In this document: piece after piece, positions 1 to 64,000 of the stretch | How the letters are laid out: every line of letters starts with the position of its first letter | Numbering within the stretch: the stretch's first letter is position 1 | Assembly (NCBI GenBank): GCA_017303935.1 | Contig: JAFLBD010000003.1 | Location: forward strand, 496,001 to 560,000 | Direction of reading: 5' to 3' | Length of the DNA: 64,000 bases | Source: Armatimonadota bacterium | Lineage (GTDB): Bacteria > Armatimonadota > Fimbriimonadia > Fimbriimonadales > Fimbriimonadaceae | Translations under genes and position numbers: made by a program | Notes under the pieces: model-generated | What the model was told of the DNA's origin: nothing | Seen by the model: only the letters and a program-made list of their open reading frames with translations | Database searches by the model: none

Positions 1-1668
1 CCTGAACTGGCGACCAGAATCGGCAATGAACATGGGTTGCCACCATTGGTCTCTCGGCTGCTGGTGAATCGAGGGATCGTCGACTCCGGCGCGATCGAAG
101 CTTTTCTCAATCCGAGCCTCGACAATCTTCACGATCCAAAGCTGCTGCCAGATTACGACGAAGCGGTCAAGCAGATTCTCTCCGCTCGAGAGCTCGGACA
201 CAAGATTTTTATCCACGGCGACTACGACGTGGACGGCGTTACCAGCACCGCGCTATTCAGCAGATTCCTTTCCAAGATCGGCTGCGACATCATCTCGCAC
301 GTTCCTCACCGGATGAAGGAAGGGTATGGCATTCACATTTCTGTGGTTGACCGCGCCCACGAGCAAGGCGCAAAGCTCTTCTTGACTTGCGACTGCGGCG
401 CGAGTGCGATCGAGCAGATCATCCGCGCTAAAGAGCTTGGCATGAATGTAGTCGTCACCGACCACCACTTGCTCAAAGAGAATCTTCCGCCAGCCGATGC
501 GATCGTCAATCCGCACCGATCGGACTCGATTTATCCGTATCCAAATCTGAGCGGCGTCGGAGTTGTATTCAAGCTCTGCGCGGGAATCACCGCCGAACTT
601 GGCCACTCGCTGGATCATTACTACCGCGCCTACCTGGACCTGGCTACGCTAGGCACAGTCGCGGACATCATGCCTTTGACAGGCGAAAACCGGATCATTG
701 TCGCCAACGGGCTCGAACGGGTCCAACTCAGCCAAAAGCCGGGACTGCGAGCGCTCATTTCAAAGATCAACCTCAAGGGCAAGCTCACGACTCGTAATAT
801 CGGATTCAACCTCGGCCCAAGATTGAACGCAGCAGGAAGAATCGATGATGCCGCACTCTCGCTCAAGTTAATGCTGGCGACGGAGGATGACGTCGCGATG
901 GAGATTGCTGACCAGCTCGAAGCCTTGAACAACGAACGTCGCTCCGAACAAGAACGAGTCGTCGCCGAAGCAATGGAGATGGTCGGGGCCAGTGAAGATT
1001 TTGACCTTCCGCTCGTCATTTTGGCCAAAGAAGGATGGCACGAAGGGCTGGTCGGTTTGATGGCAGGAAATTTGGTCAAAGAGTACTACCGCCCGGCTTT
1101 CGTCGCCCGGATCATGGACGGAGAGGCGAAAGGGTCCGCTCGGTCGATCCCTGGCTTCCATCTTGCCGATGCGCTAAACCGCGTTGGGCACCTGCTCAAC
1201 TCGCACGGCGGTCATGAACTCGCAGCCGGCTTCTCGATGGATATCGAGAACTTTGATGAATTCAAGCGATTGCTACTGGAGGATGCAGCCAAAGTGCTTT
1301 CACCAGAACTTCTTGTCCGGACGCTGACCATCGACGCAGAAACGACCATCCGCGAAACGAATCTGGATTCCCTTGCCCAACTCGCAAGATTGGAGCCGTA
1401 TGGACAAGCAAATCCCGAGCCGCTCTTCCTCGCAAGAGGCGTCAAGCTCTCGCACACGATGCCAATGAAAGACCCTAGCCACGTCCGCGCGGTGTTTAGC
1501 GACGGGCGCAAGAACATCGTGACGGGTGTCGGATTCGGGATCGCGCCGCTATTCGAGGGAATCAGTCCGGGAGATACCGTCTCGGTGGTGTTCACCACCG
1601 AAATCGACACTTACGGCGGGAAAGAATCCGCCAAGTGGATGATTAAAGACGTGATGAAGGAATCTTAA
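1..1668 (+). CDS. recJ: Single-stranded-DNA-specific exonuclease RecJ (5' end outside window)
   Basis: RecJ degrades single-stranded DNA 5' to 3' in recombination and mismatch repair. The frame is open from base 1 and already reads like the RecJ N-terminus, so the real start lies upstream; a TTG at 37 is probably internal. DHH-family motifs appear in order: GDYDVDG (motif I), DCGAS (II), TDHH (III) and the DIMPL block (IV), then GPRLNAAGRIDDA and the DHHA1 part with SARS and GGHELAAGFS. A C-terminal OB-like region follows. About 555 residues are visible, close to the usual 550-580. It ends convergent with the HtrA-like gene, overlapping it by 4 nt. Confidence 0.95.
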   Translation, partial: PELATRIGNEHGLPPLVSRLLVNRGIVDSGAIEAFLNPSLDNLHDPKLLPDYDEAVKQILSARELGHKIFIHGDYDVDGVTSTALFSRFLSKIGCDIISHVPHRMKEGYGIHISVVDRAHEQGAKLFLTCDCGASAIEQIIRAKELGMNVVVTDHHLLKENLPPADAIVNPHRSDSIYPYPNLSGVGVVFKLCAGITAELGHSLDHYYRAYLDLATLGTVADIMPLTGENRIIVANGLERVQLSQKPGLRALISKINLKGKLTTRNIGFNLGPRLNAAGRIDDAALSLKLMLATEDDVAMEIADQLEALNNERRSEQERVVAEAMEMVGASEDFDLPLVILAKEGWHEGLVGLMAGNLVKEYYRPAFVARIMDGEAKGSARSIPGFHLADALNRVGHLLNSHGGHELAAGFSMDIENFDEFKRLLLEDAAKVLSPELLVRTLTIDAETTIRETNLDSLAQLARLEPYGQANPEPLFLARGVKLSHTMPMKDPSHVRAVFSDGRKNIVTGVGFGIAPLFEGISPGDTVSVVFTTEIDTYGGKESAKWMIKDVMKES

Positions 1669-2660
1669 GGCTCGAGGGTGATCGAGCCGGACTGAGTGGA
1701 TTTTCGCGATGTTGATTCGATCTTGAGATCGCGAACGTAAACCTCTTCCCCGCGCTTAAACCGAACTGCCATTGTTTCTTCGACTTCGGCTTCAAACAGC
1801 ATCACGGCAAGAGAGATTGAATCGGGCGATTGAAGTTCGCCGAATCGGGTGATGATGTCTCCAGGGCGCAGCCCTATCTTGCCTGCAGGCGATCCCTTGG
1901 AAACGCTGGTGACCACCACTCCGCCGCTCGCGTTCTTATACAGAATTCCTACGAATGGGTGATCGACTTCATGGTCTTCTGAAAGAAATCCCTCGACGAC
2001 TCGAGAGAGAACTTTTGGACCAAGCGCATAGCCTACAGTCACCCCGTGTGGTCCGAACTTTTCTGGAGCGGCTTGGTTCGCAAGTCCTTTCGGCTGTGCC
2101 TGGCCCATTCCAAAAACCGGTTCGAGTGTGGCGTTCAGAATTCCAGCCAATCGGCCATCAACGGTAAGAACTGGTGCGCCCCCAAGCTTTCTGCCCGTCG
2201 ATTCGAACTCAAGCTCCCATAGCCGGACGTAGCGGCGGCTCGATTGCAAAAGACCGTTTCGATTTTGGGAAATCAGTTGCCCAAAGATCGGTCCGTCGCT
2301 ACTCATCGCCACCAATCGCTGTGTCAAAACATCGCTTTCGCTCGCCAACCGCACTGGATTAAATTGTCCAGTCCGCCAATCTTGAGCTTCCAGGAGCACG
2401 AGTTGGGTCATTGAGTCTGCGCCGATTTTGCGCATGCGCAATGTCTGGCCAGAACGCGAAAACCCGATGGTGCTGTTGGACTTTGCTACAACACTCGAGG
2501 CAAGGAACAAGCCTTGATCCGAGATCAGTACCGCGAAGCCCGAAGGCGATTCCTTCGAACCCAGAGCCACCAGTCCCGAGGCAGCCATCTCCAAGTTGTT
2601 GCTTGGAACGGCTTGCCCAGAGAGCGCAAGCAAAGCGGTACTAACTGCCAATAACAACAT
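1665..2660 (-). CDS. HtrA/DegP-like protein with PDZ domain, catalytic triad lost
   Basis: The 331-residue protein begins with a hydrophobic signal segment (residues 1-17), followed by a trypsin-like region (about 35-180) and a PDZ domain (about 235-320, with GSPAGKIGLRPGDII). By-eye alignment to DegP places Ser56 where the catalytic His of NNHVV belongs, Gln86 in place of Asp, and Leu159 in place of the Ser of GNSGG, so it should not be a working serine protease. It is the last gene of a sigma / anti-sigma / HtrA-like operon and overlaps the anti-sigma gene by 20 nt. A regulatory or peptide-binding role in envelope stress sensing, as in the RpoE-RseA-DegS/MucD systems, is inference from that context. 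Confidence 0.82.
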   Translation of the reverse strand: MLLLAVSTALLALSGQAVPSNNLEMAASGLVALGSKESPSGFAVLISDQGLFLASSVVAKSNSTIGFSRSGQTLRMRKIGADSMTQLVLLEAQDWRTGQFNPVRLASESDVLTQRLVAMSSDGPIFGQLISQNRNGLLQSSRRYVRLWELEFESTGRKLGGAPVLTVDGRLAGILNATLEPVFGMGQAQPKGLANQAAPEKFGPHGVTVGYALGPKVLSRVVEGFLSEDHEVDHPFVGILYKNASGGVVVTSVSKGSPAGKIGLRPGDIITRFGELQSPDSISLAVMLFEAEVEETMAVRFKRGEEVYVRDLKIESTSRKSTQSGSITLEP

Positions 2661-3450
2661 CGTCTGATACGTTCACTTCAAAGGCTTCATTTGCGCCGGT
2701 CTCGGAATCAGGCGCGTTGGTCAAGAGCACGGCGTTCTCGCTTTCTGGCGCGCCAGCAGTGCCAAAGCCAGCGTTACCAATTGGGGCGCCAGTACTTTGT
2801 GTGTTCTTCGAATAGCTCTTGTAGGCAACCGATGCGAGGGCGGCCATATCGTCCACCGAAAGATGTCCAGAAATACGTGATCCTGCCGAAGCGATCCCTG
2901 GCATCGGAGCCGAGTCCCTTGAGGCCATCAGTGGTCGATGCCGGCGTGTGGAAGGTCTGGTTGGACGCGCTGGTTCCCGAGTCGAATTGACGTCAACGCT
3001 AGTCTTTGGGCCGGTTTCGATTTCAGGAGAGACTGAGATCTCTTCATCGAGCTTTGGCGCAGAGTTCGTTGGGGCCAACTCCGTATTCGGCGACTGCATC
3101 GCCACGGTTGGATTCGAAGTCTCACCAATAGGACTCTGAATTCGAGAAGTCGACTGGTTCATCGCGATCACCATCAAAGCCGCGGCAGCCGGTACGGCGA
3201 CAGCAAACGGCATCCACCGCATCCACGATGGCTTTGCAGCCGGCGCGGCCTGAATCGCATCCTTTACCCGAGCAAATGAGACTTGGGGCTCAGGAATGCC
3301 TTCATTGAGTTGCTTTAGGTCGGCAAACGCACCTTTGAGCAGCTCTGCGGTCGCCAATTCGTTGGCGGACAGCATTCCCAAGTACTCCTTGGTTTCAGCC
3401 TCGGTCAGTTCACCAGCAGCAAACAGCAATTCCAGTTCTTCGCGTTTCAA
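2641..3450 (-). CDS. Probable membrane anti-sigma factor
   Basis: The gene starts inside the stop of the upstream ECF sigma gene (ATGA overlap at 3447-3450). Residues 1-75 form a charged, mostly helical cytoplasmic part without the HxxxCxxC zinc motif of classical anti-sigma domains. One transmembrane helix lies at about 80-100 (MPFAVAVPAAAALMVIAM). A long Ser/Thr/Pro-rich segment of about 165 residues follows and should be outside the cytoplasm. Position, topology and coupling support an anti-sigma role for the neighbouring sigma factor; no family is recognised with certainty from sequence alone. Confidence 0.72.
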   Translation of the reverse strand: MKREELELLFAAGELTEAETKEYLGMLSANELATAELLKGAFADLKQLNEGIPEPQVSFARVKDAIQAAPAAKPSWMRWMPFAVAVPAAAALMVIAMNQSTSRIQSPIGETSNPTVAMQSPNTELAPTNSAPKLDEEISVSPEIETGPKTSVDVNSTREPARPTRPSTRRHRPLMASRDSAPMPGIASAGSRISGHLSVDDMAALASVAYKSYSKNTQSTGAPIGNAGFGTAGAPESENAVLLTNAPDSETGANEAFEVNVSDDVVIGS

Positions 3451-4052
3451 TTCTTTTCCTCCAGTAGGGGCAACATTCGGTCTCTCAGCGCTCGCCGTGC
3501 TCTCAGCACTCTGAGCTTTGCGCCTCCGACCGTACAGCCACAGATTTGCCCAATCTCCTCATAATCGCGCTCTTCAATGTCGCGCAAAACAATCATATTT
3601 CGGTGGTGCTCCGGGAGCGCGGCGATCGCTTTTCGCAGAATCATCACGCGCCGATCACCTTCTAAATTGTCGACCGGATCGTCGTTGACATTGGCGGTCA
3701 TCCAACTGAGCGCACCTTGAGCTTCTTGCTGCTCCAAATGCTGCCGTCGATTGGACATCCGCGCTCGGTCTGTGCCTAGGTTCGTCGCGATCCGCAACAA
3801 CCATGTCGTGAACTTGGCTTCGTCTCGATACCGCTCCAGGTTTTTGTAGGCACGAACAAACACCTCCTGTACAATATCTTCGGCATCATCGCGCCGCCCA
3901 CACATCTGAAAAGCAAATCGGTACACCATTTGCCGATGACGATCAAACAACTTTTCGAATGCATCGAAGTTGCCTGCCTTTGCCGCGAGAACTAATGCCT
4001 CGTCGCTGTCGGGATCTAGTTGGTGATCCCAGGCACCCACAGGGGTTGTCAT
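3447..4052 (-). CDS. ECF-family RNA polymerase sigma factor
   Basis: Sigma-70 region 2 is at about residues 25-95 (DAFEKLFDRHRQMVYRFA, DAEDIVQEVFVRAY, FTTWLLRIATN) and region 4 at about 140-195 (ALPEHHRNMIVLRDIEERDYEEIGQI, then the helix-turn-helix). Region 3 and region 1 are absent, as in ECF sigma factors. The frame is open upstream to 4322, but that would overlap the divergent parvulin gene; ATG 4052 gives a normal 201-residue protein that starts directly before region 2. It is the first gene of the operon with the anti-sigma and HtrA-like genes, so autoregulation from the 4053-4254 intergenic region is likely. Confidence 0.9.
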   Translation of the reverse strand: MTTPVGAWDHQLDPDSDEALVLAAKAGNFDAFEKLFDRHRQMVYRFAFQMCGRRDDAEDIVQEVFVRAYKNLERYRDEAKFTTWLLRIATNLGTDRARMSNRRQHLEQQEAQGALSWMTANVNDDPVDNLEGDRRVMILRKAIAALPEHHRNMIVLRDIEERDYEEIGQICGCTVGGAKLRVLRARRALRDRMLPLLEEKN

Positions 4053-4172
4053 CTTTCGCTTTATTGTAAGTGCAATCGAAGCCATTTTGTCTCGGGGGCA
4101 ACGGCATATTGGCCGCTTTACAGAAGAAAAACGTCTTGACAGGCTCAAAGTTACGCAGGACTTTTGACCTGA

Positions 4173-4194
4173 AATCGGTGACGCGCAACCGATT
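4173..4194. promoter_or_regulatory. Inverted repeat in divergent promoter region
   Basis: AATCGGT (4173-4179) and ACCGATT (4188-4194) form a perfect 7-bp inverted repeat with an 8-nt spacer, in the 200-bp region between the divergent ECF sigma operon and the parvulin gene. The spacing, 15 nt centre to centre, suits a dimeric regulator. An operator role is inference; no regulator is identified. Confidence 0.35.
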
Positions 4195-4254
4195 GTCGTT
4201 CGTCCTTTACCTAGGAAACTCGTCAGGGCGTTCTCAAATTGCCCTGCGTCTTGC

Positions 4255-5214
4255 GTGAAATCTATGTCGTATTTGAAAAAAGGCCTTTTGCTGGCCACCC
4301 TGATTTTTGCGAGCTTGGCCAATGCTCAGAGCGATCCGACCAAACCAGTTGCCACCGTTAATGGCGAAACCATTTCTGGACTCGAATACTTCCGGCGCAT
4401 GGAATTTTTGCCAGGCGTCGGCCGGATGGTGCGGGGAGAATTCACCGAAACTTGGCCGGGATACATTGCCATGCAGCAGCTCATCAATGAGCGGTTGATC
4501 CTACAACTCGCCAAAGAGCGAGGAGTATTCCCGAAAGAGGCCGATGTCAAGGCAGAACTTGATTCCAAGGTCGCTGCTAATCCAAAGCTAATCGAGAACC
4601 TCGCCAAAGTAGGCATCTCGAAGGCAGATTTGGAGAATCAAATCCGAGTTGACCTCGCCGAATTCAATATCATCACCCAAGGCATCACCATCACCGATCT
4701 GGAAGTCGAAAAGCACTACAAAGACAATCCAAGCCGGTTCACGATTCCAAAGCGGTACAAGCTGCGCCTGATTGCCATTCCAGCCGAGCGAAAGGCGAGC
4801 GTCGAGGCCGATCTCGCTGCGGGCAAACCGTTTGCAGACGTTGCCACCAAGTACAGCACCGATCCTAGCTCGCTTCAAGGCGGAAGCATCGGCGAGGTCC
4901 CAGCCAACGCTTTTTCCGAACCAGTTCTTAAGGTACTCGATGCGACCAAGATCGGTACCGCGACGGACTGGGTGCAAGGCAACACAGGCCTGTTTAAGTT
5001 CTATATCGAAGATATCAAGCCTCAAGAGAAGATTCCACTAGACGACAACCTCAAGAAGCAACTTCGAAAGAGCTTGATGCTCGACCGGGGCCGTGTCAAG
5101 AACAACATTGAAAAGCTGATGGCAGAAATGCGAAAGAAAGCAAAGATCGAAGTCGTTCAACCAGGCCTGAGCGACATGATCAAAGACTGGCAGCTCAGCC
5201 CAATCGCCGACTGA
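4255..5214 (+). CDS. Secreted parvulin-type peptidylprolyl isomerase (SurA/PrsA-like)
   Basis: The N-terminus is a signal peptide (KKGLLLATLIFASLANAQ). A SurA-N-like helical chaperone region covers about residues 30-150, then a parvulin domain at about 160-260 (KRYKLRLIAI, FADVATKYSTDPSS, GGSIGEV) and a C-terminal helix. Such proteins help fold exported or outer-membrane proteins. Start choice is uncertain: GTG 4255 or ATG 4264, both before the signal peptide. It is divergent from an ECF sigma / HtrA-like operon, an arrangement that fits shared envelope-stress control. The gene ends at a strong terminator shared with the convergent MATE gene. Confidence 0.88.
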   Translation: MKSMSYLKKGLLLATLIFASLANAQSDPTKPVATVNGETISGLEYFRRMEFLPGVGRMVRGEFTETWPGYIAMQQLINERLILQLAKERGVFPKEADVKAELDSKVAANPKLIENLAKVGISKADLENQIRVDLAEFNIITQGITITDLEVEKHYKDNPSRFTIPKRYKLRLIAIPAERKASVEADLAAGKPFADVATKYSTDPSSLQGGSIGEVPANAFSEPVLKVLDATKIGTATDWVQGNTGLFKFYIEDIKPQEKIPLDDNLKKQLRKSLMLDRGRVKNNIEKLMAEMRKKAKIEVVQPGLSDMIKDWQLSPIAD

Positions 5215-5234
5215 TCGCACTCAAGACTCAATGT

Positions 5235-5267
5235 AAAAAAGAACCCGGCTCACCGGGTTCTTTTTTT
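5235..5267. terminator. Bidirectional rho-independent terminator
   Basis: GAACCCGG (5241-5248) and CCGGGTTC (5253-5260) form an 8-bp stem with a CTCA loop. A run of T follows on the plus strand (5260-5267) and a run of A precedes it (5235-5240), so it should stop both the parvulin and the convergent MATE transcripts. Confidence 0.9.
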
Positions 5268-5269
5268 GT

Positions 5270-6670
5270 CTAGACCTTGATCGTTTTCCAGTGCCCCTGA
5301 TTCCAGGTCCACATCGCCATCAATCCTTGCGCCGCCTGCGAACCACTCATCGCAATCCAAGCTCCGGTCGGCCCGAAGAAATGGATCAAAACAAGCGCAA
5401 GCGGTACGCGCAGTCCCCACAGTGAAGCGATCGTGATCCAGGTCGTGCGCCTGGTATCCCCCGCCCCTTGAAGCGCGCCGATCATAACCATGGCATAGGC
5501 GAACAGAATCTCGGTTACGATGAGGATTCGGATGTACATCATCGCTTGGTAGGCAATCCCGGGCTTATCACCGCCCGTCAGAATGTCTGCGATTTGTGGG
5601 GCAAAGATGAACGTGGGAATAGACAGAATAGCCACAACGATTGCGGCGGAATGCCCCGCAACCCACCCTAATTGGTGCGCCCGCTCAGGCTTCTTTGCTC
5701 CGAGATTCTGACCAACGAGCGCGCCTGCTGCCATCGAGAGTCCGAACGCTGGCATGAACATGATCGCTTCGATGGCGATGCCGATTCTTAGGGCGCCCAT
5801 CGCGTTTTCTGCGCCAGGAGCACTTTTCAGTAAGAAGGTGAAAACGCTAAAGCTCAGCACCCGAAGGATCGCTTGCAGCGCGCCCGGTCCCGCGATGTTA
5901 AACACACGGTTGGTCCAGCTCTTGGTGGGAATTTCAAAGTTGAAAGAATTCCCGAGCGCTGTGCCTCGGACAAAGAACAAATAGATCACCGCGCTGAGCC
6001 AAGCGCTAATGGCGAGCGCGAGTGCTGCGCCCGGTAACCCCATCCCCGCCCCAGGGACGTTGACGCCATACATCTCCCTGCTCGGAAAAATCAGGAAGAA
6101 GTTCAAGATCATGTGGATCAGAATCTGCAGCCCGCTAAAGAACATGGGCGACTTGGTATCTCCGACTCCACGCAACGATCCCGCGAGCACCGTGATGATT
6201 GCCGAAGCCGGCAATGAACAGGAGAAGATGCTCAGGAACTTGATGAATTGTTCCGCCGCGACATGATCTGTTTCAGGAACCAAAATCCTGGGCAGCAGCG
6301 GGACGATCGCCAAGCCTACAAGCATCATGACGACGCCAAAGAGGAACCCCAATACTAGGCATCGGCGGTTGGCTTCCTTGTACTCGGCTTCCTGTTTTGC
6401 ACCAAACGCCCGGCTGACGAGTGCTGTGCTAGCGACACTCACCGTCATGATCAGCGAGAACATTAGAAAGATCACGTTGAGCGCAGATCCATGAGCCGTG
6501 AGCGCAGACTTTGGAAGGTGCCCCACGAAATACGTGTCTAACAAGCTGTTGATGACCTGGAGGCCGTTCAGAGCGACGGCTGGCCAAGCGAGTCTCCAAA
6601 CTTCCTTCACATCCCCAATCGGCAATACGCGATTGTCTTTCAGAGACGGCAATAGTGAAGGAACTTTCAA
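5270..6670 (-). CDS. MATE-family multidrug/Na+ antiporter
   Basis: A polytopic membrane protein with about 12 hydrophobic segments and MATE signatures: RLAWPAVALNGLQVINSLLDTYFVG in the first helix region, VSRAFGAK, GSLRGVGDTKSP and the second-half equivalents GALVGQNLGAK and GALQGAGDTRRT. The pseudo-symmetry of two halves is clear. It would export drugs or metabolites against Na+ or H+ entry. The frame is open to ATG 6748, but that overlaps the start of the divergent AIM24 gene; TTG 6670 or GTG 6610 are better placed, none with a good ribosome binding site, so the start is uncertain. Confidence 0.9.
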   Translation of the reverse strand: MKVPSLLPSLKDNRVLPIGDVKEVWRLAWPAVALNGLQVINSLLDTYFVGHLPKSALTAHGSALNVIFLMFSLIMTVSVASTALVSRAFGAKQEAEYKEANRRCLVLGFLFGVVMMLVGLAIVPLLPRILVPETDHVAAEQFIKFLSIFSCSLPASAIITVLAGSLRGVGDTKSPMFFSGLQILIHMILNFFLIFPSREMYGVNVPGAGMGLPGAALALAISAWLSAVIYLFFVRGTALGNSFNFEIPTKSWTNRVFNIAGPGALQAILRVLSFSVFTFLLKSAPGAENAMGALRIGIAIEAIMFMPAFGLSMAAGALVGQNLGAKKPERAHQLGWVAGHSAAIVVAILSIPTFIFAPQIADILTGGDKPGIAYQAMMYIRILIVTEILFAYAMVMIGALQGAGDTRRTTWITIASLWGLRVPLALVLIHFFGPTGAWIAMSGSQAAQGLMAMWTWNQGHWKTIKV

Positions 6671-6746
6671 AATGGGACAGCACAGTCTACGTGTTTTGTC
6701 ACTCAATTTGTTTCGGTAAACAAACCTGAAGTAAGATTCAAACAAC

Positions 6747-7421
6747 ATGCATTACGAGCTGTTGTATCAACCTGCGTTCGCCGTGGCCCGAATCACCTTG
6801 CAACCTGGCGAGAGCATTCGCGCTGAAAGTGGCGCGATGATTGGGATGTCGCCAAATGTCGAAATCAGCAGCAAGCTCCCAGGTGGCATTGGCAAGGCGA
6901 TCGGCCGAGTATTGGGTGGCGAGAGCATCTTCCAAACCACGTTCACCGCTCACAATTCGATTGGAGAAGTTCTGCTAGCACCCGCCACTCCAGGAGATAT
7001 CCTTCCGATTAATCCCGGCGCCGGGCTCGTAGTCACCAGCGGTTGTTACCTCGCAGGGCAGACTCACCTCGAAATGAAGACAGTCGCCTCCATGAAAGGC
7101 TTCTTTGCGGGAGAAGGTCTGTTCATGATGCAACTGATTGGCGATGGGCTGGCTCTTCTTAGCTCATTTGGAGCGGTTCATGCGGTCAACCTCGAGCCTG
7201 GTCAACAATACGTTGTCGATACGGGAAATCTGGTCGCGTTCACTCTCGGGATGAACTATGCTGTGCGCGCTGCGCAAAAGAGCTTGCTCGGTTCGTTCAC
7301 CTCTGGCGAAGGATATGTGGTGAATCTGACCGGACCAGGCCAAATTTACATTCAAACACGGACATTGAACCTTGGCGGATCTGGTGGAAACGGTGTCAAC
7401 CTGCTGAATCTGTTCAACTAA
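6747..7421 (+). CDS. AIM24/TIGR00266-family protein
   Basis: The 224-residue protein matches the bacterial AIM24 (TIGR00266) family over its length: AVARITLQPGESIRAESGAMIGM near the N-terminus, FAGEGLFMMQLIGDG in the middle and LVNLTGPGQIYIQTR near the C-terminus. The family is a double beta-helix-like fold related to the mitochondrial protein Aim24; its biochemical role in bacteria is unknown. The C-terminus is Gly/Asn-rich. The next gene starts at the base after its stop codon, so the two are probably translated together. Confidence 0.85.
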   Translation: MHYELLYQPAFAVARITLQPGESIRAESGAMIGMSPNVEISSKLPGGIGKAIGRVLGGESIFQTTFTAHNSIGEVLLAPATPGDILPINPGAGLVVTSGCYLAGQTHLEMKTVASMKGFFAGEGLFMMQLIGDGLALLSSFGAVHAVNLEPGQQYVVDTGNLVAFTLGMNYAVRAAQKSLLGSFTSGEGYVVNLTGPGQIYIQTRTLNLGGSGGNGVNLLNLFN

Positions 7422-7880
7422 ATGCTTTGGCGATCCACTTATCACACCCAGCGGGGCGAGATTCCCGCTGGTGTTGGGATCAACCTCGTGGATTCGAACG
7501 GTGCGCCAGTACCACTTTCTGGCGCAAGTGCGGTCGTGCTTTCCCCGACTCCGGAGGATTTTCGAGAGCGCGAACTGTGGCTTCGATTATTCCGCGCAGA
7601 ACTTATGGTCCCATTCCGGATCGGGTTCTTTGCGACCAATCCCACTAAAGCGCAATGGTCGAAGTTCCTAGAAGCTCATCCACCATCCGTGCACCAAGAT
7701 TGTGTTTGCTGTACGACCGGGTCCCTTCTAGACTTAGCTTCAGGCGAGCGGAGGACGATCGCACTCGTGTTATGCGGCGCCGAGCCTCAGCTCATGATGA
7801 TTGGGCCGCCAAACGAAGAAGCTTGGGACGAGTTTTTGCAAGCCGCTATTGCGGCCCAAACAGCGCATCCGCAACCATGA
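7422..7880 (+). CDS. Hypothetical protein, partner of the AIM24-family gene
   Basis: The ATG directly follows the TAA of the AIM24-family gene, which implies translational coupling. The protein has 152 residues, no signal peptide and no clear membrane segment. A CVCC cluster at about residue 94 could bind metal or be redox active. I recognise no family. It overlaps the convergent birA by 35 nt at its 3' end. Confidence 0.65.
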   Translation: MLWRSTYHTQRGEIPAGVGINLVDSNGAPVPLSGASAVVLSPTPEDFRERELWLRLFRAELMVPFRIGFFATNPTKAQWSKFLEAHPPSVHQDCVCCTTGSLLDLASGERRTIALVLCGAEPQLMMIGPPNEEAWDEFLQAAIAAQTAHPQP

Positions 7881-8556
7881 TCGACGTTGTTTCGCCGTCC
7901 ACAGAGGCGATCAATTCACCATCTGGCCCGATTCCAATCGCGATGGCAATGTCGCCGTTGGGAAGCTGATATTTCTTGCCGGGAGTCGCGTCGAAGTGCA
8001 TCCACACTCCACAGATGCTCTCCCACTCCTCCGGCTCCGGCATTCCTTCGAGTCGGTCCAAAATTGCCTTTGCCATCCGCACCGGGTCGTGCTGCCCGCT
8101 CCGATGGATGGCGAGGCTTGTCGCGGTCTCTGCAATCTCTTCGGGCATTTCGGTTTGATTCAGATTAAGGCCCAACCCAACGACCGGAATTCGGCGGCCC
8201 TTAGAGTCTGCAAAAATCTCAGTCAGAATTCCGCCGCACTTTTTGCCGTCGAGCACGATGTCGTTGGGCCAGCGAACCTTCGCGTGCACCGCTCCAGCGG
8301 CGGCAACGGCCACCGCCATGCCGATTAGCCAAGGCTTAGGATGGTCGGCGTAATCCGGGAATGGGATGGAAATCGTCAAAGAATCCCCAGCATTGCTCAG
8401 CCAATGTCGATCGAATCTTCCCTTCCCGGCGGTCTGATGCGCAGCGTAAACCACCTTCGAATCTTCGCCGCGCTCGATCATTTTGGCCACGACGGTCTGT
8501 GTCGAATCCACCTCGTCCAGCACCATCCAAGTGTCGTGAGCAAATGTTCCCTTCAT
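7846..8556 (-). CDS. birA: Biotin--[acetyl-CoA-carboxylase] ligase BirA (no HTH domain)
   Basis: BirA activates biotin with ATP and attaches it to biotin carboxyl carrier protein. Seen: DEVDSTQ, AAHQTAGKGRFDRHW (biotinyl-AMP loop), VRWPNDIVLDGKKCGGILTE with the catalytic Lys, and GLGLNLN. A small C-terminal domain (about 185-236) is present. There is no N-terminal winged helix, so it is a group I ligase without repressor function. ATG 8556 begins right before the catalytic domain; an upstream ATG at 8607 is possible. Confidence 0.92.
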   Translation of the reverse strand: MKGTFAHDTWMVLDEVDSTQTVVAKMIERGEDSKVVYAAHQTAGKGRFDRHWLSNAGDSLTISIPFPDYADHPKPWLIGMAVAVAAAGAVHAKVRWPNDIVLDGKKCGGILTEIFADSKGRRIPVVGLGLNLNQTEMPEEIAETATSLAIHRSGQHDPVRMAKAILDRLEGMPEPEEWESICGVWMHFDATPGKKYQLPNGDIAIAIGIGPDGELIASVDGETTSIMVADALFGPQ

Positions 8557-8631
8557 CTTCCTAAAGGTTACTCGGAAAAAACTGGCAGAATTTTCGAACC
8601 AAATCAACCCGTTGTGACGGACAATAGAGTG

Positions 8632-10326
8632 ATGTTCTCAAGAACTTTTGCTTTAGGCTTTGCCTTGCTTGCGCCAGTCTCTATTTTTGCTCAACTCGGT
8701 CTCTCTCCTGTCGTCAGCACTTTGGTTCGGCCGGTCGCGGTGGCACAGCCGCCTGGAGAAACCAACCGAATCTTTGTCGTTGAGCAACGCGGCACCGGCG
8801 GAGCGTTCCCCACTACGTCTGGCCGAATCCGCATCATCAAGAACGGCGCGCTTTTGGCGACGAACTTTTTGCTCGTTACCGGCCTGACCAACACTTCCGA
8901 AGAAGGTTTGCTCGGTTTGGCGTTCGATCCAAACTACGCCACAAACGGCACATTCTATGTTTACTGCACCACCACGGTCAGTTCAGTCGCCGTCAGCCAG
9001 ATTCGAAAATACACCGTTTCCGCCGGAAACCCTGACGTCGCCAACACCACCGGTGATGTGATTTTTCAAGTCAATCAACCATTCAACAATCACAACGGAG
9101 GCACTCTACGATTCGGCCCAGACGGCTACCTTTACCTTGGGCTCGGCGACGGAGGAAGTGGCAACGACCCCGGAAACCGCGCCTTGGACATCAACACCAC
9201 GTTAGGCAAGATCATCCGGATTGATGTCAATGGCGATGATTTTCCAGCAGACGCGACAAAGGACTACCGCATTCCGCCCACAAATCCATTCGTTGGTGTT
9301 GCCGGCGAAGACGAAATCTGGAGCATTGGCGTCCGCAATCCGTGGAAGTGGTCTTTTGATCGAACAGATCGAAACGGCTTTGGCGGCATGTTCATCTGCG
9401 ATGTCGGACAAGATGTCCGCGAGGAAGTCAACTACGAACCGCCATATGATGTCGTCATCGGTCAGCGGCCCGGAACTCCCTACCGAAACTACGGTTGGAG
9501 AGTTTGGGAAGGCTCCCGAAGCACTGGCCTTTCCGGTTATGCTGGATTGGCGTCGCCCGTATTCCCTATTTTCGAATACACACACGCAATCGGCTTAAGC
9601 ATTAGCGGAGGCACGATTTACCGAGGCACTCGGCTCGGTATTCAATACTGGGGAGATGGTTTCTTTGGCGATTACACCGGCAACTTTTTCTACAATCTAG
9701 ATCTTGCGATCAACCCGATTACCGCGCTATGCAGCAACTCGCCAGTTCTCACCGCGACGGTTCCCGCAACAGCAAGTTTAACGCCGAGCAATCCCGTTGC
9801 ATTTGAGACGTTGAACGATGGTGAAATCTATGTTTGCGAGCAAGGATTTGCGACAGGAAGTCAGCGCCTCAGCAGAATCGTTTCGACGACGGCTTCGCGA
9901 CAACTTTCTGGCACTATTCAATACGGAAACCTGGATAACAGCAAGCGGCCACGCGGCGTGAACATGCAAGTGGATATCACCAGCACTTCGGGGATCGATC
10001 ACACCATCGGAGTAGGCACCAGTCCCTCCGGCGCGTTCACCATTCCCGTTCCGACAGGAGTTGGAAAAATTGCAATAAAGCCAATACACTTTTTGCAAAA
10101 GGTTGTGGCATTTAATAGCACCAGCGCAGACGTTTCCGGCGTAACGATGAACCTTATCAACGGTGACGTGGACGAAGACAACGAAATCGCATCCGGCGAT
10201 TTTGATGCTGTTGTGTTGCAATTTGGCAATGCAGGAACCGGAGATGTGGACGAAGACGGCGAAGTTGGCGCAAGCGACTTCGACATTATCGTTGCAAACT
10301 TCGGGATTAGCGGCGACGTCCTCTAA
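8632..10326 (+). CDS. Secreted glucose/sorbosone dehydrogenase-like beta-propeller with dockerin-type tail
   Basis: ATG 8632 starts a signal peptide (ALGFALLAPVSIFAQ). Residues about 25-420 match the PQQ-dependent glucose/sorbosone dehydrogenase propeller: GLLGLAFDPNYATNGTFYVYCT, HNGGTLRFGPDGYLYLGLGDGG, IWSIGVRNPWKWSFD and ICDVGQDVREEVNY. Residues 511-564 hold two repeats beginning GDVDEDNEIASGDFD and GDVDEDGEVGASDFD, each a Ca-binding loop of the type I dockerin form. It likely oxidises sugars outside the cytoplasm. A cellulosome-like partner is not visible here; in this phylum such tails may serve another anchoring role. A strong terminator follows. Confidence 0.88.
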   Translation: MFSRTFALGFALLAPVSIFAQLGLSPVVSTLVRPVAVAQPPGETNRIFVVEQRGTGGAFPTTSGRIRIIKNGALLATNFLLVTGLTNTSEEGLLGLAFDPNYATNGTFYVYCTTTVSSVAVSQIRKYTVSAGNPDVANTTGDVIFQVNQPFNNHNGGTLRFGPDGYLYLGLGDGGSGNDPGNRALDINTTLGKIIRIDVNGDDFPADATKDYRIPPTNPFVGVAGEDEIWSIGVRNPWKWSFDRTDRNGFGGMFICDVGQDVREEVNYEPPYDVVIGQRPGTPYRNYGWRVWEGSRSTGLSGYAGLASPVFPIFEYTHAIGLSISGGTIYRGTRLGIQYWGDGFFGDYTGNFFYNLDLAINPITALCSNSPVLTATVPATASLTPSNPVAFETLNDGEIYVCEQGFATGSQRLSRIVSTTASRQLSGTIQYGNLDNSKRPRGVNMQVDITSTSGIDHTIGVGTSPSGAFTIPVPTGVGKIAIKPIHFLQKVVAFNSTSADVSGVTMNLINGDVDEDNEIASGDFDAVVLQFGNAGTGDVDEDGEVGASDFDIIVANFGISGDVL

Positions 10327-10333
10327 CCAATAA

Positions 10334-10370
10334 GAAAGGGAGCGCAACCGCGCTCCCTTTCTCTTTTTTC
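10334..10370. terminator. Rho-independent terminator
   Basis: An 11-bp perfect stem (GAAAGGGAGCG at 10334-10344 with CGCTCCCTTTC at 10351-10361) and a 6-nt loop are followed by TCTTTTTTC on the plus strand. It ends the dehydrogenase-like gene and may also act on the convergent PEP-CTERM gene, though the minus-strand T tract is weaker. Confidence 0.9.
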
Positions 10371-10385
10371 AGGCGATTCGTTCGA

Positions 10386-11348
10386 TTAGGAATCGCGTTT
10401 TCGGCGGCGCAAGAACAAGCCACACAACCCAACGCCGAGTGCAACAAACTGCCCAGGTTCTGGAGCAATCACCAATGCCATCCCGCGAATATTTGCACCG
10501 GTCGCGAAAGATAAGGTTTGCGTTCCAGCAATCCCCATGCCCCCATAATACGTTGAGATTTCGTTTCCGTCCAAGATATAGCCGACATTACCATGCCCCC
10601 AAACCATATCTTGATTGTCAAAGGTGGTTCCACCCAATCCAACCATCAGTCCAGCACCGCCGACTAATCCCGAAAAACTCGTATTACAGTAATACAGATT
10701 GAGGTTGCCGCTGTTTAAATGCAGACCGTAAAAACGACCATCGTTACCAATCAAAGAACCACGAATCGTACCAAGGCCAACCGAGGAAGAATTGACGCCA
10801 GAAGAAACGCCTGTAGTCACATTAAACATTCGCGGCACGAGAAAACTTGTGGTGCCAGGGTTTAAATCCCAATAAGCGTAATAGTTTCCGTCCGTGCGCC
10901 GGGCCATATTTCCATAAACACCGTAATTCGGCGAATAATTTTGCGCGGAGCTAAATGTAGTCGTGTAAGCCTTTCCAACAAGCCCCAATGGCCCGCTAAT
11001 GCTAGAAAAGAGAACGCGGCCACTAACCGAATCAAATGTGATCTGATTGTAGTTAGCAGTCACATAATTCATCTGAAGAAATTCGCCGGTGTAATAATCA
11101 AACGTACGCACGTAACCCAATGAGTCTAAAACATAAGCCCGATTCGCGCTCATGTCAACAGCGATGTCTTGGATATTGCTATTGAAAAAGCCCGTGCCAA
11201 AAGATCCCAAAACCACGCGATTCACTGGATCATAACGCACAACACGCTGGGCACCCGCAGTCGTATTGTCGCCTAACAACATCAAATCAAAGCTGGCCGA
11301 AGCCAAGCCAACACAACAAATTCCAAGAGCCAACGTAATCGCGCGCAT
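10386..11348 (-). CDS. PEP-CTERM-type secreted protein (paralogue of the 13066-14058 gene)
   Basis: The 320-residue protein has a signal peptide (RAITLALGICCVGLASA) and ends with a PEP-CTERM sorting signal: PEPG, a hydrophobic helix (QFVALGVGLCGLFL) and RRRKR. The body is rich in Gly, Asn, Tyr and Ser with repeated short units such as RYDPVNRVVLGSF and FDYYTGEFLQ that suggest a beta-propeller. ATG 11348 is chosen since the longer open frame adds an unrelated stretch before the signal peptide. Family knowledge: such proteins are processed by exosortase and go to the surface or matrix; no exosortase gene is in this window. Confidence 0.8.
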   Translation of the reverse strand: MRAITLALGICCVGLASASFDLMLLGDNTTAGAQRVVRYDPVNRVVLGSFGTGFFNSNIQDIAVDMSANRAYVLDSLGYVRTFDYYTGEFLQMNYVTANYNQITFDSVSGRVLFSSISGPLGLVGKAYTTTFSSAQNYSPNYGVYGNMARRTDGNYYAYWDLNPGTTSFLVPRMFNVTTGVSSGVNSSSVGLGTIRGSLIGNDGRFYGLHLNSGNLNLYYCNTSFSGLVGGAGLMVGLGGTTFDNQDMVWGHGNVGYILDGNEISTYYGGMGIAGTQTLSFATGANIRGMALVIAPEPGQFVALGVGLCGLFLRRRKRDS

Positions 11349-11388
11349 GCGAGAAGTATACAGGAGGCACACTGAAATCCAAAGAAGA

Positions 11389-11421
11389 CAAACAAAAAAT
11401 GGCGGGGCATGATGCCCCGCC
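11389..11421 (-). terminator. Rho-independent terminator
   Basis: GGCGGGGC (11401-11408) pairs with GCCCCGCC (11414-11421). Read on the minus strand the hairpin is followed by ATTTTTTGTTTG, a good T tract. It lies 34 nt after the FN3-like gene. Confidence 0.85.
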
Positions 11422-11454
11422 CATATATGCCTTCTCAAGATTACGAGTGTCGAA

Positions 11455-12087
11455 TTAAGCTGCCAAATGGATTGCGCCGCTGCTGCCAGGGCCATAAACG
11501 GCCACCGGAGCGCATGGAGCAGAGCTGCTGCCGGCTCGGGTCGCAAAGACGCGGTACCACTGAGTTTCGCCGGGGGTGTTGCCCTCGTCGCTAAAGCTGG
11601 TGCGCGTTACAGCGCCAACAAAGTTAAAGGTAATGCCGTCAAAGCTAGACTCAACAATGAATGTTGTGCCGTTGCTGTTGCCCGCGCGGTTCCACTTAAT
11701 CTTGTTCACGCCGGTCGAAATTCCGGTGACAGTCAGCCCAGTCGGCGTGACCACCGGGCCAGCGGATGAGCTGGTCGTGATGCCGAGCGCGCCCAAAATT
11801 GCGGGTGTGACCGCAGGATTCGCCTTGAATTGCTTAGCATAGCTGCGGACGGTCGCGGTGACTGCCTTGCGGCTCTTGTCCTTGGTCTCGGTCAAGCCCT
11901 TCAACACTTCTTTCGCCGCGAATTGTGCGTTGTAGTCATCCGAAAAAGTATCGGTTTGGCCGTCAATCAATAACAAATCGGTGGATGTCAGACCGAGTTC
12001 GCTATCGTATTCACTGCACTTGGCGGCGAAATTCGTGAGCCACGTCTGCAGCTGAGCGTCTGGTTTTGGTAAGTAGTCGGATGCCAT
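11455..12087 (-). CDS. Protein with helical N-terminal domain and FN3-like C-terminal domain
   Basis: The 210-residue protein starts with a helical region (about 1-100) containing DAQLQTWLTNFAAK and later AVTATVRSYAKQFKANPAVTP, a pattern I know from small proteins of Planctomycetes and related phyla. Residues about 112-195 look like a fibronectin type III or similar beta-sandwich (PTGLTVTGISTGVNKIKWNR, TTFIVESSFDG, QWYRVFAT). No signal peptide is seen. It has a good ribosome binding site (AAAGGAA about 9 nt before ATG 12087) and its own terminator. Function is unknown. Confidence 0.75.
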   Translation of the reverse strand: MASDYLPKPDAQLQTWLTNFAAKCSEYDSELGLTSTDLLLIDGQTDTFSDDYNAQFAAKEVLKGLTETKDKSRKAVTATVRSYAKQFKANPAVTPAILGALGITTSSSAGPVVTPTGLTVTGISTGVNKIKWNRAGNSNGTTFIVESSFDGITFNFVGAVTRTSFSDEGNTPGETQWYRVFATRAGSSSAPCAPVAVYGPGSSGAIHLAA

Positions 12088-12495
12088 ATCTTGGATTTCC
12101 TTTCGGCTAGTTGCCTCAATGAGGTCAATTCCACATCCATAGCAAAATCCTACAGGCTTTTTTTGAAAATCGATTGAATGAGTTCAAGTTTTCCACGATT
12201 TCCGTTATTCATCGGCTTTCCTGGCGTGTTCTCCGACTCGCTCAGAGAAGTCCCTGAATCGTTCGGAGAAGGCAACGAATCACTCAGAGAACTCCCTGGA
12301 TCATTTAAAGAAGGCAGCGAATCGCTCAGGGAACTCCCTGGATCATTCAGAGAAGGCAGCGAATCGCTCAGGGAACTCCCTGGATCAATCAGAGAAAGCA
12401 ACGAATCGCCCAGCGCAAAACCCGGTACAAAAATTGCACCAGTTTGCTGAACAATTGGCCAAATCCTTTCGTACAATCTAACTAAGAGCGGGTTC
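12088..12495. other. Intergenic region holding a tandem repeat, no convincing gene
   Basis: This 408-bp stretch between the FN3-like gene and the orphan gene at 12496 holds the promoter side of the minus-strand FN3-like gene (12088-12150) and the 42-bp repeats (12235-12424). Open frames cross it on both strands (12178-12450 plus, 12150-12551 minus), but neither has a clear ribosome binding site and both consist mostly of the repeat translation. Confidence 0.6.
12235..12424. repeat. Tandem repeat of 42 bp, about 4.5 copies
   Basis: Copies begin at about 12257, 12299, 12341 and 12383, with a half copy at 12235-12256. Copies 2 and 3 differ at only a few bases. Each 42-bp unit appears to be two diverged 21-bp halves; on the plus strand they read SLRELPG and SFREGSE. 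Because 42 is a multiple of three, the repeat keeps both strands open; the minus strand reads SSLSDSLPSLNDPG per unit. Confidence 0.92.
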
Positions 12496-12987
12496 GTGCG
12501 CGAGGGCGGCGAAGGGCGTGCGCCGTTCAAAGGCAAATTTGCAGTGATCAATCAACTTGGAGTATTTCGCGAGGCTTTCGGCGATTCTATCTATATGGAT
12601 TTCGCGATGGTCGGCTTCTTTCGCCGCTATCTGCGCCGGAAAAGCAAGGCCGCCACGCCGACGATCTGGCGCGCTAATCGAGCCGATTTTGGCCCCGATG
12701 CCAGCCCAGAACTCTGGGATTGTCAGGTTGTAGAGCTTTGCAAGGACCAATTGCAGCTGTTTTTTCGGCTCGGGGAACCGGGCGGGCGCACGGTGCGAAT
12801 GCGCTGGGATGTCACCGGCGCGGTGGCGAACGGTCGCTACGCCGAAGAGTTTTCGGGAGGACATTGGATCTCCGCGCCAATCCAGGGGATGGTCGTTGCC
12901 GAGCGCGAAAACGGCAAAATCATCAGCCTGAAGGCCAGTTTTGAACAAGAATCTGGCGAAACTCTCACTATTTCTTTGATCCGGTGA
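12496..12987 (+). CDS. Hypothetical protein
   Basis: A 163-residue open frame from GTG 12496, with AAGAGCGG just before it as a possible ribosome binding site; ATG 12595 is an alternative. The C-terminal 100 residues are beta-rich and include LQLFFRLGEPGGRTVRMRWDV and GRYAEEFSGGHWISAP. No signal peptide, no family recognised. A minus-strand frame overlaps most of it (12478-12948), so the strand is not fully certain; the plus-strand protein has the more natural composition. Confidence 0.5.
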   Translation: MREGGEGRAPFKGKFAVINQLGVFREAFGDSIYMDFAMVGFFRRYLRRKSKAATPTIWRANRADFGPDASPELWDCQVVELCKDQLQLFFRLGEPGGRTVRMRWDVTGAVANGRYAEEFSGGHWISAPIQGMVVAERENGKIISLKASFEQESGETLTISLIR

Positions 12988-13008
12988 CGCGGCCCCGCGC
13001 GGTTTTGC

Positions 13009-13039
13009 AAAAAGGTGGCCGGACGATTCCCGCCCGGCC
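13009..13039 (-). terminator. Rho-independent terminator
   Basis: On the minus strand GGCCGG (13034-13039) pairs with CCGGCC (13017-13022), followed by ACC and TTTTT (13013-13009). It lies 27 nt downstream of the second PEP-CTERM gene. Confidence 0.75.
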
Positions 13040-13065
13040 GAGTTTGAAACTAGGATCGAAAAGTC

Positions 13066-14058
13066 CTAAAATCGCGCGCGGCGCTTTCGCCGCATGAGGA
13101 TTCCCAGGCACCCAACGCCTATCCCGATCCACGCTCCGGGTTCTGGTGCGTTGATCATCGAGATCGCATTGATGTTGTCGGTAGTGCCGACGTTTGCGCC
13201 AGTCACCTTGGCGATGTTGCTGATCGGGTTATAGACATACAGCTTATTCACATACGATCCGCTGGTGAAACCGTGGATCATGTAGCCGTTGTTGTTGTGG
13301 CCAAAGGTCCAGTTCGTCATCCCTCCGAGGGTGTAGTAGCTGACCATGTTCATTGGAGTGCCGGAGCCTGTGTATGGCGAGGTAAAAACCTTCGTGTAAG
13401 AGGGATTAACCGCTCCATAACCTGCAGAAAGCACCAAATTGTTGCCCATCAGGCTCATTTCAGAGTAAGCGTTATCGACGCTGCTGGCGTCGTAACTCCC
13501 GCCGTTGATGAACGCGCCCGCAGAGTTGTATTGGTACTTGTAATAGGTGAATGTGCTGCCAACATTGTATTTAAACATCACGTGGATGTTTCCGTCGGGG
13601 GTTTGCTGGGCGTCGGTTGGCCCAAAGCCCGGGCCGCCGGAAAACAACGTGCTGAGCAAAGTTCCTGAATTAGAATAGATCTTTACTCTTCCACTGCTGA
13701 TACTGCCATCGTATTGTGTGACGAGCAATCGGCCGTCGTTCATGACGCTGATTTTTGGGCGGAAGGCGTAATCGATCGAGGGTAGGCTGAATCCACCGAG
13801 GAATTGGCCGGTATAAGCGTTGTACCTATTGACCGCGCCGTATGCATTAAGGGCCAAAACTTCTCCTGGATGCGATGTGTCGTGGACAACATCATAGAAC
13901 GGCCCGTCGAGCTGGCCAATCTTGCCGAGGTAGATATTGTTGGTGGCGTCGTAGCGATGGATGCCCTCGCTTCCTGCCATCAGCATGAGTTCAAAAGAAG
14001 CTTGCGCTGCTGTTGCGCCAGACACTGCCAAAACTAAACCGATTGCACGCCATCTCAT
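13066..14058 (-). CDS. PEP-CTERM-type secreted protein (paralogue of the 10386-11348 gene)
   Basis: The 330-residue protein starts at ATG 14058 with a signal peptide (RAIGLVLAVSGATAAQA) and ends with PEPG, a hydrophobic helix (AWIGIGVGCLGILM) and RRKRRAR. The N-terminal third matches the other PEP-CTERM protein (SFELMLMAG versus SFDLMLLGD; HRYDATNNIYLGKIG versus VRYDPVNRVVLGSFG; RYNAYTGQFLGG versus TFDYYTGEFLQ). The short Gly/Tyr/Asn-rich units suggest a propeller. The open frame continues upstream through the tRNA gene to 14592, which rules out the longer start. Confidence 0.82.
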   Translation of the reverse strand: MRWRAIGLVLAVSGATAAQASFELMLMAGSEGIHRYDATNNIYLGKIGQLDGPFYDVVHDTSHPGEVLALNAYGAVNRYNAYTGQFLGGFSLPSIDYAFRPKISVMNDGRLLVTQYDGSISSGRVKIYSNSGTLLSTLFSGGPGFGPTDAQQTPDGNIHVMFKYNVGSTFTYYKYQYNSAGAFINGGSYDASSVDNAYSEMSLMGNNLVLSAGYGAVNPSYTKVFTSPYTGSGTPMNMVSYYTLGGMTNWTFGHNNNGYMIHGFTSGSYVNKLYVYNPISNIAKVTGANVGTTDNINAISMINAPEPGAWIGIGVGCLGILMRRKRRARF

Positions 14059-14120
14059 ATTGATGATTATAGTGCAGGTTTGGGTTTTGTGAGTGAATTC
14101 TTGGCCAAGCGGGGAGAAAA

Positions 14121-14155
14121 TAAAAAAGCCCCGCGCCTTTCGGCTGGGACTTTTA
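14121..14155 (-). terminator. Terminator after tRNA-Gly
   Basis: On the minus strand AAAAGTCCC and GCC pair across a GAAA tetraloop with GGC and GGGGCTTTT, leaving a small internal loop, and a run of T follows. It lies just downstream of the tRNA. Confidence 0.7.
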
Positions 14156-14162
14156 AAGAATT

Positions 14163-14237
14163 TGGAGCGGGCGAAGAGATTCGAACCCTCGACCCTCTCG
14201 TTGGCAACGAGATGCTCTACCACTGAGCTACGCCCGC
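14163..14237 (-). tRNA. tRNA-Gly (anticodon GCC)
   Basis: The minus strand folds into a full cloverleaf: acceptor GCGGGCG paired with CGCCCGC (14231-14237 with 14167-14173), D arm with AGCTCAGTGGTAGAGC, anticodon stem TCTCG/CGAGA with loop TTGCCAA (anticodon GCC), and T loop GGTTCGAATC. The CCA end is encoded (14163-14165). Confidence 0.97.
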
Positions 14238-14301
14238 TAGCGCAAGAGAATTTATACCCCGCTTCAGCGACAGATGCAAGGGGCAGAGTACCATTTAGCC
14301 C

Positions 14302-15060
14302 GTGGGGTTGAGTTTTGAGCAGATTGCCGACGTTCGCGAGCTTGTTTTGCGAGCGGGAAAAATGGCTCAAGACCTCCGCGCTTCCCTTTCTGTCGATCTG
14401 AAGTCCGACGGGAGTTTTGTGACCAACGCCGACCGCGCTGTCGAGCGTTTTTTGCGCGAAAACCTGGCCGAAGTGTTGCCTGGCTCCACCGTTTGGGGCG
14501 AGGAAGAAGGCTTTTTTGAACCCGGATCGGCGGGGTTGTGGGTTTTGGACCCGATCGATGGCACCACGAATTTCCGGTTTGGCTCGCGGCATTGGGGGGT
14601 TTCTTTGGCCTATGTTTATGGCGGCGAAATTCTGGCCGGGTGGATATTTATGCCGGATTTAGACGAACTATATTCGGCGACGTTGGGCGGCGGCGCGTTT
14701 CGAAACGATGTTCGGCTTTTGGATGTGCCCGCTGGAGACATCGCGAACAACGATCTGGTGAGTTTTGGCGACGAAACTTTGTTGCAGTTTCACGGTTTGC
14801 TGCGCGGGAAGATGCGCTATCAAGGCGCTTTCGTCGCGGACATGGTCCAGTTCTTAAACGGGGTCTATCGCGGGATGATTACGGATAAGGGCGCGCTCTA
14901 TGATGTGGCGGCTGGGCTCTGTTTGGCGCGGGAAATCGGCGCGGAAATCCAGCATTTGGACGGCACTCCGGTCGATCTGCAAACTTTGATGGGCAGCCCG
15001 AAACTTCCGAAGCCGATCTTTTTCGGCCCAAAAGGCCACTCTTTTGTCGTCTCAGGTTAG
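14302..15060 (+). CDS. Inositol monophosphatase-family phosphatase
   Basis: This 252-residue protein carries the Mg-dependent IMPase/FIG motifs: KSDGSFVTNADRAVE near residue 32, GEEEG at about 70 (metal-binding Glu) and WVLDPIDGTTNF at about 80. The C-terminal motif is YDVAAGLCLAREIGAEI, with Asp as in the family WDxAAG block. Substrate could be inositol phosphate, histidinol phosphate or PAP; sequence alone does not decide. Start is GTG 14302 or TTG 14308. Confidence 0.9.
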   Translation: MGLSFEQIADVRELVLRAGKMAQDLRASLSVDLKSDGSFVTNADRAVERFLRENLAEVLPGSTVWGEEEGFFEPGSAGLWVLDPIDGTTNFRFGSRHWGVSLAYVYGGEILAGWIFMPDLDELYSATLGGGAFRNDVRLLDVPAGDIANNDLVSFGDETLLQFHGLLRGKMRYQGAFVADMVQFLNGVYRGMITDKGALYDVAAGLCLAREIGAEIQHLDGTPVDLQTLMGSPKLPKPIFFGPKGHSFVVSG

Positions 15061-15549
15061 CTGCCGGATCAGCTGATCGGCGTTTGGATTATCCGCGATA
15101 TCCACCGATTTGTATTCCCAAATGATCTCGCCTTGCGGATTGATTACGAAGATGCCTGGCATCTGCCACACGTCGCCCACCGGCTGACCAACAAAATGCC
15201 CCGCGAGGATCGCTCCCATTCCTTTGGCGAACACCTTCGGGTTGAAAACCTGCTTAGATTCTCCTTTGCCGAGCCCAAACGCTTGATAAACTTCTCGGTT
15301 AGGATCGGCGATGAAGGTGTGCGGCGAGCGCATTTTTTGCTTGAATTCGGCCGCTTTTTCGGCGTCCGCCATACAGACAAACGCGATGTTAAGGCTGGAA
15401 TGGACGCGGAGTTGCGCGACCTGCTGGCGACAGAAAATGCACCCAAGATGACGCAGAAATACTAGCGCCAACTCCTGCGTTTGATAGAATTCTGCGAGCG
15501 GTAAGGTGCGGCCGTCATCGGTGACGACGTTGATTTCTGGCGCTTTCAC
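15052..15549 (-). CDS. Peroxiredoxin-like (AhpC/TSA) thioredoxin-fold protein
   Basis: The 165-residue protein has a thioredoxin-like fold with APEINVVTDDGRTL at the N-terminus and LVFLRHLGCIFCRQQ, giving a CxxC at residues 37-40. The mid-section (HTFIADPNREVYQAFGLG) and MPGIFVINPQGEIIWEYKS fit the PXL2A/SelL-like branch of peroxiredoxin-like proteins, where both cysteines form the redox pair. Cytoplasmic. It ends convergent with the IMPase gene (9-nt overlap) and lies downstream of dnaG and the sigma gene, 15 nt after the latter. Confidence 0.85.
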   Translation of the reverse strand: MKAPEINVVTDDGRTLPLAEFYQTQELALVFLRHLGCIFCRQQVAQLRVHSSLNIAFVCMADAEKAAEFKQKMRSPHTFIADPNREVYQAFGLGKGESKQVFNPKVFAKGMGAILAGHFVGQPVGDVWQMPGIFVINPQGEIIWEYKSVDIADNPNADQLIRQLT

Positions 15550-15564
15550 GCTCAGTTCTACGCG

Positions 15565-16482
15565 CTAGTCGAGCAAAATCTCGCGGAGTTCGCCGGCAAC
15601 TTGCGGCGATTTCAGCCGCCGCATCGCTTTATGCTCGATCTGCCGGATTCTCTCGCGCGTGAGTCCGAACTGCGCGGCAACATCCTCCAGTGTTAACGGG
15701 TTTCCGTCTTCGAGTCCATAGCGCAGGATAATGACGCGGCGCTCTTTTGGACTGAATTCCGAAAGTGCCTCGGTGATGCGCGCGCAAATCAGCATTCGCA
15801 AGGCGTTCACCGCCTGAGGGTTATCCGTTCGATCCTCGATGAGATCGCAGAGCACGCTTTCTCCGGTGTCTCCGATCGGGGTTTCCAGCGAGATGGTTTC
15901 TGTCATCACGCGAAGGATGCTTCGAATTTTCTCCGGCGAAACTCCTAATCGCTCGGCGATTTCTTCATCTCTCGGCTCTCGCCCGAGTTCTTGTTGCAAT
16001 CCCGCTGCAATCTTTCCGATCCTGCTGACAGTTTCGGCGAGATGCACCGGCACTCGGATCGATCTCCCTTGATCAAAAATCGCCCGGCTGATGGATTGGC
16101 GAATCCACCAGGTGGCATAGGTGCTAAATTTGAATCCCTTGGTGCAGTCAAACTTTTGGACCGCTCGCATCAGGCCGATGTTGCCTTCTTGGATGAGGTC
16201 CGTGAGGGGCACGCCGCGCCCTATAAACCTCTTGGCTATGCTGACGACCAATCGCAAATTGGCTTCGACCAAGTGCTTTTTGGCTTCGCTACATCCGAGG
16301 GCGCATTGTTCTGTGAGCCTTAGTTCTTGCTCGCGAGTGAGGAGCGGGGTCTGCCCCACTCTTCGCATCCAAAATCCCATGGCGTCATCCATGCGCCCGC
16401 CTTCCATATCATCGCGCAATCCAACGGAAGTTGACGAGTCTTTGGCTTTTTTGGGGCTAACTGGAGAGTTCTCGCCGAGCAT
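15565..16482 (-). CDS. rpoD: RNA polymerase sigma factor, RpoD/SigA family
   Basis: The 305-residue protein has region 1.2 (about 35-65), region 2 ([49 protein letters not shown]), region 3 ([15 protein letters not shown]) and region 4 ([38 protein letters not shown]). Region 1.1 is absent, so it is shorter than most primary sigma factors (about 360-600). It lies directly downstream of dnaG, the classic location of the primary sigma gene; a group 2 sigma is the alternative. Confidence 0.9.
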
Positions 16483-16557
16483 AAAAGTTCACAGAATTTA
16501 GAAATCTTTGCCTTACTATACAAGCAAACTTGCGTATTGGTATGGAGATTCGGGCAA

Positions 16558-18603
16558 TCAACTTCGATTTTTCAAGCGGGTGAGTTCGGAACTGAATCTC
16601 TTAAGCGCTTCTTCATCATCCGCCAATCCGATCTTCTTGCTTTGAAGACGCTGCTCCGTCGCACGTCGCTTCATTTGCGCGACGCATTCTTTCAAGATTT
16701 CTGGGCGGAGTTCTACAGAGCTACCATGATCTAGCCCGACCAATTCAGCCTTGATTTCGTCGTCCAACTCCTCAAGGGCTGTCACTTCCGCAACGGATTT
16801 GGCGAGCCGAACCGCCTCAGGATGCTGCATGACATCCTCTTCGGCGATCGCATTTTGTGCGAGCTTGAACAGCTTCGGATCGAGCAGAGCCCGCAGCAAT
16901 GTGACTTCCGCCGAAACCATCTTCTCGGACGATGACCGCGCGAGCATGCTGACCTCGCTATCCCCTTTGCGCTTCAGTTGATCGCGTTGCTTGGTTGCCA
17001 TTCGCTGGACAAGATTTTGCTTGGCTCGCTCGATCTCCTCTGCGTTGAGCGCTCGTCCATCACGATTCGGCAATCCTGTCAATGCTTGCGCATCCACGGC
17101 CGAGATTTTTGGAAGCCAGCTTTGGGGGCGAATGTCCTCTGGCCCATCAGGAAAGAGGGCGCACAATCGCCCCGCCAGACTTCGCGCCGAAGGCGAAATC
17201 ATTAGCGGAAGCGCGAGCAGTCCCCAGCAAACACGGGCAACGCTAGGCTCAAGTAGCCCTCGGAGGATGGTCGCTTCGGGCCATTCGACATAGAATCTGC
17301 CAGGTGAAGACTCCTCGGTTTTCTCAGGCTTTCCGCCCTGAATCTTGGTGACTTGCTTTCGGATGGCATTCCCAGCCGCGATTCGGTCCGTAAGCCCTGG
17401 ATACAGCCCGGCTAGTTCTTGGATATGTTCTTCGGCCTCCATCGCAGTAGGAGCCTTTGCCAAAAGTTGCACCGCTTCTTTCCAGAATTCTGGACTTTGG
17501 GTGCCGAGCCGAGATTGGAGTTGGCTCAAATGAAACCGGAGCGGAGTGATCCCACCGTCAACGGCTTTGAGCACCATTTCTGGGCCTGCGGACCTCAACA
17601 AGGTGTCCGGATCCTGCCCTTCTGGCATCAGCGCAATCTTTACCCGTAAACCAGCGGCCCGGAGCATCTCGTCCGCGCGCAAAGCGGCCTTTTGCCCGGC
17701 AGAGTCCGCATCATAGAGAACAACCGCGTCCTTGGCCCACCGCGAAAGCAGTTTGGCGTGCTCCTCACTCATGGCCGTGCCAAGACTTGCCACCGCATCC
17801 AAAACGCCGGCCCTGTGGCAGGCGATCGCATCGAGATATCCCTCGACAAGAACCACTCGCTGCGATTCGGCCATTTTTGCCTTGGCCAAGTTCATTCCGT
17901 ACAGAATTCGGCGCTTGGAATACAGAGGTGTATCGCTGCTGTTGATGTATTTCGGGATTCCATTGCCGATGATCCGCCCGCCGAACGCGACCAATTGCCC
18001 GCGCTCATTGTGGATCGGGAACATCAATCGGCTGCGAAAACGGTCGTAGTATCCACCGGATGGGTCCTGGTCTACCAGAAAGAGCTCTCGGCAGTCGGCG
18101 AGGTTAAAACCTTCTTTCTTGAGTTGGATCGCGAGCGCTTCCCCTTGTTCGGGAGCGTAACCAAGTCCATACTTCTTGATGGTTTCTTCGTCTATCCCAC
18201 GAGAGCGGCAGTATTCTTGAGCGACTTTGTTCTGCGCGAGCTGCGCCACAAAGAACTTGTGAGCAAATTGCATCGCCGCTTCACGAGATTCTCGCAGTTT
18301 GGCATCAGGTGCATCTTTCTTACTGGAGAGTTCGACCCCGACTTCGTCCGCAAGCTGCCGCAGCGCATCTCCAAAGCTGAGCCGCTCCGTTTCTTGGACA
18401 AACTTGATAGAATCTCCACCCGCACCGCAGGCAAAGCACTTGTAGATTCCCAGCGAGGGATTGACGGTAAGGCTGGGTTTAGAGTCCGAGTGAAAAGGAC
18501 AAAGGCCGACAAAATTCTTGCCGGCCTTTTTCAAGGAGACTTTTCGTCCGACGACGTCAACGATGTTGAGTCTTGATTTAACTCGTTCGACGTCGTCGTT
18601 CAC
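16558..18603 (-). CDS. dnaG: DNA primase DnaG
   Basis: DnaG makes RNA primers at the replication fork. The CHC2 zinc finger is complete (Cys35, His38, Cys56, Cys59), followed by the catalytic core with PKYINSSDTPLYSKRRILYG and the Toprim domain (VVLVEGYLDAIA, VVLYDADSAGQKAA). The C-terminal 250 residues are the helicase-binding region, less conserved. Length 681 is somewhat above the usual 580-620. The sigma gene follows after 75 nt. Confidence 0.96.
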   Translation of the reverse strand: MNDDVERVKSRLNIVDVVGRKVSLKKAGKNFVGLCPFHSDSKPSLTVNPSLGIYKCFACGAGGDSIKFVQETERLSFGDALRQLADEVGVELSSKKDAPDAKLRESREAAMQFAHKFFVAQLAQNKVAQEYCRSRGIDEETIKKYGLGYAPEQGEALAIQLKKEGFNLADCRELFLVDQDPSGGYYDRFRSRLMFPIHNERGQLVAFGGRIIGNGIPKYINSSDTPLYSKRRILYGMNLAKAKMAESQRVVLVEGYLDAIACHRAGVLDAVASLGTAMSEEHAKLLSRWAKDAVVLYDADSAGQKAALRADEMLRAAGLRVKIALMPEGQDPDTLLRSAGPEMVLKAVDGGITPLRFHLSQLQSRLGTQSPEFWKEAVQLLAKAPTAMEAEEHIQELAGLYPGLTDRIAAGNAIRKQVTKIQGGKPEKTEESSPGRFYVEWPEATILRGLLEPSVARVCWGLLALPLMISPSARSLAGRLCALFPDGPEDIRPQSWLPKISAVDAQALTGLPNRDGRALNAEEIERAKQNLVQRMATKQRDQLKRKGDSEVSMLARSSSEKMVSAEVTLLRALLDPKLFKLAQNAIAEEDVMQHPEAVRLAKSVAEVTALEELDDEIKAELVGLDHGSSVELRPEILKECVAQMKRRATEQRLQSKKIGLADDEEALKRFSSELTRLKNRS

Positions 18604-18610
18604 ATTACGA

Positions 18611-19396
18611 TTATGCTTTACCAGCAGCGACCACGATACCAGTGATCACGTGCTTTTTCTTCGGATCGATCTTGGACAATCGGAACGCCACACGATCCTT
18701 CACGAGGTAGCGCACAACAATGTTGCTGCCACTGATTTCGTAAGCGTCTGGGCTACCGTAAGCCTTGATCAAGAATCCAAACTCCTTTCCGAAGCAAGCG
18801 CCCTTTCGAGTCTTTGGCTTCGAGTCGGTCAGTCCGAGAGCTTCGATTTGAATCACGCGGTTGAACTTGTCAAAAATGAAAGCGTAGTGTGCCTTCGGTC
18901 GCTTGTACAGCCATCGAGTGTAGACCACGCGCTCGCCGCCGCCAGTTGCACCTGCGCCAGCATCTCCACCGCCGCCACCAGCTCCGTTGGCACCAGGACG
19001 TCCACCGCCGCCAGCTCCACTTGGATCAGTCGGTTCATCGCCGCTTGGTGGGCGAAGTTGTCGCCATTCGGTGTTACCTTGGCCAAATGGATCGCCGACC
19101 ATCGAATCGAGGGTCATCTGTTGGGAACCAGCACCGCTAGCGTTTCCGCCGCCGCCTGAACCGCCGCCAGGGCCGCCACCAACGGCACCTGAGCCGCCCT
19201 TGGTGATGCCAGTGATCTCATCAGGAGATCCGTACATGTTGATAACGCGGGCACCCGAATCATACAGTTTGATTCCGACCAAACCGGTTTCAGCGGTGGT
19301 GCTGCGAGGCGCTGGGCGATTGCTTTGAGCCTGGGTTGCCAGTGCGCCAACCATGAGCATGGCGCCAATTGAAAGCGTGCGAATCTGATTCAGCAT
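18611..19396 (-). CDS. Secreted protein with two BamE-like halves and a glycine-rich insertion
   Basis: ATG 19396 starts a signal peptide (LSIGAMLMVGALATQAQ); the frame extends upstream to 19441 without need. The 261-residue protein has MYGSPDE at 54-60 and AYGSPDA at 212-218. Between them, residues 67-154 are almost all Gly, Ala, Ser, Pro and Asn. After the insertion YTRWLYKRPKAHYAFIFDKF and VIQIEALG resemble the second part of a SmpA/BamE fold, and the C-terminus repeats the pattern (IVVRYLVKDRVAFRLS). I infer two BamE-like modules; the family is not certain and the function unknown. It lies 7 nt upstream of dnaG. Confidence 0.72.
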   Translation of the reverse strand: MLNQIRTLSIGAMLMVGALATQAQSNRPAPRSTTAETGLVGIKLYDSGARVINMYGSPDEITGITKGGSGAVGGGPGGGSGGGGNASGAGSQQMTLDSMVGDPFGQGNTEWRQLRPPSGDEPTDPSGAGGGGRPGANGAGGGGGDAGAGATGGGERVVYTRWLYKRPKAHYAFIFDKFNRVIQIEALGLTDSKPKTRKGACFGKEFGFLIKAYGSPDAYEISGSNIVVRYLVKDRVAFRLSKIDPKKKHVITGIVVAAGKA

Positions 19397-19568
19397 TCGA
19401 TTTAGATGTCTCCGAAGTTGAGGCGGCTGAGCCGTCTCCATTGCTTAGGACGCAAAAATACGGGTGACGGTTACAAGCTCATTCACGAAAATGAAATTGT
19501 CTACCAAACAAACTCGTAGAAGTAAAAAAGCAAGGGCCTCAGCGGTCCGGCAAGAGTAGAATAAGATC

Positions 19569-19892
19569 ATGGCAGCAGAATTAGCCGTTAAGACTTCTGA
19601 ATTTGAAACCAAGGTATTGGGCGCAGACCAGCCCGTGCTCGTCGACTTTTGGGCCGAATGGTGCGGTCCATGCAAGCAAATCGGCCCTAGCGTCGAAGCG
19701 CTGGCCACCGAATTCGCTGGAAAGGCACACGTCTACAAAGTTGACGTCGATGCCGAAGGTGAGATCGCTGCCAAGTACGGCATCATGAGCATCCCTACCC
19801 TCCTCCTCTTCAAGGGCGGTCAGATCGTCGATCGAATGGTGGGTGCGGCTCCGAAAGAAGCCATCGCCGACCTGATCAATCGCAACCTCTAA
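19569..19892 (+). CDS. trxA: Thioredoxin
   Basis: A 107-residue thioredoxin with the canonical active site WCGPCK at residues 32-37, LVDFWAEW before it, and the cis-proline in MSIPTLLLFKGG. It reduces cytoplasmic disulfides such as those of ribonucleotide reductase or peroxiredoxins. Single gene with its own terminator; the divergent gene is the secreted glycine-rich protein. Confidence 0.97.
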   Translation: MAAELAVKTSEFETKVLGADQPVLVDFWAEWCGPCKQIGPSVEALATEFAGKAHVYKVDVDAEGEIAAKYGIMSIPTLLLFKGGQIVDRMVGAAPKEAIADLINRNL

Positions 19893-19915
19893 GCCTTCTC
19901 GAAAGGCAACGACCC

Positions 19916-19954
19916 GCCCCAAGCCCTTTTACATCAAGTGCTTGGGGCTTTTTT
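19916..19954 (+). terminator. Rho-independent terminator of trxA
   Basis: GCCCCAAGC (19916-19924) pairs perfectly with GCTTGGGGC (19940-19948), 15-nt loop, then six T. Confidence 0.88.
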
Positions 19955-19994
19955 GTGCATCATGTCCAAGGCGGAGTAATCTAAACTCAATTCT

Positions 19995-20942
19995 ATGCCG
20001 ATGCAACTTGACGACGTTCTAGTAGTGGCGATCTCCTCGAGAGCGCTATTCGACTTTGAGGACGCGCATCAAGTTTTCAATAACCTCGGCGAGCAGGCGT
20101 ACCAAGATTTTCAGTTGCAGAAGATCAACGAGCCCGCGAAGCCCGGCCCAGCCTTCCCTCTCGTCCAAAAGCTCCTCCGGTTCAACAACTTCGGCAAGCA
20201 CCGAGTCGAAGTGTTGGTTCTTTCTCGCAATGATCCGGTCAGCGGCCTGCGCGTTTTCCGGTCTGCCGAAGAACTCAAGCTGGATATTTCTCGTGGCGCG
20301 TTCACGAAAGGCGCGCCACCATTTCGATATTTAAAACCATTTCGCGCCAACCTTTTTCTTAGCGCAGATGCCGACGACGTCAAGGAGGCGATTGCCCACG
20401 GAATACCGGCGGCGCGAGTCTTTGTCGGAAGCGCGATGTCCAAGATGGCAGAGTCCAACGAACTCCGAATCGCTTTCGACGGTGATGCAGTGCTATTCGA
20501 CGATTCCGCCGAGCGCGTGTATCAGGAAAAGGGCATCGAAGGGTTCCATGCCCATGAGCGAGAAAAGCGTGATCTCCCATTGCCTCCTGGCCCGTTCAAA
20601 CCATTCCTCGCCGCGCTCCATGCGCTTCAAGTCGACTTCAAAGATCACGAAGAGATCGACATTCGAACGGCAATGGTGACGGCGCGGAACGCTCCATCTC
20701 ACGACCGCGCGGTCCGAACGCTTCTGAGTTGGAACCTGCAAGTCGACGAAGCGTTCTTCTTGGGCGGACTGTCCAAAGGCGAATTCCTCAGCGGATTCCA
20801 ACCGGACTTCTTCTTCGATGATCATTTGAGCCATTGCGACAGCGCCGCGCCTCACACCGCAGTTGGGCATGTCAACTACGGAGTGGCAAACGAAATCGCC
20901 GCAGAATTGCCGAGTCCCGTGAAAGAGAGTGGTGTGGAATAG
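19995..20942 (+). CDS. Cytosolic 5'-nucleotidase (NT5C1-like)
   Basis: The 315-residue protein matches the PF06189 5'-nucleotidase family related to animal cytosolic NT5C1: LVVAISSRALFDFEDAH, EVLVLSRNDPVSGLRVF, DISRGAFTKG, LFLSADADDVKEAI, RIAFDGDAVLFDD and FFDDHLSHC. It should dephosphorylate nucleoside monophosphates such as AMP or IMP. HAD-type nucleophile logic is known for this family. Single gene after the trxA terminator. Confidence 0.88.
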   Translation: MPMQLDDVLVVAISSRALFDFEDAHQVFNNLGEQAYQDFQLQKINEPAKPGPAFPLVQKLLRFNNFGKHRVEVLVLSRNDPVSGLRVFRSAEELKLDISRGAFTKGAPPFRYLKPFRANLFLSADADDVKEAIAHGIPAARVFVGSAMSKMAESNELRIAFDGDAVLFDDSAERVYQEKGIEGFHAHEREKRDLPLPPGPFKPFLAALHALQVDFKDHEEIDIRTAMVTARNAPSHDRAVRTLLSWNLQVDEAFFLGGLSKGEFLSGFQPDFFFDDHLSHCDSAAPHTAVGHVNYGVANEIAAELPSPVKESGVE

Positions 20943-20963
20943 CCTAATTAGAGGCCCCACTCC

Positions 20964-21194
20964 GTGAACTTTTCTTCACCCTCAATATCGGCTTACCAAG
21001 CGCTCAGTGTTGTGCGTGCTGCGGAAGTGCGCTATCGCCTCAACGCGCTGACCAAATCCGATCCCGACGCCAAAGAGCGAAACGCAAAGCTGCGCAAGAT
21101 TCATGCCCGCCACCAGGACGAATCACCATCGCATGAAGATAGTCCAGAGCCAGGCGACGAATCCGAAGAATTCCACATCGATACTCTCGCTTAG
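20964..21194 (+). CDS. Small hypothetical protein
   Basis: A 76-residue frame from GTG 20964 with GAGG 9 nt before it. The first half is helical and basic (AYQALSVVRAAEVRYRLNAL, RNAKLRKIHARH), the second half is acidic. No family recognised. It lies in tandem between the nucleotidase and the MarR gene. Confidence 0.5.
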   Translation: MNFSSPSISAYQALSVVRAAEVRYRLNALTKSDPDAKERNAKLRKIHARHQDESPSHEDSPEPGDESEEFHIDTLA

Positions 21195-21224
21195 GCTGCC
21201 AGATCATCTGGTAACCTTAGCAAT

Positions 21225-21659
21225 ATGGCCGAGAGTCAGCTAGTCCCTCTGATCGCCGCGATCTACGAGTACCAGGCGGCGTACCTTGAACCCAAACTCA
21301 AGAAAATTGGGCTCAGTCTCGGTTCCTTCCAGCTTTTGGCGGCGGTCCATGCAGCAGGAGAAGGCGCTAGCCAGATCGACATTGCTCGCCGGCTCGGGAT
21401 AGCGCCCGCAACGCTTTCGGAAACAGTCCAGATTCAAGTCAACAACGGCATGCTGGAGCAAGTCACTTCCAAAGTTGACCGCCGAGTCAAGTCTTTGGTA
21501 CTGACCAACGACGCCAAAAAGAAGCTAGAAGAAGTGCGGAAAATGATCCAGCAGCTTGAGCAAGCAATGCTAGCCAAGCTACCGCCTGCGAATCTCAACG
21601 TGACACTTTCGACGCTTGAAACCGTGCTCGACAATGTGGAGGAAATCCTCGAAAACTAG
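21225..21659 (+). CDS. MarR-family transcriptional regulator
   Basis: The 144-residue protein has the MarR winged helix: LGSFQLLAAVHAAGEGASQIDIARRLGIAPATLSETVQIQ and the wing VTSKVDRRVKSLVLTNDAKKKLEEV, flanked by dimerisation helices. Ligand and targets are unknown; the neighbours give no clear hint. Confidence 0.88.
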   Translation: MAESQLVPLIAAIYEYQAAYLEPKLKKIGLSLGSFQLLAAVHAAGEGASQIDIARRLGIAPATLSETVQIQVNNGMLEQVTSKVDRRVKSLVLTNDAKKKLEEVRKMIQQLEQAMLAKLPPANLNVTLSTLETVLDNVEEILEN

Positions 21660-21710
21660 CTCCTTTTTTGACAAACATAACGTCAGGAAAAGAAGATTTT
21701 GGAGTAAGCG

Positions 21711-22079
21711 ATGATCCGAATTGTGGGAATTGAACGATGCGAAGACCCTGGGCGAGAGTTTGTCTTGCTTCAAAATCAAGGCTCCATGCGAGTTCAATTG
21801 AGGGGCCACGTTCTCCTCGCAGATGCGTTCATCGATGGGCAAGATGCTTGCCCCGCCCCATTCATCTTTAACGAAGAGGTTCACATCTATCCTGGAGCCT
21901 ATGTCCTCCTTCGCACTGGGGCTGGCGAATCCAAATGGACCGTAACGCGGGATGGAGGCAGAATCTTCAACTGCTACATGGGCAAGACCGGCTCACATTG
22001 GATCAAGTTGGGGCAAACGCTTCATTTGCTCAGCGCACACCACAGCTATACCGAGCGACCTGTTGTGCCTTGCGGCTAA
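21711..22079 (+). CDS. Small lamin-tail-domain-like protein
   Basis: A 122-residue all-beta protein. IVGIERCEDPGREFVLLQNQ, VQLRGHVLLAD, YPGAYVLLRTG and SHWIKLGQTLHLL fit the lamin tail domain (LTD), an Ig-like fold found alone or on secreted nucleases and adhesins in bacteria. No signal peptide. It has a good ribosome binding site (GGAG 6 nt before the ATG). Convergent with pth, 4-nt overlap. Function unknown. Confidence 0.65.
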   Translation: MIRIVGIERCEDPGREFVLLQNQGSMRVQLRGHVLLADAFIDGQDACPAPFIFNEEVHIYPGAYVLLRTGAGESKWTVTRDGGRIFNCYMGKTGSHWIKLGQTLHLLSAHHSYTERPVVPCG

Positions 22080-22669
22080 CCACCATTAAATTGGTTCATC
22101 GCGGCGATCAAGCCTGAATCAAGCACCGTTTCAACGGCACGCGCCGATTGTTCGACTGCCTTATTAACGTCCACGCGCTCTTCGGGCTTGAACCGGCTCA
22201 ACACATGATCTATCGTCTCGCCGCCTTTACCGATTCCGATCTTGAGGCGGGGATATTCAGTCGTCTGCAAGCTCTGCGAAACGGACTTGTGGCCGTTGTG
22301 TCCGCCAGGACTTCCCTCACCCCGAATCCGGATTTTTCCGACAGGCAGGTCTAAATCGTCGGCAATGATCATCACTTTGGCAGGCTTGATCCCGTAGTGT
22401 TTGCAGATTTGCACCACCGCTTGACCGCTCAGATTCATGAAAGTCATCGGCTTGACCAGCACGACCGAAACTGCACCGACCATCCCAAGTCCATAAACAG
22501 CGCGATGTTTGCGCTGATCGAGCTTGATCTTGTGGTCGGTGGCAAGCAACTCCACGACCTCAAATCCGACGTTGTGCCGCGTACCCGCGTACTCTGGACC
22601 AGGATTCCCTAGCCCAACGACGAGCCATTCTGGTGGCGGTAGCGGTTCCTTTAACTTGCGCTTGAACAT
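22076..22669 (-). CDS. pth: Peptidyl-tRNA hydrolase
   Basis: Pth frees tRNA from peptidyl-tRNA that drops off ribosomes. Motifs: VVGLGNPGPEYAGTRHNVGFEVVE with the catalytic His, KPMTFMNLSGQAV and DDLDLPVGKIRIRGEGSPGGHNG with the catalytic Asp. 197 residues, typical. Confidence 0.96.
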   Translation of the reverse strand: MFKRKLKEPLPPPEWLVVGLGNPGPEYAGTRHNVGFEVVELLATDHKIKLDQRKHRAVYGLGMVGAVSVVLVKPMTFMNLSGQAVVQICKHYGIKPAKVMIIADDLDLPVGKIRIRGEGSPGGHNGHKSVSQSLQTTEYPRLKIGIGKGGETIDHVLSRFKPEERVDVNKAVEQSARAVETVLDSGLIAAMNQFNGG

Positions 22670-22787
22670 GATTTGGGCCGTTCAATAGGATACCAACTGC
22701 TCTGAATTGAAGAATTTATGCCGAGCATCAAATTCGATGCAAACAAAGCCTTTCGGCGGTTATTGGCTTAGAATGTTGTGCCATCGC

Positions 22788-22807
22788 AACAATATACTAA
22801 TATTGTT
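22788..22807. promoter_or_regulatory. Inverted repeat in AT-rich leader of the trans-sulfuration gene
   Basis: AACAATAT (22788-22795) and ATATTGTT (22800-22807) form a perfect 8-bp inverted repeat with a 4-nt spacer, in an AT-rich stretch (about 22785-22830) that stands out from the surroundings. A promoter and operator for the gene starting at 22912 is inference. No SAM or other methionine riboswitch consensus is visible in 22670-22911. Confidence 0.4.
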
Positions 22808-22911
22808 ATCTCATTACTATTATTTTACTAACGCATCGCGTGTCAAATGCGCATTTGAACCGTGTTTTCCTAACAATCAATCGTTGCGCCACCGAGAATG
22901 GACTTAGTAAA

Positions 22912-24093
22912 ATGAACGCTATGAAGTTCGCCACAAAAGCCATTCGAGTCGCCCAAAACCCAGAAAGCGAGCATCGTTCGGTGACCTATCCGATCTACCC
23001 GAGCAGCACCTACGCCTGGGATCAGATGGACGAAGAACCTCGCGTGGCCTACAGCCGCGTAAACAATCCGAACCGAAATGTGTTTGAAGAAGTGTTGGCG
23101 AGCATGGAAAACGGAAGCTACTGTACGGCGTTTTCCAGCGGGATGGCAGCTGTCGTCGGCGCGCTGAGCCTTCTCCAATCGGGAGAGCATGTTCTCGTGG
23201 CCACCGACATCTACGGCGGAACTCATCGCTACATCGAAAGCATCCTTCCCCGACAGGGCATCAGCTGTTCGACGTTCGACGCCATGGTTCCAGAGTCTAT
23301 CGAGTCTGTGATCCAGCCCAATACCAAGATGCTGGTGTTCGAAACGCCATCAAACCCACTCTTGCGGGTCTGTGATATTTCGGCGATCGTGGCGATCGCA
23401 AAGAAGCACAACATCATCACCGTTTTTGACAACACGTTCGCAAGTCCAGCACTGCAAAATCCGCTTGATTTGGGATGCGATCTTGTCCTGCACAGCACCA
23501 CAAAATTCATCAACGGCCACAGCGATGTGATCGGTGGTGCGCTAGTGACCAACAACCCAGAAATCGGAGTGGCGTTCAACGAGTGGATCAAGAACACTGG
23601 CGCGTCGCCTTCCGCATTCGACACCTGGCTCGCGTTGCGAGGACTCAAAACTCTGAGCCTCCGAATGGAGCGACACTGTCAAAACGCATTGGCGGTGGCC
23701 AAATGGCTTCAACAGCAGCCCGAAGTCGATGCAGTCTATTACCCCGGCCTCGAAGACTCCCCCGACCATGCACTCGCCAGCAAGCAGATGTCCGGATTCG
23801 GAGGGATGCTCTCCTTCGAGATCGGCGATGAAGCTTTCGCTAAAGCGGTCGGATTGAATACCAAGATTTTCTTGCTTGCCGAGAGCCTTGGCGGCGTCGA
23901 ATCTCTGATCGGTTACCCTAAGCTCATGAGCCACGGTTGCCTGACTGAGGAGCAGAGGCTCGAACGCGGCGTGAAGCCCAACTTGCTTCGGTTGAGCGTC
24001 GGAATTGAAGATGTCGAGGACCTAATAAACGATTTGGACCAAGCCATCAAAGCGGCTCGGTCCATTTCGCGGGTTGCTGTCGTAGAAGTTTGA
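22912..24093 (+). CDS. Cys/Met metabolism PLP-dependent trans-sulfuration enzyme
   Basis: The 393-residue protein is a fold-type I PLP enzyme of the cystathionine gamma-synthase / beta- or gamma-lyase / methionine gamma-lyase family: YSRVNNPN, FSSGMAAVVGAL, ATDIYGGTHRY, FETPSNPLLRV, VFDNTFASP and HSTTKFINGHSDV with the PLP lysine at 198. AESLGGVESLIGYP closes the active site. Which reaction it does cannot be told from sequence. ATG 22912 is preferred over the longer GTG 22840; ATG 22921 is also possible. Confidence 0.9.
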   Translation: MNAMKFATKAIRVAQNPESEHRSVTYPIYPSSTYAWDQMDEEPRVAYSRVNNPNRNVFEEVLASMENGSYCTAFSSGMAAVVGALSLLQSGEHVLVATDIYGGTHRYIESILPRQGISCSTFDAMVPESIESVIQPNTKMLVFETPSNPLLRVCDISAIVAIAKKHNIITVFDNTFASPALQNPLDLGCDLVLHSTTKFINGHSDVIGGALVTNNPEIGVAFNEWIKNTGASPSAFDTWLALRGLKTLSLRMERHCQNALAVAKWLQQQPEVDAVYYPGLEDSPDHALASKQMSGFGGMLSFEIGDEAFAKAVGLNTKIFLLAESLGGVESLIGYPKLMSHGCLTEEQRLERGVKPNLLRLSVGIEDVEDLINDLDQAIKAARSISRVAVVEV

Positions 24094-24096
24094 GGC

Positions 24097-25458
24097 TTAG
24101 GCCTTGAGCTTCTGCACGATTCCTTCGAGGAACAGCGCATTGTTCGGGGTGCGCCGCATCAACTTGATCAGTGATTCGGTGGCCTCGTAGCTCTTATCTT
24201 GGTTCGCGAGCAGTCGGTGGAGCTGAACCACGCCTTCGAGCTGCTCCTTATCAAATAGCTTCTCTTCGTGGCGAGTGCTGGATCGCTTAACGTCGATCGC
24301 TGGCCAGATTCGTCGTTCGGCGAGTTCGCGATCGAGCACGATTTCCATGTTGCCCGTACCCTTGAACTCTTCAAAAATCGCTTCGTCCATCTTCGATCCG
24401 GTTTCAACCAGTGCGGTGGCGATGATGGTTAAGGATCCGCCTTCTTCGATGTTTCGCGCCGCACCGAAGAACCGGCGGGGACGATAAAGGGCTGCCGGAT
24501 CAAGACCGCCCGAAAGCGTTCGACCGCTTGGATTGATCGTGAGGTTACTTGCGCGAGATAGTCGTGTGATCGAGTCCAGAAGGATGACCACATCTTTGCC
24601 CGATTCGACCAGCCGTTTGGCTTGATCGAGGCAAAGCTCGGTCACGCGCATGTGGTTTTCTGCGGGTTCGTCGAAAGTGCTGGAAATGACTTGCCCCTTC
24701 ACAAATCGGCGCATGTCGGTGACTTCTTCTGGGCGTTCGTCAACCAGCAAGACGAGCAAAACGACTTCGGGATGATTGACCGCGACCGCATGAGCGATCT
24801 GCTTGATGATGGTGGTCTTTCCCGCTTTCGGCGGCGCAACGATCAGACCGCGCGACCCCATTCCGATTGGCGAGATCAAATCGATAATTCTTCCGCAAAC
24901 GTTCTCTGGTGAAGTCTCCATCCGAATCCGATCTTCAGGAAACAGCGGCGTGAGCTGATCAAACTCCCGTCGAGATTGCATCTCTGGAGCCTGCGTCCCG
25001 AATCCATTGCAGCTTTCGACGCGGAGCATCCCACGATACTTCTCGCCTTCTTTTGGAGTTCGGATGAGGCCGAATACCATGTCGCCTTGCTTCAATCCAG
25101 CCTTTTTGACTTGGGATTGAGAAACGTAGATATCTTGTGGGGACAGGCTGAAATTGTCTCGCCGGAGGAATCCCCATCCGTCATTCAAGATTTCGAGAAT
25201 TCCGCGGCCGTACTGCGCCTCGGGGTTAGCCTTTTGGAGCAGTTCTTCGATCACAACCGAGCGACTGTGCTCCATATCTACCTTTTGCTTCTTGCATTCT
25301 TTGGCAAGTTCGGTAGCCGTCATTTTGTCGAAATGGTTGTAGTCAATCTCGGGCATCTGCTCGAGTTCGGCTGGATCATTCTTAGGCAACCCTTCTCGGC
25401 TGCGGGATGGTCGTCGGTTTTTACCGTCTGATTTTCGTGGTCGGAACGAATGCGTCAT
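24097..25458 (-). CDS. rho: Transcription termination factor Rho
   Basis: Rho is the hexameric RNA helicase that ends transcription. Seen in order: a basic N-terminal extension, Rho N-terminal helices ([13 protein letters not shown]), cold-shock RNA-binding domain ([16 protein letters not shown]), Walker [13 protein letters not shown], Walker [15 protein letters not shown] and the C-terminal RNA-binding R/Q loop region. 453 residues, normal. It lies downstream of hpt after a 145-bp leader. Confidence 0.97.
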
Positions 25459-25503
25459 GCTGGCGTCCTAAAGGTCTGAATGGTTTTTCGTTAAAGAAAA
25501 ATA

Positions 25504-25549
25504 GGGGAGCGGTCCACACTAGGTTCAAAAATCTAGTTAGCGGGGAGCG
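25504..25549 (-). repeat. Direct repeat in the rho leader
   Basis: The octamer GGGGAGCG occurs at 25504-25511 and 25542-25549 (CGCTCCCC in the transcript sense). The leader is C-rich in the sense strand, as is known for Rho-autoregulated leaders; the link is inference. Confidence 0.35.
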
Positions 25550-25603
25550 CGGGTTTTTGACCGCCCAACAATGCATCGAACAATCGAAGCGAAAGAGGGA
25601 AAA

Positions 25604-26131
25604 TCAGGTGGTTACGGGATCGTCAACAAGTTGAGCGACGTACGGAAGGTTTCTGTACTTTTCCTCGTAGTCCAATCCGTATCCTACCACAAAAGCGTTC
25701 GGAATCTCGAATCCGACAAAATCTACGGGTAGTTCGTGCAATCGAGCCTCTGGCTTGCTCAGAAAAGTCACCACAGTCAGGGACTTCGGATTTCGGGTTC
25801 GCCAAACCTGGCAGAGGTGCGAAAGGGTCAATCCCGTGTCGATGATGTCTTCCACGACCACCACGTGCTTGCCTTCGATATTGATGTCGAGGTCCTTACG
25901 AATCTGCACCACGCCGCTGCTCGATTTCTGGCCGTCGTAACTGCTGACCTGGATGAAGTCGGTCATCACGTTCGTGCCGAGGTAGCGGCAAAGATCCGCC
26001 ATGAACAAGAACGAACCCTTCAAAACCCCAATCATGAGCACAGGTTCGTCGCCAAATCGCTCATTAAGCTGAGATCCCAATTCAGCGATTCGGGACTTAA
26101 TCTGTTCTTCGGTGATCAAAGACTTGAGCAT
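25604..26131 (-). CDS. hpt: Hypoxanthine phosphoribosyltransferase
   Basis: The 175-residue protein carries the PRPP-binding motif VVVVEDIIDTGLTLSHL and the N-terminal MIGVLKGSFLFMADLCR of bacterial HPRT. It makes IMP/GMP from hypoxanthine/guanine and PRPP. ATG 26131 gives normal length; the open frame reaches 26269 and would overlap the divergent glycosyltransferase gene. Confidence 0.95.
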   Translation of the reverse strand: MLKSLITEEQIKSRIAELGSQLNERFGDEPVLMIGVLKGSFLFMADLCRYLGTNVMTDFIQVSSYDGQKSSSGVVQIRKDLDINIEGKHVVVVEDIIDTGLTLSHLCQVWRTRNPKSLTVVTFLSKPEARLHELPVDFVGFEIPNAFVVGYGLDYEEKYRNLPYVAQLVDDPVTT

Positions 26132-26209
26132 GTCGGTTATCAGATTGTAACGCCAACTTGAGGTCCCTCGCTGGCAATTCTCAAGGAGAATCCGCAATAA
26201 TCCGGTCGA

Positions 26210-26917
26210 ATGGAACCTTCCAATGGGCATCCCACCGTTTCGGTGCTGGTACCTGCCCTCAACGAACAAGACACCTTGCGCGAGGTGATCGAACGCTTAT
26301 TGGCGTTGCCGATTTCTGCCGAGGTGATTGTCATCGATGACGGAAGTACAGACGGTACACCTGCGATCTTGGCCGAGTTTGCCGGCAAGATCAAAGTCAT
26401 TACCAACACTCACAAATCTGGCAAGGGCAAATCCATTCGCAACGGCTTGCTGGTCGCGGAAGGCGAGTACGTCGTCATCCAAGACGCGGACCTTGAATAT
26501 CTCCCCGAGCAGATCGCTGAGTTGCTCGTTCCGCTCCAATCTGGCCAATCGCAAATTGTCTATGGAACCCGGTTTTCGAATGGATTCCCGTCCGGAATGG
26601 CCATTCCAAACAAGATTATCAACAAGCTTCTCGCCTGGATGACACGGCTCCTGTATGGACAGAAAATAACCGACGAAGCGACCTGTTACAAGGCGCTTTC
26701 GCTCACCCTGGTTCAGCAAATGGAATTGGAATGCACCGGATTTGAATTCTGTCCGGAGGTCACGGCCAAAGCCTCCCGCCTTGGCCAGACCATCCTTGAA
26801 GTGCCGATCAGCTACATCCCGCGCAATAAGCAGGCGGGCAAAAAGATCCGCTGGACCGACGCGCCCATCGCGATTTGGACGCTCGCCAAATACCGATTTT
26901 GGAAGCCAAGCCGTTAA
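26210..26917 (+). CDS. Family 2 glycosyltransferase (DPM1-like)
   Basis: The 235-residue protein has the GT-A fold of family 2: VSVLVPALNEQDTLREVI, VIVIDDGSTDGT, HKSGKGKSIRNGL, VVIQDADLEY (DxD) and YGTRF. No C-terminal membrane helices, unlike many polyprenyl-phosphate glycosyltransferases. Likely acts on polyprenyl-phosphate or a lipid acceptor at the membrane face. A hairpin over its stop codon separates it from the convergent gene. Confidence 0.9.
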   Translation: MEPSNGHPTVSVLVPALNEQDTLREVIERLLALPISAEVIVIDDGSTDGTPAILAEFAGKIKVITNTHKSGKGKSIRNGLLVAEGEYVVIQDADLEYLPEQIAELLVPLQSGQSQIVYGTRFSNGFPSGMAIPNKIINKLLAWMTRLLYGQKITDEATCYKALSLTLVQQMELECTGFEFCPEVTAKASRLGQTILEVPISYIPRNKQAGKKIRWTDAPIAIWTLAKYRFWKPSR

Positions 26918-26925
26918 GGCTTGGC
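26905..26925. terminator. Hairpin at convergent gene ends
   Basis: GCCAAGCC (26905-26912) and GGCTTGGC (26918-26925) form a perfect 8-bp stem with a 5-nt loop spanning both stop codons. There is no T run, so termination would depend on other factors. Confidence 0.5.
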
Positions 26926-29139
26926 AATTGCTCCGCCGCTACCGAACGCCGAGCCCATCCCATTTTTCATCCCTTCAGCAATCTGTTTCTCGGTCTCCGC
27001 GACTTGCTGGCGCACGTTCTGCGGAAGCGATGCATAACTGCCGAATTTCACCGAATTATCCGAGTTGTTTTGGGTCATCGTTCGGGCCAATTCGTAGTAC
27101 TGGAACGGAATCACTTTGAATGTGAACTGCGATTGGGAGGCCATTCGGTATCCGTCGTACTGTGTCCCTTCTAGCCCAGCACCAGGAATCTGCGGTCCTT
27201 GCCCGGAGGTCAGTACGTTGTTGAACGCCAGTTCGCCAACCGACATCGTGACGACTTTGCCTTGCTTCGTGAGTGCTTGAATTGCGGGTTCATTTCGCCC
27301 CGCCATTGTCAACGTCCCGTCGGCAATCAATCCGTTCGGAAGAAGAACCGTTCGCTCGCTCTTCACGTCAACCCCCATTCCGAAGCCCATTCGAATCTCT
27401 CGGGTCTGGGTTCTCTGGCGAGGATCAAGTAAAAATGGACCGTCGAAACTCCAGTAGACCAACTTGTGGACGACTTCCTTCTGGTCAGGCGTCAATGAAG
27501 CCATCGGGACCGAACCGCCGCTCATTAGGACCTTTCTCTGCGCGCCATTCAGCGAGCCGTAAGCGCGATATCCGTCGCGCATAAACGCACCGAAATTGCC
27601 CATCACATCTGCACCAGTATCACCAAAGAGGGACATCGCCAAGATCGTGTCCAATGCCCCAAAATTGGGCACTTCTTCAGGACTTGCAGCGGCGTAAGTA
27701 GCCTTCTGATCGATCGTTAGGTCGGCATTCTTTTCGACAACGGCGAACAAGTCGGCCATGGCGGAGCGATTGTATTGATTCAGTCGCTGCTTGACCGGCG
27801 CGTTCGGCAAGATCTTGATCCAGCCGTTTTCTTGCGACCAATTGGAATCTGCTTGTGACCGCAATGCCTCCACATACGATTCCAAAGTTGGCTTCTTCTC
27901 CTGAACGGCGTTCAGCGTTGCCGCCGCCATCATGTCGCTGTAAACCACGATCAGGTTCTTCCCAGTCCCTTTAGCGAGGCTCTCCATCGGTCCTGAACAG
28001 ATCAGTCCCAGCGGCTCATACTTGTCCGGCTGAAGCAGTTTTTCGCGCCAGTCTTTGGGCAAATTCTTTCCGGCGGAAGTCGGGTCATCTGTACCGCGGA
28101 CAGCGCCGTTGACGTTGATTCGGACGGTGACGCGACCGCCACCCCCCATCATCGCTGCGGGATTCAATCCGGCGTCAAACTCCAGAAGCTCTTTTGGAAA
28201 CTTCAGCTCGGATTCATTCCCAAGCTTCGGCCGATTTTGCTCCTCTTCGTCCATAAATGGAACTTGACCTAGGGTCGCGTTCGCGGTCGCCATAACCTGA
28301 CCTTCGGAGTTAACGACGGACATCGAGGCCATGCCGAAACCACCCATGAACTTGGTGACGACAATATAAATTCCTGCGATCGGTCCGGAGCCCTTGTTGC
28401 TCGATGGACCGCCCATCATCATCCCGATGATTCCGTTGTTCCCTCCACTCGCTTGCAACGCATCATTGAAAACTTGTTGCTCGGCAACCAACTTTTGAGC
28501 AACCGTCATTGCTGTATTGGGTAACCCGAACTGCATCCTAGTCGGATTGAGGGCGTAAACAAACCTTGGCTGACCGTAAGCCGATGCGTAAGCTGAAAGG
28601 TTGATCCCGCTGAGCAGTTGAGTCAGCGCCCGGCCACCAGGCGTTTGCCCCATCAAATTCATGAGCCCAACGCCGCGCCCATTGCCGGATTGCAACTTCT
28701 CGGTCTCGGTCTTAAGTGCTCCAGCAACCTGATTCGCGCGGACAGCATTGAACTCAGGATTCGCCTTGAGGTCATCCAGCCCTGATTGGAGCCCGCGGCG
28801 AATTGAATCAAGAACTTGCGCAGTCTCTTCCTGCTCCATTTTGCGATCGGTGGCAGGAGTGCGCTGCAGAACCCAAACATCGCCATCTTGCATCCATTCC
28901 GATTTGGTCACGCTCGCGAGTTGCGCACGGATTTCCTCTGCCGATGCCTCGACGATATTCAGGCTGATAATCTCGTTCCGGATCGAACCCTTGACGCTGT
29001 ACTGCTCACCCGTCGCCGCGCTAAGTGCCGTCAGGACGCTGGGCAATCGCCCGGCAGGAATGTTCACCGAAATGGCCTGAGCTGACCCCACAGCAGCCAC
29101 CAGCAGTCCCAAAAAGATCGTTCGCTTCAATGATTTCAT
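26914..29139 (-). CDS. Large secreted protein with N-terminal STN-like domain
   Basis: ATG 29139 starts a signal peptide (KRTIFLGLLVAAVGSAQA) with AGAGGGATTT before it. Residues 22-90 resemble the STN domain (secretin/TonB receptor short N-terminal): SVNIPAGRLPSVLTALSAATGEQYSV and VEASAEEIRAQL. The remaining 650 residues contain no secretin or TonB barrel that I can recognise; they are Gly/Met/Asn-rich in the middle (MMGGPSS, MMGGGGR). Function unknown. The same kind of STN protein recurs in Armatimonadota as far as I recall; treat this as tentative. Confidence 0.75.
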   Translation of the reverse strand: MKSLKRTIFLGLLVAAVGSAQAISVNIPAGRLPSVLTALSAATGEQYSVKGSIRNEIISLNIVEASAEEIRAQLASVTKSEWMQDGDVWVLQRTPATDRKMEQEETAQVLDSIRRGLQSGLDDLKANPEFNAVRANQVAGALKTETEKLQSGNGRGVGLMNLMGQTPGGRALTQLLSGINLSAYASAYGQPRFVYALNPTRMQFGLPNTAMTVAQKLVAEQQVFNDALQASGGNNGIIGMMMGGPSSNKGSGPIAGIYIVVTKFMGGFGMASMSVVNSEGQVMATANATLGQVPFMDEEEQNRPKLGNESELKFPKELLEFDAGLNPAAMMGGGGRVTVRINVNGAVRGTDDPTSAGKNLPKDWREKLLQPDKYEPLGLICSGPMESLAKGTGKNLIVVYSDMMAAATLNAVQEKKPTLESYVEALRSQADSNWSQENGWIKILPNAPVKQRLNQYNRSAMADLFAVVEKNADLTIDQKATYAAASPEEVPNFGALDTILAMSLFGDTGADVMGNFGAFMRDGYRAYGSLNGAQRKVLMSGGSVPMASLTPDQKEVVHKLVYWSFDGPFLLDPRQRTQTREIRMGFGMGVDVKSERTVLLPNGLIADGTLTMAGRNEPAIQALTKQGKVVTMSVGELAFNNVLTSGQGPQIPGAGLEGTQYDGYRMASQSQFTFKVIPFQYYELARTMTQNNSDNSVKFGSYASLPQNVRQQVAETEKQIAEGMKNGMGSAFGSGGAIAKP

Positions 29140-29205
29140 AAATCCCTCTAATAGCAGGCTATACAAGTATTTTATCGAATACCGTTCCCGATAGGCACAA
29201 AGTCT

Positions 29206-29217
29206 GAACGATCGTTC
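29206..29217. promoter_or_regulatory. Perfect 12-bp palindrome GAACGATCGTTC
   Basis: The palindrome lies in the 95-bp divergent region between the STN-domain gene and fumC, 18 bp before the fumC ATG. Its form GAAC-N4-GTTC equals the LexA box of Gram-positive bacteria. Binding by LexA here is unproven and fumC would be an odd target. Confidence 0.35.
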
Positions 29218-29234
29218 TGAGTACCATAGTAAAT

Positions 29235-30632
<1,398 letters not shown>

Positions 30633-31014
30633 AAGGGCAAGATTCTGCGCCGCCCGGAGAGAACCTCGGGCACGTAAACGGAAGGCAATTAGGTTGGTGT
30701 GCAGCCTTTGCCTTCCTGTATCCGTGGCTGTCTTTCGCATTAGGTTTCATCAACGATTCGCTGGCAGTATCAGCTGCGGTCGTTCTTCCATTCGTGATCG
30801 CGCTCTATTCTGCTGCGGCTTTTCGCAAGTGGCCACATCGAGTTGCCGCGTTCTTACTTTCCATTGCCATCTGCTGGTTCCTTTCCGAGCAACTCCTGTT
30901 GTTATTAGCGAAATCGCGTTAGTAACCGCTTAGATTTCGATGATCGGATTACATCCAAAATCAACCGCCCAATTCACCAAGATTCCAGACCGCCGCGAGT
31001 GCCATACTTGGGGC

Positions 31015-32484
31015 GTGTCGCCAGAAGAGTTTGATCGGCCTAAGGAAGAGTGTGGCGTTTTCGGGATCTATGCTCCCTCTGAAGAAGCCGCACGATTGAC
31101 CTTCTTTGGACTCTTTGCCCTCCAACACCGCGGGCAAGAGTCGGCGGGAATCGCCGTGAGCGATGGCCACCTGGTGAGGATGCACAAGGACATGGGCTTG
31201 GTCAGCCTGGTGTTCAACGAGGAGATTCTCAAGACGCTACCCGGCCATATCGCGATCGGGCACAACCGCTACAGCACCACCGGAGCCAGCGTTCTTCGAA
31301 ACGCGCAGCCGATTTTTTGCCAAAGCATGGTCGGCGAAATCGCGGTCGCGCACAACGGCAATTTGATCAACACCCGCGAACTGCGAACCGAGATGGAAGC
31401 TTGGGGCGAGCATTTCGACAGTACAGGCGATAGCGAAGTCATGGCGCGCTTGTTGGTGCACTACATCCACCTTGGCCCCGAACAAGCCGTTATCGAAACC
31501 CTGAAGAAGATTCGTGGAGCGTTCAGCGTGACCGTTCTGCTGATGGATAAATTGATCGGATTCCGCGATCCAAACGGCGTGCGGCCCTTGGTGATCGGCA
31601 AGGTCGCCGACGGCTATGTGCTTGCCAGCGAGACTTGCGCCTTCGGTCCTATCGGTGGCACGGTTATCCGTGAACTCGAACCCGGCGAAGGTGTGGTGAT
31701 CGACAAGGACGGCCCACGGTTCTTCCGCGCCGCCGAATCTCCCGCAGCCACGATGTGCCTGTTTGAGTTCATCTACTTCGCCCGACCCGATAGCCGAATG
31801 TACGACACTTCGCTCTACAAGGCGCGCGAAAGGATGGGCGAGGCTCTGGCCCGAGAGCATCCGGTTGACGTGGATGTCGTGGTTCCGGTCCCCGATTCTG
31901 GGATTCCTGCCGCGCTGGGTTATAGCCGCCAATCCGGGATTCCGTTTGGAGAAGGAATGACCAAGAGTCGCTACATCCACCGGACGTTTATCCAGCCGGA
32001 CCAGCGGATTCGAGAGCTCGGCGTTCGGATGAAACTCACTCCGCTCGAAGACAATATTCGGGGCAAGCGGGTGGTTCTCGTTGATGATTCGATCGTCCGT
32101 GGGACGACCACCAAGCAGATCGTAAAGTTGCTACGGGACGCCGGCGCGACGGAAGTTCACGTTCGGATTACCGCGCCACCGATCAAATTTCCTTGCTTCT
32201 ACGGCATCGACATGGCCTCGCGTGGCGAATTGATCGCGTCGCACAACACTGAGGCTCAGATTTGCGAAACGATCGGTGCGGACTCGCTTGGCTACCTCTC
32301 GATCGAGGGCGCGACGACCGCAGTCAGCCAGAGCGGAGAGGGTTTTTGTTTGGCCTGCTTCACCGGGAACTATCCGATCCCAGTTCCAGAAAATGTCAGC
32401 AAAATGGCGTTCGAAATGCCTCCAGACGTCGGGACTTTGGCGACAGTGGGAACGGGTCAGACGCCGCTCTTTGAAGAGAACTAA
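31015..32484 (+). CDS. purF: Amidophosphoribosyltransferase PurF
   Basis: First step of purine synthesis (PRPP plus glutamine to phosphoribosylamine). GTG 31015 gives a 12-residue propeptide before the catalytic Cys of ECGVFGIY, as in the Bacillus-type enzyme; the frame is open to ATG 30940. Seen: ALQHRGQESAGI, GHNRYST, PRTase motif VLVDDSIVRGTTT, and four cysteines in the positions of the 4Fe-4S ligands (MCLFEF, FPCFYG, FCLACF). Confidence 0.95.
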   Translation: MSPEEFDRPKEECGVFGIYAPSEEAARLTFFGLFALQHRGQESAGIAVSDGHLVRMHKDMGLVSLVFNEEILKTLPGHIAIGHNRYSTTGASVLRNAQPIFCQSMVGEIAVAHNGNLINTRELRTEMEAWGEHFDSTGDSEVMARLLVHYIHLGPEQAVIETLKKIRGAFSVTVLLMDKLIGFRDPNGVRPLVIGKVADGYVLASETCAFGPIGGTVIRELEPGEGVVIDKDGPRFFRAAESPAATMCLFEFIYFARPDSRMYDTSLYKARERMGEALAREHPVDVDVVVPVPDSGIPAALGYSRQSGIPFGEGMTKSRYIHRTFIQPDQRIRELGVRMKLTPLEDNIRGKRVVLVDDSIVRGTTTKQIVKLLRDAGATEVHVRITAPPIKFPCFYGIDMASRGELIASHNTEAQICETIGADSLGYLSIEGATTAVSQSGEGFCLACFTGNYPIPVPENVSKMAFEMPPDVGTLATVGTGQTPLFEEN

Positions 32485-32966
32485 GCCGATTGAGCGCGCA
32501 TTCGCTCGATCACTTCGCGCGAATAGCCCAACACTTCTTCGACCAGCGGGGACCAGTTGTAATAAATTGCGTGGACTTTGGTTGGGCAAATCAGCTGTCG
32601 GCCAAGCGATTCTTGCGGACACGTGATTTCACCTAGCGCTTCGACTTCAGCGACAAACACATCCGCCCAGCGCACTTCTCTGCGCTCGCTCACGCGGTAA
32701 CAACCGAGATATTGTAGGTCGCGCAGCTTCGCGCCAGCCTCTTCGACCGCCTCACGACGAGCGGCTTCGATAGGTTCTTCAAAAGGTTCGACTCGCCCGC
32801 TCGGAATGCACCACCCACGGTCTTCGATGTTGCAAAGCAGCACTTGATCGTCCAGCCAGCAGAACACGAGGGATGCAAAGGCTCTTAGCGGCGCCCGATA
32901 AGGCGCCGGATAAAAGACCAACTGCTGTCGTCCGTGTTTTCCGACTGGAAACTTTCGCGTTGCCAT
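32481..32966 (-). CDS. Nudix hydrolase
   Basis: The 161-residue protein contains a complete Nudix box at about 57-79 (G-x5-E-x7-REA-VEEAGA: GRVEPFEEPIEAARREAVEE). It would cleave a nucleoside diphosphate derivative; substrate unknown. It lies 3 nt after lepB in the same direction and overlaps the purF end by 4 nt. Confidence 0.9.
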   Translation of the reverse strand: MATRKFPVGKHGRQQLVFYPAPYRAPLRAFASLVFCWLDDQVLLCNIEDRGWCIPSGRVEPFEEPIEAARREAVEEAGAKLRDLQYLGCYRVSERREVRWADVFVAEVEALGEITCPQESLGRQLICPTKVHAIYYNWSPLVEEVLGYSREVIERMRAQSA

Positions 32967-32969
32967 AGG

Positions 32970-33425
32970 TTACAACCACCGCTTGAGTACAATTTTACCG
33001 AGAATTCTTTCACTTTCTACGGGGCCAAATCGCCGGGAGTCTTCACTCACATCGCGATTGTCACCAAGAACATAGACCATGCCCTGTGGCACGGTGTAGT
33101 CTCCTTCCGCGAGCGAGTAGTCCTGTGGAATGTTCAACCAATCCACTTTCTCCCCGCCTAACTTGTATACCCTCTTAATGTAATATTCACCGGGCTCTTC
33201 TCCGCCAATCACAACCACATCACCCGCGTGAATCTTGCCTACCAGCCAGTAGGCGTTGCTGGCAAGGAGTCGATTGCCGTTCAAAAAAGTCGGCTCCATT
33301 GACTCCCCTTGCACTTGAATTGTCTTAAAGTTTAGGTTGAAAAAGTATACAAATCCGAGCAGGAGCAGGAGACTCGAAGTCCCCAGCGTGATCAGACTTT
33401 TCTTGTTGGTGTTTTCCTTTTCCAA
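32970..33425 (-). CDS. lepB: Signal peptidase I
   Basis: Compact 151-residue type I signal peptidase: one N-terminal membrane helix (10-30), catalytic Ser42 in QGESMEPTF, catalytic Lys84 in YYIKRV, and GDNRDVSEDSR near the C-terminus. Starts at TTG 33425 with AGGGAG about 8 nt upstream. First gene of a two-gene operon with the Nudix hydrolase. Confidence 0.93.
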   Translation of the reverse strand: MEKENTNKKSLITLGTSSLLLLLGFVYFFNLNFKTIQVQGESMEPTFLNGNRLLASNAYWLVGKIHAGDVVVIGGEEPGEYYIKRVYKLGGEKVDWLNIPQDYSLAEGDYTVPQGMVYVLGDNRDVSEDSRRFGPVESERILGKIVLKRWL

Positions 33426-33444
33426 ACTTTTGACTCCCTGAGCT

Positions 33445-33453
33445 TGCTATACT
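33445..33453 (+). promoter_or_regulatory. Extended -10 promoter candidate
   Basis: TGCTATACT (TG at 33445, -10 TATACT at 33448-33453) lies 44 nt before the DUF4446 start in the divergent region with lepB. No good -35 is seen, as allowed for extended -10 promoters. Just downstream GAACTT and AAGTTC (33466-33481) form a 6-bp inverted repeat with 4-nt spacer. Confidence 0.45.
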
Positions 33454-33496
33454 GTGAATCACTTCGAACTTACCGAAGTTCAACCTGATTAGTTGT

Positions 33497-34015
33497 ATGG
33501 ACGTCCTGACAAAGAACATTGGTCCACAGATTCCCCAACTGGTTCTATTCTTATTGTTGGCTGTGCTCGCGCTTTCCTGTATCGTCGCGGTGCAAGCTGC
33601 TCAGTTTAAGAAACTAAAGAAACAGTGGGGTGGATTGATGAAAGATTCGCGAGGCGGCTCACTCGAAGCCTTGCTCACCGAACACTTAGGGGATCGCAAG
33701 TCCGTCGCAGCTGCTCTTGACGCGCTCGATAAGCGTGCGACAAATCTCGAACGAAAGGTCGCCGGAGCGCTTCGATATGTTGGGTTGGTGCGATTTGATG
33801 CTTTTGATGATGTCGGTGCTTCCCAAAGCTTCGCCCTCGCGTTCTTTGACGAGAACGGAGACGGCGCGGTGATCACATGCCTGTACGGTCGAAATGATTG
33901 TCGAACCTACGGCAAAATCTTGGAAGGAGGTAGATCAGACCGCAGTCTGACCGCCGAAGAGCAAAAAGCAATTGATGCCGCAGCTCGTGGCGGAAAAGCT
34001 GTGCTGAGCGTATGA
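33497..34015 (+). CDS. DUF4446-family membrane-anchored protein
   Basis: The 172-residue protein has one N-terminal membrane helix (14-35), a charged helical segment and the DUF4446 core: RYVGLVRFDAFDDVGASQSFALAFFDENGDGAVIT. Function of this family is unknown. It overlaps the next gene (ECF sigma) by 4 nt (ATGA), so they are co-translated. Confidence 0.85.
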   Translation: MDVLTKNIGPQIPQLVLFLLLAVLALSCIVAVQAAQFKKLKKQWGGLMKDSRGGSLEALLTEHLGDRKSVAAALDALDKRATNLERKVAGALRYVGLVRFDAFDDVGASQSFALAFFDENGDGAVITCLYGRNDCRTYGKILEGGRSDRSLTAEEQKAIDAAARGGKAVLSV

Positions 34016-34602
34016 GCGGCGCACAATCCGATATGGTTCTAGTCGAACGCTCGCGTGCGGGCGATCGACAGGCTTTCAACGACCTCATTTATCGGCACGA
34101 GAAGCGGGCATACCAATACGCATTTCGACTGACGAGCAACCCCGAGGAAGCATCAGACATCGTCGCCGATGCGTTCGTCCGGGTTTACAATGCTCTCGGC
34201 AATTTCAAAGGCAACAGCGCTTTCACGACTTGGCTCTACCGAATTATCACGAACTGCTACCTCGACGCCAGAAAGAAAGACAAGTCCAAGTACAACGTAA
34301 GCCTGGACAGCACGGTGGCTACTGGCGAAGGCGAAGTCGAGCGTCAGATTGAAGACGATGGCCCCGGCCCAGCCGAAGAAGCCGAGCGGAATGCCCGCGA
34401 ATCTGCCATGCAACGCGCGCTCAACAAGATTCCCGAGTATCAAAAGTCGATGCTCATCATGTATCACGTCGAGAACCTGACTTATGAAGAGATCGCTGAT
34501 TCCCTGGACTTGCCGATCGGCACCGTCAAGAGTCGTCTCAACCGCGCCCGGCTAAGTCTCAGAGAATTACTTGCCAAAGAGTCGGAACTCTTCTCGCTAT
34601 AG
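34012..34602 (+). CDS. ECF-family RNA polymerase sigma factor
   Basis: The 196-residue protein has region 2 (DLIYRHEKRAYQYAFRLT, EASDIVADAFVRVYNAL, FTTWLYRIITNCYLDARRK-like) and region 4 (NKIPEYQKSMLIMYHVENLTYEEIADSL, then GTVKSRLNRARLSLRELL). It is followed after 28 nt by a membrane protein with anti-sigma topology. Confidence 0.92.
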   Translation: MSGAQSDMVLVERSRAGDRQAFNDLIYRHEKRAYQYAFRLTSNPEEASDIVADAFVRVYNALGNFKGNSAFTTWLYRIITNCYLDARKKDKSKYNVSLDSTVATGEGEVERQIEDDGPGPAEEAERNARESAMQRALNKIPEYQKSMLIMYHVENLTYEEIADSLDLPIGTVKSRLNRARLSLRELLAKESELFSL

Positions 34603-34630
34603 TCCAGTCCAAATTTCTGGAGATCAGCCT

Positions 34631-35479
34631 ATGAAGTCAGATAAAGCCCGAGAATTCTTCTCTTCTTATTACGAAGGGTCGCTGGATTCGAGTTTGCGAA
34701 CGCAATTCGAGTCGTTAATGCAGAACGATCCTACATTGCGCGAGGAGTATGCCGATTTTGCGGCGTCTCTCGATTCTCTCGGCGCGTTATCAAAAGTTGA
34801 CATCGAAGTGCCTAGCGATCTCCACGAGCGCATTTCGGCAAGGCTTGATCGGCACATTTATGAGCAGAATCAAGCTAAGCCGAAGGGTTTTGCCGCATTC
34901 AAAAAGCTCTGGATGATCGGCGGGCTCGTCACCGGCGCGGCGGCAGCAACTTTGATGTTGATGAACAACAACGCCGCAACCTCGTCTTCCGAAGCAAATG
35001 TGATTTCGATCCCGACCGCGACTCAAAAGGTCAGCCATCTGGACATCGAATCGGTCGCCGGTGAGACACGGTTACTCTTCAATGCGACCGCGAATGAGGT
35101 CATCACTGTCACCAGGCTCGCCGATGGCACAGAGCTGGACACCTTCCGAATGGCAAAGGGCGACAAGCTCTCGTCGAAGCTCTCAAATTCGGGAAAAGGA
35201 CCGCTCACACTAAACGTGCAACGACAGAATGTCCAAGAGTCCTTCATTGTGGTTCTGCCTGGAAGCGAAGCCAAGTCGCAACTTGACGGAGAAGGCAATT
35301 TGGTCGAGCTCGCCGAGGCAATGGCTGGAAGCTATCAAAAGACGGTCGTGCTCTACTCCAAAGCACAAGATAGTTTGTTGCGCTGGACGCTCAGCGAGCA
35401 GGCTGTCACTCAGCCCAAGCTCTCGACCCCTGGCATCATCATCGAAACCAAGGGCGACTTGATCAAAATCCGAAACTGA
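34631..35479 (+). CDS. Probable membrane anti-sigma factor
   Basis: The 282-residue protein starts at ATG 34631 with GGAG 8 nt upstream. Residues 1-85 are a charged helical region (REFFSSYYEGSLDSSLRTQFESL) as in anti-sigma N-termini but without the zinc HxxxCxxC. One membrane helix lies at about 95-112, followed by a beta-rich C-terminal domain (about 120-282). Role inferred from gene order after the ECF sigma gene. Confidence 0.72.
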   Translation: MKSDKAREFFSSYYEGSLDSSLRTQFESLMQNDPTLREEYADFAASLDSLGALSKVDIEVPSDLHERISARLDRHIYEQNQAKPKGFAAFKKLWMIGGLVTGAAAATLMLMNNNAATSSSEANVISIPTATQKVSHLDIESVAGETRLLFNATANEVITVTRLADGTELDTFRMAKGDKLSSKLSNSGKGPLTLNVQRQNVQESFIVVLPGSEAKSQLDGEGNLVELAEAMAGSYQKTVVLYSKAQDSLLRWTLSEQAVTQPKLSTPGIIIETKGDLIKIRN

Positions 35480-36341
35480 CCAGATGTTCGGGCGCCTTGC
35501 CCGACGATGCCCAAAGCTGACGAACTTCGTTCGTCAGCTTTTTTAATTCGCCTTCGCACTGTTCTTGGCTGGCAACAACTACCCCAAGGTCAATTCTGAG
35601 GTCATCCTTGAGCCCGATTTTGTTGACCTCTTCAGAGAAAAAACGGTCCGTCCCCGATTCCAGCAGTTTGAAAACTGCCTTGCTTTGAGCCTCAGGGGTT
35701 TGCTTATTGTCCAAAACCAAGTTCATCTGCCGCAAATACGTGCTGCGCAGAAGCCGCTGCTGATCCGCCTCGTTGCCACAGATTTCAAGTGCAAGATAAA
35801 ACTGTGGGGTCTCCTGTACTGGCAGTGTACGGAGTTGCTGAATGCTCTTGAGCTGAACACGGCAAGCGGAGTTGAAGCTCGCTGTATCCGCCGACTTCAT
35901 CACCTCTGCAATCAAGATCGACTTCACCAGCGCCTCAGCTCGGACCTGGTCCGTGGTCGATGGGTTCTTTTCGGAAGCGATGCGCCGCAAGTGATAAATC
36001 ACCAAGTCACGCGCGGCCAAGATCTGTTCCTTTGCACCGTCTCTCGATCCGTCTCCCGGCACCATCTGTGGGACATCTACCAATTGCTTTGTCCGTCGAA
36101 GCCGAATCCAGTGGTCCGCCACAGCAAAGACCTTCTCTTGAGACAAGTTTCGATGAGCGCGAAGCATCAGGGCGTCGCGGACAGGTTCGCGATACGCCGT
36201 GATTCGGTCGTTCCACTCCACCCCATATTCCGCAATCTCATATTGGGTCGAATTGATGCGGCTGGCACCAGCCAGACACAAGATCGACCCCAGCATCACC
36301 GTCCCCAAAAGTGGTTGATGCGAAAATCCCCACGCTCGCAT
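35463..36341 (-). CDS. Hypothetical protein with N-terminal membrane segment
   Basis: A 292-residue mostly helical protein with an N-terminal hydrophobic segment (LLGTVMLGSILCLAGAS) that is either a signal peptide or an anchor. No family recognised. It is chosen over a same-region plus-strand frame (35565-36425), whose residues look like antisense translation. Its 3' end overlaps the anti-sigma gene by 17 nt and contains that gene's terminator. Confidence 0.68.
   Translation of the reverse strand: MRAWGFSHQPLLGTVMLGSILCLAGASRINSTQYEIAEYGVEWNDRITAYREPVRDALMLRAHRNLSQEKVFAVADHWIRLRRTKQLVDVPQMVPGDGSRDGAKEQILAARDLVIYHLRRIASEKNPSTTDQVRAEALVKSILIAEVMKSADTASFNSACRVQLKSIQQLRTLPVQETPQFYLALEICGNEADQQRLLRSTYLRQMNLVLDNKQTPEAQSKAVFKLLESGTDRFFSEEVNKIGLKDDLRIDLGVVVASQEQCEGELKKLTNEVRQLWASSGKAPEHLVSFGF
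35515..35544 (+). terminator. Rho-independent terminator inside the convergent gene
   Basis: AGCTGACGAA (35515-35524) and TTCGTCAGCT (35530-35539) form a perfect 10-bp stem with loop CTTCG, followed by TTTTTT. It lies 35 nt after the anti-sigma stop but within the coding 3' end of the minus-strand gene. Confidence 0.88.
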
Positions 36342-36537
36342 AACGTGAATCTTCGGTTGACCTCGCGGGAATCTAAACCCGCACTGTTGCTAGTGCTTTC
36401 GCCCCATCGCAGATCAACATTCTGAAACAAGACTTCAATAATCTCAACATGTTCGAAAGATATCTTTATATGATTCAAAAGTCCTATTTCATATTTTGGA
36501 CATTTGGATTCATGTATTCTGATATCGGAGCTATTGA

Positions 36538-37101
36538 ATGAAAACTCTCCAGACATTAGATTGGGAATCGCATTTAGTGAACCGCGCACAAGCAGGGGAG
36601 CGCGTTGCTTTTGAATTGTTGGCAGACACTTACCGGGGGCAGCTGTTAGCAGTGGCGTATCGCCAACTGCACAACACGGACGATGCCAACGACGCGGTGC
36701 AAGAAGCGCTATACAAGGCGTTCCGAGCCATCCACGCGTTCACACCTGGGCGACCGCTATTGCCTTGGCTCTCGCGAATCTGCTCAAACTGCTGCATCGA
36801 TATTCTTCGATCGCGCAAGGCTGAGACTGATTCGATCGACAAGTACGAATTCGCGCTGGACGATGGCAACGACTATGCGGACGACGTTGAGCAATCGATC
36901 CAAGGAAGCGTGGTGATGGCATCCGTGAATCGACTGCCGCGCCACTATCGCGAGATCTTTATGATGCGGCACTTCCGCCATATGGAAGTCGGCGAGATCG
37001 CAGCAGCGGTCAACCGACCTGAAGGAACGATCAAGAGCTGGCTGTTCCGATCCCGGAAGTTGCTTCGAAAGGAACTCGAACCGATGTTCGGCGCAGCATA
37101 A
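36538..37101 (+). CDS. ECF-family RNA polymerase sigma factor
   Basis: The 187-residue protein has region 2 (AFELLADTYRGQLLAVAYRQL, DANDAVQEALYKAFRAI, PLLPWLSRICSNCCIDILR) and region 4 (RLPRHYREIFMMRHFRHMEVGEIAAAV, GTIKSWLFRSRKLLRKEL). GGAG lies 7 nt before ATG 36538. No anti-sigma gene is adjacent. Confidence 0.92.
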   Translation: MKTLQTLDWESHLVNRAQAGERVAFELLADTYRGQLLAVAYRQLHNTDDANDAVQEALYKAFRAIHAFTPGRPLLPWLSRICSNCCIDILRSRKAETDSIDKYEFALDDGNDYADDVEQSIQGSVVMASVNRLPRHYREIFMMRHFRHMEVGEIAAAVNRPEGTIKSWLFRSRKLLRKELEPMFGAA

Positions 37102-37119
37102 GCCAATCGTGACCAAGAG

Positions 37120-37157
37120 CGCGCCCATCCTGATTGGCAGGGTGGGCGCGATTCTTT
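37120..37157 (+). terminator. Probable terminator
   Basis: CGCGCCCATCCT (37120-37131) pairs with AGGGTGGGCGCG (37139-37150) including one G-T pair, 7-nt loop, followed by ATTCTTT. The T tract is weak. Confidence 0.65.
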
Positions 37158-37202
37158 GTGACAGCAAGCCAGAAATTTTTTGCCGGGTACCATCAAGGAG
37201 TC

Positions 37203-37538
37203 ATGCGATGGCCCCACATTCTCGTTTACGGTTACGGCATTTTTCTGATCGCTACTGGAATCGAAGCCGCCTCAAAAAGCTCCATTTCGCTTATTGCGGG
37301 TGGAATTTCTGGCTTGCTGGTGCTCGCGTGCGGTTACATCATTCCGAAGCAACCGCGATTCGGCTACATCGGAGCATCCGTAATCGCGCTGTTGATCGCC
37401 GGACGTTTCATCCCCGACGCCATCAGTAAAGGCAAAATCTGGCCAAGCGCTGTGATCGGAGGAATTTCGATTTTAGTGTTTTTGGCTCTAGGCGCAGCTC
37501 ACATGATGTCGAAGTCAAAGTCCGCGTCGGAGAACTAA
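37203..37538 (+). CDS. TMEM14-like small membrane protein
   Basis: ATG 37203 has AAGGAG just upstream. The 111-residue protein has four hydrophobic segments with glycine-rich helices (LVYGYGIFLIATGI, SLIAGGISGLLVLACGYII, YIGASVIALLIAGRF, AVIGGISILVFLALGAA), the pattern of TMEM14/UPF0136 proteins. Function in bacteria unknown. Convergent with the EamA gene, 4-nt overlap. Confidence 0.72.
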   Translation: MRWPHILVYGYGIFLIATGIEAASKSSISLIAGGISGLLVLACGYIIPKQPRFGYIGASVIALLIAGRFIPDAISKGKIWPSAVIGGISILVFLALGAAHMMSKSKSASEN

Positions 37539-38467
37539 GCCGAAACTGAGTCGGGCACAGGCGATTCTTTTGCTTCAGTTGCTGCTAGGCAAAGCGCGGT
37601 GAGAATCAGCACCGTTCCGACCGCGGTCGCAGCGGTGATCTGCTCGCCTCTAACCCACCAGCCCAGGAATGCGCCAAACGGTGCCTGCAATCCGAGCGAA
37701 ACCACCATCAAGCTAACCGGTGCTTTTTCCGCCAAACGGTACCAAACCCCGAAGCAAAACAGCCCAGCGATGAGCACCAAATAGGCCATCGCCCCAATTG
37801 CTGAAGGGGTCACCTGCGCCACTGAGAGCTGCATCCTCTCGGGGATGATGAACGGCATCAACGCAAAGCTGATACTGGCTCCGATGAGCTCATATGCAAG
37901 CGCTCCAGGGCCGCTACTGGCCTTGATCACCTTGATCGCGAGGATCATTGCCAGAGTCTCCAGAAGCGTCCCCAGCAAGTAAATCATGTTCCCTGCAGTG
38001 TGACCCTGCACCAGGTTTGGCGCAGAAAATCCGACCGCCACAAAATATGATCCCAATGTCCCAATGCCGATGGCGAGCCATCGTCGTGGGCCAACGACTT
38101 CCCGCAAGATCAAAAAGGCAAGCAGTGCCGTCCAGATCGGCCCGGTGGTGTTAAGCACCGTCGACTCGCCGGTCGAGGTCATCGGAAGCGCCGAATAGTA
38201 CAGCCCATGAGCCGGCGCGATCAAAAAGAACCCGATCCCAATCGCGCGCCAGCGATCTATTCCCTGGGGCAACCGAATCTGCATCATCTCGCGGATGTTG
38301 CCGCTCGCCATCGAGAGCCAGATCACCAAACAGAAAATCGACCACCTCGCCAAGGCGATCATTCCTGTAGAAAACGATTGCTGAGCGGTGATCACCGCGA
38401 GATTCACCGGAGCCCATGCAACATTAAGGCCAGCGAGAATTAGAAACAGTCGAGCGTTCTTGCTCAA
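37535..38467 (-). CDS. EamA/DMT-family transporter
   Basis: The 310-residue protein has ten hydrophobic segments in two EamA halves; the first half includes AILTTGPIWTALLAFLILREVV-like helix (STVLNTTGPIWTALLAF) and the second GLQAPFGAFLGWWVRGE. Exporter of metabolites or drugs by family. It starts in the stop of ygfZ (ATGA overlap), an operon. Confidence 0.88.
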   Translation of the reverse strand: MSKNARLFLILAGLNVAWAPVNLAVITAQQSFSTGMIALARWSIFCLVIWLSMASGNIREMMQIRLPQGIDRWRAIGIGFFLIAPAHGLYYSALPMTSTGESTVLNTTGPIWTALLAFLILREVVGPRRWLAIGIGTLGSYFVAVGFSAPNLVQGHTAGNMIYLLGTLLETLAMILAIKVIKASSGPGALAYELIGASISFALMPFIIPERMQLSVAQVTPSAIGAMAYLVLIAGLFCFGVWYRLAEKAPVSLMVVSLGLQAPFGAFLGWWVRGEQITAATAVGTVLILTALCLAATEAKESPVPDSVSA

Positions 38468-39117
38468 ATCGGAATCCGCCTTAGATTCTCAGCCTCCGAA
38501 ATTGGGAAGAGCCCTCCGCCAAACCAAGATTCACCGATCTTTTCTACTCGGGTCACTCGCCCATCGCCAACTCGGAGTTCGGTGTCACTCTCGATCGCGG
38601 CCCAGATTCGATTGACTTTGCCCCGAGCGTGAATCCGGTGAACAACTTCTTGCCCCAAATAACAGCCCTTCGTGAAGCTGACATGCGCCTTTACGAATCC
38701 TTCGCCCAATTCCTGCGGGAAGGTCTTGGCATCAATATCACTGCCGAGTTCTGGCCAGCCTCTCTCTAAGCGGTTGCCAACCTTGAAGTCCCCCAAAACC
38801 TCGAAACCTCGACCGGTCCAGACTGGGTACGGCCCCGGTGGGATCGGTTTCATTTCGACATCTTCCATGATCACGTAGGTTTCTAAACGCTGTCCCAAGA
38901 TAGCGATTGACTGTGGATCTGCGACGACCACGACTCCTTCAGGTGTCTCACTCAAAGTTCCGAGTCCCACAATCTGCCCTGTCGCGCTGGTCAGGCAGAA
39001 CGCGATCGGAGAATCCGGCGACAGAAGCCGAACGTCCTGCGTGATTTGGCCTTGGAGCCAATCCCGCACATCATTTCCGGTCAAAATCGCGCATTCTAGA
39101 TTCACGTCGAAGTTCAT
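38464..39117 (-). CDS. ygfZ: YgfZ/GcvT-like folate-binding protein
   Basis: The 217-residue protein has the YgfZ signature KGCYLGQEVVHRIHARGKV near residue 150, which includes the functional Cys, and the N-terminal GNDVRDWLQGQITQDV. The family helps maintain Fe-S enzymes such as MiaB via tetrahydrofolate. It is shorter than the E. coli protein (326). First gene before the EamA transporter. Confidence 0.9.
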   Translation of the reverse strand: MNFDVNLECAILTGNDVRDWLQGQITQDVRLLSPDSPIAFCLTSATGQIVGLGTLSETPEGVVVVADPQSIAILGQRLETYVIMEDVEMKPIPPGPYPVWTGRGFEVLGDFKVGNRLERGWPELGSDIDAKTFPQELGEGFVKAHVSFTKGCYLGQEVVHRIHARGKVNRIWAAIESDTELRVGDGRVTRVEKIGESWFGGGLFPISEAENLRRIPI

Positions 39118-39177
39118 TGTACTTTTTGCTCAATCCGTCAGCCAGCACAGCACCGATTCAGACACAATCAGAAGGTG

Positions 39178-40929
39178 ATGCTTACCGCGCTCCTAGGACA
39201 CGCCGTCCTCACTTCTACGGTAAACCGGTTCGATCTGGCAGCCCCATTACCGAGTATTGCGCCAGTCCGAATTGATAAGATTGGCAGCGGAGTCGGGGTT
39301 GCGCAACAGTACGCGAGAGCGCACGGCCTCCAAGCGAGGATTTTGTGGGTGGACGCCACCGCAAACATGAACGCGTACAACAGCGCGGAGAAGATCGCGG
39401 CTCTCGTCAAAGGCGCAAAGCAAATGGGATTCAACACGATATCCCTTGATGTGAAGCCTATCGTCGGCTATACGATCTACCCTGGTCCGATCACCGAGCA
39501 ACTCACGTCTTGGCGAGGCCAAACCATCCCTGCCGGATTCGACCCGGTACCAATTTTTGCGGAGGAGTGCCACAAAAATGGACTCCAACTCCTTTGCTGC
39601 TTCAACGCGTTTTCTGAGGGGCATCGCATGGCGAAGGAACAAGAAGGCAAGCCCGACTCACCGTTTGCAAATGGCAAACCTGGCCCTGGCTATGCCCATC
39701 CCGATCAACAATCGGTCCAAGTTAAGTTCTCTCCTTCGGTCACGATCGGAGGCACCTCGTTTGCACTTGAATCGAGCGTGAACCCGACCCAAGTAGACGC
39801 GAACAAGGGCGCAATCTACGCGAAAGCTCCAACAGCGAAAGGGGAATTCGTGCTGATCGGACCGGATCGCCGAGTTCGGGCTTATTCCGGAGTTGCACCT
39901 AGCACGGGCGAGGTCGTCCTGCGACTACCTAGTTCCAAATCGTCTGGCGCCCTGCTTGGTCAGCTAGCAAAGATTGGATCAGTGGCCAGCTTCACAGTAT
40001 CAAGCGAAAACCAAAATCAGATTCCTCTGATGATGAATCCGAATCATCCGGCCGTCGCGGCTAGGATGGCCGAGGTTATCCGAGATTTCGTCAAACGATA
40101 CGACGTAGACGGCGTTCTATTCGACGACAGACTCCGATACACCGGAATGGATGGCGACTTTTCACGCCTCACCCAGCTCCAGTTCGAGTCGGAAATCGGT
40201 CAAAAGGTCAATTGGCCCAAGGACATTTACGAGACGACTTACGATTGGAATCTCAAATCTGGAATCCGTCCGGGCAAATACTGGGATGCTTGGTGGGAAT
40301 TCCGGGCCAAGAAGATCAAGAATTGGATGAGTTCTATTCGCAACATCATCAAACAAGAAAGATCACGCACCAAATTGGGGATATATGCAGGTTCTTGGTA
40401 CGGCGAATACGATAACTACGGAGCAAACTACGGTTCGACCGACAACATCCTCGGATTTAGCCAGATGACGGCTGGTTTTCGTCAAGCAGGCTTTGCAAAT
40501 TTGCTCGACATGTTCATTGGAGGGTGTTATTACCGCGTCCCGACGATTTTTGATGCCATGGTCGCCGGCGCCCCGAAAGGTCAAACCATCGAAGCTGGTG
40601 CGCAGATGATCAATCGAGCCGTGAACGATGAAACTTGGGCGATCGCTGGAATCTCGCTCTCTTCATTCGCACAAAACCCGGAGGAAGTCCGCGCGGCCCT
40701 GCAGGCTTCGGTGGCGTGCAGTCAGGGCGTCATGGTGTTCGACTACTCGCATGAGATCGAGAAATTTGTGCCTCATCTCACCCGCGCATTCTCTCGCCAG
40801 GCCGCCGCTCCCTATGCTGATCCAAAGCACCTCACGGAAGTGAGAAAGTTGAAAAACAAGCGAATCCAACTCGGTTACAAGTATCCACCTGCGTTCATTC
40901 AGGAGGGCGCGCCCGGGATTGGCCACTAG
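39178..40929 (+). CDS. Secreted family 10-like glycoside hydrolase (GHL10)
   Basis: The protein of about 583 residues has a short hydrophobic N-terminus (possible signal, weak), then a TIM-barrel-type glycosyl hydrolase-like 10 domain interrupted by a beta-rich insertion: GAKQMGFNTISLDVKPIVGYTIYPG, FAEECHKNGLQLLCCFNAFSEG, then VIRDFVKRYDVDGVLFDDRLRY and a C-terminal barrel part (LGIYAGSWYGEYDNYG). Substrate unknown. The start is ATG 39178 or GTG 39175, with AGAAGG just before. Its stop overlaps the kinase start. Confidence 0.82.
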   Translation: MLTALLGHAVLTSTVNRFDLAAPLPSIAPVRIDKIGSGVGVAQQYARAHGLQARILWVDATANMNAYNSAEKIAALVKGAKQMGFNTISLDVKPIVGYTIYPGPITEQLTSWRGQTIPAGFDPVPIFAEECHKNGLQLLCCFNAFSEGHRMAKEQEGKPDSPFANGKPGPGYAHPDQQSVQVKFSPSVTIGGTSFALESSVNPTQVDANKGAIYAKAPTAKGEFVLIGPDRRVRAYSGVAPSTGEVVLRLPSSKSSGALLGQLAKIGSVASFTVSSENQNQIPLMMNPNHPAVAARMAEVIRDFVKRYDVDGVLFDDRLRYTGMDGDFSRLTQLQFESEIGQKVNWPKDIYETTYDWNLKSGIRPGKYWDAWWEFRAKKIKNWMSSIRNIIKQERSRTKLGIYAGSWYGEYDNYGANYGSTDNILGFSQMTAGFRQAGFANLLDMFIGGCYYRVPTIFDAMVAGAPKGQTIEAGAQMINRAVNDETWAIAGISLSSFAQNPEEVRAALQASVACSQGVMVFDYSHEIEKFVPHLTRAFSRQAAAPYADPKHLTEVRKLKNKRIQLGYKYPPAFIQEGAPGIGH

Positions 40930-43087
40930 CCCGAGTCCGCTACCGGAAGGCACAGTTCTCTCGGATCGCTACCATCTTCGGCGATTACTGGGGCAGGGCG
41001 GATTTGGCATCACTTATGAAGCGCACGACACCACGCTAGATCGGCTCGTGGTGATCAAGGAACTCGCCCCGTTTGGTACAAGCCGCGACGAGTTTGGAAC
41101 GCTCAGCTTTCATGAATTGAGCCCTGCCGCCGTCCATCGACTGCGAGCGCAGTTTCAGCAAGAAGGCGCAATCCTAGCACGGCTGAAGATTCAGGGCATC
41201 ATCCGCTGTTACGAGAGCTTCCAGCAGTTTGGAACCGCTTTTTTGGTGCTGAGCTATGTTCCGGATGCGTTGACGCTCGAGAAAATCTGTCTGCGCGATG
41301 GCCCGATGGATGAGCAGGCAATGCTCGGAATCCTCGACTCACTGCTCCAAATTCTCGGCGATCTGCACCGCGAAGGAGTGCTGCACCGAGACATCAAGCC
41401 TTCGAACATCCTGATCGACTCTGCCGGGAACGCGTATCTGATTGATCTGGGATCGGCCCGGCAATGGCATAGCGATCTCACCCAGAAGCACACTGTCGAA
41501 TTCACTCCTGGGTATGCCCCGATCGAACAGCTGAGCGACTTTGCCAGACGTGGCCCGGGCACCGACCTTTATTCCCTGGCGGCATCGGCCTATCACGCCC
41601 TGACTGGCACACCACCGATCACCGCCAACGACCGCGCTGCTGGAATCACTCTGGAGTCCATTGGTGCGCTGCGACCCGACCTGAAACCGGCAACGATCCA
41701 AGCCATTGACCAGGCTCTCGCGTTCAAGATTGAAGATCGCCCTCGCAACGCCTTCGCGATGGCCGAACTTCTCTTCCCTTCTCAACGCGAAGAAGCCCCA
41801 TCAGAAAGTTGGGAGAAGCTCGATCAAATTCTCGCAGAATCTAGCGCGCTCAAACCTGATCGGTTCGAATGCCCGAGCTGTTCCGGCCCGCTCGTGCAGC
41901 CCCGCCCGCAACGATTTGGCACCTGCATCGTATGCCGCGAAGGCAGGATTCAACCTCGAGCAATCGAAAACTCAGCCTGCCCTATCTGCCGCGCCGGGTT
42001 CTTGAGGCCGATTCGGAATATCGCTCCGCTCGCTTTCTGCCCAAAGTGCCGAATCTCACGGCTTAGAAAACAGGGGGTCAGTTTGCCCTGGCAGACCAAA
42101 AAATATGCCTGCGAGGCCTGTCAGGAACAGTATTCGGAGAAGAATGAAGTGGTGACCGAGCTTTCATCAGGAAAGTCATACAGCTGGAACAAATGGCGTG
42201 ATAGCTCGGGGCGACAACCCATGGTCCATCAATGCGACACATGCAAAGCCCAATTTGATGACGAACCCGATGGAAGACGGCTGCTCGTTTTTCCGGTCCC
42301 CAAACCCGACACTTGGCAGCGGCTGTATCCCGAAGAATGGGGGCGAGTGGCACTCGGCCTGGAGCCCGGAGTTGGTAACGCGACTTGCGAGCACTGCTTT
42401 GCGGAGTACTTCCAAGATAAAGATCACTTGACACTTTTGGATGCCGATCAGGATCCGTACGACGTGCTCACCGAGATGCAGGGCCGGCTTTTGACCACAG
42501 ATCAGGCGCGGTGGATTGCCGCTGGAAAATGGAGCGGCAACGAGGGCTTTGCGTGCGATCGGTGCCACACAGAGTTCGATTCAGTTCAAGAAGGAGAACG
42601 ACTCTTTTCGACTTCCAACGAATCTCTCGAACCCTACATGGGCCAAGTCGAATTTTTGAGCGATTGGCATCGCCTCTCGCGTGGGCTTCCCCGAGAATCT
42701 GAGCTGGACGATTTCGAACAGCAGTTCATCGACAAACTCCACGAGGCATTTTGCGCGGGAGAACTGGTCGAGAATCAGTTTTGGAATGGGCGAGCGAGGG
42801 CTGAATCCAAGGAAGCAAAGTTGGTCGCAGACCAAAATGGGATTCACTTTGGGGCTTGGCTGAGGAAGGAGCATTGGCCCTGGAGCGAGCTGTTGCAAGT
42901 TCGGGCGATCTCGGAATCGGAAGTTATACTTGAATGGTCCGATGCCACCGAGCATTTGAATTTGGACCCAATGGAGATCAGCCTCCAACTCGAGTCTGGT
43001 CGACGGACACTAACTTTCACCGCAATTCAGTTTGCGGGCCGCTGTCAGACCGAGATCGAAAAAACACACCAGGTGGACGAGCAATAG
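40919..43087 (+). CDS. Ser/Thr protein kinase fused to an array of eight CxxC zinc-ribbon-like motifs
   Basis: TTG 40919 overlaps the preceding stop by 11 nt and has AGGAGGG at 40901-40907, which supports it. Residues 17-285 are a Hanks-type kinase: glycine loop GQGGFG (25-30), Lys47 in VVIKE, HRDIKPSN with Asp159, and DLG (176-178) in place of DFG. Then CxxC pairs follow at 318, 336, 354, 374, 398, 439, 490 and 546, compatible with about four zinc ribbons. The C-terminal 150 residues are a further domain with a beta-rich end. No membrane helix. A phosphorylation sensor with a metal- or nucleic-acid-binding tail is inference. Confidence 0.85.
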   Translation: MATSPSPLPEGTVLSDRYHLRRLLGQGGFGITYEAHDTTLDRLVVIKELAPFGTSRDEFGTLSFHELSPAAVHRLRAQFQQEGAILARLKIQGIIRCYESFQQFGTAFLVLSYVPDALTLEKICLRDGPMDEQAMLGILDSLLQILGDLHREGVLHRDIKPSNILIDSAGNAYLIDLGSARQWHSDLTQKHTVEFTPGYAPIEQLSDFARRGPGTDLYSLAASAYHALTGTPPITANDRAAGITLESIGALRPDLKPATIQAIDQALAFKIEDRPRNAFAMAELLFPSQREEAPSESWEKLDQILAESSALKPDRFECPSCSGPLVQPRPQRFGTCIVCREGRIQPRAIENSACPICRAGFLRPIRNIAPLAFCPKCRISRLRKQGVSLPWQTKKYACEACQEQYSEKNEVVTELSSGKSYSWNKWRDSSGRQPMVHQCDTCKAQFDDEPDGRRLLVFPVPKPDTWQRLYPEEWGRVALGLEPGVGNATCEHCFAEYFQDKDHLTLLDADQDPYDVLTEMQGRLLTTDQARWIAAGKWSGNEGFACDRCHTEFDSVQEGERLFSTSNESLEPYMGQVEFLSDWHRLSRGLPRESELDDFEQQFIDKLHEAFCAGELVENQFWNGRARAESKEAKLVADQNGIHFGAWLRKEHWPWSELLQVRAISESEVILEWSDATEHLNLDPMEISLQLESGRRTLTFTAIQFAGRCQTEIEKTHQVDEQ

Positions 43088-43098
43088 CTCGTCCACCT
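43071..43098. terminator. Perfect hairpin over the kinase stop codon
   Basis: AGGTGGACGAGC (43071-43082) and GCTCGTCCACCT (43087-43098) form a 12-bp perfect stem with an AATA loop; the TAG stop (43085-43087) sits at the loop and stem edge. No T run follows. It stands between convergent genes and could protect or end both mRNAs. Confidence 0.55.
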
Positions 43099-43121
43099 GA
43101 TCTCAATTCAAAACGATTGAA

Positions 43122-43367
43122 TTACGCGCCGACTTCTTCGACATCGACGTTGGCTGCTGCCAACGAATTCCGCTTTGACTTCTGCTCGCTAACCCATTCC
43201 TGAGTCTTGCCTTTCACTTCCTTCAGCTTATCGCCGACTTCAGCACGAAGTTCCTTGCCTTCTTTAGGAGCGTACATCAAACCGGCGGCGGCACCCACCA
43301 AGACGCCCAGTCCGAAACCGGCCAACAAATAAATCAAAGAATTTCCATTTTGGTTGTTATCACTCAT
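43122..43367 (-). CDS. YtxH-domain membrane protein
   Basis: The 81-residue protein starts at ATG 43367 with GGAGGA 7 nt upstream. One hydrophobic segment (LIYLLAGFGLGVLVGAAAGLMYAP) with the typical YtxH continuation (KEGKELRAEVGDKLKE) is followed by charged helix. The YtxH family is linked to general stress in Bacillus. Last gene of the VKOR-mnmA operon. Confidence 0.82.
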   Translation of the reverse strand: MSDNNQNGNSLIYLLAGFGLGVLVGAAAGLMYAPKEGKELRAEVGDKLKEVKGKTQEWVSEQKSKRNSLAAANVDVEEVGA

Positions 43368-43411
43368 ATTTTTGTCCTCCGCTATTTTTTCAAGCGCTTG
43401 CAATTCATTAT

Positions 43412-43792
43412 TTACTTCACTTTCTTCGATTCCGTTGCATTTCCTGCCCCGATTGCCTTAGATTTTGAAGAATTTGGAGACTGCTTTCGCTTCTTTAAGT
43501 ATGCCGCAAACAGTTGAATTCCAACCGCAGCCAACTTCTGCCAATTCGCATTTCCAGGCAAAGACAACAGGTTTTGCATCAAATCACCTTGATGAGCTGG
43601 CTTCTTGTGCAATTGCGCTAGTTGTGCGTGATGATCTTCGAGCGTCTTTTCCAAGACCTCGATGTTCTTGTTCATCTCGTCCACCGATTTCGATAAGGAT
43701 CGGAGCGATTCCAAGACCTTTGTAATCTGATACAGAGCCGCGCCAGACACGGCCAAAGCGATGATTCCAATGACAAGGGCTAGCGTTTGCAT
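43412..43792 (-). CDS. Membrane-anchored coiled-coil protein
   Basis: The 126-residue protein has an N-terminal membrane helix (LALVIGIIALAVSGAALYQI), then a coiled coil (about 25-65, VLESLRSLSKSVDEMNKNIEVLEK), a short helix and a basic tail. No catalytic motif. It overlaps mnmA by 13 nt and precedes the YtxH gene by 44 nt. Confidence 0.68.
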   Translation of the reverse strand: MQTLALVIGIIALAVSGAALYQITKVLESLRSLSKSVDEMNKNIEVLEKTLEDHHAQLAQLHKKPAHQGDLMQNLLSLPGNANWQKLAAVGIQLFAAYLKKRKQSPNSSKSKAIGAGNATESKKVK

Positions 43793-44856
43793 ATGGTTCC
43801 TCCAGCGATGACGGTGGCGCCCTTATAGGCGACCGCGATTTGCCCCGGGGTCACCGCACGGACAGCCTGCTTAAACACGAGCTTTGGTTTTTCGCCTGGC
43901 ACAAGCATTCCGGGTTGTGGGGTCATGTTGTAGCGTATCTTTGCGGTGATTCGCAGCGGTTCATCCACGGGTTGCGAATAGAAAACGTCTTCGAGCGGTA
44001 CTTCCGTTTCAAGTAGTTCATCTTCTTCGCCGATGATGACGCGATTTTCTTTCGGTTCGAGTTTAAGCACAAACATCGGTCGACCGGTGGCTACTCCGAT
44101 TCCGCGGCGCTGTCCAACCGTGAATCCCGCAACACCGGCATGCTCTCCCAACTTCTTTCCGGAAGAATCCACGATTTCTCCGCCTTCGAACATCTCCGGA
44201 CGGGACTTCTTTAGGAATTCAGTGTATCCGCCCGCTTCTGCCACAAAGCAGATTTCCTGGCTATCAGGCTTATGCGCGACCGGCAGATTGTAGTCCGCCG
44301 CAATCTGACGTGTCGTTGCTTTCTCCGAGATCTCACCGAGCGGGAACAAGGTCTTGGCAAGCCGTTCTTGGTCCAGCATATAGAGCACGTAGCTCTGGTC
44401 TTTGCCACCACAACTGCGAAGCAATCGGTAACGATCCGTGGTTGCAGAATATCGAATTCGGGCGTAGTGACCGGTCGCAAGATGCGTGCAGCCTAGTTCC
44501 TGCATCGTTTCGTACATCGACTCGAACTTCACTTTCTTATTGCACTGCACGCATGGATTCGGCGTGCGACCAGCCGCGTACTCGTCGATGAAATTCTCGA
44601 TCACCGTCTGCTTAAATCGATCCTTGTAGTTCAGAACGTAGTGCGGGATATCCAGCATTCGAGCAACTCGGCGAGCGTCTTCCACCGCGCCAAGAGAACA
44701 GCACCCCGCGTGGCGTGGATCCTTCTGCGATTCTTGCCAAATCTGCAACGTGACGCCGACTACATCGTAGCCTTTCTTTTTCAGGATCGCCGCGACGACG
44801 CTCGAATCTACTCCGCCAGACATGGCGACTAGGACCGTGCCAGTTTTCTTTGGCAT
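43780..44856 (-). CDS. mnmA: tRNA-specific 2-thiouridylase MnmA
   Basis: MnmA puts sulfur on U34 of tRNA Lys, Glu and Gln. PP-loop SGGVDSSV near the N-terminus, GCCSLGAVEDARRVA, NPCVQCNKKVKF with the catalytic Cys, and DSQEICFV with the second Cys. 358 residues, typical. The start (ATG 44856) shares a base with the VKOR stop. Confidence 0.96.
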   Translation of the reverse strand: MPKKTGTVLVAMSGGVDSSVVAAILKKKGYDVVGVTLQIWQESQKDPRHAGCCSLGAVEDARRVARMLDIPHYVLNYKDRFKQTVIENFIDEYAAGRTPNPCVQCNKKVKFESMYETMQELGCTHLATGHYARIRYSATTDRYRLLRSCGGKDQSYVLYMLDQERLAKTLFPLGEISEKATTRQIAADYNLPVAHKPDSQEICFVAEAGGYTEFLKKSRPEMFEGGEIVDSSGKKLGEHAGVAGFTVGQRRGIGVATGRPMFVLKLEPKENRVIIGEEDELLETEVPLEDVFYSQPVDEPLRITAKIRYNMTPQPGMLVPGEKPKLVFKQAVRAVTPGQIAVAYKGATVIAGGTICKR

Positions 44857-45980
44857 CAGCGCCGAGCCTCGTCCGGGAAGTACTTGTCGTAAGGAGGTGT
44901 TGTGGCCAAGTTATTGATTTGCTCGTAGTCGAACGCGACAGGATCCTTTTTGTTCAGGTACACGATAAAGGAAGGCGTCGTGTTAATCCCTGCATCAGCC
45001 AGGACCTTCATGCCTTGGTCTAAGCCGACGAACATCTTCTGGTCGGTGTCTTGATAGATCTTTTTCCATTCCGAACCTTTGACTCCGACACGGTCAAGCA
45101 CCTTCGAGATTCCGTCGATGCTTGTGGCCACCGAGCCTCCGGTACCAAACATGATCTTCACAAACTCAAAGTACTTTCCTTTCTCTCGCGCATATTCCGC
45201 GGCAAGCGCCGCAGGAAGACTTAGCTCATGGCCCTCTAACCGGTAGAGCGGCAGCGAGCGAAATCCGATGTTCACATTCCCTTTGCCGAGCCGTTCGAAA
45301 TCGTAGATGAAGGTGCCGACCTGCCGGCAGGATGGGCAATAAAAATCTCCCACTTCTACGATCGTGATCGGCGCATTTGGATTCCCGTGAAGGTAGCTCG
45401 GATCAGGGATGATATCTTCGTATCGCAATGCGGGCACAGGCTGAGAGCCTGGCTTGCCCGTCTTGGTGGTCACCACAGCGTAGGCGATTCCGATCGATGC
45501 GATTAACGCGAATGGAGCCATGAACGACTCAGCGCCGCTATCTCCAGGCTCTGGCTGCGGTTGCTTAGAAAGTAGCAGGGTGACGATAAAGGTCAACGTC
45601 ATCGTGACGGCCGATCCGAAACACCACGAACAACTTCGGTGGAGAACCTGAGTGAGTTGGTAAACCAGGCCAGCGCTGATGGCAGTGCCAATGCCGCTAA
45701 AGATCAGCCCGAACTTTACTAGGAACCCATATTTAGAATGATTGAACGCCCGGAGCACTGCTACCGTGAACAGCACAAGGTATGCAGCGAGCCCGAGAAA
45801 GGCGATCGGGAATAGCCCGAAAACGAGGGCTTCTTGCTTACCGATCAGCCACTCGCATCCACCTTCACCGCCGCACGGGACGATCTTGAACTGAGAGTGC
45901 GAATAGCTCAGCACCGAGGCAATGCAGATTCCTACGCCGCCCAGCAAGATCAATAATCGGTTGAGGTTCGTCGCTAGCAC
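44856..45980 (-). CDS. VKOR-DsbA fusion protein (disulfide bond formation)
   Basis: The 374-residue protein joins a vitamin K epoxide reductase domain (1-135, five predicted helices, loop cysteines 36 and 42, CSWC at 117-120) to a periplasmic thioredoxin-like domain (about 185-374) with active site YCPSC (Cys215, Cys218) and cis-Pro in TTPSF. It should oxidise exported proteins and pass electrons to quinones. First gene of an operon with mnmA. Confidence 0.92.
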   Translation of the reverse strand: MLATNLNRLLILLGGVGICIASVLSYSHSQFKIVPCGGEGGCEWLIGKQEALVFGLFPIAFLGLAAYLVLFTVAVLRAFNHSKYGFLVKFGLIFSGIGTAISAGLVYQLTQVLHRSCSWCFGSAVTMTLTFIVTLLLSKQPQPEPGDSGAESFMAPFALIASIGIAYAVVTTKTGKPGSQPVPALRYEDIIPDPSYLHGNPNAPITIVEVGDFYCPSCRQVGTFIYDFERLGKGNVNIGFRSLPLYRLEGHELSLPAALAAEYAREKGKYFEFVKIMFGTGGSVATSIDGISKVLDRVGVKGSEWKKIYQDTDQKMFVGLDQGMKVLADAGINTTPSFIVYLNKKDPVAFDYEQINNLATTPPYDKYFPDEARR

Positions 45981-46077
45981 TGCGAAATTATACGTCTTGG
46001 AACCCTCGCAAATTCCAGTTCACGGGTACCAGAACTCGATTCAGGTAACGTACTCTCGAAAAGGATCGTTACATCTT

Positions 46078-46953
46078 ATGATGCGCCTAAGAACTTCCAT
46101 TGCAGCATTTGCCCTAATCTCGGCAATCAGCCACGCTCAAACTCCGGTCAGCTTCAAGCGAACCTACACCGAAGGCATGAAGGATACGTACTTGATGAGT
46201 TCGGACATGAACATGCGGATGGCATTCATGGGCGAGGAATCCAGTTCGAACATCAAATCGACCGCGGATGCGATTTTCACCTACTCCAAGGTTCAAGCCG
46301 ATGGCACGGCAACCCTAGATTTTCTTTTCACCAACGGCAAGTCGGTCACCGTCAGCGATCCTGCCGATGAGGAAGATGGCGAGGAGAAGGACGACGACAT
46401 CAAAGGCACCGCCAAGATTGACCCGTTTGGAACTCAAACAGAAGTCAAAGAAGAAAAGAAACCCTCTGAAGAAGACGAAGAGGGCGACCCCGTCGTCAGC
46501 GCGCTGGATTCGCTGACCTCTGGCACCGGAGGCACCTCGTTCTTGCCCACCAAACCGGTCGTTCCAGGCGATACATGGACGATTCCACTCGAACCGGACC
46601 CCAAGGATCGACTGTTCGAAAAAGACTCCGTAGCCACAGGAAAGTTCATCGGTGAGAAGGAGTACAAAGGCCAACTGGTTTGGGTAGTTGAAGCCACGAT
46701 GTCACCCAAATTCGAACTCAACGAGAAAGATCTACGCGAGCAGGGTGCGACCCCACCTTCCGGGGATATGGAAGAAGTTGACATCACCATGGAAGGCACT
46801 TTGGTCAGCAAGGTCGTCTACTTCGTCCGCAAATCCGACAAGAAGGTCTTGCTCCAAACCAGCGACATGAAACTGGACTGCACGATGAACTTCGTTGGTC
46901 TCGAAATGAAGTTGGAAATGTCAGGCAAATTTAATCTGGAATCCAAAGACTAG
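46078..46953 (+). CDS. Secreted protein of unknown function
   Basis: ATG 46078 or 46081 begins a signal peptide (RTSIAAFALISAISHAQ). The 291-residue protein is beta-rich with many Met/Thr strands and an acidic Lys/Glu/Asp-rich stretch (about 97-140, DEEDGEEKDDD). DUF6263-like proteins look similar, but this is weak. Divergent from the VKOR-DsbA operon. Confidence 0.68.
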   Translation: MMRLRTSIAAFALISAISHAQTPVSFKRTYTEGMKDTYLMSSDMNMRMAFMGEESSSNIKSTADAIFTYSKVQADGTATLDFLFTNGKSVTVSDPADEEDGEEKDDDIKGTAKIDPFGTQTEVKEEKKPSEEDEEGDPVVSALDSLTSGTGGTSFLPTKPVVPGDTWTIPLEPDPKDRLFEKDSVATGKFIGEKEYKGQLVWVVEATMSPKFELNEKDLREQGATPPSGDMEEVDITMEGTLVSKVVYFVRKSDKKVLLQTSDMKLDCTMNFVGLEMKLEMSGKFNLESKD

Positions 46954-47011
46954 CTTCGAAAATTGCCACTCATCTAGGTTCAGCGGGTACCCTTTTTAGA
47001 TTCGCTGAACC

Positions 47012-48397
47012 ATGTCTGACCTTCTTATTTCTCCCTCAAGTCTGCAAAATTCTCCTCGGACAGAATCCGTCCGAGGCACTTATTTTGTGCAGACTTGGGG
47101 GTGCCAAATGAACGAAGAAGACTCGGAGCAGATTCAAGCCTCTCTAGAGCAAATCGGTTTCACGCCCGCCGATAGTCCTCGGCACGCTCACGTGATCATC
47201 CTCAATACTTGCAGTGTCCGGCGAAAGCCCGAAGACAAAGCATTCAGCTTTCTGGGGCAGCTTGGAGTTCAAAAGCGCAATCGCCCCGACATGATCATTG
47301 GAGTAGCGGGTTGCATGGCTCAAATTCGCGCCAAAGAGATTCGCCAGAAGGCACCACACGTGGACTTCGTGATCGGCACAGCGCAGCTGGCACAGATTCC
47401 CGGATTGGTCGAAGAAGCACTCCAGCGACGCAAATTCCAGGCTCGCCTTGCACTTCCCGAACGGCGCGGCGCAGTCGTAACAGATATCCCAGTCCGAGCG
47501 GTGCGCAGCGCTGCAAAGCTCAAGGCGTTCATCCCGATCCAGTACGGTTGCGACAAATTCTGTACGTACTGCATCGTGCCGACGACTCGCGGCCGGGAGC
47601 GAAGCCGCCCCGCCGAAGAGATCGTTGAAGAAGCGACCAAACTCGCGGCATTGGGCACTCGCGAAGTGACTCTACTCGGCCAGACCGTCAACAGCTATGG
47701 CAAAAACCTCGCCGAAGGTCGTGTATCGTTCGCCAAGCTCCTTTGGATGCTAAACGACGTTCCCAATCTCAAGCGAGTGCGGTACGTCTCGCCCTATCCA
47801 CGCGACTTCAAAACCGATCTCATCCAGACAATCAAGGACTGCCCGGTGGTCATGGAGCACGTTCACATGCCACTTCAATCTGGCAGCAATGAAGTCTTGC
47901 GCAAGATGAAGCGCGTGTATACGGTGGCTGAATTTGAAGCGATCCTGACCGAGTTGCGAAAGACCATGCCTCAGGTGAAAATCACCACCGACATGATCGT
48001 GGGATTCCCTGGCGAAACGGATGAGTTGTTCGAGGAAACGATGGAAGTGATGCGCCGAATCAGGTTTTCCGGCGCATACATGTTTGCGTATTCTCCTCGC
48101 CCTGGCACTTCCGCGGCAGGCCTCGATCAAGTTCCAGAATCTGTCAAACGGGATCGCCTCAACGCGCTCATCGACCTGCAAACCAAGATCACTGTCGAAG
48201 AGAATGAGCGAGCGGTTGGCGATGTCCTCGAGGTCTTGGTTGAAGGTCCATCGCAGAAAAACCCCGGATTACTCCAAGGTTATTCACGCGAATATCAAAT
48301 GGTCCACTTTTCGGGCAAGGACGAATTGCGGGGTGAGATTGTCCATGTCAGGGCTACTGCCGCGCACAAGTGGGGCATTTCGGGCGAACTAATCTGA
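47012..48397 (+). CDS. miaB: tRNA-2-methylthio-N6-dimethylallyladenosine synthase MiaB
   Basis: Radical-SAM methylthiotransferase acting on A37 of tRNA. N-terminal UPF0004 domain with three Fe-S cysteines (TWGCQMN, LNTCSVR, VAGCMAQ), the radical-SAM motif YGCDKFCTYCIVP, and a C-terminal TRAM domain (about 385-461). 461 residues, typical. MiaB is distinguished from MtaB/RimO by the NEEDSEQI start, moderately. Confidence 0.94.
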   Translation: MSDLLISPSSLQNSPRTESVRGTYFVQTWGCQMNEEDSEQIQASLEQIGFTPADSPRHAHVIILNTCSVRRKPEDKAFSFLGQLGVQKRNRPDMIIGVAGCMAQIRAKEIRQKAPHVDFVIGTAQLAQIPGLVEEALQRRKFQARLALPERRGAVVTDIPVRAVRSAAKLKAFIPIQYGCDKFCTYCIVPTTRGRERSRPAEEIVEEATKLAALGTREVTLLGQTVNSYGKNLAEGRVSFAKLLWMLNDVPNLKRVRYVSPYPRDFKTDLIQTIKDCPVVMEHVHMPLQSGSNEVLRKMKRVYTVAEFEAILTELRKTMPQVKITTDMIVGFPGETDELFEETMEVMRRIRFSGAYMFAYSPRPGTSAAGLDQVPESVKRDRLNALIDLQTKITVEENERAVGDVLEVLVEGPSQKNPGLLQGYSREYQMVHFSGKDELRGEIVHVRATAAHKWGISGELI

Positions 48398-48790
48398 TTA
48401 GCGGTGGGTATCCCATTCCGCAGAGATTTTCGGCACTGGTTGGTAACGATTCGCGAGCTTCTTTGGCGAACTCATCACGACTCCAGATCGCTTGATCGGC
48501 AGGAGGCTGAGGACAAACCATCCCACAATTCCGAACAATCCGATGATGGACCATGCCCAGTGGTATCCCTTTGACAGCGTGAACTGGATCGTCGAATAGA
48601 TGTAAACCAGCAGCGAGAACCCTGAAATGGCGGTACCAAGTTGGACCAATTCTGAGAGCTCATTGAGTTGACCATAGCCATACGCGCCTGCGCCAATCAC
48701 ACCGAGCAACATCGAGGCAATAGATGTCCAGATGGCGGTTTGGAAGCAGAGTTGTTGTGCGTTTGATCGGGCTGATTGTTGCATGGTCAA
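48398..48790 (-). CDS. Small membrane protein
   Basis: A 130-residue protein with three hydrophobic segments (about 20-40, 53-70, 78-98). ATG 48790 or 48784 can start it. No family recognised. Its stop abuts the miaB stop. Confidence 0.65.
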   Translation of the reverse strand: MTMQQSARSNAQQLCFQTAIWTSIASMLLGVIGAGAYGYGQLNELSELVQLGTAISGFSLLVYIYSTIQFTLSKGYHWAWSIIGLFGIVGWFVLSLLPIKRSGVVMSSPKKLANRYQPVPKISAEWDTHR

Positions 48791-48877
48791 TTCCTGAATT
48801 CTTTCATCAGCAAGTCGTGGGCCAAAGCGCGATGTCGCTGAATCTATCCGTCAGAATCCGGTACCCTTCAGGGCACT

Positions 48878-49411
48878 ATGCCCATCGAGGTTGCGATCGG
48901 AAAAAACTGTCCTGAAGAGATCAATACGCTCATCGAGATTCCTCGTGGGAGTACGAACAAGTACGAATGGGACAAGGAATCAGGCTATTTCAAGCTCGAC
49001 CGAGTGCTTTATTCGCCTTTGTTCTATCCATTCGATTACGGCTTCATTCCGCAGACGCACTATCTTGATGGTGACCCGCTCGACGTTTTGGTGATGGTTT
49101 CGCACCCCACCTTCCCCGGGTGCATCGTTGAAGCACGTCCGATCGGCGTGTTGGAAATGAAGGACGACAAAGGCCCGGACGAGAAGATTCTCTGCGTGGC
49201 AGCTCGCGATCCGAGATTTGGGCATCGAACCCACTTCAACCAAATCAGCCCGCACACGCTGAAAGAGATCATGCACTTCTTCCAAGTCTACAAAGACCTA
49301 GAAGAGAAGTTCGTGGATGTGGTGGGTTGGCACGGCCCAGAGCTCGCCAAGAAGCTCATCAGCGATTATCGAACCGATATCGCTGAAGGCTCCACTTACG
49401 GCAATTGGTGA
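48878..49411 (+). CDS. ppa: Inorganic pyrophosphatase (family I)
   Basis: Hydrolyses pyrophosphate to drive biosynthesis. Family I signature: IEIPRGSTNKYEWD, FYPFDYGFIPQTHYLDGDPLDVLVM with the metal-binding Asp cluster. 177 residues, typical. Confidence 0.96.
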   Translation: MPIEVAIGKNCPEEINTLIEIPRGSTNKYEWDKESGYFKLDRVLYSPLFYPFDYGFIPQTHYLDGDPLDVLVMVSHPTFPGCIVEARPIGVLEMKDDKGPDEKILCVAARDPRFGHRTHFNQISPHTLKEIMHFFQVYKDLEEKFVDVVGWHGPELAKKLISDYRTDIAEGSTYGNW

Positions 49412-49423
49412 TCTCTCGCCGGA

Positions 49424-50812
49424 TCAGGCTTGAGTCAATTTGTATAGGATTCGCGCATAAATCTTTGACATCTTGAAGATGTGCTCGATCTTGCATCGCT
49501 CATCGGTCTGGTGTGCTTCGCCATCTCCGTCCCAACCTGTTCCGATAGCGACAGTATTCGGCACTGCGCGGGCATAGGTGCCGCCGCCCATCACGCCTGG
49601 GGTTTTCTTCAAGCCAGTTTCAGCTTCATAAGCATCGACAACGGTCTTGACGAGCGGATGTTCCAGAGGGAAATACAGTGGCTTGCTATCGGTGAACGAA
49701 TAGACCGAGGCCGTGATTTCGAGTCCGGCGAGGTGCTTCTCGCACATTGCCCGCACGTTTTCTCCCTTCCAGGTCACCGGGTAGCGTACCGAGTAAGTGA
49801 ATCGAAGCGAGTCGGCGGTTGTTTCTGCCACGCCCAAATTCGCGGTCAGGTCAGTCAAATCATCCGACCCATGGATTCCCAGGCCATCGCCGGCAACATG
49901 TGCCATCTCAAATAGTTGTTCGAACTGAGTTTTTTGATCAGCAGGCGCGATTTCCATCCAGAACCGTAACACTCGGGTGGCTGCATTGTCGCCGCCGAAC
50001 GGCCATGCGCCATGAGCCGCCTTTCCTTTCGCATCCACGGTCAGAATATTGCCGTTCCATGCGTACGTGAGGTTTGCATCCCAATTCTTAGCGAGTTTCT
50101 CCTCAATCTCAGGCCGAGCCGCATCCAACACAACGAGTTCGCCAACAGCGTGGTCAATGACGATGTTGGAACGCTGGCCACCAGTCAAGCTCTTGATGGT
50201 GATTCCGCCAGTGATGAATTTCACATCGGTTACCAATCCGGCGATCCCCTTTTCGGCATGAATCAATGGCCAACCCGCATCTGGAGCGATGCCATAGGTC
50301 GGTGCCTCTTCGGTCTTGGTGTACCGGTGAATGCACTCGAATCCGGATTCTTCATCGCAACCAAACACCGTTCGAATGCGGGCACCTGGATCGCCGACAA
50401 CTTCCTTGATCGCACGAGCAGCGTAAAAAGCAGCGATGGTCGGTCCCTTGTCGTCGATCGCGCCACGGGCATACACATACCCATTGTCGATTGTCGCGCT
50501 GAACGGATCGTACTTCCAGCCCGGGCCAACCGGAACCACATCAAGGTGACCGAAGATTCCGATCATCTTCTCACCAGATCCGTACTCTGCGTAACCGCAG
50601 AACCCTTCGAGATCGGTGACCTCCATTCCCCACTTCTTACCAAGCCCTAAAGCCATGTCGAGCGCTTCTCGATTGGCTTGACCAAACGGAGCATTCGGTG
50701 CCGCTTCGGATTCGACGCTTGGAATCTGAAGCAGCTTTTGGTAGTTCTCGAGAAGTTCAGCTTGATGTTCGTCAAGCCATTTTTGGATCGCCTTGATGGT
50801 TTGCTCTGGCAT
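49424..50812 (-). CDS. pepV: M20-family dipeptidase, PepV/Sapep-like
   Basis: The 462-residue zinc peptidase has FGHLDVVPVGPGW (metal His and Asp), RGAIDDKGPTIAAFYA with the bridging Asp, CDEESGFECI, and the C-terminal VMGGGTYARAVPN of the PepV branch. Cleaves dipeptides. No signal peptide. Starts at ATG 50812. Confidence 0.92.
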   Translation of the reverse strand: MPEQTIKAIQKWLDEHQAELLENYQKLLQIPSVESEAAPNAPFGQANREALDMALGLGKKWGMEVTDLEGFCGYAEYGSGEKMIGIFGHLDVVPVGPGWKYDPFSATIDNGYVYARGAIDDKGPTIAAFYAARAIKEVVGDPGARIRTVFGCDEESGFECIHRYTKTEEAPTYGIAPDAGWPLIHAEKGIAGLVTDVKFITGGITIKSLTGGQRSNIVIDHAVGELVVLDAARPEIEEKLAKNWDANLTYAWNGNILTVDAKGKAAHGAWPFGGDNAATRVLRFWMEIAPADQKTQFEQLFEMAHVAGDGLGIHGSDDLTDLTANLGVAETTADSLRFTYSVRYPVTWKGENVRAMCEKHLAGLEITASVYSFTDSKPLYFPLEHPLVKTVVDAYEAETGLKKTPGVMGGGTYARAVPNTVAIGTGWDGDGEAHQTDERCKIEHIFKMSKIYARILYKLTQA

Positions 50813-51184
50813 GCCTACCAGGATACTTTGAACTTATCCCGAGTTTCCGGCGAAATCCTCGTATCTTTGATATTGTCAGCCTGCTCACTATGATGGAACC
50901 GAATCCTTTGCGGGCGTCCTAGGGTCATCAACGCCGCCGCAATGGCCCAGGCGCCCGTTTTATTTTTGTCGGTCAATCCGACCAAAGTCCTAGTAAAATC
51001 ACCAGCATACGAATTCACAGGCGATATTCTCTTGTACAAACAAATATCTGGAACTTCGATGAACAAGTTGACTACCAACCGTAGTAAGGATTGCGGTTGA
51101 ATGAGCCATCGATTTGCGGCAGATATTGCGATTATTTTGCAAAAAGTCGAAAATCGATATCAAGAATTTGATCAGGACGTGGAA
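50813..51184. other. Gene-free stretch upstream of pepV
   Basis: About 370 bp without a convincing gene. A minus-strand frame (50815-51078, 87 residues) ends 3 nt before pepV and is partly protein-like near its end (RPQRIRFHHSEQADNIKDTR) but matches no known family. The region should also hold the pepV promoter. Confidence 0.5.
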
Positions 51185-51212
51185 TTGACTTCTCGGCGGC
51201 AACACTTATAAA
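51185..51212 (+). promoter_or_regulatory. Sigma-70-type promoter
   Basis: TTGACT (51185-51190), 16-nt spacer and TATAAA (51207-51212), followed by AAGGGG (51221) as ribosome binding site and ATG at 51235. The likely transcript start leaves a leader of about 15-18 nt. Confidence 0.7.
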
Positions 51213-51234
51213 CAAAAAGTAAGGGGTTGGAAGA

Positions 51235-51507
51235 ATGGCTATGCCTAGCACAGCACGAACAGAAATGGGACCACGAGGTGTAAGACTTACACCGACGGAG
51301 GTCAAGGTTTTGAGCTTAATCGCTCAGGGCCACAGTAGTAAAGAAGCAGCGGACAAGCTTGTTGTCTCGAAGCGCACGGTGGATTTCCACTTGGCGAACA
51401 TTTATGACAAGCTCCAGGTGAATAACCGGGTACAAGCCCTGCGAATGGCAACCAGATTGGGATTGATTCCATTTGATCCTGTGTTTGGTGGCGGAAGCGA
51501 AGCCTAA
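51235..51507 (+). CDS. Stand-alone LuxR/GerE-type DNA-binding protein
   Basis: The 90-residue protein is only the LuxR-type HTH: LTPTEVKVLSLIAQGHSSKEAADKLVVSKRTVDFHLANIYDKLQVNNRVQALRMA split over two helices. No receiver or autoinducer domain. It has a good promoter, ribosome binding site and terminator, so it is a well-expressed single gene. Related to GerE of Bacillus in size. Confidence 0.9.
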   Translation: MAMPSTARTEMGPRGVRLTPTEVKVLSLIAQGHSSKEAADKLVVSKRTVDFHLANIYDKLQVNNRVQALRMATRLGLIPFDPVFGGGSEA

Positions 51508-51530
51508 GCGGTCAATATCAGCTTTGTCAT

Positions 51531-51574
51531 GAGCCCTCTCGTTTATCGGGAAACGAGGGGGCTCTCGCTTTTTT
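51531..51574 (+). terminator. Rho-independent terminator
   Basis: GAGCCCTCTCGTTT (51531-51544) pairs with AAACGAGGGGGCTC (51551-51564), one G-T pair, 6-nt loop, then TCGCTTTTTT. Confidence 0.9.
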
Positions 51575-51585
51575 CAGGGTAACTT

Positions 51586-52227
51586 TTGTCCGACGTGGGG
51601 CTCTTAGACTTCATCTATCCTCCAAGGTGCGCGCTCTGCGGCCAGCCAGAATCCGAGGCGATCTGTCACTCCTGCTGGAAGGAAATGGAGCCTAGCCAGA
51701 ACCCAGTGAGTCTCTTCAGCACGGCTGATCAGATCCAGCGTGTGCTCTGCGTTTACTCTTACTCCGGACGAGCCTCTCAGGCGGTGTGCCGTCTCAAATA
51801 CTCGAGGTCCACCGGCCTAGGCCCACCGATGGCTCGGCGACTGTTTGAGTTCTATAGCGCACAAGGGCTGGCGATGCCACACATCGTTCTCCCCGTTCCG
51901 ATCCACTGGCGACGGCTCTGCATGCGCGGGTTCAACCAAGCCGCGATACTCGCGACCAAATTTCCACAGTTCGAAGACCACAATCCCCTGCTTCGCGTTC
52001 GGTACACCCGCCCCCAAGTCGGCCTAGATCCAGATCAAAGGCGCATCAATATGCTGGGAGCCTTCCGCGCTGGCGAAGAGGTCAAGGGCAAGGTCGTTTT
52101 GCTGGTCGACGATGTCTACACGACGGGATCGACCGCCGAAGCATGCGCCATCGCATTGCGCGAGGCTGGTGCAAGCCACATCAGTGTACTGACCTTTGCG
52201 GGCTATGGCGGCGTCAACGACCCTTAG
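51586..52227 (+). CDS. comF: ComF-family phosphoribosyltransferase-like protein
   Basis: The 213-residue protein has an N-terminal zinc-binding segment (CALCGQPESEAICHSCW), PVPIHWRRLCMRGFNQA, and the PRTase motif VVLLVDDVYTTGSTAEA. ComF is needed for DNA uptake in competent bacteria, though the family is also found without competence. TTG 51586 with AGGGT upstream; GTG 51595 is an alternative. Confidence 0.9.
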   Translation: MSDVGLLDFIYPPRCALCGQPESEAICHSCWKEMEPSQNPVSLFSTADQIQRVLCVYSYSGRASQAVCRLKYSRSTGLGPPMARRLFEFYSAQGLAMPHIVLPVPIHWRRLCMRGFNQAAILATKFPQFEDHNPLLRVRYTRPQVGLDPDQRRINMLGAFRAGEEVKGKVVLLVDDVYTTGSTAEACAIALREAGASHISVLTFAGYGGVNDP

Positions 52228-52778
52228 ATTTCGGGTTCGATCAGCCCGTATCCGCCCTCGTTGCGCTTATACAGAACCTCAACTTTCCTGGTGTCCTGGT
52301 TTTTGAAAACGAAGAACGAATGGCCCAACATCTCCATTTCTAGCGCGGCATCTTCCACCGTTTGGGGTTTCAGAGAAAACCGTTTGCGCTCACGAATTCG
52401 AATCGGGGCATCGTCTTCTTCGTGATGCTCCGTGGGTTCATCAAACCCTTTCGGCACCTCCATTTTCTGGTGTCGATAGCTGTCGACAATTCGCTTTTTG
52501 ATCCTCCTGAGACGATTTTCGAGCTTTTCGCCCACTAAGTCGATCGCGGCGTGAACCGTACTGTGGGTCTCTTCCCCACGAATCGTTTTGCCATCAGCGA
52601 AGATCGTGACCTCGATCAGGTGAGTCGGTGATTTGCTGTATTTGAGTTCACGATGAACCACTTCGACCCGAGTTGCTTTGTTGAAATATCGATCAAGTCT
52701 TGAGAGCTTCTTTGCGGCGTAATCGCGGTCGGTTTGCTCAAGGTTTCCATCTGCGTTTCGGATCATGACTTCCATCAT
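52224..52778 (-). CDS. hpf: Ribosome hibernation promoting factor, long form
   Basis: The 184-residue protein has the N-terminal HPF/RaiA domain (1-110) and the C-terminal dimerisation domain (about 130-184, FSLKPQTVEDAALEMEMLGHSFFVFKN) of long HPF, which makes 100S ribosome dimers in resting cells. Last gene of a four-gene operon, 12 nt after ispDF. Confidence 0.93.
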   Translation of the reverse strand: MMEVMIRNADGNLEQTDRDYAAKKLSRLDRYFNKATRVEVVHRELKYSKSPTHLIEVTIFADGKTIRGEETHSTVHAAIDLVGEKLENRLRRIKKRIVDSYRHQKMEVPKGFDEPTEHHEEDDAPIRIRERKRFSLKPQTVEDAALEMEMLGHSFFVFKNQDTRKVEVLYKRNEGGYGLIEPEI

Positions 52779-52790
52779 TTTCGTGGTTCC

Positions 52791-53900
52791 TCATTCAATT
52801 CGTACGACCGTCGCGGTGGCCATTGTTGCAATCCCTTCGCTTCTTCCGATCGCACCTAATTTCTCGTTCGTCGTCGCCTTTAAGTTCACCTGCTGAGGAT
52901 CCAGATTTAGTTCATTCGCAATGGATGCTCGAATCTCGCTGCTGCGCGGCATCACCTTGGGCAGTTCCGAGACCACCGTGATGTCGATGTTGCTGATCGT
53001 CCAGTTATTATCAGCGAGCCGCTTTCCGGCCTCGCGCAAGAAGATCATCGAAGAGGCATTCTTCCATGTTGGATCCGTGTTCGGAAACAGTTGGCCGATA
53101 TCTCCCATGCCGACCGCACCAAGCAAGGCGTCAACCACCGCATGCAGTAGCACGTCCGCATCCGAGTGCCCGTCCAGCGCTGGAGCGTCCTCAAAGCACA
53201 CGCCACCAAGCCACAATTTTCGATCCGGATCTGTCGAAAATGGATGGATATCATAGCCAAACCCGGTTCGAATCACGGTTCTAGCTCCAAGCTGAAATTG
53301 CGCCAATGCATAGTCTTCTTCGGTAGTGATTTTGAGGTTCGATTTATCGCCAGGAATCAGGTGAATAACGATGCCGTTCGCTTCTAATACACCCATATCG
53401 TCGGTCGCAGAATCCGGCGCATTGCGATAAGATTCAACCAATAACTTATACTTAGCGCATTGCGGTGTCTGGACAGCCACCAGAGAATCTCGATCAACAT
53501 GCCGTCCATCGCTCGACTTCAATGAGTCGGCGATTGGCAAGGAAGGGCATGCGGTGCCGTGCACTTTAGCTTCGGCGATGCACCGGGAAATCAGGTCAGC
53601 ACTCACCAAAGGCCGGGCCCCGTCGTGGACGAGGATCAAATCATCTGGTTCAGCCTGGAGTGCGGCCAGGCCCCGTTGGACGCTTTCAATTCGTGAACTT
53701 CCGCCCAGCACCGCGCCCGGTACTTCGGTCATCAAACCTTGATGGGCGACGATCAACACGGTACCGACTTCGGGGTGGTTCGCGAAGGCATCGAATGAAC
53801 GCTTCCAGACTGGAACCCCCGCCAGCGAGAGCAGCAACTTGTCCTGGCCAAAACGCTGGGACGATCCGGCGCAAAGAATGAGGGCGTGGACTCGCGGCAT
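52791..53900 (-). CDS. ispDF: Bifunctional IspD-IspF (MEP isoprenoid pathway)
   Basis: The 369-residue fusion joins IspD (1-209; LILCAGSSQRFGQDK nucleotide motif, VHDGARPLVS) to IspF (210-369; GYDIHPF with metal-binding Asp/His, HSDADVLLHAVVDALLGA, IGRSEGIA). They form CDP-methylerythritol and the cyclodiphosphate. The IspE step lies outside the window. Confidence 0.96.
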   Translation of the reverse strand: MPRVHALILCAGSSQRFGQDKLLLSLAGVPVWKRSFDAFANHPEVGTVLIVAHQGLMTEVPGAVLGGSSRIESVQRGLAALQAEPDDLILVHDGARPLVSADLISRCIAEAKVHGTACPSLPIADSLKSSDGRHVDRDSLVAVQTPQCAKYKLLVESYRNAPDSATDDMGVLEANGIVIHLIPGDKSNLKITTEEDYALAQFQLGARTVIRTGFGYDIHPFSTDPDRKLWLGGVCFEDAPALDGHSDADVLLHAVVDALLGAVGMGDIGQLFPNTDPTWKNASSMIFLREAGKRLADNNWTISNIDITVVSELPKVMPRSSEIRASIANELNLDPQQVNLKATTNEKLGAIGRSEGIATMATATVVRIE

Positions 53901-53915
53901 GAAATCTATCGTAGC

Positions 53916-55028
53916 TTATCGGCGAGGCTTCGCGATTTCTTCGGGGACGTCAGAATCTGGTGGCAATTCGGCGAAAATCATCTTGCCGCGCTCGCTCTGG
54001 TGAACCTGATTCACCACGACGATCGCGTCTTGACCAATCGCACGCTTCCCACCGTCAACGACAACCATCGTCCCGTCTTCAAGGTAGCCGACACCTTGCC
54101 CAATTTGCGATCCTTCGCGCTGGACATGGACCTCCATCGACTCACCAGGCAGAACGACGAATCGAACGGAAACGGCCAAATCGTTAATGTTCAAAACACG
54201 AACATCTTGTAGTTCGGCTACTCGGTTGAGGTTGTGGTCATTGGTGACGAGGTCCGCCCCCAACGCGCGCGCCAGCCTCACCAGTCGGCCATCGACGCCA
54301 TCGCTACCCTCAGGTGCTAGCCGATCATGTGACCCCACTTCCAAGGTGAACTGGGACTGCAGTTGTTTGAGAACATCAAGCCCTCTTCTTCCCCGCTGTC
54401 GCCGCAGCGGGTCAGCGTTGTCGGCGATGTACTGAAGCTCGTGAAGAACGAACTTCGGAACGTACATCTGTCCGTCCAAAAATCCAGTTCGGACGATGTC
54501 GTAAATCCGCCCATCGATGATCACATTCGTGTCAAAAATTTTGATGTTCGAACGTCGGCCCCGCCCAAAGTTTCTAGACCAAGGCAGAACCTCTTCCATC
54601 GACTTGAGCGCAAATACCGCCACTGCGCTGATGAGCACCATCAGCCCTAGGCTCATGATCACCCCATTGATGATGCCCTGCGAATTGAAGAGCACCATAA
54701 ACGGCACGGTGATGATCACGCCGACGCAGCAGCCAATGAAGATGTTGGCCTTTTCGCCGCCGTGCATGTCGTCCCAGCGACCGACCAACTTCGAAATAAA
54801 ACGGAATGCCAGGCTCCCGAGCAGTGATCCAACGAAACCACCGATGACAGCCATTGCCGATCGGGTGAATGGGTTTAGCGCTGCATCGTTCGGGTTTTCG
54901 ATTTTCAGCTTGCCAGCTGCGGCGAGATTGCCGTAAACGTAGGCGAGTCCCTGCGCGCCCGGCTCATAAAACAGAGCCACGCCAAGGCAAGCGCCCAAAA
55001 CGATCAACCCAATTTGCAGTGTCCTCAA
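53916..55028 (-). CDS. yacL: PIN and TRAM domain protein, YacL-like
   Basis: The 370-residue membrane protein has an N-terminal part with four hydrophobic segments, a PIN nuclease domain (IKIFDTNVIIDGRIYDI, FVLHELQYIAD, VTNDHNLNRVA with the acidic residues) and a TRAM domain (about 290-345). Typical neighbour of ispD in many phyla, seen here as well. RNase function of the PIN domain is by family, not proven. Confidence 0.92.
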   Translation of the reverse strand: MRTLQIGLIVLGACLGVALFYEPGAQGLAYVYGNLAAAGKLKIENPNDAALNPFTRSAMAVIGGFVGSLLGSLAFRFISKLVGRWDDMHGGEKANIFIGCCVGVIITVPFMVLFNSQGIINGVIMSLGLMVLISAVAVFALKSMEEVLPWSRNFGRGRRSNIKIFDTNVIIDGRIYDIVRTGFLDGQMYVPKFVLHELQYIADNADPLRRQRGRRGLDVLKQLQSQFTLEVGSHDRLAPEGSDGVDGRLVRLARALGADLVTNDHNLNRVAELQDVRVLNINDLAVSVRFVVLPGESMEVHVQREGSQIGQGVGYLEDGTMVVVDGGKRAIGQDAIVVVNQVHQSERGKMIFAELPPDSDVPEEIAKPRR

Positions 55029-55040
55029 AAATCCCTCAAC

Positions 55041-56450
55041 CTATCGATATCGTACGTCTCCGAGCCCTATTTCGACGCCCTCAAAGACGGGAAAAGTAAA
55101 CGCATCCTCCACATCACCCTGCGCGAGCTTAATTCGGGTTGCATTCGTCGGCTGATTTGCCCGGGTGGGATCTTGCATGATCCACTTTGAACCTGAAAAA
55201 ACCTCGACCCAAGCATGGTACAGCATTTGACCGTCGTAGTATATGAGCCCGCTGACGACTCGGGTAGGAATACCAGCCGCCCGCATTATCGTAGCGGCGA
55301 GAATGGCGTAGTCCCGGCAAACCCCTTCTTTTGAATCCAAAATCTCATTTGCGTTTCGCAGAACACCAATCGAGCCGTTGTCGTTCATCACGCCCATGAC
55401 GTACTTGCTGATCTTGCGCGAAGCCTCCAAGGAGTATTTGGAATTCCCAACGACTTTGGCCGCCAAATCTTTGAAGCGCTTCTGGTCCGAAGGGATGTGC
55501 AAGCTCGGCTGAATCCAACGCTTGTTCGCTTTGCTCGCGGCGACCGAGATCAAATCTCCGTTCGAGCGGTCTTCTTGCGTAGGATGGACGCTGACCACCC
55601 ATGTCGGTCCGGCCTTACCCAGAGTTTGATAATTATCGGACGGAATCTTGGACAAATCTGCACCAGAAACGACGTACTCCACCAAAATGGTATCCAGGGA
55701 TCGCTCGAGGTTTGGTTCAACTCGGATCGCGGCGGTCGTGCCAATGTCTGGCCGATCTTCGCCCACGCCTCGCTTGGCTTCAGGTTCTGATTCCGGCACC
55801 ATCATCATGCCCAACGCGGCATCAATACGAATGACTTCTCCTTTACCGTCGAAGTAGATTTTGGTCAAAGAACGAGGATCACGAACCTCGACCAGGGTCC
55901 CGGACCGCTTTTGCCCCTTGACGAGCAATTCAGCCGGCCCCTTCACTACCACTTCGTTTTCGATCAAGCTCACCGTCGTCGGGTCCAAGACCATCACTTT
56001 GAAGCTCTTTGTGGCGTTCGCCCCGCCCAAAACGAGCATATTGGTTGCGTCGTCTACCACCTTCACACCGGCGGGGACTTCGATAATCTTTTGCGAAATC
56101 TGACCGTTGTTGTTGATCTGAGCGATGATCTTCCCAGGTTCAAAATTGGCGACTACGGTCTGCGTTCGCCCGCTACTTTCCATATCGTAAGTGAGCTTCA
56201 GCGGGCTCGAATCCTTGTTGTAATCCGTGCGGCTGTTGATCTGCATGTCGAGATCGGAACCCAGCAGCTTGCCTTTCATCACGGTGAGGCTCTGCGAGGA
56301 GGCTGGTCCACCGGGAATCGCCGGAGGCAACGACCTCATCATGGAGTAGCCGATCTTCGAATCTCCGATATAGATCCCAAACCAAGAATCGGCAGCAAAG
56401 CTTGCCGCCGAAGCAATCGCCACAAGAAAAACTGAGAGCGCTCTTTTCAT
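55041..56450 (-). CDS. Secreted transglutaminase-like protein
   Basis: The 469-residue protein begins with a signal peptide (RALSVFLVAIASAASFA). The N-terminal 260 residues are beta-rich. The transglutaminase-like core has Cys in GVCRDYA, His in LYHAWVEVF and Asp in MQDPTR, a full triad. It may cleave or cross-link peptides in the envelope. First gene of the operon with yacL, 12 nt apart. Confidence 0.88.
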   Translation of the reverse strand: MKRALSVFLVAIASAASFAADSWFGIYIGDSKIGYSMMRSLPPAIPGGPASSQSLTVMKGKLLGSDLDMQINSRTDYNKDSSPLKLTYDMESSGRTQTVVANFEPGKIIAQINNNGQISQKIIEVPAGVKVVDDATNMLVLGGANATKSFKVMVLDPTTVSLIENEVVVKGPAELLVKGQKRSGTLVEVRDPRSLTKIYFDGKGEVIRIDAALGMMMVPESEPEAKRGVGEDRPDIGTTAAIRVEPNLERSLDTILVEYVVSGADLSKIPSDNYQTLGKAGPTWVVSVHPTQEDRSNGDLISVAASKANKRWIQPSLHIPSDQKRFKDLAAKVVGNSKYSLEASRKISKYVMGVMNDNGSIGVLRNANEILDSKEGVCRDYAILAATIMRAAGIPTRVVSGLIYYDGQMLYHAWVEVFSGSKWIMQDPTRANQPTNATRIKLAQGDVEDAFTFPVFEGVEIGLGDVRYR

Positions 56451-56592
56451 CTTTCTCTATTTTTACTGGTCGAATCGGGGCAATGGTTACGTCAAAGTGA
56501 GGAACAGAGGACGGTTAGGGGACTTTTGTCGCCGAAAGGGGGCTGACCCCGCCGCCGGAACCTCTCGATGTCGCGTATCCTTTGAGAGCCCT

Positions 56593-59241
56593 ATGTCTAA
56601 GCTTGTCATTGTTGAATCTCCGGCGAAAGCCAAAACAATCTCTCGGTTCTTGGGCAAAGGGTACGAGGTCTTGGCCAGTTTTGGGCATGTCCGAGACCTT
56701 CCACAAAGTGCAAGCGACATTCCAGCCGAGTTCAAGAAGTTAAAGTGGGCAAAGCTCGGCGTCAACACAGATTCAGAGTTTGAACCTCTCTACATCATCC
56801 CCGACGACAAGAAGCGACACGTCGATAGCCTAAAGAAGGCCGCCAAGGATGTGGACGAAGTCTTACTCGCGACTGATGAAGACCGCGAGGGCGAATCGAT
56901 CTCGTGGCACATCTTGCAGGTCGTCAAGCCAAAGAAATCCACCAAAGTTCGCCGCATCGTCTTCCATGAGGTCACACCAGAAGCGATCAACGAGGCACTT
57001 CGAAATCCTCGCGATATTGACGAGAGCCTGGTGAAGGCCCAAGAGACCCGGCGAATCCTAGACCGGCTGTACGGCTATTCTCTTTCGCCGCTCCTTTGGA
57101 AAAAGGTCGCGCCAAAGCTCAGTGCTGGGCGAGTGCAAAGCGTCGCCGTCCGGCTCACCGTGATGCGAGAGCGCGAGCGAATGCAGTTCGTCAAGTCGGA
57201 ATACTGGGACCTTACGGCGAATTTCAAAGTCGATGCTGGTAGCTTCGACGCCAAGCTGATCCGAGTCGATAACCAAAAAATCTCCTCCGGTCAATCGTTT
57301 GATTCGACCACTGGAAAGCTCAAAGACAAGTCGTTCTTAATCGATCAGGCACTTTGCCAAAGCCTTCTGGAAGCGGCCAAAGAAGGCAACCCTTACAAGG
57401 TCTTAAAGATCGAAGCGAAGCCGGGACAAGAAAACCCTCCGAAGCCGTTTCAAACCTCGACGCTCCAACAAGAGGCCAACCGGAAGCTTCGATTTTCATC
57501 GAAGCGCACGATGCAGATCGCCCAGAACCTCTATGAAGGTATTGACCTGGGTGGCGAGCGCGTCGGTCTGATCACCTACATGCGAACGGACAGCTTGATG
57601 CTGAGCGCGAATGCACTCAAACAAGCTCGCGACGTGATCGTTGACCTGTATGGCAGAGAGTACTTGCCCGACAAGCCGGTCCAATACCGAACGAAAGCAA
57701 AGAACGCGCAGGAAGCGCACGAAGCTATCCGACCGACCGATCTTTCGAAGCGGCCGCAAGATGTCCAACGATATCTCACCGACGAACAATTCAAGCTGTA
57801 TGAGTTGATCTGGAAGCGGACCATCGCCTGTCAAATGTTGCCGGCCCAAGTTCTTCGATCGACGGTCGAAGTTGGCACAAAGAGCAAAGGTCGCGATCTT
57901 GTATTCTCTGCCAGCGGCCGCCAAATTACGTTCCCTGGCTTCCTCCGGGCTTATGTCGAAGGTAGCGATGATCCTGAGGCTGAACTCGACCAAAAGGAAT
58001 CAATCCTGCCACCGCTCAAAGAAGGACAGTCCGCCGTGCTCAAAGATGCGAAATCGCTGCAGCATTTCACGATGCCGCCCGCGCGATACACCGAGGCATC
58101 CTTGGTGGGCAAGCTCGAGTCCGAGAGCGTTGGTCGGCCGAGTACCTACGCCAGCATCATCAGCACGATTCAAGATCGCGGATACGTTTTTAAGCGTGGC
58201 AACGAACTCGTGCCTACTTTCACCGCGTTTGCCGTCACTGAACTTCTTGAGAACAACTTCGAAGAGCTAGTCGACATCGAGTTCACGGCCAAGATGGAGG
58301 ACCAGCTTGATGACATCGCCGACGGAAAGCGCGACGCGACCGAACACCTCAAGGCGTTCTATCGCGGGTCAAATGGCAATCCTGGCTTGATCGAGCAGAT
58401 CGATGAAAAGGCGCCAAACATCCCGTTCCCTGCGCTCAAGATAGGCGATGATCCGGGCTCGAATAATCCGATTGTCGTAAAGGTCGGACGCACCGGGGCG
58501 TATCTCCAACGCGGCGAAGGTGGTCAAGGAAACACCGCCAGTCTCGATCCAGAATTGCCGCCCGCAGACCTCACACTCGATTCGGCGCTTGCGATGCTCG
58601 CTGGATCCGCCGACGGACCGAAGTCAATCGGTACCGTGCCAACTTCGGGCAAACAGGTTTTCCTCAAGACCGGTCGATTTGGCCCGTACCTAGAAATCGA
58701 ACAGACCGAAGAAGAAATCGCCCGTGGGGACAAGCCCCAGCGAGTCAGCCTGCCACCGGGAATGAAGGCCGATCAAGTCGCCGAGGAGGATGTCCCGCTG
58801 CTTGTGCTCTTCCCGCGCGATCTCGGTGAATTCCCTGATTCCGGCGCGCCCATGACCATCGCCATCGGACGATTTGGCCCATATCTCAAAGTCGGCGACG
58901 AGTTTCGAAACATTCCAGACTGGCGCGCGGCGGCGAAGTTGAGCGTTGCGGATGCGATCGAACTCTTCCGCACTCCGAAAGCCACTCGAGGAAGCCGAAC
59001 ACCAGCCTCCGCGATCCAAGAATTTGGGAAGCTAGAAGGGGCCGAAGGGAATGTCCGCGTGCTTTCTGGTCGTTATGGCCCTTATGTCACCGACGGCAAG
59101 ACGAACGCCACACTTCCAAAAGGAACCGCGCCCGAGTCGATTTCAGCCGATGAAGCGCTGAAAATTTTGCTCGCAAAGGCTGCTGCAGGACCGACAAAAA
59201 CAAAGAGGGTGATTCGTCGGGGCAAGTCGCGCGTAAAATAA
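56593..59241 (+). CDS. topA: DNA topoisomerase I
   Basis: ATG 56593 begins the Toprim domain (SKLVIVESPAKAKTI, TDEDREGES). Active-site Tyr329 is in GLITYMRTDS. The 882-residue protein ends with at least four short repeats around GRTGAYLQRG, GRFGPYLEIE, GRFGPYLKVG and GRYGPYVTDG in place of C4 zinc fingers, and a basic tail. The frame extends upstream to 56497 without need. It relaxes negative supercoils. Confidence 0.96.
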   Translation: MSKLVIVESPAKAKTISRFLGKGYEVLASFGHVRDLPQSASDIPAEFKKLKWAKLGVNTDSEFEPLYIIPDDKKRHVDSLKKAAKDVDEVLLATDEDREGESISWHILQVVKPKKSTKVRRIVFHEVTPEAINEALRNPRDIDESLVKAQETRRILDRLYGYSLSPLLWKKVAPKLSAGRVQSVAVRLTVMRERERMQFVKSEYWDLTANFKVDAGSFDAKLIRVDNQKISSGQSFDSTTGKLKDKSFLIDQALCQSLLEAAKEGNPYKVLKIEAKPGQENPPKPFQTSTLQQEANRKLRFSSKRTMQIAQNLYEGIDLGGERVGLITYMRTDSLMLSANALKQARDVIVDLYGREYLPDKPVQYRTKAKNAQEAHEAIRPTDLSKRPQDVQRYLTDEQFKLYELIWKRTIACQMLPAQVLRSTVEVGTKSKGRDLVFSASGRQITFPGFLRAYVEGSDDPEAELDQKESILPPLKEGQSAVLKDAKSLQHFTMPPARYTEASLVGKLESESVGRPSTYASIISTIQDRGYVFKRGNELVPTFTAFAVTELLENNFEELVDIEFTAKMEDQLDDIADGKRDATEHLKAFYRGSNGNPGLIEQIDEKAPNIPFPALKIGDDPGSNNPIVVKVGRTGAYLQRGEGGQGNTASLDPELPPADLTLDSALAMLAGSADGPKSIGTVPTSGKQVFLKTGRFGPYLEIEQTEEEIARGDKPQRVSLPPGMKADQVAEEDVPLLVLFPRDLGEFPDSGAPMTIAIGRFGPYLKVGDEFRNIPDWRAAAKLSVADAIELFRTPKATRGSRTPASAIQEFGKLEGAEGNVRVLSGRYGPYVTDGKTNATLPKGTAPESISADEALKILLAKAAAGPTKTKRVIRRGKSRVK

Positions 59242-59247
59242 AGTGTA

Positions 59248-59862
59248 ATGTTGACTTCGTTGATACTCGCTGGCCTCACCATGGCCTCTCCGTCCCCACA
59301 AGACGGCTCCCTTTCTCGCTGCAAACCAGCCGAAACAGGATTCTATAGTTTCAAAGTTAAGGACATTGACGGCAAGGATTTTGCTTTCAAGTCACTACGC
59401 GGCAAGGTCGTGATGGTCCTGAACACAGCTAGCAAGTGCGGTCTCACGCCGCAGTACTCCGGCTTAGAAGACCTGTACAAGAAGTACAAATCTAAAGGTT
59501 TTGTGATTATCGGATTCCCTGCCAACAGCTTCAAGAACCAGGAGCCTGCTCCAGAAGCAGAGATCAAGGCGTTCTGCACTCAAACCTACGGCATCACCTT
59601 CCCGATGATGTCGAAGATTTCGGTCAATGGCCCGGACAAGCACCCGCTTTTCGATTGGTTGATCAAGCACTCCGACCGTCCAGAAGACGAGATTGAGTGG
59701 AACTTCACAAAGTTCTTGGTGGACAAGCAAGGCAAGGTTCGCTACCGATTTATGCCACGGGAAGAACCAAATTCTGGGTTCATCGGTAAAGCGATCGAGA
59801 CCCTTCTGTCGGATGGCGCAACCAAGCCAGAGACAGCTAAGACCTCTCCGTCCAAACCCTGA
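59248..59862 (+). CDS. Secreted glutathione peroxidase-like protein
   Basis: The 204-residue protein starts with a short hydrophobic segment (LTSLILAGLTMAS), then a GPx fold: NTASKCGLTPQY with the peroxidatic Cys, PANSFKNQEP (catalytic Gln), FCTQTYGITFP (resolving Cys) and EWNFTKFLVD (Trp, Asn). Position -FPC- is FPA here. Such enzymes mostly use thioredoxin. Six nt after topA. Confidence 0.9.
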   Translation: MLTSLILAGLTMASPSPQDGSLSRCKPAETGFYSFKVKDIDGKDFAFKSLRGKVVMVLNTASKCGLTPQYSGLEDLYKKYKSKGFVIIGFPANSFKNQEPAPEAEIKAFCTQTYGITFPMMSKISVNGPDKHPLFDWLIKHSDRPEDEIEWNFTKFLVDKQGKVRYRFMPREEPNSGFIGKAIETLLSDGATKPETAKTSPSKP

Positions 59863-59868
59863 TTCGGC

Positions 59869-60192
59869 TCAATACGGCTTCAACGAGGGATCAACTTCTA
59901 CAGCGTAGGCGTTGATCCCTCTTGCTAAATTCCAGACTTGCTTGAATCCAGAATCCAGTAGGAACCCTGCCACGCGTGCGCTTCGGGCGCCCGATCGGCA
60001 ATAGACGACCGTTGGCGCATTCGGGTCGAGCTCACCAAATTTTGATGCGATCATGCCTAGCGGAATGTGAACGTCGTTTGGCAACACTGAAACTTCTCTC
60101 TCATCTGCCTCCCGAACGTCTAGCAAAACTAAATTAGGAAATCTTGTCCTAAATTCCGCAAGTTCCGAAGGTTGTATTTCAGGAATGGCCAC
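59869..60192 (-). CDS. Rhodanese-domain protein
   Basis: The 107-residue single rhodanese domain has VLLDVREADER and the active loop YCRSGARS with catalytic Cys, then GINAYAVEVDPSLKPY. A sulfur transferase, substrate unknown. Nine nt after recG. Confidence 0.92.
   Translation of the reverse strand: MAIPEIQPSELAEFRTRFPNLVLLDVREADEREVSVLPNDVHIPLGMIASKFGELDPNAPTVVYCRSGARSARVAGFLLDSGFKQVWNLARGINAYAVEVDPSLKPY
59885..59921. terminator. Inverted repeat inside the rhodanese gene, possible terminator for gpx
   Basis: GAGGGATCAAC (59885-59895) and GTTGATCCCTC (59911-59921) form a perfect 11-bp stem with a 15-nt loop, 22 nt after the gpx stop and within the rhodanese coding 3' end. The T tract is poor. 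Confidence 0.45.
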
Positions 60193-60201
60193 GATATCAT
60201 T

Positions 60202-62331
60202 CTAACCTATTGCGACGGATTCTCTTTGAGCTGCAGCCGCTTCGACTCGAGGACGCAACAATGCATGCTCAGACTTTTCTAAACTCGGATCGCTCGAAAC
60301 AATCATTGCGGCGGCTTTGCGCGCATCTTCCAAGATTTCAGCATCACGGATCAAATCGGCAATTTTGAATACTTGCCCGCTCTGCTTGGTCCCCATCAAG
60401 TCTCCCGGGCCACGAATCCGCAAATCCTCTTCCGCCAGCCTGAAACCATCTTGAGTTTCCACCATGATCTTCATGCGCTCCTCTGCATCGGGAGTAGTGG
60501 CATCGGCGACTAGAATGCAATAGCTCGCGTGCTCGCCACGTCCTACCCGCCCGCGAATCTGATGAAGCTGACTCAGTCCAAAGCGGTTGGCGTCCTCGAT
60601 AACCATCACTGAAGCGTTCTTGACATCAACGCCGACTTCGATCACCACCGTGCTGACCAAGATGTCCAGATTGTGATCGCGAAACTCCTCCATCACCGCT
60701 TCCTTTTCCGCCGGCTTCATCTGACCATGAAGCAGCCCCACTCGGAATTCAGGAAAGGTCTCGACTTTCAATCGGTAAAAGAGGTCGGTCGCCGCTTGCG
60801 CCTGCATCTTTTCGCTTTCTTCGATCAGCGGGCAGACAACGTATGCCTGGCGACCCTCTTGCACGAGCTTGCGGACGCCTTCGTAGACGGACTGCCGCTC
60901 ATTGGTCCTTTTCCAGTGCGTCTTGATTGGCTTTCGGCCTGGCGGTAGTTCATCGATGACGCTCTTGTCGAGGTCCCCATAAAACGCCATCGCCATCGTC
61001 CGCGGAATTGGGGTCGCTGTCATCACCAGAATATCCGGCGGGATTTCAGACTTTTCTTTGATCGCCTGCCGCTGCTTCACTCCGAATCGGTGTTGTTCGT
61101 CAATCACGCCAAGTCCAAACCGGTGAAACTTCACCGTGTCCTCGATCAGAGCATGAGTCCCGACGACCACCAGAGCTTCGCCGTTTGCGATCTTATCTAG
61201 GCTCTTCTTTCGCGCCTTGGCATTCTGCTTGCCCATCACGAGTTCGACTTCGATCCCAATCGGATGGAAGAACCGCTTCAATCCGGCGGCATGCTGCTCG
61301 GCCAAAATCTCTGTCGGCGCCATCAATGCGGCTTGGTAGCCAGCTCGCACTGCGGCGAGAATCGCGCAGGCCGCAACCGCCGTCTTACCCGAACCTACGT
61401 CGCCTTGCACCAGGCGATGCATCGGGAACGGCGCGCGCATATCATCCCATATTTCATTGACAACTCGGCGTTGGGCACCAGTGAGTTCAAACGGGAGCAT
61501 TTTGGCGACATCTTCCCAGATTTCACCGTGCGAAAAAAGGCCGCCGGACGAATGATCAAAATCGAATGCAATCCCTGTCTCGCGATGGGTCGAAGCTCGG
61601 AGCTGCGCCATCACCACTTGTGGCACCAGGAATTCGTCAAACACCAATCTTCGACGTGCTTTGGGCACATCATCCAAGCTCTCTGGGTGGTGTAATCGGG
61701 CGATGCACTCGCGCTGATTTCCGAGCCCAAACTTGCGCCGCAAATCGGATGGCACAAAGTCCTGAAGTGACGGAAGCAACTTCTCCATCACCGACGAGAC
61801 CGCTTTTCGGATGTTGCCTTGGTTCAGACCGTCGGTCGCAGGATATATGGGAACAATGCGCGCAAAGGACTCGCCGTCATCCTCGGCGTCCAACACCTCG
61901 AACTCAGGCGAAGCGATTTCGTAGCTGTAACGGCCCTCTTTGACTGTTCCAAACGCGATAATCTCCCCTTCGCAATCTCGGAGCTTTTTCGCGATCCAAG
62001 GTTGATTGAACCAAACAAGTTGCACCGATCCCGTTCCATCGTGCAACGTCGCTTTGATTGGAAGCGAACGGCCACCCGAGGGGCGGTAATCAAGCTGGCG
62101 GATGTACCCACGAACCGTGACCTGCTGTCCGGGCCGAATCGAAGCGATCTTCGGAAGTTTGCTTCGATCCTCGTAGCGACGGGGAAAGTGTTCGAGGAGC
62201 TCTTGAGGAGTGCGGATCCCAAGTTTCTCATAGGATTTGGCAAGTCGCGGCCCCACCCCTTTTACATATTGGAGCTCTGAAACAACTTGATCCACTGGCG
62301 AATTCCCCAATTTCAATACTAATAGACGCAC
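60202..62331 (-). CDS. recG: ATP-dependent DNA helicase RecG
   Basis: RecG remodels stalled forks and Holliday junctions. Wedge OB domain at the N-terminus (about 55-150, VTVRGYIRQLDYR), Walker A QGDVGSGKTAVAA, DEQHRFG (DExH box), TATPIPRTMAM and QIRGRVGRGEH. 709 residues, typical. Confidence 0.96.
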   Translation of the reverse strand: MRLLVLKLGNSPVDQVVSELQYVKGVGPRLAKSYEKLGIRTPQELLEHFPRRYEDRSKLPKIASIRPGQQVTVRGYIRQLDYRPSGGRSLPIKATLHDGTGSVQLVWFNQPWIAKKLRDCEGEIIAFGTVKEGRYSYEIASPEFEVLDAEDDGESFARIVPIYPATDGLNQGNIRKAVSSVMEKLLPSLQDFVPSDLRRKFGLGNQRECIARLHHPESLDDVPKARRRLVFDEFLVPQVVMAQLRASTHRETGIAFDFDHSSGGLFSHGEIWEDVAKMLPFELTGAQRRVVNEIWDDMRAPFPMHRLVQGDVGSGKTAVAACAILAAVRAGYQAALMAPTEILAEQHAAGLKRFFHPIGIEVELVMGKQNAKARKKSLDKIANGEALVVVGTHALIEDTVKFHRFGLGVIDEQHRFGVKQRQAIKEKSEIPPDILVMTATPIPRTMAMAFYGDLDKSVIDELPPGRKPIKTHWKRTNERQSVYEGVRKLVQEGRQAYVVCPLIEESEKMQAQAATDLFYRLKVETFPEFRVGLLHGQMKPAEKEAVMEEFRDHNLDILVSTVVIEVGVDVKNASVMVIEDANRFGLSQLHQIRGRVGRGEHASYCILVADATTPDAEERMKIMVETQDGFRLAEEDLRIRGPGDLMGTKQSGQVFKIADLIRDAEILEDARKAAAMIVSSDPSLEKSEHALLRPRVEAAAAQRESVAIG

Positions 62332-62375
62332 GTCAACCTGTTTCGGATTCAGGCCGATTCAAACTAAAATAGCGC

Positions 62376-62759
62376 ATGAGCGACGACACCCCCAATTCTC
62401 CTGAAGAAATTGCTGAGGAAGCGCGGCAGAAGATTTCCGAAACTTCGAACGAGTTTGAAGCCAGGATGGCTGAGCTCGAGAAGCGCGGTGCCGCCGCAAA
62501 GGCTCGCTATGAAGCCACCAAAACCAAGGTCGCAACCGAGCGAAAGGAATCTGGAGATTCGGCAAGGGGATTGGGCATTGGCCTGGCTGTCGCCTACGCT
62601 ATCATCGGTGCGCCGCTGGCGGGATTCGGGGCTGGATTCCTGATCGACAAGGCAAACGGTGGCGACACTTGGAAAGGGATTCTCGGACTCATCGGCTCCG
62701 TCGCAGGCGTAGCTTACGCAATACTCATTCTTAATCGTGAAGAAAAGAAGCGCGGCTGA
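62376..62759 (+). CDS. atpZ: AtpZ/AtpI-family ATP synthase accessory protein
   Basis: The 127-residue protein has a helical charged N-terminus (about 1-60) and a C-terminal AtpZ domain with two helices (LGIGLAVAYAIIGAPLAGFGAGFLID; WKGILGLIGSVAGVAYAILILN). The family sits at the start of ATP synthase operons and assists membrane assembly or Mg/Ca supply. Overlaps the next gene by 23 nt. Confidence 0.82.
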   Translation: MSDDTPNSPEEIAEEARQKISETSNEFEARMAELEKRGAAAKARYEATKTKVATERKESGDSARGLGIGLAVAYAIIGAPLAGFGAGFLIDKANGGDTWKGILGLIGSVAGVAYAILILNREEKKRG

Positions 62760-63120
62760 AACCATCTTTCTGGATTACCGGTGGTTCTTGGCGGTGTCAG
62801 CGGCAATCGCGCTCATTTACCCGTTCACGCTGGGACTCCCGTTCATGTGGTGCTACCTCATCGGGTTGGTCGGGACGCTGATCAACACTTTGGGACTGTA
62901 CGGGATCATCCATTTGCTCGGCGCATCGTTCAAAGAACAAGCTCAACCCAAGGGAGCCGCCGTGTTTCTCGTGCTCCTGTTTTTCATCAAGCTACCGGTG
63001 ATGATCGGGTTGATGATGTACGCCCGAACGTTTGGCGAAGTTCCGGCAATCCATTTCTTTGTGGGACTCGGGGTGGTATACTGCTGGGCCATAGGGTGGA
63101 GCCAAACGGTCAAACGTTGA
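62737..63120 (+). CDS. AtpI-like small membrane protein of the ATP synthase operon
   Basis: The 127-residue protein has four hydrophobic segments (about 14-30, 35-60, 73-92, 100-118) and lies between atpZ and atpB, the place of AtpI. Starts at GTG 62737. Sequence similarity to AtpI is weak by eye; the position is the main evidence. Confidence 0.7.
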   Translation: MKKRSAAETIFLDYRWFLAVSAAIALIYPFTLGLPFMWCYLIGLVGTLINTLGLYGIIHLLGASFKEQAQPKGAAVFLVLLFFIKLPVMIGLMMYARTFGEVPAIHFFVGLGVVYCWAIGWSQTVKR

Positions 63121-63139
63121 GCCCCCTATTGTTCTGTAT

Positions 63140-63952
63140 ATGTGGGACTTAATTGGAAGAGGAACGATGCTCGCGGCCGGGGCAGCACACGGCGAAGAGC
63201 ATGGCGGTGGTCACGGCCCAGTTGCTTACTGGGGAATCATGTTCTACCTTGGGCTGGTCGTCATCACATTGTTCGGATTGATGCACTTCGCCAAGCAAGG
63301 CCTCAACACCCGCTTCTTCAAGAACAAGCTCACAGCCTCATTTGAGCAACTTTACTACTTCATCGAAAACCTCGCGGTTGGAATCATCGGCTCCCACGGT
63401 CGAAAATACATCCCGATGGTGATGGTTTTCTGGATGATCATCTTTGTTTCGAACATCTTCGCGTTGTTCTTCCCAACTGGCCCAACCGCTGACCTCGGGT
63501 TCAACGCAGCACTGGCAATCATTGCGATCATGTATGTCCAGTGGGAAGGTATTCGGGCGAACGGTGTGTTCGGCCACTTTTCGCACTTTGCTGGCCCGAA
63601 GCTTGGGATGGCACTCATCCCGATCACTGGCATGATCTTCATCATCGAACTCGTTTCGGAAATGATGAAGATGGTTTCGCTCTCACTCCGACTGTTCGGA
63701 AACATCGATGGCGGCCACAAGGCTGCCGAAGCGATGAACGCATTGGGCGAATCCGCTTACGTTCCAATTGGCGCGTTCTTGATGCCAATCAAGCTCCTCA
63801 CCTGCGTGGTTCAAGCACTGATCTTCAGTTTGCTGTTCTGCGTTTACCTGAGCTTGGTGACGCATCACGACCATGACGAGCATCACGACGATCACGGACA
63901 CGCTGGTGACGGGCACGATGTGGCTCACCATGAACTGCAAGCCGCCGTCTAA
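63140..63952 (+). CDS. atpB: ATP synthase F0 subunit a
   Basis: The 270-residue protein carries the essential Arg in SLSLRLFGNIDGGH, with the flanking helices. It forms the proton half-channels next to the c ring. Both ends are His-rich: HGEEHGGGHG near residue 20 and a C-terminal tail with about 11 His among Asp and Gly (about 243-266). A ribosome binding site at 63992 shows that a further gene follows. Confidence 0.94.
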   Translation: MWDLIGRGTMLAAGAAHGEEHGGGHGPVAYWGIMFYLGLVVITLFGLMHFAKQGLNTRFFKNKLTASFEQLYYFIENLAVGIIGSHGRKYIPMVMVFWMIIFVSNIFALFFPTGPTADLGFNAALAIIAIMYVQWEGIRANGVFGHFSHFAGPKLGMALIPITGMIFIIELVSEMMKMVSLSLRLFGNIDGGHKAAEAMNALGESAYVPIGAFLMPIKLLTCVVQALIFSLLFCVYLSLVTHHDHDEHHDDHGHAGDGHDVAHHELQAAV

Positions 63953-63991
63953 AACGAATTTAACTCACCTCAACTACGAAAACAAAAACTT

Positions 63992-64000
63992 AGGAGAAAG
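63992..64000 (+). promoter_or_regulatory. Ribosome binding site of the next gene (expected atpE)
   Basis: AGGAG at 63992-63996 near the window end, 40 nt after the atpB stop. The next gene by usual operon order is atpE (c subunit); it lies outside the window. Confidence 0.7.

Follow-up and report, generated by a model that had tools for sequence, protein, structure and literature searches.

Gene organization of the locus

The window, i.e. the whole stretch of 64,000 nucleotides that was analyzed (G000:C3:496001-560000), comes from a genome of 2.56 Mb in four contigs (G000). An operon on its minus strand encodes, in this order, an ECF sigma factor, an anti-sigma factor and, as the third gene, an HtrA-like protein lacking the catalytic triad, hereafter pseudo-HtrA; the convergent recJ gene ends at 1668.

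3447-4052, minus strand: ECF sigma factor with regions 2 and 4, sharing 4 nt with the anti-sigma gene
3447-3450, minus strand: overlap of the sigma and anti-sigma genes, 4 nt
2641-3450, minus strand: anti-sigma factor, 269 aa, with a cytoplasmic part (~1-75), one transmembrane segment (~79-97) and an extracytoplasmic linker and tail
2641-2660, minus strand: overlap of the 3' end of the anti-sigma gene with the start of the pseudo-HtrA gene, 20 nt
1665-2660, minus strand: pseudo-HtrA gene, 331 aa, with a signal-like N-terminus, a chymotrypsin-fold domain without the triad and one PDZ domain

An earlier note on this DNA had placed the HtrA-like gene correctly, in coordinates as well as in strand, and its remark that the three genes overlap was also true, the overlaps being those of 4 and 20 nt listed above. 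The sigma factor matches PF04542 (E 2e-20) and PF08281 (E 9e-12) in Pfam and follows the ECF plan, with regions 2 and 4 only and the anti-sigma gene adjacent; its identity among 22 aligned family members is 68-78%. A SurA/PPIase-like gene (4255-5214, plus strand) is divergent from the sigma gene; at the sigma locus of the relatives, those of the same genus included, this neighbor was not found.

Fold of the pseudo-HtrA and loss of the catalytic triad

Pfam analysis of the pseudo-HtrA detected a PDZ_2 domain (E 3e-9) and, only below threshold, Trypsin_2 at residues 43-174 (E 0.006). An AlphaFold2 model based on an alignment of 71 orthologues (pLDDT 88.9, pTM 0.84) displays a chymotrypsin-like domain followed by a PDZ domain, as in HtrA/Deg (S1C) proteins, without their His-Asp-Ser triad. 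Residues 11-323 of the model match HtrA and PepD of M. tuberculosis, Deg1, DegS, AlgW and MucD; the best rows gave VIA Z values of 20-24 with 260-284 residues aligned at 16-21% identity, and among the matches listed for Foldseek and VIA-align all were HtrA/Deg proteins. The trypsin-like domain and PDZ read earlier from the letters alone agree with the model, DegS being among its matches. A hydrophobic stretch at the N-terminus is consistent with a signal sequence, and the protein is probably secreted. Two other memberships were considered and rejected: RseB/MucB, because the model of the entire protein is HtrA plus PDZ and Pfam gives no RseB/MucB match, and the MamO type, because the C-terminus is a PDZ rather than a TauE domain and the context is a sigma operon, not a magnetosome one.

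To assign the triad positions, the pseudo-HtrA was aligned with intact HtrAs from its own phylum:

2490-2492, minus strand: Val57, at the catalytic His position in the alignment with intact HtrAs
2403-2405, minus strand: Gln86, at the catalytic Asp position (Gln in 50/76 family rows)
2181-2183, minus strand: Gly160, at the catalytic Ser position (Gly in 54/76 and Ala in 12/76 family rows)

The earlier note had named Ser56, Gln86 and Leu159 as the replacements; the triad loss and Gln86 hold, while the other two assignments were one residue off, the residues concerned being Val57 and Gly160. The window protein reads GGAP where intact HtrAs have SGGP, and shifting the register of the alignment yields no triad. 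Within the Fimbriimonadaceae (family f1, Armatimonadota) the His position is mostly Ser (41/76), and a His at residue 55 is frequent (48/76). The replacements vary among the other family groups of the genome set (f2, f3, f13 and f19): f2 proteins have mostly kept the Asp, with Glu, Asp or Pro at the His position and the Ser lost; f3 proteins carry Glu/Asp for His, Gly/Asn for Asp and Pro/Gln for Ser, with Ser in three; and two further classes (f19 and f13) show a fixed Asp/Glu - Asn - Ser. The earlier note had allowed for orthologues with an intact triad and for a triad located elsewhere in the fold; the ~115 orthologues read include no intact triad, and no conserved His/Asp/Ser set elsewhere in the fold was found among the 71 pseudo-HtrA orthologues.

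D82, P204 and G238 are invariant in these 71 orthologues, and G41, G50, G71, R143, E149, E153 and others, many of them glycines, nearly so; Ser and His are absent from the listed residues of both kinds. That the protein is still a protease by means of an unusual active site would agree with the common His55 and with the Ser retained in the outgroup classes, but we hold it to be very improbable, as the Ser position is Gly/Ala in most family members, the Asp position is Gln and no nucleophile occurs among the invariant or near-invariant columns. Since the triad is absent, cleavage of the anti-sigma factor by the pseudo-HtrA is not expected, and the protein is, judging from its sequence, unable to serve as a site-1 protease. 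Because the catalytic residues are lost in every relative examined, the pseudo-HtrA probably works by binding, not cutting.

The anti-sigma factor and its C-terminal tail

The HxxxCxxC motif expected near the N-terminus of zf-HC2/ZAS anti-sigma factors is absent from the window anti-sigma, although it is present in most of the orthologues from other families and classes, some with weak zf-HC2 matches. The zinc motif has been lost in the Fimbriimonadaceae, a loss that parallels the additional decay of their HtrA active site. The extracytoplasmic part, which follows a single hydrophobic segment, is long and of low complexity and ends in a conserved tail:

2644-2730, minus strand: conserved C-terminal tail of the anti-sigma factor, in the window ...TGANEAFEVNVSDDVVIGS

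The family form of the tail is [VI]VxI....D..TGA..ATEV....NVx[VFI]GG-COOH, with Gly-Gly at the C-terminus in 59/71 Fimbriimonadaceae anti-sigmas. The mean fraction of the majority residue is 0.50 in the tail (residues 241-269), as compared to 0.44 in the cytoplasmic part and 0.23 in the linker. Other lineages have conserved tails of their own, such as ...SF-COOH in f3 and ...AGAVE and ...YVMGTLTP...Y in other classes. Within the gene overlap the third codon positions of the anti-sigma gene, which are the second codon positions of the pseudo-HtrA gene, have a mean entropy of 1.24 bits, versus 1.02 and 0.37 bits; as the wobble positions of the anti-sigma gene vary most, its C-terminus is the constrained product there.

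HtrA PDZ domains bind C-termini, one example being AlgW, which binds the C-terminal tail of MucE (PMC8545111), thus making the anti-sigma tail a natural candidate ligand. When the tail was artificially joined to the pseudo-HtrA in AlphaFold2 (the four-base word AGTT at the gene overlap being read as S, and homologues being supplied for the pseudo-HtrA only) it remained unplaced with a pLDDT of ~40, in a construct in which the free C-terminus of the tail is blocked and the tail has no homologues in the alignment; this outcome does not count against binding.

Gene coupling and a putative promoter

From the ATG of the pseudo-HtrA gene to the end of the anti-sigma stop codon the distance is exactly 20 nt in 54 of 70 Fimbriimonadaceae loci (57 when GTG is included), and 42/71 family loci have a sigma/anti-sigma overlap of 4 nt. 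This exact offset supports the earlier suggestion that the pseudo-HtrA is made in step with the anti-sigma factor.

Upstream of the sigma gene, at a near-fixed distance, the element G[A/T]AAC-N16-CGT[C/T] was found in 61 of 62 non-redundant loci, with a spacing of 16 in 60 of them, whereas base-shuffled controls averaged 1.7 and never exceeded 5. The site in the window is of the CGTT form:

4130-4154, minus strand: putative autoregulatory promoter, GTAAC-N16-CGTT

Autoregulated ECF promoters have such a form, and with this element preceding the sigma gene the operon is probably autoregulated. The exact GWAAC-N16-CGTC is absent from the window; genome-wide it has 20 sites versus 56 for the reversed control, showing no enrichment, and we claim no regulon. 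Only a few of these sites in the genome lie before plausible genes; those directly before genes at L298, L301 and L307 precede two secreted proteins and one sugar-transferase-like protein, possible regulon members.

Autoregulation also speaks for a different reading, in which the pseudo-HtrA belongs to the output of the sigma regulon instead of regulating it; it would then be a chaperone or scaffold of the periplasm, similar to DegP but non-catalytic, induced together with the sigma factor. Proteins of the HtrA fold can hold unfolded polypeptides and leave them uncut. Active HtrAs, moreover, are classically among the targets of sigma-E type factors (PMC8103513). We nevertheless find this reading rather unlikely, given that a coupling to the anti-sigma gene at exactly 20 nt is more in line with 1:1 partners, and that the pseudo-HtrA has one PDZ domain where DegP has two.

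Distribution, selection and origin

A profile search located the pseudo-HtrA gene in 76 of 85 Fimbriimonadaceae genomes, and the sigma/anti-sigma/pseudo-HtrA order with the convergent recJ is kept throughout the family; beyond it, the operon is also present in related families of the class and in two further classes of Armatimonadota. In two of the nine Fimbriimonadaceae genomes without the gene (G002 and G032) the sigma and anti-sigma genes run into a contig end, and the remaining seven have no close match to the window sigma factor either. Among these seven are the reduced 1.5-Mb genomes G059 and G060, which have lost both sigma factor and pseudo-HtrA. The orthologues are only 23-46% identical to the window protein, which as a single query against the genome contigs detected no relatives.

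In close pairs the dN/dS of the pseudo-HtrA gene is 0.006-0.11, similar to that of the sigma gene, which indicates strong purifying selection. The earlier note had considered a decay specific to this one sequence; the operon in related genomes, with the triad missing from every orthologue read, shows that this is not a one-off. A recent decay or pseudogene in a single genome was likewise rejected, its probability being negligible: triad loss is common to all orthologues in three classes, and the family-wide sharing of the operon together with the low dN/dS argues against local decay.

A tree of 89 proteins, obtained by a quick search with several long branches and with the three triad columns included, has one branch (SH-aLRT 99) parting 28 intact HtrAs from all the inactive ones. 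Read most simply, His and Asp were lost once, long ago, in a duplicated operon, and the remaining position drifted afterwards. The pseudo-HtrA operon of family f3 stands in tandem with a canonical sigma/zinc anti-sigma/intact-HtrA operon (L140 and L143; partly L145 and L152), an arrangement that fits an origin by duplication of the sigma/anti-sigma/HtrA unit. The window's own genome holds an operon of the canonical kind:

L113 (G000:C2:48500-56500), 3332-7025, minus strand: canonical sigma operon with ECF sigma, zinc anti-sigma (HxxxCxxC), RseB-like protein and a 540-aa HtrA

The triad of this HtrA is intact (motifs TNDHVV, RNDLAVV and GNSGGPL). The two operons have the same overall plan and are likely of common origin; that of L113 differs by its intact active site, its two PDZ domains and its RseB-like gene. 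This operon, the conserved anti-sigma tail and the conserved promoter go beyond what the earlier note had described. The genome also encodes an RseP-type M50 protease, which together with the intact HtrAs could be the source of the missing cuts.

The intact HtrAs are relevant to a further reading, in which the pseudo-HtrA forms a mixed oligomer with, or allosterically activates, an active HtrA elsewhere in the cell and so modulates it; MamO offers a precedent, being needed non-catalytically for MamE proteolysis (PMC4794232), and the f3 tandem places the pseudo-HtrA operon beside one with an active HtrA. In the Fimbriimonadaceae, however, the active HtrA is unlinked to the pseudo-HtrA, whose constant partner is the anti-sigma factor, and we judge such modulation quite improbable.

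Proposed mode of action

Our preferred reading, which we hold about as readily as we doubt it, is that the pseudo-HtrA acts as a non-catalytic extracytoplasmic binding partner and sensor for the anti-sigma factor and shields its tail in the manner of RseB. The membrane anti-sigma would hold the ECF sigma factor, and the secreted pseudo-HtrA, made from the same mRNA, would act on it through binding alone, most likely with its PDZ domain and/or its defunct substrate cleft holding the conserved tail outside the membrane. Once bound, it may shield the anti-sigma from a separate site-1 protease, as RseB/MucB do for RseA/MucA; shielding is preferred here to exposing because RseB protects RseA from DegS (PMC8103513). 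Misfolded envelope proteins or other PDZ ligands would then compete and release the tail, another, active protease would cut the anti-sigma, RseP would complete the process, and the freed sigma factor would turn on its own operon via the G[A/T]AAC-N16-CGTC promoter. The joint loss of sigma factor and pseudo-HtrA in G059 and G060 and the conservation of the tail count in favor of a binding partner; on the other hand, GG-COOH is atypical as a ligand of HtrA PDZ domains, which counts against binding of the tail, and the tail motifs differ between families, so that there may be more than one binding mode. In a more specific version, possible but on balance doubtful, the conserved C-terminal anti-sigma peptide stays in the pseudo-HtrA as a resident ligand, and envelope stress is sensed when this peptide is exchanged; the usual sensor-protease step would then be replaced by a sensor that only binds, fixed across at least three classes of the phylum.

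The textbook pathway of envelope stress combines sensing and cutting in one HtrA protease. Here evolution would have kept the sensor module tied to the anti-sigma factor and dropped the cutter across the clade, separating sensing from cutting; the presence of active and inactive sigma/anti-sigma/HtrA operons in one cell provides a natural experiment. As judged from its sequences, the sigma/anti-sigma/pseudo-HtrA unit is an ancient, conserved switch in Armatimonadota, a little-studied phylum with almost no regulatory biology, and it adds a clear prokaryotic pseudoprotease family beyond those of magnetosomes.

Comparison with known systems

Both parts of this arrangement are known, namely sigma/anti-sigma/HtrA clusters and pseudoprotease HtrAs; the two together, fixed across at least three classes, did not turn up in the literature searched, which likewise described no pseudo-HtrA belonging to a sigma operon, the coverage being incomplete (the main ECF classification paper lay outside it).

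The DegS/RseA/RpoE and AlgW/MucA/AlgU systems share with the operon an ECF sigma factor, a membrane anti-sigma and a periplasmic HtrA fold with one PDZ, as well as an RseP-type protease in the genome. They differ from it in that the HtrA described here lacks the triad and is encoded in the operon by a gene overlapping that of the anti-sigma, and in that the Fimbriimonadaceae anti-sigma has no zinc motif. RseB/MucB resemble the role proposed for the pseudo-HtrA, a non-catalytic extracytoplasmic partner of the anti-sigma with its gene in the sigma operon, but their fold is unrelated to HtrA plus PDZ and the partner binding is, in our case, one that we infer.

The sigE locus of M. tuberculosis comprises sigE and a rseA-htrA-tatB operon, whose HtrA is an essential active serine protease (PMC10027907). 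It is similar in that htrA directly follows the sigma/anti-sigma pair, and its HtrA is among the closest solved folds; it differs by the activity of that HtrA and by the fact that sigE and rseA are not cotranscribed (PMC10027907). Finally, MamO and the degenerate MamE copies, pseudoproteases of the magnetosome (PMC4794232), likewise reuse the HtrA/trypsin-like fold after loss of catalysis and have kept it over long evolution, MamO being distinguished by its TauE domain, its metal-binding histidines and a role in biomineralization with no sigma system.
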